This document shows positions 1 through 36,331 of a DNA stretch of 36,331 nt, in pieces (the stretch's first letter is position 1; each line of letters starts with the position of its first letter). The DNA is from Sedimentisphaerales bacterium (lineage in GTDB: Bacteria > Planctomycetota > Phycisphaerae > Sedimentisphaerales > SM23-30), in assembly GCA_028281535.1 (NCBI GenBank), contig JANQJS010000023.1, positions 1-36,331 of the forward strand, written 5' to 3'. The position numbers and the translations under genes were made by a program. A model generated the notes under the pieces. The model saw nothing but the letters and a program-made list of their open reading frames with translations, did not search any database and had not been told where the DNA came from.

Positions 1-33
1 AATTGTTTATATGAAAATGAAATGGCACAAAGT

Positions 34-144
34 GTTATGTGATATTTTGCTGATATCTCAGGTAACGCTGGCGGCAGTAATTCAGGCTGGCAGGCCGAAT
101 AAACTTATCGACAGCGTCCTGAGAATTAGCATTAAGAATGATTA
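34..144 (+). pseudogene. Relic of a CRO Fn3-like module
   Basis: Reading from base 34 gives V-M-stop-YFADISGNAGGSNSGWQAE-stop-TY, and after a one-base shift DSVLRISIKND-stop. This lines up with the repeated module of the downstream oxidases, whose consensus is roughly VEYFF-ETSGNPGGSDSGWQ-TSYTDSGL. Two in-frame stops and a frameshift show that it is not expressed as a module. It is followed by a hairpin (198-236) nearly identical to the one after the first intact oxidase (11692-11731). That places the relic where the end of a preceding oxidase gene would be expected. The rest of the gene would lie outside the window or be deleted. Confidence 0.7.
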
Positions 145-197
145 AATAATGAATGAGAAATATTCAAAATAACTAGTCATTGTAAGAAAGTGTTTTG

Positions 198-236
198 AGC
201 TCTGTCAGAATACACACTAATTTTTCTGGCAGAGCT
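198..236 (+). terminator. Conserved unit-boundary hairpin, copy 1
   Basis: AGCTCTGTCAGAA pairs with TTCTGGCAGAGCT (one G-U), with a loop containing ACACAC and a T run. The same hairpin recurs at 11692-11731. It marks the junction between the end of an oxidase unit and the leader of the next A gene. No strong U tract follows the 3' arm, so termination is possible but not certain. Confidence 0.5.
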
Positions 237-329
237 ACTATATATAATTAAGTTCTTTTGTATATAAGTTCGATGGAGAAACGGAGAAAAAGGACATTAT
301 GCTGTCAATAGATGTCTAGGCCATAAAGA

Positions 330-518
330 TTGTGTGTATATAGGTCGATTCGATTTTCTTCTCAATTTTTATATGAAATTAACGTTCAAAATACGTGTGT
401 GTGTTTATGTTTTGGTAACTTTTGAAGGTGTGTTAACTTTCAAGAACCTCTACAAAATTGGTCCCTGTAACAATTTTGTGAGTGGAGAAAATGAACTTAC
501 AGGTCATGGAGAAAAATA
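330..518 (+). promoter_or_regulatory. Structured leader with pseudoknot upstream of protein A1
   Basis: This leader matches 11886-12073 in blocks and in length (189 versus 188 nt). The blocks, in order, are: TTGTGTGTATATAGGTCGA at 330-348; a 23-nt identical GTGTGTG...TTTTGGTA block at 395-417; a hairpin at 420-445 that uses two G-U pairs where the second copy has perfect pairs; and a stem CTCT/CAAAATTG (448-460) with CAATTTTG/GGAG (471-487). The stem loop carries CCTGTAA (464-470), complementary to TTACAGG (497-503), which gives an H-type pseudoknot. The 3' pseudoknot arm ends 4 nt before the GGAG ribosome binding site (508-511). Pairing is conserved through A-U to G-U changes. This suggests a riboswitch or protein-binding leader acting on translation. 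The ligand is unknown and no known class was recognised. Confidence 0.6.
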
Positions 519-2114
519 ATGAAAAAATTATTCACTCTTGTATTAAGTCTGCTATTAACGGCCTTTTTTGCCGTAGATACGCAGGCACAGCCGCGCGCGG
601 TAATCTTGAATGATTCGCCGGTTGTCTATTATGCATTTGAAGAAACCAGCGGCACAGTGGCTGTTGATTCCTCTGGTAATGGCAATGATGGTACCTATGT
701 CGGTACGACTTTGGGGGCAGATGGTGTTTCAGGTAATGGTGTGGAGCTACCTGTAGGTGCTGGAAGCTATGTAGAAGTACCTGATTTAGGTGAATGTTAT
801 GATTCATGGACACTTGAAATGTATATCACCTCGTTTGATGCTGTAGACCCAACATCTGGTTGCTGTACATCTCTTTTCTCAACAGACGCCTGTGGTGATG
901 ATGGTTGCAATCATATGAACTTTTTGCATGGTGAAGATAATGCAACAGAATCATCTGGTTCTCATGGTTTTATTTTAGCAGCAGCTGGTTTACCCGAACC
1001 TAGTGCATTGACAGAGCCTACTCATATCGCATTTGTTAATGATCTTGCTTCAGGAACAGGTCTTATTTATGTTAATGGTGTACTTGTGGAGACCGAAGGG
1101 ACTGTCGATGGCTGTGGATTTTTTGGTGCAGCTCGAATTGGTTCTTGGAGCGTAGAGAATCGCTATTTCCAAGGAACCATCGATGATTTTGCCATTTTTG
1201 ATTCAGCGCTTAGTGCAGAAATTATCTTGGCACACTATGAAGAGCTTGGTCCTCCAAGCATTTTGGTTGACCAAACAGCAACCGTTGATATTGCTGAATC
1301 ACACATTTCAATTCCAACATCGACGACGTTTACTGTAGCTCTTGCTGAAGATCCCAATTTAGGCACAGTCATTGTGACCTTAGATCCGAACAATAATGAT
1401 GGAGACTTTAGTGAACTTGATATTGATCTTGGCTTGGGGGCTGCTATTCCTATCACATTAACTTTTGACACGACTGATTGGGACTCGCCACAAATTGTAA
1501 CAATTACAGCCGTTAATGATAGCGATCCAGAAGAATGTTTTATTACAGCTGGAATTAATCTTTCTTCAACAATTGATGAGCCTAATGAAAATGATCTTTA
1601 TGTTGACGCGAAAGCAAAAGCGTCCGTGATTGTTTTAGATAATGAAACCGGTTGTGTCATTGTTGATGAAGGCGATGGTGTAACAATCGATGAATTGGAT
1701 CCTAATGGAACAATTGATTCTGTGACATATGTTCTAAATCGTGCTCCAAGTGGCAGTGATAATGTGATTACTTTGGAAGAACCTTTAGGTTTAGCTACAG
1801 TATCGCCTTTGTCATTAACCTTTAATTCAGGTAACTGGGCGATACCTCAAACCGTAAGTATAAAAGCTAATTTAGATGATGAACTTGTTGGTGAAGACCC
1901 TGTTGTTACAGGGAGTTCTTCTGGTGACAGTGACCCACAAGCGTTTAATCCTGTTGCAAACGTAAGCGTTGATTTAATTGAAGATGAATGTGGTGAGTTA
2001 CCATTTTCTGACAATGATTATAATCAAGATTGTCTCGTAAACTTATTGGATTTCTCACTATTCAGCGCAAGCTGGGGTAATTGTACTCAGCCAGATCCAG
2101 CAAACTGCCCATAA
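519..2114 (+). CDS. Secreted LamG protein with dockerin-like C-terminus (A1)
   Basis: 531 aa. A Sec signal peptide (about residues 1-23, MKKLFTLVLSLLLTAFFA then DTQA) is followed by a LamG/concanavalin-like domain (about 31-242, with YYAFEETSGT and DSSGNGNDGTYVG near its start). Two beta-sandwich repeats resembling Calx-beta or Ig-like modules follow, each ending in a W-x3-PQ-x-V/T pattern (near 319 and 439). The C-terminus is a single Ca-binding dockerin-like motif (about 497-520, DYNQDCLVNLLDF). No catalytic residues are evident, so a role in glycan binding or surface architecture is inferred. The ATG at 519 follows GGAG with 7 nt spacing. It precedes B1 by 163 bp and is paralogous to A2 (12074-13684) along its whole length. 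Confidence 0.85.
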   Translation: MKKLFTLVLSLLLTAFFAVDTQAQPRAVILNDSPVVYYAFEETSGTVAVDSSGNGNDGTYVGTTLGADGVSGNGVELPVGAGSYVEVPDLGECYDSWTLEMYITSFDAVDPTSGCCTSLFSTDACGDDGCNHMNFLHGEDNATESSGSHGFILAAAGLPEPSALTEPTHIAFVNDLASGTGLIYVNGVLVETEGTVDGCGFFGAARIGSWSVENRYFQGTIDDFAIFDSALSAEIILAHYEELGPPSILVDQTATVDIAESHISIPTSTTFTVALAEDPNLGTVIVTLDPNNNDGDFSELDIDLGLGAAIPITLTFDTTDWDSPQIVTITAVNDSDPEECFITAGINLSSTIDEPNENDLYVDAKAKASVIVLDNETGCVIVDEGDGVTIDELDPNGTIDSVTYVLNRAPSGSDNVITLEEPLGLATVSPLSLTFNSGNWAIPQTVSIKANLDDELVGEDPVVTGSSSGDSDPQAFNPVANVSVDLIEDECGELPFSDNDYNQDCLVNLLDFSLFSASWGNCTQPDPANCP

Positions 2115-2201
2115 GAGAATAATGGTTATTCATAGTATGTTTAGATTTAAACTGTTTAATAAATTGGATCATACTTAAGAATTTAAAATGATTCTCATTA
2201 T

Positions 2202-2245
2202 GGTTCACTGGTTTGTCGCGACAAAAGTTTAACCGTGATGAAACC
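2202..2245 (+). promoter_or_regulatory. Possible hairpin between A1 and B1
   Basis: TTTGT/ACAAA pair around a CGCG loop (2212-2225), with partly pairing flanks GGTTCAC and GTGATGAAACC. The A2-B2 spacer has a better hairpin at the equivalent position, and both follow a TATGGTTCA sequence. A role as an mRNA-processing or translation-balancing element is a guess. Confidence 0.3.
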
Positions 2246-2277
2246 AAGCAATTGTTTAATATATTGGAGAAAATAAC

Positions 2278-3720
2278 ATGAAAAAAATGATAACATTAGT
2301 ATTAGGTTTAGCGCTACTAGCGGGTGTTACACCTGTAGATGCAAATGATGAATTTGCACCTTCTTGGCGCAGCTTCCCAGGTGCGGTATCTGTGAAATTG
2401 GAGTTTGATGATCCTAATGATTTTAGTCTTAATTCAGTCTCAGGGGCTGATGCCGGCGCAGTCACTGTTTCTGTGCCTGGAGGACAAGAATATGGCGAAG
2501 CCGCATGTACTACCTCTTCTGGTGGCGTTGTTCACAGTGGCGCCAGTCGCGTGATTGTTACTAATTTGGCTGAACCAGGAGAAGGTCTTATTGTTCGTGC
2601 ACAATTGACCACTGATGCCAATCCATTAGAAGCGGACTTTGTTGGATTTGAAACCGCAACAGGTTTATTTGGTACTGAAGATTTTGAAGGATGTGCTATT
2701 CAAGAAGAATTGGCTGTTGTGGCGAGTCTTCCTGCTGGTGGTGGTCTTACGACACATTATTTTGAAGCCATCCTGACAGAGCCTGGAGAATGTAGTGACA
2801 TCCATTTCTTTGTGGAAGGTGCTGCAGACGTTTGTATTGATGAAGTGATTTTTGATATTCATCGTGGTATTAACCCTGGTCAAAAAGTGGTTGCAAACAT
2901 TGCGCCAACTTCTGCAGAAATCGTTGAAGGATCATCAACGACGATGGTCGTCTCACTAGATCCAAATCTTGGGCCAGTTGGGAGTGATGTGAATGTCCTC
3001 TTAGACCCTGATAATAGTGGAGTGGATATAACTTTTAATGGACTAAATCCACACACGCTTACTTTTACAAGTGGAAATTGGACGACACCTCAAACAGTCA
3101 CTGTTGCAGCAATTGATGATGGTAACTTTGAGCTTTGTTCTGAAGTGATTAATTTTCAAGCTCAAGTCACATCGTCGGTTACTTCATTCAATGGTGGGGC
3201 AGCTCAATCAGCATTAGCATTCACGATTAATGAGATTAATTCTGGTTGTGTTATTGCCACTGCTACAGCCGAACTTGAAGAAATTACTGGTGGTTCTACT
3301 GGAACTATTGAATATGTATTAAACCGTGTTCCATCTTCAGGTACGGTAACTGTCGATATTACAGATGGATTTGAAGATCCAAATGCTCCATTCTTTACGG
3401 CAGATCCCAATGTGATAACCTTCACAACTGGTAACTGGTCTGTGCCTCAGACTGTGACCTTGACCGCTATCCAAGATGATGAATTACGTGGCGACGGTGG
3501 AGGTGAATTAACCGAGACGACAGCAGTATCAACGGTTACAGCTGTTGGAGATATTTTCTTTACCGAGAACCCAGCTGCAATCCCTGTAACCATATCTGAA
3601 GATGAATGCGGTGCATTAGAATTCGATCAATTTGATCTTGATGAAAATTGTGCTGTAGATGTTGCAGATTTGTCTTCCTTGATTAGCGAATGGTTAACTT
3701 GTACAGAACCTGGTTGCTAG
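2278..3720 (+). CDS. Secreted protein with dockerin-like C-terminus (B1)
   Basis: 480 aa. A signal peptide (about 1-22, cleaved near VDA-ND) is followed by a conserved mature N-terminus NDEFAPSWR and about 180 residues of an unrecognised beta-rich, Cys-containing domain. Two Calx-beta/Ig-like repeats follow (W motifs near 265 and 385), then one dockerin-like motif (about 453-478, DLDENCAVDVADLSSLISEWL). It lacks the LamG domain of A1 but shares its repeat and C-terminal design, so the pair probably works together on the cell surface or outside the cell. The ATG follows TTGGAGAAAATAAC. The 163-bp spacing from A1 without a terminator suggests co-transcription. It is the full-length paralogue of B2. 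Confidence 0.82.
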   Translation: MKKMITLVLGLALLAGVTPVDANDEFAPSWRSFPGAVSVKLEFDDPNDFSLNSVSGADAGAVTVSVPGGQEYGEAACTTSSGGVVHSGASRVIVTNLAEPGEGLIVRAQLTTDANPLEADFVGFETATGLFGTEDFEGCAIQEELAVVASLPAGGGLTTHYFEAILTEPGECSDIHFFVEGAADVCIDEVIFDIHRGINPGQKVVANIAPTSAEIVEGSSTTMVVSLDPNLGPVGSDVNVLLDPDNSGVDITFNGLNPHTLTFTSGNWTTPQTVTVAAIDDGNFELCSEVINFQAQVTSSVTSFNGGAAQSALAFTINEINSGCVIATATAELEEITGGSTGTIEYVLNRVPSSGTVTVDITDGFEDPNAPFFTADPNVITFTTGNWSVPQTVTLTAIQDDELRGDGGGELTETTAVSTVTAVGDIFFTENPAAIPVTISEDECGALEFDQFDLDENCAVDVADLSSLISEWLTCTEPGC

Positions 3721-3765
3721 AATATATTTTTCTGAAAAAGAATAATTCAGATATATAGTTCTTAA

Positions 3766-3796
3766 AGCGTGGTGGAATTTCCGCCACGCTTTTTTA
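3766..3796 (+). terminator. Rho-independent terminator after A1-B1
   Basis: AGCGTGGTGG pairs with CCGCCACGCT (one G-U), followed by a T run (TTTTTTATTT). The AGCGTGG/CCACGCT stem family recurs after B2, CRO2 and CRO3. Confidence 0.85.
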
Positions 3797-3996
3797 TTTG
3801 TAAATTTAATCCGGCTAGTATTTCGATAGTAAAAATTAACCTGATTAAGTAGTTATAATCGATAGGTTATCGGGCTTCGGTTGGGGGGACTTCAGTATAA
3901 TTCGTTTTAAGTGGGAGGGCGATTATTGGTTCTCGAAGCTTAGAGCATTTATGGGGCTGGACGGGTTTTTCAAGGTTTTGTCATTAATTGAGTGTT

Positions 3997-4061
3997 CATA
4001 AGTCGATATACAGCAATAAGACATGAAAATAATGACAATTTCTTAAAATTTACCCTCTAAT
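3997..4061 (+). promoter_or_regulatory. Sigma-operon promoter region, unit 1
   Basis: CATAAGTCGAT (3997-4007) and CCTCTAAT (4054-4061) are separated by 46 nt. The same pair with exactly the same gap precedes the unit 3 sigma gene, and with a 58-nt gap precedes the unit 4 sigma gene. TATTATAG about 20 nt further downstream resembles a -10 box, followed by AAAGTGTGTAA. Autoregulation by the encoded sigma factor is inferred. The rest of the 3721-4112 spacer shows no gene. Confidence 0.5.
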
Positions 4062-4115
4062 GATATGTAGATTTTGCTATGTATTATAGAAAGTGTGTAA
4101 AAATAAGGATTAGTG

Positions 4116-4649
4116 ATGTTGAAAGATCGTAAAGCCGACCAATTTTTTAATCTATTTATGAGCGAACAAAAGCGTATTTATACGTTTATTCTGACTTTAC
4201 TCCCCAATCAATTCGATGCGGATGACGTGATGCAGGAGACAGCCATTATTCTCTGGAATAAGTTTGATGAATTTGATCCCAATACCAACTTTTTGGCTTG
4301 GGCTTTAACGATTGCAAAATTTCAGGTTATGGGTTTTTGCAAAACCATTTCCAGAGATAAGTTGCAGTTTAATGGTCAAATGATAGATCGTATTGCTGAA
4401 AAAGTCACGCAACGTCATTCAACATTTGAAACTCGCCGTCAAACATTAAAAAAATGTATCGGTAAACTTAATCCAGAAGATCGTCATTTGATTCTTCTAA
4501 GGTATGAAAAAGGATTAACTATCAAGGAGGTCGCCAAGCAGGTTCAGCGTCCAATACATGGAATGTATAAAGCGATGTCGCGAATACACGAAGCATTACT
4601 GAATTGCGTTAATCTGAATGTTAAGATTGAGACGGTTCACCATGACTGA
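4116..4649 (+). CDS. ECF-type RNA polymerase sigma factor, unit 1
   Basis: 177 aa, the usual size of an ECF sigma factor of the Planctomycetes/Verrucomicrobia type. Region 2 is visible at about residues 17-70 (RIYTFILTLLPNQFDADDV and an MQET segment, then FLAWALTIAKFQV). Region 4 with a helix-turn-helix is at about 110-168 (LNPEDRHLILLRYEKGLTIKEVA and then a GMYKAMSRIHEAL recognition helix). I prefer ATG 4116 over the in-frame GTG at 4113 because AAGGA at 4105-4109 then has a 6-nt spacer. Its end overlaps the FecR-LamG gene by 8 nt, a typical sigma/anti-sigma arrangement. Target promoters are unknown; its own operon and the neighbouring oxidase are the obvious candidates. Confidence 0.9.
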   Translation: MLKDRKADQFFNLFMSEQKRIYTFILTLLPNQFDADDVMQETAIILWNKFDEFDPNTNFLAWALTIAKFQVMGFCKTISRDKLQFNGQMIDRIAEKVTQRHSTFETRRQTLKKCIGKLNPEDRHLILLRYEKGLTIKEVAKQVQRPIHGMYKAMSRIHEALLNCVNLNVKIETVHHD

Positions 4650-6420
4650 AGATAAAAAGTCAAAACTAACGCCTTTGATTCTTGCATCTCTGGAAGGTTC
4701 TGCAACACCGCAAGAGATTCAGTTGGTAAAACAGCAGCTGGAAAATGATCCACAGGCAATGGACTACTACATTGAATTAGTGGAAATGTACGCTAGTTTA
4801 AAACAGAGTGCATGTGATTTGGCAGAAACGGATCATGCATCTAAGGAGGCACGCGATTTACTTGTGGAAGCGATTGGCAATGACCAGTTGCGTGGTACAA
4901 TTGATCAAGCTTACCAAGAAGAGATTGAGCGAGAATATAACAAAAAAATTGCTGAATTACGCTTGAGTGAATATCTAGAGAATCAGCCAGCGGGTTCGGA
5001 TTTAGAAAACGTTGCTACCCGAAAGCGACAGAAAGCATTTTCTAAGACTTCATTTCGAAATACACGAAATCTATTTATTTCGATTGCGGCATGTTTGATT
5101 GTTGCGATTTCTCTCGTTTTTGTTTATCAGCCCAAAACATTGTCTGTCGTTGCTAAAGTTGTTGATAGTTATCAGGCTAAGTGGCTCGAGATGCCGTTAC
5201 GTGATAATGCAAAAATATCATTAGTGACAAAATCATATCACCTAATAAGTGGGTATGCAGAAATAGAATTTGATAAAGGAGCCAAGGTTATTCTTGAAGG
5301 GCCTGTAGAAATCAAGTTAGAGTCGGCTAATGGGGCTTATCTAAAACATGGAAAGCTTGTGGCGAAAGTTCCGCCACAAGCAACAGGCTTTACCGTTCAA
5401 ACTCCCAGCGCGGACTTTATTGATTTAGGCACAGAGTTTGGCCTGTCTGTGGATAATGATTCGAGTGTATTATCTGTTTTTGATGGAGCTGTTTCCGTAG
5501 CTTTACAGGCAGATCCTGTGAGGTCACAGCAAGTAATTCATGCCGGTCAAAATATTCGAACGGATTATGGGAAGTTGACTATTACGAATGTTGCATTAGA
5601 TAATTCATATGTTCGTTCTATGCCGACTGATCAATCAATCGAGTCCATTGATCAAGTGCCACAGCAAATAGACTGCCAAACGCCTAAATTGTATATTGCC
5701 TTTGAAAGTGCATCTGATTTAAAAAAGAAAAAAAATATTCACTGGCAAGGAAAAATTAAATTACAAAATTTGCCAGAGGAGCATCGATTAAATAACAAGG
5801 TTATTCAGTTCGATGGCCTGAAAAATTTTCTTTCTGTTAAGGATAATTCCTGGGATCATGAACCACAAGAATGGCGTAAAGGGCATAGTTGGAGTGTTTG
5901 GGTTAAACCAGATACTCTCAAAGAACAATGTGTTTTTAAGGCGATCAATAATGAAAGTGATGATCTTCTCAATAATTTAAATAATGAGGATTACAATTCA
6001 TTTCAGTCACTTTGCATTACTTACAATGACAATAATGAAGCTGTTTTTAGTTATGTATATACGACATATATTCAAGAACTATCTGAAAAAGTATATGAGT
6101 ATCCAATGATATCAGCCCCATTGGGTGAAGAGCCAGCCTGGTATCATGTTGCCGCAACGATGAGTAAGGATCGTGTTCGTTTTTATATGAATGGTCGTTT
6201 GGTAAAAGAACAAGTTGTTCAGAAGGGGCATAATATCTCAGGGGATCAAAGTGATCCTATGTATTTTGGACGTACATTATACCCGATTAACAGTTTGTAT
6301 GGTAAAAAGCGATTTAAACGATTCAAAGGTAGCATGGATGAAATTATGCTGTTTGATTGTGAATTAACCGAAAAAGATATTTCTGAAATTTATTTAAATT
6401 ATCAAATTAATCAAAAATAA
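4642..6420 (+). CDS. FecR-LamG membrane regulator (putative anti-sigma), unit 1
   Basis: 592 aa. The cytoplasmic N-terminus (about 1-140) has the LILASLEGSATPQEIQLVKQ pattern of anti-sigma partners. It is followed by one membrane helix (about 143-163, LFISIAACLIVAISLVFVY), a FecR domain (about 205-300, including AEIEFDKGAKVILEGP, SANGAYL and DLGTEFGLSV) and a C-terminal LamG domain (about 347-590, with RFYMNGRLV and FKGSMDEIMLFD). This fits an inner-membrane protein with its sensing LamG domain outside the cytoplasm, possibly binding a polysaccharide (inferred). I chose ATG 4642 rather than 4618 because the regulators in units 3 and 4 also start exactly over the sigma stop codon. Confidence 0.88.
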   Translation: MTEDKKSKLTPLILASLEGSATPQEIQLVKQQLENDPQAMDYYIELVEMYASLKQSACDLAETDHASKEARDLLVEAIGNDQLRGTIDQAYQEEIEREYNKKIAELRLSEYLENQPAGSDLENVATRKRQKAFSKTSFRNTRNLFISIAACLIVAISLVFVYQPKTLSVVAKVVDSYQAKWLEMPLRDNAKISLVTKSYHLISGYAEIEFDKGAKVILEGPVEIKLESANGAYLKHGKLVAKVPPQATGFTVQTPSADFIDLGTEFGLSVDNDSSVLSVFDGAVSVALQADPVRSQQVIHAGQNIRTDYGKLTITNVALDNSYVRSMPTDQSIESIDQVPQQIDCQTPKLYIAFESASDLKKKKNIHWQGKIKLQNLPEEHRLNNKVIQFDGLKNFLSVKDNSWDHEPQEWRKGHSWSVWVKPDTLKEQCVFKAINNESDDLLNNLNNEDYNSFQSLCITYNDNNEAVFSYVYTTYIQELSEKVYEYPMISAPLGEEPAWYHVAATMSKDRVRFYMNGRLVKEQVVQKGHNISGDQSDPMYFGRTLYPINSLYGKKRFKRFKGSMDEIMLFDCELTEKDISEIYLNYQINQK

Positions 6421-6437
6421 TATATGAGAGATTTAGT

Positions 6438-6476
6438 GGGTGAGTCATGTGTACTTGCAGGTTCAATGACTCACCC
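6438..6476 (+). promoter_or_regulatory. GGGTGAGTCAT stem-loop upstream of CRO1
   Basis: An 11-bp perfect inverted repeat (6438-6448 with 6466-6476) around a 17-nt loop. It lies 17 nt after the FecR-LamG stop and is repeated before CRO2 and CRO3 with the same arm sequence. There is no U tract after it, so it is not a simple terminator. Confidence 0.65.
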
Positions 6477-6501
6477 GATGACTCAATGATAGGATATTTC
6501 T

Positions 6502-6546
6502 AACCCATAATGAGTAGTACCATTCTACACTCCTCTTTCCTGGGTT
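6502..6546 (+). promoter_or_regulatory. Conserved leader element E, copy 1
   Basis: The outer helix AACCCA/TGGGTT encloses 33 nt containing a GTAG/CTAC hairpin and the motif ACCATTCTAC (6519-6528), then CTCTTTCC. In copy 2 the outer helix is TACCCCG/CGGGGTA around an equally long interior with ACCATTCTA at the same position. That is covariation typical of structured RNA. It ends 99 nt before the CRO1 start. It could be a riboswitch-like or protein-binding leader. Transcription through it from the FecR gene is required if it acts as RNA. Confidence 0.6.
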
Positions 6547-6645
6547 TCAAGTCTCCTTTCACTATAAAACGTGTGTAATTGGCTGGAGAGCCAATGTTTT
6601 GTGTGTGTGTTGTCTTTTTAACATATTTTTTAAAGGAAGTTGAGT

Positions 6646-9600
6646 ATGAAAAAAGTAAATCGGTATATGTATAAATTAATGAGCATTTTTATAATGTCAT
6701 CGGCAATGTCATCGGCCTTGTTTGCACAGGGATCTTGGACCGCGCCATTTGCAACTGGTGTGGAAGCGGTTCACATGGCCGTATTAAACACCGATAGGGT
6801 GTTTACCTTTTCAGTAAGATCAGGAGCACCTTATCTATGGGGAACATTTAATCCTGAAAACCCCCCAGGAAGTACTGCAAGTGGTGGTACGAATAATTAT
6901 TTCTGTGCAGGGCACACTGTTATGGCAGATGGGCGTTTCATCATGGTCGATGGAACAGCGAATGGAGCCTTGGGATTATTTAATCCAGCGAGTGAATCCT
7001 GGACAAGTGGTGGTAACACCGCAACGAGTCAGGTTCGTTGGTATCCTTCAACGATAATATTAGGTAATGGTAAAGTTTTTACCATTGGTGGTACGGACGA
7101 TGGTGGCCATGGGGCTAGTTGCTCAGGAGGTGATCGCTCAGGGGAGATCTATGATCCTGCGACGAACAGTTCTGCGCTTTTGAATGGCGGTTCTAATTTA
7201 ATGCCTAATCAGGATGCAGACGCCTACCCACGTGTATTCCTAATGTGGGAACAGAATGCCAATCCGAATATTTTTAGAGTTTTTAACGCCGGTCCATTTG
7301 CCCAATCTTGGTATTATACCATTAATACAGATAATAATACGGCCAGCGTCGCAAATGGTGATGTTGATAACTTTGCGCCAACGGGAGGGTGTGCTCAAGG
7401 TCGTTTACAGGCAACCTATGCACGACTTGATGATGGACGTGTCATGGCCATAGGAGGATTTCCATTTAATGAAGGCACTACGACCTCGAGTGTTTCTATT
7501 ATTGACCCAGAGGCGGCCAGTCCAAACTGGACGCAAGCAGCCAGCTTAGGTGCTTCACGTCACTACACCTTAGGCACATTATTAGCTGATGGGACGCTGA
7601 TGGTCATTGGTGGTGAAGCTGGTAATGATAATAATCGTTTGACCCCAGAATTATACAATCCAGCGACCAATAGTTGGAGTAATTTAGCCAATCACCCCTT
7701 CAAACGTAATTACCATACATCTTCCGTTTTGCTTCCAAGTGGTAAAGTCTGTATGTCTGGTGGTGAAGATAATGGTGGCCCTGGTGATCTGGGTGAAACT
7801 GATCAAATGCAAGTGTATACACCTGACTACTTAACTGCTGGTGCGCGTCCAGTGATTAATTCTGTACCTACCGCAGCTGGGTATGGCTCTACGATTAATG
7901 TGACCTATTCTTCTAGCAATCCAATTAACGATGTTATTTTGCGTCGTCCTGGAACATCAACTCACGGTTTCACTTATAATATGATCGGTGCACCATGTAG
8001 CTATACCGATAATGGTGGTTCTTTAAGCGTGACGATTCCATCAAATCCAAACCGTATTCCCCCTGGATTCTACTTACTATTCATTTTTTCAGACAATTCA
8101 GGTACCAAAGTACCTTCTGTGGCTAAATGGATTAAAATTGATGGTAGTGCACCTCCAGCGGATAACAATCCTCCAAGTCAGCCATCTATTTCAGGATTTA
8201 GTAATGTCCTTGATACCTCGTTAACCGTGAGCTCAAGCGTTTCAACCGATGCCGAAGGTAGTACACCTGTTCAGTATCAATTTAATGAAACGACTGGCAA
8301 TACAGGTGCAACCGATAGTGGTTGGCAAAACTCTATTAACTATAGCGACTCAGGTTTGAATGCCTCAACCCAATATTGCTATCAAGTTCGTGCCAGAGAT
8401 TCTCAAGGTAACACAACGGGATACTCTTCAGCATCATGTACAAATACTACCGCTGGACCAGATACCGATCCTCCAACTCCGAACCCAATGACCTTTGCGG
8501 TCGCTCCTGCTGCGATTGGTGATGCTGTGATTAGTATGACGGCAACCACGGCGACAGATGCTCAAGGGGCTACACCCGTTGAGTATCAATTTGAAGAAAC
8601 CACAGGTGGACCTGGTGCGGATGACAGTGCATGGCAACAGTCGTTTGTTTACTATGATTATGGTCTGACAGGTGGTACTCAGTATACTTATCGTGTACGT
8701 GCACGTGATAGTCTGGGTAACACTGGTAGTTATTCTGCCGCGGCATCAGCGACAACGGCTCCAGAAGATGGATTCACGGATATTTCTGTTGGTCCTGGTA
8801 CTGTATTTAATCCTGCGGATGTAACCATTAATGTCGGTGATACGGTTCAATGGACTTTCCTTGAAGAAGGCCATAATGTTTGGGCAGGTTTATCTGGAAA
8901 TCATAATTATCTACTTGGCCAACCTCCAGTCGATTCTAATACGATTTTTAATTCAACCATAGATAAAAACACGACTAACCCATTAGGTACAACCTTTAAT
9001 GTGACCTTTAATCAAGCCTTACTGGATAGTGCAGCCGGTGATGGTGGTGCATCAAATATCTACAATTACCACTGTCATATTCACGGTAGTGGGTTCCCAT
9101 TCGTCATGTTTGGGGCTATTACAGTCAATGGTGGAACAGATACCGCAGCTCCAATCCCTAATCCGATGACCTTTGCTACGGCACCAAATGCAACAAGTTC
9201 CACTTCAATTGATATGGTGGCATCTACAGCTCTTGATGCACAAAGTGCTCCGGTTCAATATTTCTTTGATGAAGTTTCTGGCAATACAGGTGGCAGTGAC
9301 AGTGCATGGCAATCAAGCACCAGTTATACCGATACAGGATTAAATCCTTTGACTATGTATAGCTATACAGTCGCAGCGCGTGATGCTTTAGGTAATACCA
9401 CGGCAGCGTCTTCTGTTGGTAATGCCACTACGCCAGATGCACCTAGTAATAATATTTTATTAGAAACCGGTGTGGTTAGCGGCGTGGGTAATAGTTGGAC
9501 CACTGTTAATTTGGGTAGCAGTTACAGTTCGATGGTCGTCGTTGCCACTCCCGGTTATAGTAATAGTTCAGCTCCTGCTCATGTGCGTATCCAGAATGCA

Positions 9601-11577
9601 ACCGGCAATAGCTTCCAAGTCCGTGTGGATGGTTCTCCAAATGCTCCGGCATCTATGGATGTCTACTACATGGTTATTGAAGAAGGTGTTTACACTGTTG
9701 CAACTGATGGCGTGAAAATGGAAGCGGTTAAATACACTTCTACCGTAACCTCTAATAACAATAGTTGGGTCGGTGAAGCTCGCAGCTATAGCAACAGCTA
9801 CACCAGCCCAGTGGTTCTTGGTCAGGTCATGACTTACAACGATGCTGGTCATGTGACATTCTGGTCTCGTGGCAACTCTCGTCAGAATCCTCCAAGTAGC
9901 TCTGCTCTTCAAGTCGGTAAAACCGTCAACGAAGATCCAGACAACGCTCATGGCAATGAAACCATCGGTTACATTGTGCTTGAGTCAGGTAATGGTGCGA
10001 TTGACGGCGTGAATTATGCTGCAGGTGTTACCAGTGATGGTGTTGCCGGAGTGACCAATAATCCGCCATATGGTCGTCCTGTGTCAGGACTGACAGGTGC
10101 CGCTTCGGTTGGTATTGCAACTCTCACCGCAATGGATGGTGGTAATGGTGGCTGGGCACTATTCTATGGTACTAACCCCATTTCCAATTCCAGCATTAAT
10201 CTTGCGATTGATGAAGATCAGTTGAATGATACTGAACGTAACCATACCGGTGAACAAGTGGCATACATTGTCTTTGAAGATGCTGCAATGCCACCAGATA
10301 CCACGGCTCCTACACCGAATCCTGCGACTTTTGCATCAGCACCTGCTGCGACCAGCAGTAGTGCGATCAGCATGACCGCAACGACAGCGAGTGATCCATC
10401 AACACCTGTTGAGTATCAATTTGCTGAAACCTCTGGTAACCCAGGTGCAACCGGCAGCGGCTGGCAATCTTCAACCAGCTATTCAGATACTGGATTGAAT
10501 GCAAGCACACAATATTGCTATACTGTTCAGTCTCGTGATAGTGCTGGTAATTCAACAACGGCTTCTGCGGCCAGCTGTGCAACCACACAGGCACCTCCAG
10601 CAGATACCACACCTCCAACACCGAATCCAGCAACATTTGGTTTGGCTCCTGCGTCTGGTGGTATTTCCTCGATTAACATGACGGCTACAACTGCCAGTGA
10701 TCCATCAGGGCCGGTAGAGTATTTCTTTACAGAAACCTCTGGCAATCCTGGCGGCAGCAACAGCGTTTGGCAGACCTCTACCAGTTACACAGATACTGGA
10801 TTGAGCCCAAGTACCCAGTATTGCTACACGGTGACATCACGTGACAGTGTTGGTAATACAGGGGCATCTTCAGCGGCTTCTTGTGCAACAACGGATGCAT
10901 TACCAGATACCAATGCTCCAAGTTCACCAAGTATCTCATCTGCGGTTGCTGATAGTGACACGCAGATTACGGTAACTTCAACGGTCTCTACTGATGCTGA
11001 AGGCAGCAACCCTGTTGAATATCAATTCAACGAAACGACCGGTGGTGCAGGTGCAACCGATAGTGGCTGGCAAACTGGTACTACGCATGTGGATACCGGT
11101 TTAAGTGCGTCAACACAATACTGCTATCAGGTACGTAGTCGTGATAGTGTGGGTAATACCAATACCTATTCTGCAACCTCTTGTGCAACAACGCAGGCTG
11201 GTAGTGGGTGTGGTTCAACCTGGCAGGCTCAGGTGAACAATACCGATGGTAGCATTAACTATTCTGGCTTTAGTGGAAATGTTGAAGCCGGTGGTGCATT
11301 GAATAATGATGCACAATGGGGCCCTGATGGAAGCGCGTCAGCCACATTTACCATCAACGGTAGTGGTGTTCGCATCTATGTCTGGCGTTTTGATGATAGC
11401 CAAAGTGCTACAGTAACTATCGATGGTCAGCAAGTTGGAACCATTAATGTTGGTTCTGGTAACGAAGCCCAGGTACTTGGTTTTGAAACCACCTCATTAA
11501 GTTGTGGTCCACATACTGTGGTCGTTACACGAACCGGTGGTGAGTTACACTTTGATTCGTACCAGGTACGTAATTAA
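6646..11577 (+). CDS. Secreted galactose-oxidase-like copper-radical oxidase with cupredoxin (CRO1)
   Basis: 1643 aa. A signal peptide ending ALFAQG is followed by a kelch-type beta-propeller plus DUF1929-like domain (about 30-505). Galactose-oxidase landmarks are Cys87 (FCAGHT), Tyr133 (RWYPST), Tyr356-His357 (RNYHTS) and His440 (STHGF). The family oxidises an alcohol or aldehyde with O2, giving H2O2, through a Tyr-Cys radical and copper. The position of the galactose-oxidase stacking Trp is Asp151. Then come two Fn3-like modules, a cupredoxin (709-830; His743, Cys810, His813, possibly Met821), one Fn3-like module, a threefold-repeat lectin-like region (about 935-1215), three Fn3-like modules and a C-terminal beta-sandwich (about 1520-1643). 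ATG 6646 follows AAGGAAG, conserved in all three paralogues; an in-frame TTG at 6640 is not preferred. The substrate is unknown, possibly polysaccharide side chains. Confidence 0.88.
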   Translation: MKKVNRYMYKLMSIFIMSSAMSSALFAQGSWTAPFATGVEAVHMAVLNTDRVFTFSVRSGAPYLWGTFNPENPPGSTASGGTNNYFCAGHTVMADGRFIMVDGTANGALGLFNPASESWTSGGNTATSQVRWYPSTIILGNGKVFTIGGTDDGGHGASCSGGDRSGEIYDPATNSSALLNGGSNLMPNQDADAYPRVFLMWEQNANPNIFRVFNAGPFAQSWYYTINTDNNTASVANGDVDNFAPTGGCAQGRLQATYARLDDGRVMAIGGFPFNEGTTTSSVSIIDPEAASPNWTQAASLGASRHYTLGTLLADGTLMVIGGEAGNDNNRLTPELYNPATNSWSNLANHPFKRNYHTSSVLLPSGKVCMSGGEDNGGPGDLGETDQMQVYTPDYLTAGARPVINSVPTAAGYGSTINVTYSSSNPINDVILRRPGTSTHGFTYNMIGAPCSYTDNGGSLSVTIPSNPNRIPPGFYLLFIFSDNSGTKVPSVAKWIKIDGSAPPADNNPPSQPSISGFSNVLDTSLTVSSSVSTDAEGSTPVQYQFNETTGNTGATDSGWQNSINYSDSGLNASTQYCYQVRARDSQGNTTGYSSASCTNTTAGPDTDPPTPNPMTFAVAPAAIGDAVISMTATTATDAQGATPVEYQFEETTGGPGADDSAWQQSFVYYDYGLTGGTQYTYRVRARDSLGNTGSYSAAASATTAPEDGFTDISVGPGTVFNPADVTINVGDTVQWTFLEEGHNVWAGLSGNHNYLLGQPPVDSNTIFNSTIDKNTTNPLGTTFNVTFNQALLDSAAGDGGASNIYNYHCHIHGSGFPFVMFGAITVNGGTDTAAPIPNPMTFATAPNATSSTSIDMVASTALDAQSAPVQYFFDEVSGNTGGSDSAWQSSTSYTDTGLNPLTMYSYTVAARDALGNTTAASSVGNATTPDAPSNNILLETGVVSGVGNSWTTVNLGSSYSSMVVVATPGYSNSSAPAHVRIQNATGNSFQVRVDGSPNAPASMDVYYMVIEEGVYTVATDGVKMEAVKYTSTVTSNNNSWVGEARSYSNSYTSPVVLGQVMTYNDAGHVTFWSRGNSRQNPPSSSALQVGKTVNEDPDNAHGNETIGYIVLESGNGAIDGVNYAAGVTSDGVAGVTNNPPYGRPVSGLTGAASVGIATLTAMDGGNGGWALFYGTNPISNSSINLAIDEDQLNDTERNHTGEQVAYIVFEDAAMPPDTTAPTPNPATFASAPAATSSSAISMTATTASDPSTPVEYQFAETSGNPGATGSGWQSSTSYSDTGLNASTQYCYTVQSRDSAGNSTTASAASCATTQAPPADTTPPTPNPATFGLAPASGGISSINMTATTASDPSGPVEYFFTETSGNPGGSNSVWQTSTSYTDTGLSPSTQYCYTVTSRDSVGNTGASSAASCATTDALPDTNAPSSPSISSAVADSDTQITVTSTVSTDAEGSNPVEYQFNETTGGAGATDSGWQTGTTHVDTGLSASTQYCYQVRSRDSVGNTNTYSATSCATTQAGSGCGSTWQAQVNNTDGSINYSGFSGNVEAGGALNNDAQWGPDGSASATFTINGSGVRIYVWRFDDSQSATVTIDGQQVGTINVGSGNEAQVLGFETTSLSCGPHTVVVTRTGGELHFDSYQVRN

Positions 11578-11617
11578 TTTGAAAGGATGATTTAGTTTAT
11601 ACACACTTTTCTATGTG

Positions 11618-11653
11618 TTTGGCAGGATTTCAGATCTTTGCAATCCTGCCAAA
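11618..11653 (+). terminator. Hairpin after CRO1
   Basis: A 12-bp perfect inverted repeat, TTTGGCAGGATT with AATCCTGCCAAA, 40 nt after the CRO1 stop and preceded by ATACACACTTTT. No U tract follows, so it may protect the 3' end rather than terminate. Confidence 0.55.
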
Positions 11654-11691
11654 CTAGAATAAATAGAAAAGTTTACATTAGAAACACTTTG

Positions 11692-11731
11692 AGCTCTGTC
11701 AGAAACACACTAGTTTTTTTCTGGCAGAGCT
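11692..11731 (+). terminator. Conserved unit-boundary hairpin, copy 2
   Basis: AGCTCTGTCAGAA/TTCTGGCAGAGCT with an ACACAC-containing loop, the same as at 198-236. It is followed by ATTTTAT. It marks the boundary between units 1 and 2. Confidence 0.5.
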
Positions 11732-11885
11732 ATTTTATCACTAGATATGGAGAAATTCTTAGGAGAAATAGACTTGTAAAAAATTAGTGTTAGATGGAGT
11801 TTCGGAGAAAGAAAGTGTGCACAAGGTTTTTGGGTAAATAATTGAGTTGAGTCGATAGAACCTTGTGATACTAGCGACTAAAAAT

Positions 11886-12073
11886 TTGTGTGTATGTAGG
11901 TCGAATGGGTTCCTTTCTTATCCCTTATTACAAAAAAATTATTAAAAATGTGTGTGTGTTTATGTTTTGGTACATCTTGATGATGTGTTGATCATCAAGA
12001 TCCTCTGCAGAGTTGGTCCCTGTAACAATTTTGCGAGCGGAGAAAATGAATTTACAGGACATGGAGAATTATA
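11886..12073 (+). promoter_or_regulatory. Structured leader with pseudoknot upstream of protein A2
   Basis: Second copy of the A leader. It has the TTGTGTGTATGTAGGTCGA block (11886-11904), the 23-nt identical GT-rich block (11950-11972) and an 11-bp perfect hairpin ATCTTGATGAT/ATCATCAAGAT (11974-12001). The stem CTCT-CAGAGTTG (12003-12015) pairs with CAATTTTG-GGAG (12026-12042). Loop CCTGTAA (12019-12025) pairs with TTACAGG (12052-12058). GGAG (12063-12066) is the ribosome binding site. Differences from copy 1 preserve pairing. The 11732-11885 stretch before it has no gene. Confidence 0.6.
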
Positions 12074-13684
12074 ATGAAAAAAATATTAGCAGTGATGTTT
12101 AGCCTGGTACTGGTTGCATCTGTTGCAACGCAGGTTCAGGCGCAACCTCGGTCAGTTATATTAAATGACGGGCCATTGGTCTACTATGCCTTTGAAGAAA
12201 CCAGTGGCACGACTGCAGTCGATTCATCTGGTAACGGATTTGATGGTACCTATGTTAATGCAACATTGGGTGCTACAGGTGCTTTTGGTGGTAATGCTGT
12301 TACTTTAGGTGATGGTGCTTCTGCATATATAGCCGTGCCTGATTTAGATGTATGTGCTGATGCCTATACGATCGAGATCATCCTGACGGATTTTGTCGCA
12401 ACTGAAGAATTCGGATCACTTTATTCTACAAATGAATGCGATGATGCTGCATGTGTTCACTGGAATATCACCCCTGGCAATAATGGTGCAGAACTAGCCG
12501 GTATAGGTAATGAAGTCATTGCGAACAGCGGGGTTCCTGCTCCTGGGGAAGTGACCGAACCTGTTCACATTGCATTTGTTGTTGATGGCATAAATGGCGT
12601 TGCTTCAGTCTATGTTGGTGGGGTTAAGGTTGACGATGTTGATATTATCGCGATTGGTGCAGATTGTGATAGTTTCATTGACGCAGCAATTGGTGCATGG
12701 CTAGTTCCAGATGCATCAGCAGAACGATTTGTAGCTGGAACGATCGATGATTTTGCAATTTTTGATAGTGCCTTGAGTGAACAACGTATTCAGGCGCACG
12801 CGTTTAATATTGAACCCGTTATTAGTGTTGATCAGTCTGCAACAGAAGAAATTTCTGAGTCTCATCCTACGAATCCAACAAGTACCACTTTTTCAGTTTC
12901 ATTAATTGGTGGTAACCCAAATATTAATTTGGAAGTTCTTGTTGATCCAAACACACCTGGTGATGATGGAAGTGATGTTGATTTGGGTCAAGGAGCTGGT
13001 AATTCTCAAGTATTGACATTTACCCCAACAGATTGGCATTTACCGCAAAATGTTACTGTGGCCGCAGTCAATGATGGTGATCCAGAAGATTGCAAAGAAA
13101 CGGTGGGCTTTGTTATTTCAGTTATTGATCCCAATAATGGCAGTCTTGAGCCAAACTACCAAGCACCTAACTTAACAGGTAGTGCACAGGTCATTGTCAT
13201 TGATAATGATACTGGTTGTACTTTTGTTGAAGGTGAGGGTATTGAAATCGAAGAAGCCGATCCCATTGGAACAGCTGGTTCGATTACATATGTCTTGAAC
13301 CGGGCACCAGCTGGTGGGGATAATGTAATTAGCTTAACCGAAACGTCTACTCTGGCTACGATTAGTCCTGATTCATTGACATTCACTGGTACTAACTGGC
13401 ATACACCACAAACTGTTACGATTACTGCAGTTTCAGATGGCATTTTCAACGATGCTGAACCGACTGTGACTGGCCAATCTTCAGGTGATGTTACGCCAGC
13501 AGATCCAAATGCATTTAATCCTGTTGCAACTGTTGAAGTGACATTGATTGAAGATGAATGTGGCGAACTGCCATTCTTGAGTAGTGATTTTAATGCTGAC
13601 TGTGTTGTTAACCTGCTTGATTTCTCATTATTCAGCGGTGAATGGGGCGCATGCTCTCACTCTGATGGTGTGAGTTGTCCATAA
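12074..13684 (+). CDS. Secreted LamG protein with dockerin-like C-terminus (A2)
   Basis: 536 aa, collinear with A1: signal peptide (about 1-24, ending VQA), then the LamG-like domain with YYAFEETSGTTAVDSSGNGF (about 31-245). Two Calx-beta/Ig-like repeats follow, with W-x3-PQ motifs near 319 and 440, and a dockerin-like end with DFNADCVVNLLDF near 503. Conserved Cys residues in the LamG domain (CDDAAC) match those of A1. It has the same leader and the same 7-nt ribosome-binding-site spacing as A1. The start codon is fixed by the signal peptide and by alignment to A1. It is probably a surface or matrix glycan-binding component duplicated with the unit. No enzymatic motif was seen. Confidence 0.85.
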   Translation: MKKILAVMFSLVLVASVATQVQAQPRSVILNDGPLVYYAFEETSGTTAVDSSGNGFDGTYVNATLGATGAFGGNAVTLGDGASAYIAVPDLDVCADAYTIEIILTDFVATEEFGSLYSTNECDDAACVHWNITPGNNGAELAGIGNEVIANSGVPAPGEVTEPVHIAFVVDGINGVASVYVGGVKVDDVDIIAIGADCDSFIDAAIGAWLVPDASAERFVAGTIDDFAIFDSALSEQRIQAHAFNIEPVISVDQSATEEISESHPTNPTSTTFSVSLIGGNPNINLEVLVDPNTPGDDGSDVDLGQGAGNSQVLTFTPTDWHLPQNVTVAAVNDGDPEDCKETVGFVISVIDPNNGSLEPNYQAPNLTGSAQVIVIDNDTGCTFVEGEGIEIEEADPIGTAGSITYVLNRAPAGGDNVISLTETSTLATISPDSLTFTGTNWHTPQTVTITAVSDGIFNDAEPTVTGQSSGDVTPADPNAFNPVATVEVTLIEDECGELPFLSSDFNADCVVNLLDFSLFSGEWGACSHSDGVSCP

Positions 13685-13780
13685 GAGATTTAATATCGTA
13701 ATTTGAAATGATAATTAAATGTTAATTTAATTGAATCATAATAGTGAGATATGAATAACAAATCTCGATATGGTTCAAAG

Positions 13781-13812
13781 TCTCAAGTTAAGGTTTACAA
13801 ACCATCTTGAGA
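13781..13812 (+). promoter_or_regulatory. Hairpin between A2 and B2
   Basis: TCTCAAG and CTTGAGA pair, with an inner GGTTT/AAACC. The 3' arm ends 28 nt before the B2 start. There is no U tract. It may be an intra-operon processing or translation element. Confidence 0.4.
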
Positions 13813-13840
13813 TCAATATTGATAATTGGAGATTAATATA

Positions 13841-15295
13841 ATGAAAAAAATGACAATATTATGCGGTCTGGCTCTGCTTGTCTTTGCTAGTCCAATATTT
13901 GCAAATGACGAATTTGCACCATCATGGCGTGTATTGCCTGGAGCAATCAAAGTAACGCTAGATTTTGATAATCCTGCAGATTTAAATGCTCTTACTGTTA
14001 CTGGTGGAGCGACAGCTACGGTTGTTGAAGAACAAGAATTTGGTACCGCTGCCTGTTCGCCTGCACCAGCCTCTTCAGGTGGTGTTGTTCATAGTGGCGG
14101 AAGCCGTCTTTCCATCTCAAATCCTGCCGGTCCTGGTGAAGATGTCATTGTCCGTATGCAAATTACTGTGAATAGCGCATCGGTTGATGTCTTTGCTGGA
14201 GCTGAATCTTCTACTGGTGAAGGAGAAGATTTCGTATTATGCTCACTAAATGAAGGTCCTCTTAATGAAGACAATGAACCCACAGGTTTGCCTGTATTAG
14301 GTTCTCTTGCCGCTACAGATGCAGGCTATTTTACCCACTATTTTGAAGCAATTATTACTGAGCCAGGTGATTGTGAAAACATTCAATTCTTTATTGAAGG
14401 TGCAACAGATCTTTGTTTCGATGAAGTAATCATGGATGTACATGCAGGTATTAATCCTGGTTATGCTGTTGTTGCAACTGTAACAGACCCCGATGTTAGT
14501 GTGACTGAAAATGGTTCAACAAGCTTTGTTGTGGCATTGGATGGTAGCATAGGTCCTATTGCTAGCAATGTAAGTGTTCTTTTAGATCCTGCTAATGGTA
14601 GTTCTGATTTTACCTTAAATGGATCAAATCCACATACTTTAACTTTTACGGTTGGTAATTGGGAAACGCCTCAGACGGTTACTGTTGCAACGATTGATGA
14701 TGGTACTGAAGATTGTATTGAATCTTTCCCATTCCAAGCTATAGTGACATCAGCTGCAATTACGAACCCTTCTGCTGCTCAGTCAGCCATTACCGTTACT
14801 GTTAATGACATTGATTCTGGTTGTGTGATTGTGACTGGTACACCAGAACTTGAAGAAATGACTGGTGGCGCTACTGGCACGTTGGAGTATGTTCTAAATC
14901 GCGTACCCGGTTCAGGTACTGTCGTTATTAATATTACTGATGCTGTTGAAGCTCCAGCAGAACCATTCTTTACTGCGGATCCAAACGTACTAACATTTAC
15001 TACGGGTAATTGGGGTGTACCTCAAACCGTTACTTTAACCGCTATTCAGGATGAAGAATTACGCGGTCCAGGTGAAGGCGAATTAACTGCTACAGCAGCG
15101 AATTCAGCCGTAACATCATTTGGTGATCCTCTCTTTATTGAGAGTCCCGCCAACGTTCCTGTCACCATACTTGAAGATGAATGTGGTGCGAATGAATTCT
15201 TCCAGTATGATTTAAACCAGGACTGTCTTGTAGATGTTAATGATTTAGCGACAATTGTTTCAGAATGGCTTGGATGTTCTGTTGCTGGTTGCTAG
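13841..15295 (+). CDS. Secreted protein with dockerin-like C-terminus (B2)
   Basis: 484 aa and collinear with B1: signal peptide MKKMTILCGLALLVFASPIFA, mature NDEFAPSWR, an unrecognised beta-rich N-terminal domain with paired Cys, two Calx-beta/Ig-like repeats (W motifs near 271 and 388) and a dockerin-like end (DLNQDCLVDVNDLATIV, about 456-483). I chose ATG 13841 over the upstream in-frame ATG 13826. GGAG at 13828-13831 then sits 9 nt ahead of the start, and the protein begins with the same MKKM signal peptide as B1. It follows A2 by 156 bp and ends before a strong terminator, so A2-B2 form a two-gene operon. Confidence 0.82.
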   Translation: MKKMTILCGLALLVFASPIFANDEFAPSWRVLPGAIKVTLDFDNPADLNALTVTGGATATVVEEQEFGTAACSPAPASSGGVVHSGGSRLSISNPAGPGEDVIVRMQITVNSASVDVFAGAESSTGEGEDFVLCSLNEGPLNEDNEPTGLPVLGSLAATDAGYFTHYFEAIITEPGDCENIQFFIEGATDLCFDEVIMDVHAGINPGYAVVATVTDPDVSVTENGSTSFVVALDGSIGPIASNVSVLLDPANGSSDFTLNGSNPHTLTFTVGNWETPQTVTVATIDDGTEDCIESFPFQAIVTSAAITNPSAAQSAITVTVNDIDSGCVIVTGTPELEEMTGGATGTLEYVLNRVPGSGTVVINITDAVEAPAEPFFTADPNVLTFTTGNWGVPQTVTLTAIQDEELRGPGEGELTATAANSAVTSFGDPLFIESPANVPVTILEDECGANEFFQYDLNQDCLVDVNDLATIVSEWLGCSVAGC

Positions 15296-15337
15296 TTTGA
15301 ATTATTCTGATTATTAAAATCAGTCATAATTTCTTTA

Positions 15338-15371
15338 AGCGTGGCGGGTATACACCCGCCATGCTTTTTTT
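15338..15371 (+). terminator. Rho-independent terminator after A2-B2
   Basis: GCGTGGCGGG and CCCGCCATGC pair (one G-U) around a short TATACA loop, followed by seven T. It is the counterpart of the terminator at 3766-3796. Confidence 0.88.
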
Positions 15372-15498
15372 ATATAAAATAAATCTGAATTTGGTGGGGC
15401 CACCTATTGTGGTGTCAGTGGTCAAGAATATTCAAATTACCATTCAACTACTGAAATAACTATAAATTTAAATAAAAGAATATTTTTTTGATTTTTAT

Positions 15499-15506
15499 CC
15501 TCTAAT
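15499..15506 (+). promoter_or_regulatory. Residual sigma-operon promoter, unit 2
   Basis: TTTTTATCCTCTAATTGATAG, then GGCTATGTAC and TATAGA, match the unit 1 sigma promoter (TTTACCCTCTAATGATATG, then TGCTATGTATTATAGA). The upstream ATAAGTCGAT box is not recognisable. No sigma gene follows. Confidence 0.45.
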
Positions 15507-15980
15507 TGATAGTCAGAATGGCTATGTACCTATAGAGTCAAGACAGTCTCGAAAATTGAGAAATAAAGAAAGTTGAGTAGAGTCTTTTATTTATGAACAA
15601 TCTGGAAGTGGTGCACCTATATTTACCTACTTCGAATGCTGCATTGACACAGATATATGCACTAAATCAGAACAATTTCCACATGACATTTCTTACCTGA
15701 ATTAATTATCTAAATCTACTCGCGACTTACATTAATAATAAAATCCAGGCATCGAGATCAACATCAAAGATATGATATGAGATAAATGTGCAAATCACTA
15801 TTATCTCATAATAAGAAATTCTTTATAACTTGTTGTAATTCCATTTTTGCAAGACGTTCCATAATTAATGGGAATGATTCTATTTAAGTATTTTGTGGGC
15901 AGACCAAATGGCTGGATGCTTAATGATAAAATATCGGAAAGGTCATATATCCAACTGGGAGGTCATTAATAAGTAGATGA
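15507..15980. other. Gene-free gap where the unit 2 sigma/FecR pair should be
   Basis: In units 1 and 3 about 2.3 kb of sigma and FecR-LamG coding sequence lies between the sigma promoter and the oxidase leader. Here only about 470 bp remain. The longest reading frame noticed is 35 codons (15593-15700), with no sigma or FecR motif that I can recognise. The promoter-like block before it and the stem-loop after it are preserved, so deletion of the regulators is the simplest reading. Confidence 0.6.
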
Positions 15981-15986
15981 AAAATG

Positions 15987-16024
15987 GGTGAGTCAAAGGT
16001 TACTTGGCAGTGCATTGACTCACC
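15987..16024 (+). promoter_or_regulatory. GGTGAGTCA stem-loop upstream of CRO2
   Basis: A 9-bp perfect inverted repeat, GGTGAGTCA with TGACTCACC, matching the stem-loops before CRO1 and CRO3. It is retained although the FecR gene that precedes it in the other units is gone, so it belongs to the oxidase gene. Confidence 0.62.
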
Positions 16025-16045
16025 TCAGTTCAAACAGGATAAAAC

Positions 16046-16092
16046 TACCCCGTGTGAATAATCACCATTCTAACGCACCTATCTTCGGGGTA
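16046..16092 (+). promoter_or_regulatory. Conserved leader element E, copy 2
   Basis: TACCCCG (16046-16052) pairs with CGGGGTA (16086-16092) around 33 nt, the same interior length as copy 1, with ACCATTCTA at 16064-16072. The helix sequence differs from copies 1 and 3 while pairing is kept. A GTGTGTG tract follows at about 16160 and the start codon is 111 nt downstream. Confidence 0.6.
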
Positions 16093-16203
16093 CAAGTTCC
16101 AATTTACAAAGGCGGTTTCCGTCTATCTACCTCTTTTGCGTAAAAGTGATAAGTGTGATCGTGTGTGTTAATGATAATTTATATTAATTGAAAGGAAGTA
16201 AGT

Positions 16204-19200
16204 ATGAAAACGAAAGTAAAGTATCACAACTTTTTAGCTATCGTCATCATGATAGCAGTTGTGGGGATATCATCTGAAAAACTCTTTGCACAAGGCTCAT
16301 GGACACCCCCATTTGCAACAGGTGTCGAAGCGGTGCATATGGGGGTATTGAATACCGATCGAGTATTTGTTTTTTCGATTCGGGAGTTTTCACCCTATAA
16401 ATGGGGAACGTTTGATCCAGAGAATCCGGCTGGAAGCTTGGCTGATGGTAATACCAACAATTATTTCTGTGCTGGTCATACCATTCTGGAAGATGGTCGA
16501 TTCCTGATGGTCGATGGTACGGCTAATGGGAACATGGGGCGATTTAATCCTGCTAATGAATCCTGGTCCAGCGCCGGAAATACTGCAACAAATCAAACAC
16601 GCTGGTATCCTTCGACAATCATTTTAGGCAATGGTAAAGTATTTACCGTGGGTGGTACTGAAGATGGAGGTCACGGGTCGAGTTGTACAGGTGGTGATCG
16701 CTCGGGTGAAATTTATGATCCAGATACCAATAGCTCAGTATTATTAAATGGTGGTTCAAACATCATGCCCAATCAAGATCCGGATGCTTACCCTCGTATT
16801 TTTTTGATGTGGGAACAAAATGCTAACCCAAATATTTTTAGAGTCTTCAATGCTGGTCCATTTGCACAATCATGGTATTATACCATTAATACAGATAATA
16901 ATACGGCTTCAGTGGCAAATGGTGATGTCGATAACTTCGCCCCTTCAGGCGGTTGTGCTCAAGGACGTCTCCAAGGAACGTATGCTCGACTCGACGATGG
17001 TCGTGTAATAGCAATGGGTGGTTTTAAATTCAATGAATCAGGTCCTACAACAGCATCTGTTTCTATTATTGACCCAGAAGCAGGAAGTCCAAACTGGACA
17101 CAAGCTGCGAGCATGAATTTTTCGCGCCATTACAATCTAAGTACTTTGCTGGCGGATGGTACACTGATGATGATTGGTGGCGAAATTGGAGATGATATTA
17201 GTCGTTTAACACCAGAATTATATAATCCGGCTTCAAATAGCTGGAGCAATTTAGCAAACATTGCCTTTAAACGAAATTACCATACCTCAGCCGTATTGCT
17301 ACCCAGTGGTAAAGTTTGTGTTTCTGGTGGTGAAGATAATAATGGCCCTGGTGATCTGGGTGAAACCGATCAAATGCAGGTTTATTCACCTGATTATTTG
17401 TCAGCCGGTTCACGCCCAGTCATTAATTCTTCCCCAACAACCGCAGGCTATGGATCGAACATCAATGTAAGTTACAGTTCAAGTAATACGATTAATGATG
17501 TCATATTGCGACGACCAGGTAGTTCTACCCACGGTTTTACTTACAACATGATAGGTGCACCTTGTAGTTTTACAGATAATGGCAGCTCTTTAACCGTAAC
17601 AATACCTTCTAATCCAAACCGTATTCCACCGGGCTATTACATGTTATTTATTTTTTCAAATAATAGTGGAACGAAGGTTCCTTCTGTAGCTAAATGGATT
17701 CAAATTTCCGGTAACGCTCCGCCACCAGATACTGATCCTCCAACACCTAATCCTGGAACGTTTTCCACCGCACCAAACGCAACGGGTGAAACGTCAATTA
17801 ATATGGTCGCATCTGTAGCTAATGATGCAAGTCCACCAATTGAATATGATTTTGATGAAACCACTGGTAATCCTGGTGGAAGTGATAGTCCATGGCAATC
17901 CTCAAGAACCTATAACGACACGGGTTTGAGTTCCAATACACAGTATTGCTATCGTACACGCAGTCGTGATAGTCTTGGTAATACTGGTAGTTGGACAAGC
18001 ACGGCATTGTGTGCAACAACAAATTCACCTCCAGTGGATACTAATCCTCCATCACAGCCTGATATTTCTTCCGTGGTTGCCAATAGTGATACTCAAGTGA
18101 CTGCAACGTCAACTGTCTCTACAGATCCAGAGGGCAGTAATCCCGTTGAATATCAATTTGATGAAACGACGGGTAATGCTGGAGCAACGGATAGTGGATG
18201 GCAAACTACAACGACTTATGTCGACACAGGATTGACGGGCTCAACGCAATATTGCTATCGTGTTCGTGCTCGTGACAGCTCAGGTAACCAAAATACCACC
18301 AGTTACTCAGGTGCTCAATGTGCGAACACAGACCCTGCACCCGATATAGACCCTCCAACACCTGACCCATTAACTTGGGAATCTGTTCCTACAGCCATTG
18401 GTGATGCTGCGATCACGATGACGGCAACGTTAGCAACAGATCCAGCGGGTACGATTGAATATCAATTTGATGAAACCAGTGGTAATATCGGTGGATCTGA
18501 TTCTGGTTGGACAGCCAATCGTGTCTATTTTGATTTTGAATTGAATGGTGGTACGCAATACACCTATCGTGTTCGTGCTCGTGATTTCTTTGGTAACATT
18601 GGCGGTTGGTCAACAACGCAAGCTACAACCACTGCACCTGAAGATGGTTTTGTCGATGTTGCGGTTGGACCTGGTACAAACTTTGTTCCAAGTGATATTA
18701 CTATTCCTGTTGGTACAACTGTTCAATGGACATTTTTCGAAGATACTGATCACAATGTCTGGTCTGGTGTCACCGGTGGCCATACGGTCTTTGATGGTGA
18801 TCCACCATGGGATGGTACACCTTCAGGTGGTACGATGCTCTTCTCATCTACAAGTGATCCACTTGTAACCAATCCTGCAGGAGCGACGTTTAATGTAACT
18901 TTTGATCAGGCCTTTTTGGATGCATCAACCGGTGATTTAGGTTTTGATGCATACAATTATCACTGTCATATTCATGGCACAGGTTTACATTCTGGTACCA
19001 TTACTGTAACCGGCGGAACCGCACCAGGTATTCAACTTGAAACCGGATCTGTAAGTGGCGTGACGAACAGCTGGACAACTGTGAATTTAGCTTCGAGCTA
19101 TAGTTCAATGGTTGTTGTTGCGACACCCAATTATGACAACACCTCTTCTCCAGGTTCTGTGCGTATTCAGAATGCATCTGGTAGTAGCTTCCAAGTTCGA

Positions 19201-21630
19201 ATCGATGCGGCAGGTGGCTCAAATGTCACCGCAGATGTCCATTACATGGTTGTTGAAGAAGGTGTTTATACACAAGCTGGCAGTGGTGTCACCATGGAAG
19301 CCGTGAAATTCACCTCGACTGTAACAGACAATGCGTCTGCAACCTGGAATGGTGAAGTTCGCAGTTATAGTAATACCTATACCAGTCCAGTTGTTCTTGG
19401 GCAAGTTATGACTTATAACGATGCTGATCATGTGGAATTTTGGTCATTTGATGGTAGTAATCGTGCAAATCCACCATCAGCTTCTAGCTTTGGTGTGGGT
19501 AAAACCGTGAATGAAGATACCGATAATACTCATGCCGATGAAACGATTGGTTACATTGTCATTGAAGCTGGAAATGGATCCATTGAAGGTGTAAATTATA
19601 GCGCAGGTGTTGGTAGTGATATTGTTGCAGGTGTCACCAATTCACCGCCATATGCTTATAGTATTAGTGGCCTGAGCAGTGCTTCTGTTGCTGTTGCAAT
19701 GATGACTGCTGTTGATGGTAATAACGGTGGTTGGGCTGTACTTTATGGCTCAAATCCTGTTTCAGCATCAACATTGAATCTTGTCATCGATGAAGATCAG
19801 TTAGGTGATACGGAACGTAGTCACACTACAGAGCAGGTTGCCTACATCGTCTTTGAAGACACAGGTGGTGGGCCAGATACCACACCTCCTACTCCGAATC
19901 CTGCTACGTTTGCTTCGGCGCCTGCTTCCGCTGGTACGACATCGATTAGTATGACTGCTACGACGGCGAGTGATCCATCAACGCCGGTTGAATATTTCTT
20001 TGCTGAACAGACCGCGAATCCAGGAGGTAGTGACAGTGGTTGGCAAACATCTACTAGCTACACGGACTTATTGCTCTCACCAGCTACGCAATATTGTTAC
20101 ACCGTAACATCACGTGATAACGCTGGTAACACAGGTAATAGTTCTATTCAATCTTGTGCGACAACAGATGCTTTACCTGATACCAATCCACCAAGCTCAC
20201 CAAGCATTGCTTCCGCTGTTGCTGACAGCGATTCTCAAATCACCGTTACTTCAACGGTTTCTACTGATGCTGAAGGTAGCAATCCTGTTGAATACCAATT
20301 CAACGAAACGACTGGAGGATCCGGTGCAACCGATAGCGGATGGCAAACAAGTACCTCTTATGTGGATGGTGGTCTGAGTGCTTCAACGCAATACTGCTAC
20401 CAAGTTCGCAGTCGCGATAGTGTGGGTAACACCAACAGCTACTCAGCACAATCTTGTGCAACCACACAAGGTGGCAGTGGCGGATGTACCGTTGTTATTT
20501 CTGATGACTTCGAAGCCGGTAATTTTGGCAACTGGAATGATGGTGGGACTGATTGTATCTTGCATAATGGAGCGAACTCACCTCAAGGTAGTTTCTCCAT
20601 CGACTTGCAAGACAACACCTCTACCTCCGTTACAACCTCTGATGCATTGAATCTGTCTGCTTATCAAGATGTCAAAGTTGACTTCAGTTACAACCCGATC
20701 AGTTTTGAAGGTAGCGAAGATTTCTTCTTAGAAATTTCTACCAACGGTGGAAGTAGCTACTCAATATTGAAGCAATATGTCAATGATGTTGACTTTAGCG
20801 ATACCGGTGGACCTGTCTCTGATTCTGTAACCTCATCAGGCATTAGCTTGTCAAGTAATACGGTAATTCGTTTCCGTTGCGATGCATCTGGTAATGGTGA
20901 TAACGTTTACTTGGATGAAATCGTGATCAGTGGTTGCGGCACAGGCGGCGGTGATACCGATCCTCCAACGCCGAATCCTGCCACATTTTCATCAGCTCCA
21001 AGTGCCGATAGCGATACCGCCATCAGCATGACGGCAACGACTGCAAGTGATGTGTCTGGGCCGGTTGAATATAACTTTAATCATATTAGCGGCACACCCG
21101 GCGGTACCGAGAGTGGATGGCAAACCTCTACCAGTTACACAGATAGCGGTTTAAGTGCTTCCACACAATATTGCTATACGGTTCAATCCCGTGATAGCTT
21201 AGGTAATACTGGATCCGCTTCGGCTCAATCTTGTGCAACGACACAAGCTGGCGGTGGTGGCTGTGGGACAACCTGGAAATCTCAGGTGAACAATACCGAT
21301 GGCAGCATTGCTTACTCAGGTTTTAACGGCAATGTCTCAGCCCTCGGAGCTCTAAATAATGATGCTCAGTGGGCATTTGAAGGCAGTGCGACTGCAACCT
21401 TCTCAATCAATGGCAATGGTATTCGCGTATACGTATGGCGATTTGATGACGCGCAGGGCGCTACTGTCTCAATTGATGGTGGACCTGCACAATCATTTAG
21501 TGTTGGATCCGGGACTGAAGCTCAAGTGCTTGCATTTGAAGATACAACCCTAAGCTGTGGACCTCACACTGTTGTGGTCACACGAACCAGTGGTGAGCTT
21601 CACTTTGATTCCTATCAAGTACGTGATTAA
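16204..21630 (+). CDS. Secreted galactose-oxidase-like copper-radical oxidase with cupredoxin (CRO2)
   Basis: 1808 aa. After a signal peptide ending EKLFAQG comes a beta-propeller/DUF1929-like oxidase with Cys89, Tyr135, Tyr359-His360 and His443, all expected ligands present. Three Fn3-like modules (about 508-815) lead to a cupredoxin (815-940; His850, Cys921, His924). Its methionine-ligand position (Cys+8) is His929. Then come the threefold lectin-like region (about 940-1222), two Fn3-like modules, a MAM-like jelly-roll beginning ISDDFEAGNFGNWNDGG (about 1428-1580), one Fn3-like module and the C-terminal beta-sandwich. The ribosome binding site is AAAGGAAG. It is separated from B2 by 908 bp with no intact sigma/FecR pair, so its control must come in trans or have changed. 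Confidence 0.88.
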   Translation: MKTKVKYHNFLAIVIMIAVVGISSEKLFAQGSWTPPFATGVEAVHMGVLNTDRVFVFSIREFSPYKWGTFDPENPAGSLADGNTNNYFCAGHTILEDGRFLMVDGTANGNMGRFNPANESWSSAGNTATNQTRWYPSTIILGNGKVFTVGGTEDGGHGSSCTGGDRSGEIYDPDTNSSVLLNGGSNIMPNQDPDAYPRIFLMWEQNANPNIFRVFNAGPFAQSWYYTINTDNNTASVANGDVDNFAPSGGCAQGRLQGTYARLDDGRVIAMGGFKFNESGPTTASVSIIDPEAGSPNWTQAASMNFSRHYNLSTLLADGTLMMIGGEIGDDISRLTPELYNPASNSWSNLANIAFKRNYHTSAVLLPSGKVCVSGGEDNNGPGDLGETDQMQVYSPDYLSAGSRPVINSSPTTAGYGSNINVSYSSSNTINDVILRRPGSSTHGFTYNMIGAPCSFTDNGSSLTVTIPSNPNRIPPGYYMLFIFSNNSGTKVPSVAKWIQISGNAPPPDTDPPTPNPGTFSTAPNATGETSINMVASVANDASPPIEYDFDETTGNPGGSDSPWQSSRTYNDTGLSSNTQYCYRTRSRDSLGNTGSWTSTALCATTNSPPVDTNPPSQPDISSVVANSDTQVTATSTVSTDPEGSNPVEYQFDETTGNAGATDSGWQTTTTYVDTGLTGSTQYCYRVRARDSSGNQNTTSYSGAQCANTDPAPDIDPPTPDPLTWESVPTAIGDAAITMTATLATDPAGTIEYQFDETSGNIGGSDSGWTANRVYFDFELNGGTQYTYRVRARDFFGNIGGWSTTQATTTAPEDGFVDVAVGPGTNFVPSDITIPVGTTVQWTFFEDTDHNVWSGVTGGHTVFDGDPPWDGTPSGGTMLFSSTSDPLVTNPAGATFNVTFDQAFLDASTGDLGFDAYNYHCHIHGTGLHSGTITVTGGTAPGIQLETGSVSGVTNSWTTVNLASSYSSMVVVATPNYDNTSSPGSVRIQNASGSSFQVRIDAAGGSNVTADVHYMVVEEGVYTQAGSGVTMEAVKFTSTVTDNASATWNGEVRSYSNTYTSPVVLGQVMTYNDADHVEFWSFDGSNRANPPSASSFGVGKTVNEDTDNTHADETIGYIVIEAGNGSIEGVNYSAGVGSDIVAGVTNSPPYAYSISGLSSASVAVAMMTAVDGNNGGWAVLYGSNPVSASTLNLVIDEDQLGDTERSHTTEQVAYIVFEDTGGGPDTTPPTPNPATFASAPASAGTTSISMTATTASDPSTPVEYFFAEQTANPGGSDSGWQTSTSYTDLLLSPATQYCYTVTSRDNAGNTGNSSIQSCATTDALPDTNPPSSPSIASAVADSDSQITVTSTVSTDAEGSNPVEYQFNETTGGSGATDSGWQTSTSYVDGGLSASTQYCYQVRSRDSVGNTNSYSAQSCATTQGGSGGCTVVISDDFEAGNFGNWNDGGTDCILHNGANSPQGSFSIDLQDNTSTSVTTSDALNLSAYQDVKVDFSYNPISFEGSEDFFLEISTNGGSSYSILKQYVNDVDFSDTGGPVSDSVTSSGISLSSNTVIRFRCDASGNGDNVYLDEIVISGCGTGGGDTDPPTPNPATFSSAPSADSDTAISMTATTASDVSGPVEYNFNHISGTPGGTESGWQTSTSYTDSGLSASTQYCYTVQSRDSLGNTGSASAQSCATTQAGGGGCGTTWKSQVNNTDGSIAYSGFNGNVSALGALNNDAQWAFEGSATATFSINGNGIRVYVWRFDDAQGATVSIDGGPAQSFSVGSGTEAQVLAFEDTTLSCGPHTVVVTRTSGELHFDSYQVRD

Positions 21631-21664
21631 ATGTGATCTTTAATTAAATACACCTTTTTGATAA

Positions 21665-21695
21665 GCAAGGCTCTACTTCTCTAGTGGAGTCTTGC
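21665..21695 (+). terminator. Hairpin after CRO2
   Basis: GCAAGGCTCTAC pairs with GTGGAGTCTTGC (two G-U), preceded by ATACACCTTTTT. The equivalent hairpin after CRO3 pairs perfectly. It is not followed by a long U tract. Confidence 0.5.
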
Positions 21696-21744
21696 ATTAA
21701 AAATCTTGATTCAACTAGAGTATCATTTGATACTCAACTTCCTT

Positions 21745-21777
21745 AGCGTGGCACATACACACTGCCACGCTTTTTTT
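21745..21777 (+). terminator. Rho-independent terminator after CRO2
   Basis: AGCGTGGCA pairs with TGCCACGCT around a loop containing ACACAC, followed by seven T. It is nearly identical to the terminator after CRO3. Confidence 0.9.
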
Positions 21778-21870
21778 ACGCATCAACTTATAGCCAAAAA
21801 TAGGCGTTTTTATCACCCCTTCTGAGAGGTAGATAAAATTTGTCGTTATTTTTGGTGATTTTTTAGTCTT

Positions 21871-21935
21871 TATAAGTCGATGTTATATAAGGAGAAATGG
21901 AAATTTAATGGAAAAATGATTTTTAGTCCTCCAAT
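21871..21935 (+). promoter_or_regulatory. Sigma-operon promoter region, unit 3
   Basis: TATAAGTCGAT (21871-21881) and CCTCCAAT (21928-21935) are 46 nt apart, the same gap as in unit 1, although the intervening sequence differs. This supports a shared control region for the sigma operons. Confidence 0.5.
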
Positions 21936-21993
21936 TTTGAATCGAAGGGGAAAGTACTTAAATAGAAAACAACCCTAGTTAAATGTGTGATGA

Positions 21994-22554
21994 ATGAACA
22001 AAAGTAATCAAATATCTAATGAACTAAATCCCTTAAATGTGAATGAGCAATTCGCCTGTTTATTGCTCAACAACCAAAAACGCATTTATGGGTTTATCCT
22101 GACCCTGGTTCCTAATATGTCAGACGCAGATGATTTGATGCAGGAAACAGTCATGGTCATGTGTCGCCGGTTTGATGAATTTGACCAGGAGGCTAGTTTT
22201 GCTGCGTGGGGGATGGGGATTGCTTACAACAAAGTTCTAAAATTCCGACAAAAGCAAAGTCGTTCTAAATTAACATTTAGTGAAAAATCAATGGATCAGA
22301 TCATTAAATCTTCAAATGACTCTCTTGATATTTTAGAAGATTATTCGCAGGCGTTAAATAATTGCCTTCAGAAATTAAATGAACATGATCGTAAATTGAT
22401 ACGGATGCGTTATAAGAATTCTGAAAAAATAAAGACGATTGCTCAGGATTTAAATCGCTCTGTACAAGGTATGTATAAAGTGTTTGCTCGTATCCATAAC
22501 ACGCTAAGACTTTGTGTAGACCGAACACTGACTCAAAAAAAGGGGGTGTCATGA
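21994..22554 (+). CDS. ECF-type RNA polymerase sigma factor, unit 3
   Basis: 186 aa. Region 2 has RIYGFILTLVPNMSDADDLM plus an MQET segment and FAAWGMGIAYNKVLKF. Region 4 has LNEHDRKLIRMRYKNSEKI and GMYKVFARIHNTL. It is paralogous to the sigma factors of units 1 and 4 and looks closer to that of unit 4 (both have GFIL-LVPN-SDADD). It overlaps the next gene by ATGA. The ribosome binding site is weak: there is no clear Shine-Dalgarno in AAATGTGTGATGA, and an out-of-frame GTG-ATG pair lies just upstream, so low basal translation is possible. Confidence 0.88.
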   Translation: MNKSNQISNELNPLNVNEQFACLLLNNQKRIYGFILTLVPNMSDADDLMQETVMVMCRRFDEFDQEASFAAWGMGIAYNKVLKFRQKQSRSKLTFSEKSMDQIIKSSNDSLDILEDYSQALNNCLQKLNEHDRKLIRMRYKNSEKIKTIAQDLNRSVQGMYKVFARIHNTLRLCVDRTLTQKKGVS

Positions 22555-24290
22555 GTCAGATTGATCCATTACAATTGAGCCAGATGATTCTTGAATCTCT
22601 GGACGGTACCATTTCTCCAAGCGACTTTGAACGACTTGATCAATTGATACAAAATGAACCAGACGTCGCACAACTTTACGTTAAACTAATGAATTCGCAT
22701 ATAATATTTAGTCAACAAGGGTTAGCCAGTCGAATTTATTCTACTGATGAACAGATTGATACAGACAATGAAACCGAAGATCTGCTTAGAGATATGATTG
22801 AAAAAGAAGAATATCTTGTCGGAATCAAAGAAGATGAGATGTCTGCACGGCACAAGGAATTAGTCAAGTCTAAGGCGCAAAAACAACTCGCAGAATTTCT
22901 AAGTCACCAATCCAGTCATGAAGTCAGAAGCTCTGAACCTGCCAAAATACAAAGGGAAAAAACAAGCCAATCCAAAAAAATATTATGGGCTATGGCCGCT
23001 TGCCTTTTAATGAGTGTGTTTATCTGGCTTTTTTATCCTTCAAGAGATGCAAAGTCCGTTTCAAAATTAATAAATACATTCAATACCCAATGGCCATATC
23101 AAGCCAGTATTTTTAAAATTCATGAAATTTATAATCTGCCCAAAGGTTTGGCGGAAATCGAGTTTGATAGTGGGGCTAAAATCATTCTCGAAGGACCGGC
23201 GGAGATTAAAATGAATTCGGCTAATGGGGCCTATTTAAATCTTGGTAAACTTGTGGCGCACGTTCCTCCGCGTGCCCAAGGTTTTACGATTAAAACACCT
23301 AACGCAAAATTTGTAGACCTGGGGACAGAATTTGGTGTATCAGTAGAGGGTCGTTCTAGTACCTTATCTGTTTTTAAAGGTCAAGTAGCTGTTGTGATGC
23401 CAGACAGTGGTTTCCAAGATAAACATGTGATTCAATCTGGTCAGCATGTTATTGCAAAGAATAATGAAGTAGTGATTAGCGATAAACCACAAAGTATTCA
23501 ATTTGTACGCGCTATACCAACTGCTAATGATTCGGCAGATCAGAAAATCAAATCATCGCGTTCTGAATGTGTAACTCCTGCTCTCTACATTAATCATGAT
23601 ATATTAAAAGAAAACAAGTATTCACAAATTAATTGGAGAGGTCCGAAGCATTTAGATGAACAAACGATTCGGTTTGATGGTAAATATAATCAGCTTCTGT
23701 TGCGAAATATAAAAGTAAATGAGTCTGAAACTAAATTTTGGCGTGATGGATATTCCTGGAGTTTCTGGTTCAAGCCCGACCTGATTAAAGAGCTATGTTT
23801 ATTTAAGGTGATTACTCGAGAGCATTCTGATCTTGAGAGTAATAAAGACTATCATCATGATGATGATCAACTGCATTGGCTATCCATAAAGTTGAATAAG
23901 AGTAATCAACCGGTGATTAGTTACATATTTAATTCTCATGTGGAATATGACTCTGCCAAAAATCGTGAACATGAAATCGTTACACCCGCCTTGTCATCTC
24001 ATCAAGAATGGATTCATGTTGCTGCTTCTTATTATTTAGATCGCGTACGGCTATATATGAATGGGCAGTTGGTCAAAGATTATCAAATACCTGATGGTCA
24101 TGATATCTTTGGCGATGATACTGACTCGTTTATTTTTGGTCGTACACTAAATTCAAAATTAGGAAAACTCAAAGGTAAGAAATTTATGCGATTCAAAGGA
24201 AGTATGGATGATATGCTATTTTATGAATGTGACCTAACCTCTCAAGATATCTTTGATATCTATACGAAACAAAAAAGATATAAAAAGTGA
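22551..24290 (+). CDS. FecR-LamG membrane regulator (putative anti-sigma), unit 3
   Basis: 579 aa. The cytoplasmic anti-sigma-like segment (QMILESLDGTISPSDFERLDQ) is followed by a membrane helix (about 145-163, LWAMAACLLMSVFIWLFY), a FecR domain (about 197-285 with AEIEFDSGAKIILEGP, SANGAYLNLGKL and DLGTEFGVSV) and a LamG domain (about 340-575, with RLYMNGQLV and FKGSMDDMLFYECDL). Start ATG 22551 overlaps the sigma stop as ATGA and has AGGGGG as ribosome binding site; the in-frame ATG at 22512 is inside the sigma gene. The oxidase CRO3 lies 201 bp downstream with no terminator between, so read-through into it is possible. Confidence 0.88.
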   Translation: MSQIDPLQLSQMILESLDGTISPSDFERLDQLIQNEPDVAQLYVKLMNSHIIFSQQGLASRIYSTDEQIDTDNETEDLLRDMIEKEEYLVGIKEDEMSARHKELVKSKAQKQLAEFLSHQSSHEVRSSEPAKIQREKTSQSKKILWAMAACLLMSVFIWLFYPSRDAKSVSKLINTFNTQWPYQASIFKIHEIYNLPKGLAEIEFDSGAKIILEGPAEIKMNSANGAYLNLGKLVAHVPPRAQGFTIKTPNAKFVDLGTEFGVSVEGRSSTLSVFKGQVAVVMPDSGFQDKHVIQSGQHVIAKNNEVVISDKPQSIQFVRAIPTANDSADQKIKSSRSECVTPALYINHDILKENKYSQINWRGPKHLDEQTIRFDGKYNQLLLRNIKVNESETKFWRDGYSWSFWFKPDLIKELCLFKVITREHSDLESNKDYHHDDDQLHWLSIKLNKSNQPVISYIFNSHVEYDSAKNREHEIVTPALSSHQEWIHVAASYYLDRVRLYMNGQLVKDYQIPDGHDIFGDDTDSFIFGRTLNSKLGKLKGKKFMRFKGSMDDMLFYECDLTSQDIFDIYTKQKRYKK

Positions 24291-24295
24291 TTTAA

Positions 24296-24340
24296 TTGGG
24301 TGAGTCATGCGAATCTGGCATGATCTGATGACTCACCCAA
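24296..24340 (+). promoter_or_regulatory. TTGGGTGAGTCAT stem-loop upstream of CRO3
   Basis: A 13-bp perfect inverted repeat (24296-24308 with 24328-24340), the strongest of the three copies. It begins 5 nt after the FecR-LamG stop codon. No U tract follows. Confidence 0.65.
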
Positions 24341-24353
24341 AGCTTAAGTTTAG

Positions 24354-24413
24354 GCTATTGCTAACCCAAACCAGTAGAACCATTCTACTCTATTTCCCTA
24401 GTTTTAGCAATAG
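24354..24413 (+). promoter_or_regulatory. Conserved leader element E, copy 3
   Basis: The outer helix CTATTGCTAA/TTAGCAATAG has 10 perfect pairs. Inside it are an AGTAG/CTACT hairpin with ACCATTCTAC (24379-24388) and CTATTTCC. Sequence inside matches copy 1 (CTAACCCA, AGTAG, ACCATTCTAC), but the closing helix has a different sequence. A long GT-rich tract (about 24430-24454) follows. Confidence 0.6.
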
Positions 24414-24491
24414 GCTTATAGCTTATTCTGTTGTGTTGTGTGTGTATGTGTGAAGTGGATTTATAACCAACATTTTGAAAGGAAGTAGAGT

Positions 24492-27400
24492 ATGAAAACA
24501 AAAGTAAATTGTTTCTACTTGGGGATGATGAGCCTGATCATTAGTGCTGCAGCATCCTCAAATCTATTGGCTCAAGGGTCGTGGACGTCCCCTTTTTCAA
24601 CAGGCGTTGAAGCGATCCATATGACGGTTTTAGATACCGGTCGCGTATTTGTATTTTCGTACAGGGAATCAAGCAATGCTCCATGGGGAACATTTGATCC
24701 AGAAAGCCCTGCTGGAAGTTCCGCTCAGGGTAATACCAGCAATTATTTTTGTGCTGGTCATACCGTATTAGAAGATGGTCGACTCTTGATGGTCGATGGT
24801 ACGGCTAATGGAGGCATGGGGCGTTTCAATCCTGATAATGAAACTTGGTCCAGTGCTGGTAATACAGCGACCAATCAAGTTAGATGGTATCCTTCAACCA
24901 TTATCTTAGGTAATGGTAAAGCTTTTACCTTGGGTGGTACCTCCGATGGTGGTGGACCTGGTTGTAGTGATGGTGACCTGTCAGGTGAGATTTATGATCC
25001 TGCTTCAAATAGTTCTGCCTTATTGAATGGTGGAGCTAATCTCATGAGTGGGCAGGAAGCGAATGCTTATCCTCGTATTTTCCTTTTGTCTGAGCAGAAC
25101 GCAAATCCAAATATTTTTAAGGTATTCAATGCAGGTCCTTTTGCAGCATCTGAGTATTATACAATTAATACTGATAACAATACTGCAACAAAATCATCAG
25201 GTCCTACAGATGGTCCATCGCCAAACAATGGTTGTGCTAAAGGTCGTATTCAAGCCGCTTATGTTCAGCTGGATGATCTACGTATAATGGGTATTGGTGG
25301 TTTTGGATTTAATGAATCTGGATCAACTTCTAGCGTAGTCGTGATTGATGCAGAAGCACCCAGTCCAAGCTGGTCATCTCTTCCCAATCTTCCACAAGCA
25401 CGTCATTATATTACAGGTAATATTTTGGCCGATGGACGTGTTATTGTGATTGGTGGTACCAATGATGCTGAAAATAATCGTTTGCAGCCTGCTATTTATA
25501 ATCCAACGTCGAATAGCTGGTCACAGGTTGCTAGTCTGCCATTCAAGCGTAATTATCATACCTCATCTATTTTGCTACCGAGTGGCAAAATTTGTGTATC
25601 AGGTGGTGAAGATAATGGTGGTCAAGGTACATTTGGTGAAACCGATCAAATGCAAGTATATTCACCTGATTATTTGTCAGCAGGTTCTCGTCCTGTAATC
25701 AGCTCTGCTCCAACAACTGCAGGTTATGGCGCAAATATCAATGTGAATTATAGCTCAAGTAATACTGTAACTGATGTTGTCTTACGCCGTCCTGGTAGCA
25801 CGACACATAGTTTTTCTTACAATCAAATTGGTGTACCTTGTAGTTTTACAGACAATGGCAGTTCGTTAACTGTATCGATTCCATCGAATCCCAACCGCTT
25901 GCCTCCTGGTTATTACATGTTGTTTGTTTTGTCTAACAATTCAGGTACTAAAGTCCCTTCAATTGCAAAATGGATTCAAATTTCAGGTTCAGCTCCTCCT
26001 CCTGATACCACGCCTCCAACACCAAATCCTGGAACATTTTCAACCGTGCCTAGCTCTACCGGTGAAACATCAATCACCATGACCGCAACGGCAGCAACGG
26101 ATGCAAGTCCTCCTGTTGAATATGATTTTGATGAAACCACAGGTAATCCTGGTGGCAGTGATAGCCCATGGCAATCATCTAGAACATACAACGATACAGG
26201 CTTAAGTGCTGGTACTCAGTACTGCTATCGTACACGTAGCCGTGATAGTGTCGGTAACACCGGTAGTTGGTCTTCAGCGTTGTGTGCAACCACCGATGTT
26301 GTTGTCGATACCACACCACCAAGTCAGCCTGATATTTCTTCTGTTGTCGCAAATAGTGATACGCAAGTGACGGCAACCTCAACCGTTTCTACTGATGCTG
26401 AAGGCAGTAATCCGGTAGAATATCAATTTGATGAAACAACAGGTGCTGCTGGTTCTACCGATAGTGGATGGCAAACCTCAACCACCTATGTTGATTCAGG
26501 TTTGAATGCAAGCACGCAATATTGCTATCGTGTACGCAGTCGCGATAGTGCTGGTAATACCACAAACTATTCTGGCGCTCAATGTGCAACTACAAATCCC
26601 GCGCCCGATAATGATCCACCTACACCTAATCCGTTAACTTGGGAATCTATTCCAAGTGCATTAAACGATAGTGTCGTTGTTATGACCGCTTCTTTAGCAA
26701 CGGATCCTGCTGGATCAGTAGAATATCAATTCGACGAAACTTCGGGTAATACCGGTGCAACCGACTCTGGTTGGACTGCAAATCGTGTATATTATGATTA
26801 CGATCTCGCGGCCTCAACTCAATATGTCTATCGTGTTCGTGCCCGTGATTTCTTAGGTAACATCGGTACCTATTCAAGTTCTCAGGCTGTCACAACGAAT
26901 GCCAATGATGGTTTCTTAAATGTCATGGTTGGACCTGGTACGGTCTTCTTCCCTGCAAATATTACCATTCCTGTTGGTTCATCAGTTCAATGGGAATTTG
27001 TTACAGACTCAGATCACAATGTTTGGTCTGGTGTGACAGGTGGACATACCGTTTTCGATGGTAATCCTCCATGGGATGGCACGCCATCAGGCGGTACCAT
27101 GCTCTTTAGTTCGACTTCAGATCCCGTAGTAACCAATCCTGCAGGGTCATCTTATTCCATGACCTTTGATCAGGCCTTTTTGGATGCTTCAACAGGTGAT
27201 TTAGGTGTGGATGCTTATAATTATCATTGCCATATTCATGGTACAGGTTTGCATGCTGGTACGATTACCATTACCGGTGGTGCAGATAATGATCCTCCAA
27301 CACCAAACCCAATGACCTTTGCTTCTGCTCCTGCAGCTACCAGTTCAACAACAATTGCTATGACCGCAACGACCGCAACGGATCAGCAGTTAACCGCAGT

Positions 27401-30200
27401 TGAATATTTCTTTGATGAAACAATTGGGAATGCAGGTGGTTCTGACAGTGCATGGCAATCAAGCACCAGTTATACCGATACTGGTTTGAGCCCATTAACG
27501 ATGTATACTTATACCGTAACAGCTCGTGATGCCGCAGGTAATCAAACGACTGCTTCGGCAGCAGCCTCTGCAACTACGCCTGATACACCAACCAGTAATA
27601 TCTTATTAGAAACCGGTGTGGTCAGCGGCGTGGGTAATAGTTGGACCACTGTTAATTTGGGTAGCAGTTACAGTTCGATGGTCGTCGTTGCCACACCTAA
27701 TTATGATAATACCTCAGCGCCTGGTAGTGTTCGTATTCAGAATGCAACAGGTAACAGCTTCCAGGTTCGTTTAGATGCTGCCGGTGCAACTGCACCTAAT
27801 GCGGCTGATGTCTACTTCATGGTTGTTGAAGAAGGTGTTTACACTCAGGCCAATGATGGCGTGACGATGGAAGCGGTGAAATTTAATTCAACCGTAACGG
27901 ATAATGCCTCAGCAACCTGGAATGGTACAGCACGTACTTATTCAAATAGCTACACCAACCCTGTGGTATTAGGTCAAGTGATGACATACAACGATTCGGG
28001 TCACGTGGAATTCTGGAGTATGAGTACGACCCGTGCAAATAAACCTACCAGTTCTGCTTTGGCTGTTGGTAAAACCGTTAATGAAGACCCTGATAATGCC
28101 CATGCCAATGAAACGATTGGTTACATTGTCATCGAAGCTGGTTCAGGTACGATGGATGGTGTCAATTACAGTGCAGGTGTTGGTGCAGATGGTGTTGCTG
28201 GTGTAACGAATGCTCCTCCATATGCTCGTCCTGTAAGTGGTTTAAGCGGCAATGCCTCAGTCGGTATTGCGACATTAACTGCTATGGATGGTAACAATGG
28301 TGGTTGGGCTGTCTTCTATGGTGCAAACCCAATTTCCAATACCAACATCAATCTTGTGATTGATGAAGATCAATTAGGTGATACCGAACGTAGTCATACG
28401 GGTGAAGAAGTTGCCTTCATTGTCTTTGAAGATCAAGGTGGTGGCGGTGATACCACACCTCCAACGCCAAACCCAGCAACCTTTGCTTCAGCTCCAGCCT
28501 CTGCGGGAATCTCTTCAATTGCGATGACTGCTACAGCAGGTAGTGATCCATCAGGTCCTGTTGAATACTTCTTCGGTGAAACCACAGCGAACCCAGGTGG
28601 TAGCGATAGTGGATGGCAAACATCTACCAGCTATACCGATACGCTATTGTCACCAAGTACGCAGTACTGCTATACCGTCACATCTCGTGACAGTGCTGGT
28701 AACACTGGTAATACCTCAGCACAATCTTGTGCTACAACAGATGGTTTGCCTGATACCAATCCTCCAAGTTCACCTAGTGTTTCCTCCGCCGTGGCAGACA
28801 GTGATTCACAAATCACCGTTACTTCAACCGTATCGACGGATGCTGAAGGTAGCAACCCCGTTGAATATCAATTCAATGAAACCACAGGTGGTGCAGGTGC
28901 AACCGATAGCGGATGGCAGACTGGTACAACACATGTAGATGCAGGTTTGAGTGCTTCAACGCAATACTGCTATCAAGTACGAAGTCGCGATAGTGTTGGC
29001 AATACCAATGCCTATTCTGCAACGTCTTGTGCAACCACACAAGGTGGCGGCGGCGGATGTACTGCTGTGATCAGCGATGATTTCGAAGCAGGTAACTTTG
29101 GTAACTGGAATGATGGTGGTACCGATTGTATCTTACACAATGGAGCAAACTCACCTCAAGGTAGTTACTCAATTGATCTTCAAGACAATACCTCAACATC
29201 CGTGACTACAACCAATGCATTGAACTTATCATCTTATCAAGATGTTAAAGTTGATTTTAGTTATAATCCAATCAGCTTTGAAGGAACGGAAGATTTCTTC
29301 CTGGAAATCTCAACCAATGGTGGTAGCAGTTACTCAACATTGAAGCAATATGTCAACGATGTTGATTTTGTCGATACCGCTGGTCCTCAAACGGATTCAG
29401 TGACATCCTCAGGTATTTCTTTAACCTCAAACACAGTGATTCGTTTCCGTTGTGATGCATCTGGTAATGGTGATGATGTTTATCTTGATGCGATTACGAT
29501 TTCAGGTTGCGGTACTGGTACACCAGATACCGATCCACCAACACCAAACCCTGCAACGTTCTCATCTGCTCCAAGTGCCGATAGCGATACTGCGATCAGC
29601 ATGACAGCTACGACTGCAAATGATGCTTCTGGTCCAGTTGAATATAACTTCAATCACGTTAGTGGTACTCCAGGTGGCACCGATAGTGGATGGCAAACCT
29701 CAACCAGCTATACCGATAGCGGATTGAGCGCGTCAACGCAATATTGCTACACGGTTCAATCACGTGATAGCTTAGGTAATACCGGTTCAGCTTCTGCTCA
29801 GTCTTGTGCAACGACACAAGCTGGCGGCGGTGGTTGCGGCACAACCTGGGCGGCTCAAGTGAATAACACGAGTGGTATTTCCTATACAGGTTTTGTCAAT
29901 GTTGAAGCACCGGGTGCTTTCCAGAATGATGCACATTATATTGATGGAAGTGGCGGAACCGCTAACTTCTCAATCAATGGTAATGGGCTTCGGATCTATG
30001 TCTGGCGTTTACCTGATGTTGGCCAAAGTTTCACTATCTCGATTGATGGTGGTGCGGCTCAAACGGTGAGTGTCGGCACAGGTCCTGAAGATAGCTTCAT
30101 GGCGTATGAAAATACTTCATTAAGCTGTGCTACACATTCGATTGTTATTAACTCTGTTTCTGGTGAAACGCATATTGATGCTTACCAGGTACGTAATTAA
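24492..30200 (+). CDS. Secreted galactose-oxidase-like copper-radical oxidase with cupredoxin (CRO3)
   Basis: 1902 aa, the largest paralogue. The signal peptide ends SNLLAQG. The oxidase domain has Cys87, Tyr133, Tyr355-His356 and His439; the last sits in TTHSFSYNQ instead of STHGFTYNM. Three Fn3-like modules lead to a cupredoxin (about 806-930; His842, Cys913, His916, with His921 at Cys+8). Then come one Fn3-like module, the threefold lectin-like region (about 1034-1316), two Fn3-like modules, a MAM-like jelly-roll (about 1520-1675), one Fn3-like module and a divergent C-terminal beta-sandwich (about 1780-1902). The C-terminal domain differs from those of CRO1 and CRO2 (YIDGSGGTANF, ETHIDAYQVRN), suggesting altered ligand choice. 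The ribosome binding site is GAAAGGAAG. It is probably expressed with the unit 3 sigma/FecR pair. Confidence 0.88.
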   Translation: MKTKVNCFYLGMMSLIISAAASSNLLAQGSWTSPFSTGVEAIHMTVLDTGRVFVFSYRESSNAPWGTFDPESPAGSSAQGNTSNYFCAGHTVLEDGRLLMVDGTANGGMGRFNPDNETWSSAGNTATNQVRWYPSTIILGNGKAFTLGGTSDGGGPGCSDGDLSGEIYDPASNSSALLNGGANLMSGQEANAYPRIFLLSEQNANPNIFKVFNAGPFAASEYYTINTDNNTATKSSGPTDGPSPNNGCAKGRIQAAYVQLDDLRIMGIGGFGFNESGSTSSVVVIDAEAPSPSWSSLPNLPQARHYITGNILADGRVIVIGGTNDAENNRLQPAIYNPTSNSWSQVASLPFKRNYHTSSILLPSGKICVSGGEDNGGQGTFGETDQMQVYSPDYLSAGSRPVISSAPTTAGYGANINVNYSSSNTVTDVVLRRPGSTTHSFSYNQIGVPCSFTDNGSSLTVSIPSNPNRLPPGYYMLFVLSNNSGTKVPSIAKWIQISGSAPPPDTTPPTPNPGTFSTVPSSTGETSITMTATAATDASPPVEYDFDETTGNPGGSDSPWQSSRTYNDTGLSAGTQYCYRTRSRDSVGNTGSWSSALCATTDVVVDTTPPSQPDISSVVANSDTQVTATSTVSTDAEGSNPVEYQFDETTGAAGSTDSGWQTSTTYVDSGLNASTQYCYRVRSRDSAGNTTNYSGAQCATTNPAPDNDPPTPNPLTWESIPSALNDSVVVMTASLATDPAGSVEYQFDETSGNTGATDSGWTANRVYYDYDLAASTQYVYRVRARDFLGNIGTYSSSQAVTTNANDGFLNVMVGPGTVFFPANITIPVGSSVQWEFVTDSDHNVWSGVTGGHTVFDGNPPWDGTPSGGTMLFSSTSDPVVTNPAGSSYSMTFDQAFLDASTGDLGVDAYNYHCHIHGTGLHAGTITITGGADNDPPTPNPMTFASAPAATSSTTIAMTATTATDQQLTAVEYFFDETIGNAGGSDSAWQSSTSYTDTGLSPLTMYTYTVTARDAAGNQTTASAAASATTPDTPTSNILLETGVVSGVGNSWTTVNLGSSYSSMVVVATPNYDNTSAPGSVRIQNATGNSFQVRLDAAGATAPNAADVYFMVVEEGVYTQANDGVTMEAVKFNSTVTDNASATWNGTARTYSNSYTNPVVLGQVMTYNDSGHVEFWSMSTTRANKPTSSALAVGKTVNEDPDNAHANETIGYIVIEAGSGTMDGVNYSAGVGADGVAGVTNAPPYARPVSGLSGNASVGIATLTAMDGNNGGWAVFYGANPISNTNINLVIDEDQLGDTERSHTGEEVAFIVFEDQGGGGDTTPPTPNPATFASAPASAGISSIAMTATAGSDPSGPVEYFFGETTANPGGSDSGWQTSTSYTDTLLSPSTQYCYTVTSRDSAGNTGNTSAQSCATTDGLPDTNPPSSPSVSSAVADSDSQITVTSTVSTDAEGSNPVEYQFNETTGGAGATDSGWQTGTTHVDAGLSASTQYCYQVRSRDSVGNTNAYSATSCATTQGGGGGCTAVISDDFEAGNFGNWNDGGTDCILHNGANSPQGSYSIDLQDNTSTSVTTTNALNLSSYQDVKVDFSYNPISFEGTEDFFLEISTNGGSSYSTLKQYVNDVDFVDTAGPQTDSVTSSGISLTSNTVIRFRCDASGNGDDVYLDAITISGCGTGTPDTDPPTPNPATFSSAPSADSDTAISMTATTANDASGPVEYNFNHVSGTPGGTDSGWQTSTSYTDSGLSASTQYCYTVQSRDSLGNTGSASAQSCATTQAGGGGCGTTWAAQVNNTSGISYTGFVNVEAPGAFQNDAHYIDGSGGTANFSINGNGLRIYVWRLPDVGQSFTISIDGGAAQTVSVGTGPEDSFMAYENTSLSCATHSIVINSVSGETHIDAYQVRN

Positions 30201-30235
30201 TATTAGGAAAAAGTAGTATTACACACTTTTGATTT

Positions 30236-30268
30236 GGCAAGGCTCTATTTATCTAATAGAGCCTTGCC
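30236..30268 (+). terminator. Hairpin after CRO3
   Basis: A 14-bp perfect inverted repeat, GGCAAGGCTCTATT with AATAGAGCCTTGCC and a 5-nt loop, preceded by TTACACACTTTT. It is followed by TAAAATAAATTT, so it is a weak intrinsic terminator or a 3' end protector. Confidence 0.6.
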
Positions 30269-30318
30269 TAAAATAAATTTGACTCAATAACGAGTATCAA
30301 CAGATACTCAACTTTCTT

Positions 30319-30351
30319 AGCGTGGCATTTACACACTGCCACGCTTTTTTT
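30319..30351 (+). terminator. Rho-independent terminator after CRO3
   Basis: AGCGTGGCA pairs with TGCCACGCT, with a loop containing ACACAC and a run of seven T. It closes unit 3. Confidence 0.9.
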
Positions 30352-30558
30352 ATACAAAAGTCTGCATTAAAAGAAAAAGGAGCTTATCGCGACATAAATG
30401 GTTATCCTATCAGTAATTGCCTTGACTTCCAAACGCTGGCTCGTTAAATTATTCATTCTTAGCTGCTCTAAGCAGCATGAGGGTGAGAGATAACTCATAT
30501 TATATAGTGTCAAAAATAACCACTAATGATGTGAGAAAAAATCACCTTTGTTCATAAA

Positions 30559-30601
30559 GGCCCATAGCTCAGTTGGTTAGAGCAGGGGACTCATAATCCC
30601 C
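30559..30601 (+). pseudogene. Truncated tRNA-Met (CAT) 5' fragment
   Basis: GGCCCAT (5' acceptor strand), GCTC...GAGC (D arm with AGTTGGTTA loop) and GGGGA-CTCATAA-TCCCC (complete anticodon arm, anticodon CAT at 30592-30594) are all present. The variable loop, T arm and 3' acceptor strand are missing; the next bases are CAAAATCCCACC. A functional tRNA cannot form. A tRNA cut at the anticodon arm is the typical footprint of a tyrosine-recombinase attachment site. The following 100 bp (including GGTAG direct repeats at about 30675-30690) could be attachment-arm sequence, but no integrase lies in the window. Confidence 0.8.
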
Positions 30602-30716
30602 CAAAATCCCACCTAAATTAAGCACTTACAATCGCTTAAATCCCTTCTAATGTGTTTTATTGACGTTTAATTACGGTAGTTTCCTGGTAGACAAATTTTT
30701 TATATTTCTATCATGT

Positions 30717-30793
30717 CATAAGTCGATGAATAACAATGGGAAGTGGGGGTTGTTGAAACGATAAGAAATAAAATTTCAAAATGTTCCTCCAAT
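30717..30793 (+). promoter_or_regulatory. Sigma-operon promoter region, unit 4
   Basis: CATAAGTCGAT (30717-30727) and CCTCCAAT (30786-30793) occur as in units 1 and 3, but 58 nt apart instead of 46. The 12-nt difference is about one helical turn. GCATTATAAC downstream resembles a -10 box. Apart from the tRNA fragment, the 30352-30716 stretch shows no gene. Confidence 0.45.
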
Positions 30794-30859
30794 TTTTTTA
30801 TTATGAAGCACTAGCATTATAACTTTAGTCAAGACATTTAATGAAGAAAGCGAGTTAAC

Positions 30860-31405
30860 GTGTCTGAAGAACGAAACCCTGAGTCAAATAAGACCGATGA
30901 TGAGTTTACTTATCTATTACTAACGCATCAGCGTCGTTTGTATGGATTTATTCTCTCACTGGTACCTAATTTTTCAGATGCGGATGATATATTCCAAGAT
31001 ACTGTATTGGTGATGTCGCACAATTTTCATGATTTAAGTGACAAGAATAATTTCCTTTATTGGGGGTTTGGAATTGCCCGCCATAAAATCATTAAATTTC
31101 GCCAAAAGGCGACGAAATCCCCTATCCATTTTAGTGGAGATGCCTTTGATGCAATTGTTGGTGAATCCGTGCAGACATTGGACCACTTGGATGAGCGAAC
31201 CAGTGCACTTGAAAAATGCATGTCGAAACTGACTGGCAGTGATAAAGCATTGCTTAAAATGCGATATGAAAAAGGTCTTAAAATCAATCGTATTGCAGAA
31301 AAAGTCAATCGACCTGTACAGGGGATGTATAAAGTGTTTGTCAGAATTCATCTCGGATTACGTGAATGTGTAAAACGTACATTGTCGATGGGAGATGCCA
31401 CATGA
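30860..31405 (+). CDS. ECF-type RNA polymerase sigma factor, unit 4
   Basis: 181 aa from a GTG start (GTG TCT GAA), preceded by GAAGAAAGCGAG. Region 2 has RLYGFILSLVPNFSDADDIF plus a QDTV segment and FLYWGFGIARHKIIKF. Region 4 has LTGSDKALLKMRYEKGLKI and GMYKVFVRIHLGL. It overlaps the following FecR-LamG gene by ATGA. It is separated from unit 3 by a terminator and a tRNA fragment. Its downstream partner is a HAF-repeat protein, not an oxidase, so its regulon may differ. Confidence 0.88.
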   Translation: MSEERNPESNKTDDEFTYLLLTHQRRLYGFILSLVPNFSDADDIFQDTVLVMSHNFHDLSDKNNFLYWGFGIARHKIIKFRQKATKSPIHFSGDAFDAIVGESVQTLDHLDERTSALEKCMSKLTGSDKALLKMRYEKGLKINRIAEKVNRPVQGMYKVFVRIHLGLRECVKRTLSMGDAT

Positions 31406-33222
31406 TACCTGAATTTCATCATGAAGATCAACAATTATGTGCCTTATTACTTGAGTCATTGAATGGCAATATCTCATTCGATCAATTTCAAGACTTAGAG
31501 CAGCTGTTAATTTCTAAGCCAGAATATATGAAACTCTATTTGGATCTTATTTCCATTCATACCGTTCTTAGTCAGCAGGGATTGTCAAATTTTAAATCTT
31601 ATCAGCAAACAAAAGTACCGGGTTCTGAGGAATTATTACGTGAATATATTGATATGGATAAGGAGCTTTTAGACCGGCAACAGAAAAAAATTGAAAACAT
31701 CGACCGACAAAAAATAGAAAAAGCAGCTCAAGAAAGTCTTGAGGAATATCTAGGGCAACAAAAGAAATCTGAGTCTGATCCAGCACGATTTGTGTCGAGG
31801 GAAAAAAAATTAGCGACGAATCTAAACAAGCTACCTGGATTTATTAGAGCCATGGCAGCATGTCTGATCATCGCAGGATGTATATGGATCTATTTTCAAT
31901 CCGGCAGAGTACAAAATATTGCAAATGTTACGAATCAACATAATGCTCAATGGCAGGTTGAACCGTTCGCGTCATTGAAAAATAAAGAGTACATTTTAAA
32001 AAGTGGAATGGTGGATATCCAATTTTATGATGGGGCTAGGATTACGCTCGAAGGACCTGCTGAGATTACGTTTGAGTCGGCTAATGGGGCCTATTTAAGA
32101 CAAGGTAAACTCACAGCCCATGTGCCGAAAAGAACCGTTGGATTTACCATTCATACGCCTTCGGCAACATATATTGATCGTAGTACCGATTTTTCCGTTG
32201 AGGTCCAGCCTAATGGTGCGAGTGAATTGCATGTCCATAGTGGAAAAGTGGACATCATTATACTGGACAAATTCTTCGATAACATCCTGACTGGTCAGGC
32301 ACGGTCTGTTTCATCTGATGGTTATTCCATTGACGAGATCGAATATCGCAATGAGACTTCCTTTATGTCAAATGTCTTGACTGAATCCACGATGGAGCCT
32401 GATGCATCCAGTGAAGATTCTGATGAACCCATTGTTGAATTGAATCAATCAATACCAACCTCTATTGATCAAAGTAAATATGAAAAATTAATCATGGCAC
32501 ACCAACCTATTTGCTATTATCAATTTAATTCTCAGATTGATCATCCTGATGAAAATTATCTGGTATTTGAAAATATTAATTTAATTTCGGATGAGTCACT
32601 ACCAATGTGGGACAGTTCTAATAAGGTTCTTCGTTTAGATTATAGCACAAACAATGTTTTAGGTCTCAAGTGCATTCAAGAAAATAAAATGACTGAAGGT
32701 ACAATCATGTTATGGTTCAGAATAGACCATTTACCTAAACATAACAGGTTTCTTGACGTCATGTCAACCTACTCCATTGTAAAAAACCAAATGTCGATTT
32801 CAGAATTTACCTATCCTCGCGATGCTTCGAGCTTGGAGATTACCAGTGAAATAAGCATTGATTCTTACGGCACCTTGGAATTGAGATATAGTCGTGAGTA
32901 TATCGATGATACAGTAGATAATCGTGTCCTTAATAGCCAAAAATCGATTCAGGCTCAGCAATGGAATTATGTCGCTTTGACATATGATCGAGACAAAATC
33001 CTGACACTTTATATCAATGGTTCGAAACATGATGCCATGAAGATCACCAGACAGTTTCATGATAACCCATGGTTGTTTACTTTTTTCGGCATATATTTTG
33101 ATGCAGGAGTGGTATCTCCTAACGTTTCATTCAAAGGTGCTGTAGATGATCTTGCCATATTTGATCATGCAATGTCCGCAGAACAAATTGAGCAGCTTTA
33201 CAATATGGCGATCATGAAATGA
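31402..33222 (+). CDS. FecR-LamG membrane regulator (putative anti-sigma), unit 4
   Basis: 606 aa. The anti-sigma-like N-terminus (ALLLESLNGNISFDQFQDLEQ) is followed by a membrane helix (about 147-163, AMAACLIIAGCIWIYF), a FecR domain (about 210-300) and a LamG-like domain (about 367-600, with ICYYQFNS, LYINGSKHD and FKGAVDDLAIFD). The usual FecR sequence DLGTEFGVSV is here DRSTDFSVEV, and an acidic linker (ESTMEPDASSEDSDEP) replaces the shorter linker of the paralogues. The LamG domain is also divergent, so the sensed ligand probably differs. I chose ATG 31402 because of the ATGA overlap; the in-frame ATG at 31366 lies within the sigma gene. Confidence 0.86.
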   Translation: MIPEFHHEDQQLCALLLESLNGNISFDQFQDLEQLLISKPEYMKLYLDLISIHTVLSQQGLSNFKSYQQTKVPGSEELLREYIDMDKELLDRQQKKIENIDRQKIEKAAQESLEEYLGQQKKSESDPARFVSREKKLATNLNKLPGFIRAMAACLIIAGCIWIYFQSGRVQNIANVTNQHNAQWQVEPFASLKNKEYILKSGMVDIQFYDGARITLEGPAEITFESANGAYLRQGKLTAHVPKRTVGFTIHTPSATYIDRSTDFSVEVQPNGASELHVHSGKVDIIILDKFFDNILTGQARSVSSDGYSIDEIEYRNETSFMSNVLTESTMEPDASSEDSDEPIVELNQSIPTSIDQSKYEKLIMAHQPICYYQFNSQIDHPDENYLVFENINLISDESLPMWDSSNKVLRLDYSTNNVLGLKCIQENKMTEGTIMLWFRIDHLPKHNRFLDVMSTYSIVKNQMSISEFTYPRDASSLEITSEISIDSYGTLELRYSREYIDDTVDNRVLNSQKSIQAQQWNYVALTYDRDKILTLYINGSKHDAMKITRQFHDNPWLFTFFGIYFDAGVVSPNVSFKGAVDDLAIFDHAMSAEQIEQLYNMAIMK

Positions 33223-33520
33223 ATTTATAGTGGTTCTATACTTGTATGAGTCTGTGTTAATTATTTTTGTACCTTTGTAAATGACAAAATCTAAGACATA
33301 AAGAAACGACAAAGTATTTTTGTGTGTCATGGGTAGAATGAATCCTACTGTTCATGACGAAATAATAATTTACTTACTCTGCTAGCATCCTGATGTGTTA
33401 GCCAGCCCAAAGGATTCAATCCGTTTTAAATGATGTTGCGTAACTAGCCCAGAGATTTTGCGCGCTTATTTTTTAGTATTTAAATCGTGAAAACATTAAT
33501 TCAATTTCAAGGAGTGTCAG
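33223..33520 (+). other. Intergenic leader region before the HAF-repeat gene
   Basis: 298 bp without a gene. It holds TTTTTGTGTGT followed by a hairpin at 33326-33358: GTCATG/CATGAC around GTAG/CTAC with an 8-nt loop. The topology recalls leader element E of the oxidase genes, but the ACCATTCTAC motif is absent. The GGTGAGTCA stem-loop is also absent. AAGGAG at 33510-33515 is the ribosome binding site of the next gene. Confidence 0.35.
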
Positions 33521-35824
33521 ATGAAAACGTTAGATCGCTTCAAAATATATTCTGTGTCTGGATTATTACTGTCATTGATCTTGATGGTCACATCGTCCCA
33601 AGGGGCTAGTTTCAGTGGTGTTGGTGATCTACCTGGAGGGATTATATACAGTGAAGCGATGGCGGTATCCAACGACGGTTCGGTCGTTGGTTTCAGTGAA
33701 ATCATCAACAGCGACGATGAAGCCTATCTGTGGAAAGAGGGCATGCTATCCGGTTTGGGTGATTTGCCGGGAGAATCATTTGGGAGTCGAGCCGGAGCAA
33801 TATCTGCGGATGGTTTGGTAATTGTCGGAAGGGGCATAAACGCCGGCAATAATACAGAAGCGTTTCGCTGGGAGAACAACGAGATGACCGGGCTGGGTGA
33901 CCTGGCAGGTGGTATTTTTTTTAGCGTTGCTTCTGATGTTTCTGCCGATGGTTCGGTTATCGTTGGTTCTAGTAGCAGTGATCCCAACGGCTTTGAAGCG
34001 TTTCGCTGGGAAAACAACGTAATGACCGGGTTGGGCGTCCTGGCGACCCATGATAATATAAGCACCGCTTTGGGTGTTTCCGCCGATGGTTCGGTAGTCG
34101 TCGGTTTTAGTAGAAGCGACAGCAGAGATGAAGCGTTTCGCTGGGATCCGAATAGTGGTATGGTTAGTTTGGGGGACCTGCCTGGCGGCAGTTTTGACAG
34201 TCAGGCTAATGACATATCCGATGACGGTCTGATCGTTGTCGGTTCAAGCAGCAGCGGTAATGGTACCGAGGCGTTTCGCTGGGAAAACAACGTGATGACC
34301 GGATTGGGAGATTTGCCCGGTGGCGCTTTTAGTAGTGAGGCATACGCTATTTCTGCCGATGGAACGGTGATTGTCGGTCGGGCTGCTGACACTAGCAATT
34401 CTTCTGTTGCGTTTGTCTGGGATCCTGTCAATGGTATGAGAAATCTTAAAGATGTTTTAGTAAATAATTTCAACCTGGATTTGACCGGCTGGCAACTCAA
34501 TGAAGCACGAGGCATATCTGCCGACGGGACTAAAATTGTGGGGATAGGTACAAACCCTGATGGTCAACCAGAAGGCTGGATCGCAATCATTCCCAATCTT
34601 ATTGGTCAAGGCAAACCCGGTCTGGGTGATCTTCCCGGCGGTTTATTTAATAGTTCGGCTTCCAGCGTATCCGCTGATGGTTCAATAGTTGTTGGTACTG
34701 GCAGTATCAGCAATAATATTTCTAAAGGTGAAGCGTTTCGCTGGAAAAACGGTATCATGACCGGCTTGGGCGACCTGCCAGGTGGAGCGTTTAGCAGTTT
34801 TGCGTCTGATATTTCAGCAGATGGTTCGGTTGTTGTTGGAGCGAGCGAAAGTAACATTGCCGTTGACGAAGCATTTCGCTGGGAAAATGGCATCATGACC
34901 GGCTTGGGACTTCTAACTGGTGGTAGTTATACTTATGCTAGTGCTATTTCCGCCGATGGTTCGATTATTGTGGGAGTAGGTGACTCCGTTACGGCAGGTA
35001 CAGACGTTGCAGGGTTTCTCTGGGAAAACGGCACGATAACACTTCTAGGTAGCCTACCCGGTGGTTTAAATCGAAGTCGTCCGTCTAATATTTCCGCCGA
35101 TGGTTTAGTGGTTGTTGGTCAGGCCAGCAGTAGTAATGGTTTCGAAGCGTTTCGTTGGAAAAACGGTACAATGACTGGCTTAGGTGATTTTCCCGGCGGA
35201 GATTTTGAGAGTGCCGTACATGCTATATCTGATGATGGCTCGGTTATTGCCGGTTATGGTACAAACGCAAATGGAATCGAAGCCTTTCGCTGGGATCCAA
35301 ATAGTAGTATGACTGGCCTGGGTGATTTGCCAGGTGGAGCATTCCATAGCAAGGCCTTTGCCATTTCAGCCGATGGTTCAATCATTACTGGTTATGGTAC
35401 AACCAGCAATGGGCGTGAAGCCTTTGTCTGGGATGCTATCAACGGCATGCGAAATTTAAAAGATGTTTTAACCCAGGATTTCAACATGGATCTGGCGGGC
35501 TGGCAATTGACGGAATCCAAAGGAATGACCGCGGATGGTTCGACCATTGTAGGTATTGGAACCAATCCAAACGGGGCATCAGAGGGTTGGATCGTGACCT
35601 TTCCAACACCTGAGACACTCAAACAATCTGCAGATATTAATAACGATTTAAAGATTAATTTTATAGATTTTTCCCTAATGGGCATCAACTGGATGAATGT
35701 TTGTAACGCAACCAATAACTGGTGCAGCGGCAGCGATATTAACCAGAATGGTTGTGTTGCCATGGACGATCTCATGGACCTGTCAACCGTTTGGTTGGGT
35801 ATCCTGGATCCGAATACACCATAA
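33521..35824 (+). CDS. Secreted HAF-repeat protein with dockerin-like C-terminus
   Basis: 767 aa. The signal peptide (about 1-29, ending SSQGA) is followed by about a dozen HAF-type extracellular repeats of roughly 45-50 residues, with the pattern GLGDLPGG-x-F-S-A-ISADGSVVVG-EAFRWENG-MTGLG, predicted to form a propeller or solenoid. The protein is an internal tandem duplication: both halves end in MRNLKDVL-F-DL-GWQL-GWI (near 305-360 and 642-700). Two dockerin-like motifs close it (about 705-760, ADINNDLKINFIDFSL and SDINQNGCVAMDDLMDL), unlike the single motif in A and B. Function is unknown; HAF repeats occur in secreted bacterial proteins. It may be the output gene of the unit 4 regulators (inferred). 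It appears somewhat richer in G+C than the array upstream. Confidence 0.88.
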   Translation: MKTLDRFKIYSVSGLLLSLILMVTSSQGASFSGVGDLPGGIIYSEAMAVSNDGSVVGFSEIINSDDEAYLWKEGMLSGLGDLPGESFGSRAGAISADGLVIVGRGINAGNNTEAFRWENNEMTGLGDLAGGIFFSVASDVSADGSVIVGSSSSDPNGFEAFRWENNVMTGLGVLATHDNISTALGVSADGSVVVGFSRSDSRDEAFRWDPNSGMVSLGDLPGGSFDSQANDISDDGLIVVGSSSSGNGTEAFRWENNVMTGLGDLPGGAFSSEAYAISADGTVIVGRAADTSNSSVAFVWDPVNGMRNLKDVLVNNFNLDLTGWQLNEARGISADGTKIVGIGTNPDGQPEGWIAIIPNLIGQGKPGLGDLPGGLFNSSASSVSADGSIVVGTGSISNNISKGEAFRWKNGIMTGLGDLPGGAFSSFASDISADGSVVVGASESNIAVDEAFRWENGIMTGLGLLTGGSYTYASAISADGSIIVGVGDSVTAGTDVAGFLWENGTITLLGSLPGGLNRSRPSNISADGLVVVGQASSSNGFEAFRWKNGTMTGLGDFPGGDFESAVHAISDDGSVIAGYGTNANGIEAFRWDPNSSMTGLGDLPGGAFHSKAFAISADGSIITGYGTTSNGREAFVWDAINGMRNLKDVLTQDFNMDLAGWQLTESKGMTADGSTIVGIGTNPNGASEGWIVTFPTPETLKQSADINNDLKINFIDFSLMGINWMNVCNATNNWCSGSDINQNGCVAMDDLMDLSTVWLGILDPNTP

Positions 35825-35835
35825 TACACGGTAAT

Positions 35836-35906
35836 GATCATGCGTTTCGTTGGGTAAGTTTGATCTTGAGAAGTACTTGAGGTCATGGGAACGCATGATC
35901 TTTTTT
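35836..35906 (+). terminator. Rho-independent terminator after the HAF gene
   Basis: GATCATGCGTT (35836-35846) pairs with AACGCATGATC (35890-35900), 11 bp without mismatch, followed by six T. The loop is unusually long (43 nt). Confidence 0.7.
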
Positions 35907-36035
35907 GAATGAACAGGTACTCGATGATGATGGAAAATACGACCTGTATCCCTCATTTTATTATGAGTCCTTTTAAAGCAATTGTTTTGCCTCAGACGTC
36001 AATTAATTTATCTTTTTTCAATTAAGGAGAAAATC

Positions 36036-36331
36036 ATGAAGATATTTACGATTCACATAAAAGTGATATTGCTTATGATGTTGACCAGCCAGAGTTTTTC
36101 TGCGACGATTAACGTGCCGGCGGATCAACCAACGATCCAGGCGGGGATTAACAACGCGAGCACTGGTGATATCGTTCTCATTGCTTCGGGCACTTATAAT
36201 GAAGCCATTAACTTTAATGGTAAAGCCATCACCGTACGCTCAGCGAGCGGAAATCCTGCGGATGTGACGATCAATGGCACCGGGAATTTTCATGTGGTGC
36301 AATGTATTAGTGGTGAAGATCCCAATACCGT
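36036..36331 (+). CDS. Secreted parallel beta-helix protein, N-terminal part (cut by window end)
   Basis: The ATG at 36036 follows AAGGAGAAAATC. The visible 98 residues begin with a signal peptide (MKIFTIHIKVILLMMLTSQSFSA). Then comes TINVPADQPTIQAGINNAS, the classic start of secreted pectin-lyase-fold/right-handed beta-helix proteins (DUF1565/NosD-like), followed by GDIVLIASGTYNEAINFNGKA. The frame is open to the last base. In Planctomycetota such proteins often end in the same dockerin-like motif, but that part is outside the window. Confidence 0.8.
   Translation, partial: MKIFTIHIKVILLMMLTSQSFSATINVPADQPTIQAGINNASTGDIVLIASGTYNEAINFNGKAITVRSASGNPADVTINGTGNFHVVQCISGEDPNT

What the first reader, a model, noticed from the sequence alone, without database searches (positions are those of the whole stretch)
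330..518. Repeated leader with H-type pseudoknot at the ribosome binding site of protein A genes
Two copies (330-518 and 11886-12073) precede A1 and A2. Both form a hairpin, then a stem whose loop CCTGTAA pairs with TTACAGG a few bases before the GGAG ribosome binding site. Changes between copies keep pairing: CAAAATTG becomes CAGAGTTG opposite an unchanged CAATTTTG, and the upstream hairpin goes from G-U-containing to perfect. This is what a translation-controlling riboswitch or autoregulatory leader looks like, and it matches no class I recognise.
Basis: partly seen in the sequence, partly recalled or inferred. Interest (0 to 1): 0.75.

Follow-up and report, generated by a model that had tools for sequence, protein, structure and literature searches.

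The report
Thirteen-copy RNA leader of secreted-protein operons
A planctomycete carries thirteen related copies of a folded RNA leader, each ending in a likely knot beside the ribosome-binding site of secreted-protein genes; it matches no known RNA family and turned up in no other genome searched, and what it senses or binds is unknown.

Summary
The leader has 13 copies in this one genome, not two. Twelve stand before the first gene (A) and one before the second gene (B) of a two-gene secreted-protein operon that occurs 12 times. All 12 operons found have it; one solo A-like and one solo B-like gene do not. Hairpins P1 and P2 show real compensatory change (covariation 0.39 vs 0.20 shuffled; 0 of 400 tree-based null simulations reach the observed values for either). 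The loop CCUGUAA and its partner UUACAGG, 4 bases before GGAG, are almost invariant, so the pseudoknot is likely but rests on conservation and geometry, not covariation. A further covarying hairpin (H0) lies about 200 bases upstream. Nothing in Rfam matches. Covariance models found no convincing copy in about 300 genomes of the class, 391 of the phylum, 39 nearest relatives, or 56 loci encoding LamG-type relatives. Best reading: a lineage-restricted cis-acting mRNA leader acting at translation initiation, probably through an H-type pseudoknot. A ligand-binding riboswitch is possible but unsupported: no ligand, no demonstrated second state, one species only. Self-regulation by the products is unlikely because they are secreted.

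The parts
198..236 (+). H0 hairpin before A1; loop holds ACACACTA; 13-pair stem
   Evidence: Stem covariation 0.313 vs 0.182 shuffled over 13 H0 sequences. The loop/stem pattern occurs 12 times in the genome, control 0: ten in front of A genes, plus an extra copy at C2:50653 and one before a giant gene at C65:15575.
330..347 (+). Box 1 (TTGTGTGTATATAGGTCG); partly complementary to the H0 loop
   Evidence: Present in most copies, absent in C65. Pairing with the H0 loop is a suggestion only: variants of box 1 break pairs rather than compensate.
395..412 (+). Box 2: GTGTGTGTG followed by TTTATGTTT; invariant core
   Evidence: Alignment of 12 copies. (GT)nG is a general oriented element before secreted-protein genes in this genome.
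419..446 (+). Hairpin P1
   Evidence: 12 pairs, 9 with changes on both sides, 83% of cells paired; 0 of 400 null simulations reach it.
448..482 (+). Hairpin P2 (CUC:GAG base, variable stem, conserved UUG:CAA top; loop GUCCCUGUAA)
   Evidence: 7 of 12 pairs with changes on both sides, 90% paired; 0 of 400 simulations.
464..470 (+). Pseudoknot helix S2, 5' strand CCUGUAA
   Evidence: Near-invariant; only A-to-G changes on this strand.
483..496 (+). A-rich linker UGGAGAAAAUGAAC, loop L3 of the pseudoknot
   Evidence: Read from sequence; GAGNGGAGAAAA in most copies.
497..503 (+). Pseudoknot helix S2, 3' strand UUACAGG
   Evidence: 97% of cells paired over 13 copies, five pairs invariant; whole pattern found exactly 13 times in the genome, control 0.
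508..511 (+). GGAG ribosome-binding site of A1 (start codon 519)
   Evidence: Sequence; CATGGAG invariant in the 12 A-gene copies.
519..2114 (+). Gene A1: secreted protein with Laminin_G_3 domain, dockerin-like C-terminus
   Evidence: Pfam PF13385 E 2.7e-13; dockerin-like end read from sequence.
2278..3720 (+). Gene B1, second gene of the A-B operon
   Evidence: ORF; B follows A in all 12 operons.
11692..11731 (+). H0 hairpin before A2
   Evidence: As for copy 1.
11886..11903 (+). Box 1 before A2
   Evidence: Sequence.
11950..11967 (+). Box 2 before A2
   Evidence: Sequence and alignment.
11974..12001 (+). Hairpin P1 before A2
12003..12037 (+). Hairpin P2 before A2
12019..12025 (+). CCUGUAA, pseudoknot 5' strand
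12052..12058 (+). UUACAGG, pseudoknot 3' strand
12063..12066 (+). GGAG ribosome-binding site of A2 (start codon 12074)
   Evidence: Sequence.
12074..13684 (+). Gene A2
   Evidence: Pfam PF13385 E 3.2e-09.

Best explanation
This is a family of 13 paralogous cis-acting mRNA leaders, found in one species only, that acts on translation initiation of the first gene of a repeated A-B secreted-protein operon. Shown: homologous copies in front of every A-B operon found, covarying P1, P2 and H0, near-invariant loop and partner strand. Inferred: P2 and the loop-partner helix form a classical H-type pseudoknot (S1 = P2, S2 = 7 pairs, L1 = 3 bases, L2 = 0, A-rich L3 of about 14 bases) whose last strand ends 4 bases before GGAG. 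Formation of the knot changes how the 30S subunit reaches the start site, and a cytoplasmic factor that binds P1, the loop or the knot sets how often it forms. Direction (repression or activation) and factor are unknown. The confidence given is for translation-level cis control through the knot; a simple switch that hides GGAG in box 2 is not supported.
For: 13 copies by covariance model and by pattern, control 0. Covariation of P1 and P2, of H0, and of P2 with the 13th copy, where an otherwise invariant U-A becomes C-G. The core is 72% identical between copies against 46% for the adjacent spacer and 39% for the encoded proteins, so the RNA is held by selection. The knot sits at a fixed distance from GGAG. 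The 13th copy has lost box 2 and P1 but keeps P2 and both knot strands. The solo A-like gene (C60:173312) and solo B-like gene (C2:187214) have no copy. No intrinsic terminator in either window leader, which speaks against transcription attenuation. Pseudoknots at ribosome-binding sites that control translation are known, for example rpsO/S15 and alpha mRNA/S4 (PMC10931766).
Against: The knot helix shows no covariation: it is nearly invariant and the tree-based test is uninformative (p 0.245 and 1.0). Three of the 12 aligned copies have only 5 or 6 contiguous Watson-Crick pairs instead of 7. No alternative state is supported: closing of GGAG by box 2 is no better than with shuffled box 2 (mean unpaired 0.41 vs 0.46). 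No expression data; transcript start unknown.
Confidence: 0.58

Rival explanations
1. A constitutive structural leader: the hairpins and knot protect the mRNA from decay or act as a ribosome standby or enhancer for highly expressed secreted proteins, without regulation. It works by fixed structure, with no ligand or factor.
For: No second state found. The same operon in 12 copies suggests high or constant demand. B genes carry a simpler hairpin with the same GAGNGGAGAAAA. Ribosomal protein S1 binds pseudoknots (PMC10931766).
Against: Near-invariant loop and box sequences exceed what a mere stabiliser needs.
Confidence: 0.22
2. A metabolite or ion riboswitch: the conserved loop and box 2 form a pocket and ligand binding locks the pseudoknot against the ribosome-binding site.
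For: Architecture like small translational riboswitches with RBS pseudoknots; conserved unpaired bases next to covarying stems.
Against: Absent from about 300 class genomes, 391 phylum genomes and 39 relatives; controls one gene type only, none metabolic; no Rfam similarity.
Confidence: 0.09
3. A target of a trans-acting small RNA or RNA-binding protein dedicated to these operons; the conserved sequences are the binding site and the knot may not form.
For: Sequence conservation of loop, partner and box 2 without covariation of the knot; the leader spans two protein types, so the regulator is not the product.
Against: No candidate regulator identified; not searched for in depth. Complementarity of the two conserved strands would be a coincidence.
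Confidence: 0.07
4. A DNA-level element: the hairpins are recombination or cassette boundaries that spread the operon, and have no role in RNA.
For: H0 is duplicated around about 480 bases at C2 and occurs twice at C65; the operon is a repeated cassette.
Against: Always sense-oriented and fixed to the start codon; knot at constant distance from GGAG; copies are old, not recent (mean protein identity about 39%).
Confidence: 0.04

Closest known systems
E. coli and mycobacterial rpsO leader (ribosomal protein S15 autoregulation)
   Same: Pseudoknot at or just upstream of the ribosome-binding site, acting at translation initiation (PMC10931766)
   Different: Repressor is the cytoplasmic product itself; here the products are secreted
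E. coli alpha operon leader (S4 entrapment)
   Same: Pseudoknot at the first cistron's ribosome-binding site controls an operon (PMC10931766)
   Different: Complex knot that contains the ribosome-binding site itself; here a simple H-type knot ends 4 bases before GGAG
T4/T2 gene 32 leader pseudoknot
   Same: Coaxial H-type knot in a 5' leader, translational control (PMC3014915)
   Different: Knot lies 67 bases upstream of the start and nucleates cooperative binding of its own product
preQ1, SAM-II and similar RBS pseudoknot riboswitches (own knowledge)
   Same: H-type knot tied to the ribosome-binding site
   Different: Those are widespread, metabolic and bind a ligand; no Rfam match here
Rhodopirellula-1 candidate motif (PMC2864571)
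   Same: Candidate cis-regulatory RNA reported from Planctomycetes and Proteobacteria

Membership tests
Any Rfam 15 family | Covariance-model match at gathering score | tested here: not met
   0 matches in the whole window; none up to E 5 for copy 1; only two chance-level hits for the C2 leader, far below gathering scores
Structured cis-acting leader RNA | Compensatory changes across homologues | tested here: met
   P1, P2, H0
Structured cis-acting leader RNA | Constant position before the same genes | tested here: met
   12 of 12 A-B operons, one further copy before a B gene
H-type pseudoknot | Loop of a hairpin pairs with a downstream strand, with feasible loop lengths | tested here: met
   S2 97% paired over 13 copies; L1 3, L2 0, L3 about 14 bases, read from sequence
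H-type pseudoknot | Covariation of the second helix | tested here: inconclusive
   Five of seven pairs invariant, the rest vary only to G-U or mismatch
Riboswitch | Specific ligand binding | not testable with these tools
   Needs in-line probing or similar
Riboswitch | Two alternative states that open or close the ribosome-binding site | tested here: inconclusive
   Box 2 pairing with CAUGGA predicted in 8 of 12 but no more closing than with shuffled box 2
Transcription attenuator | Intrinsic terminator in the leader | tested here: not met
   None in either window copy
Autoregulatory leader | Product can bind its own mRNA in the cytoplasm | not testable with these tools
   Products begin with Sec-type signal peptides (read from sequence), which makes it unlikely

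The most novel reading that the evidence does not exclude
A new, species-restricted class of translational switch in which one shared cytoplasmic signal (small molecule, small RNA or dedicated RNA-binding protein) sets, through 13 pseudoknots at ribosome-binding sites at once, the output of a paralogous array of secreted proteins, with simpler knotless versions of the same hairpin in front of at least six of the B genes.
Probability: 0.15. Interest if true: 0.75.

Novelty: new variant of a known kind. Interest (0 to 1): 0.52.

Why it matters
Structured RNA families are usually found because they recur in many species. This one was found only as 13 paralogues inside one genome, so methods that need many genomes would miss it, yet the paralogues alone give enough covariation to support the structure. 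If it regulates, it would be an RNA regulon for secreted proteins in a planctomycete, and a ready natural set of 13 variants for testing a pseudoknot at a ribosome-binding site.

Tried and rejected
Rfam at gathering and relaxed thresholds: nothing. Model R1 in class, relatives and 56 loci of LamG relatives: nothing outside this genome. Shorter model R2 in phylum: three hits at E 0.006-0.024 with 22-24 bits over 391 genomes, as expected by chance; in relatives only weaker ones. Exact pattern in GTDB contigs and viral contigs, blastn in plasmids: none. SD-hiding helix box 2:CAUGGA: predicted in 8 of 12 but no better than shuffled box 2, rejected as evidence. Short upstream ORF starting in TTTATG: lengths range from 3 codons to over 20 and no SD lies in front, rejected by reading. 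Box 1:H0-loop pairing: complementary by 6-10 bases but variants break pairs, left as a suggestion. Intrinsic terminator: none.

Full report
OBSERVATION. A blastn search of the window's own genome (4.44 Mb, 67 contigs) gave 12 copies, a covariance model 13, and a pattern of the knot alone, CCTGTR-18 to 48-TACAGG-2 to 6-GGAG, exactly the same 13 with none in the reversed control.

ANATOMY. From 5' to 3': hairpin H0 with loop ACACACTA; a purine-rich stretch with GGAGAA repeats; box 1 (GTGTGTATAGGTCG type); a variable spacer; box 2 (GTGTGTGTG, TTTATGTT); hairpin P1; hairpin P2 with loop GUYCCUGUAA; GAGNGGAGAAAA linker; UUACAGG; NCAU; GGAG; start codon. H0 and box 1 are missing in some copies (no H0 in C53b, no box 1 in C65). 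P2, both knot strands and GGAG are in all 13; the 13th copy, before a B gene at C65:8138-8283, lacks box 2 and P1.

STRUCTURE TESTS. Over 12 copies, P1+P2+knot: 89.0% of cells paired vs 78.9% shuffled, covariation 0.393 vs 0.200, 0 of 500 shuffles as high, and 0.065-0.127 when slid. Because paralogues share ancestry, I also simulated each column independently on the inferred tree with its observed number of changes: P1 163 double-change sequence pairs vs mean 39 (max 93), P2 127 vs 26 (max 64), neither reached in 400 runs; the knot helix is uninformative, being nearly invariant. H0: covariation 0.313 vs 0.182. The 13th copy replaces the otherwise invariant UUG:CAA by UCG:CGG, keeping pairs. 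The knot therefore rests on joint near-invariance, changes that mostly keep G-U pairing, geometry and retention in the 13th copy. Single-copy complementarity alone has chance about 0.1 with G-U, about 0.005-0.012 for 7 Watson-Crick pairs.

CONTEXT. Each full copy precedes gene A of an A-B pair; 12 of 12 such pairs found have it, while a solo A-like and a solo B-like gene do not. Most pairs follow a giant gene with galactose-oxidase-like, Kelch and cupredoxin-type domains, several with an ECF sigma/FecR pair further upstream; C6 and C53b do not. A exists in two N-terminal types (LamG type and another), yet leaders cross that divide: C9 and C27 leaders are 79% identical while the proteins are 26%. 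So the leader belongs to the operon position, not to one protein. B genes carry a simpler related hairpin without the knot: model R2 gives six weak hits (E 0.002-0.28) exactly at B ribosome-binding sites.

SELECTION. Mean pairwise identity is 71.7% in the leader core, 46.3% in the spacer beside it, 39.1% in the proteins. The copies are old and the core has been kept.

DISTRIBUTION. No hit with R1 in 297 other class genomes or 39 relatives including 12 of the same family, none in 56 loci encoding LamG relatives; R2 gave only chance-level hits in 391 other phylum genomes and in relatives. Caveats: first-look filters lose weak matches, the family members held are mostly incomplete, and no second genome of the genus appeared among the searched relatives.

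MECHANISM. Terminators are absent, so control at transcription is unlikely; the knot ends 4 bases before GGAG, so the natural target is the 30S subunit. Shown: structured RNA under selection at the ribosome-binding site. Inferred: the knot and its effect on initiation. Unknown: direction, effector, transcript start. The simple scheme in which box 2 hides GGAG is not supported. Secretion of A and B argues against autoregulation.

COMPARISON. The working principle resembles rpsO/S15, alpha/S4 and T4 gene 32 leaders (PMC10931766; PMC3014915). Membership in any Rfam family was tested and not met. Rhodopirellula-1 (PMC2864571) has no Rfam number in that table and could not be compared.

VERDICT. 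Real, structured, new as a family, of a known general kind; function inferred.

Noticed in passing
window 198-236 and 11692-11731; same in other copies: H0 hairpin loop ACACACTA is complementary to box 1 TAGTGTGT downstream: a possible second knot, or a DNA inverted repeat.
   Followed up: partly
window 6601-6609, 16161-16167, 24438-24444 and many loci: (GT)nG runs sit in sense orientation mostly 31-56 bases before giant-gene ORFs and about 113-124 before A genes: a general leader or start-site element for secreted proteins in this genome; a similar run lies before a gene in relative G235 (L108).
   Followed up: partly
window 2115-2277 and 13685-13837; B leaders elsewhere: A-B intergenic regions carry their own hairpins; at least six (in other operons) are weak homologues of P2 plus GAGNGGAGAAAA without the knot.
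   Followed up: partly
L010 1635-1684 and 2117-2166: Two nearly identical H0 hairpins flank about 480 bases between a giant gene and its A-B operon, as if a segment had been inserted or duplicated at H0.
   Followed up: no
window 6433-6645, 15990-16203, 24297-24491: Giant genes have another recurring leader: a GGTGAGTCA...TGACTCACC hairpin and an ACCATTCTA motif.
   Followed up: no
window 30558-30602: Sequence like the 5' half of a tRNA with CAT anticodon and no 3' half; ARAGORN calls no tRNA in the window. Possibly an integration scar.
   Followed up: partly
window 4113-6420, 21994-24290 and 30860-33222: ECF sigma and FecR-LamG pairs recur three times; each of the first two is followed by a giant galactose-oxidase-like gene.
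   Followed up: no
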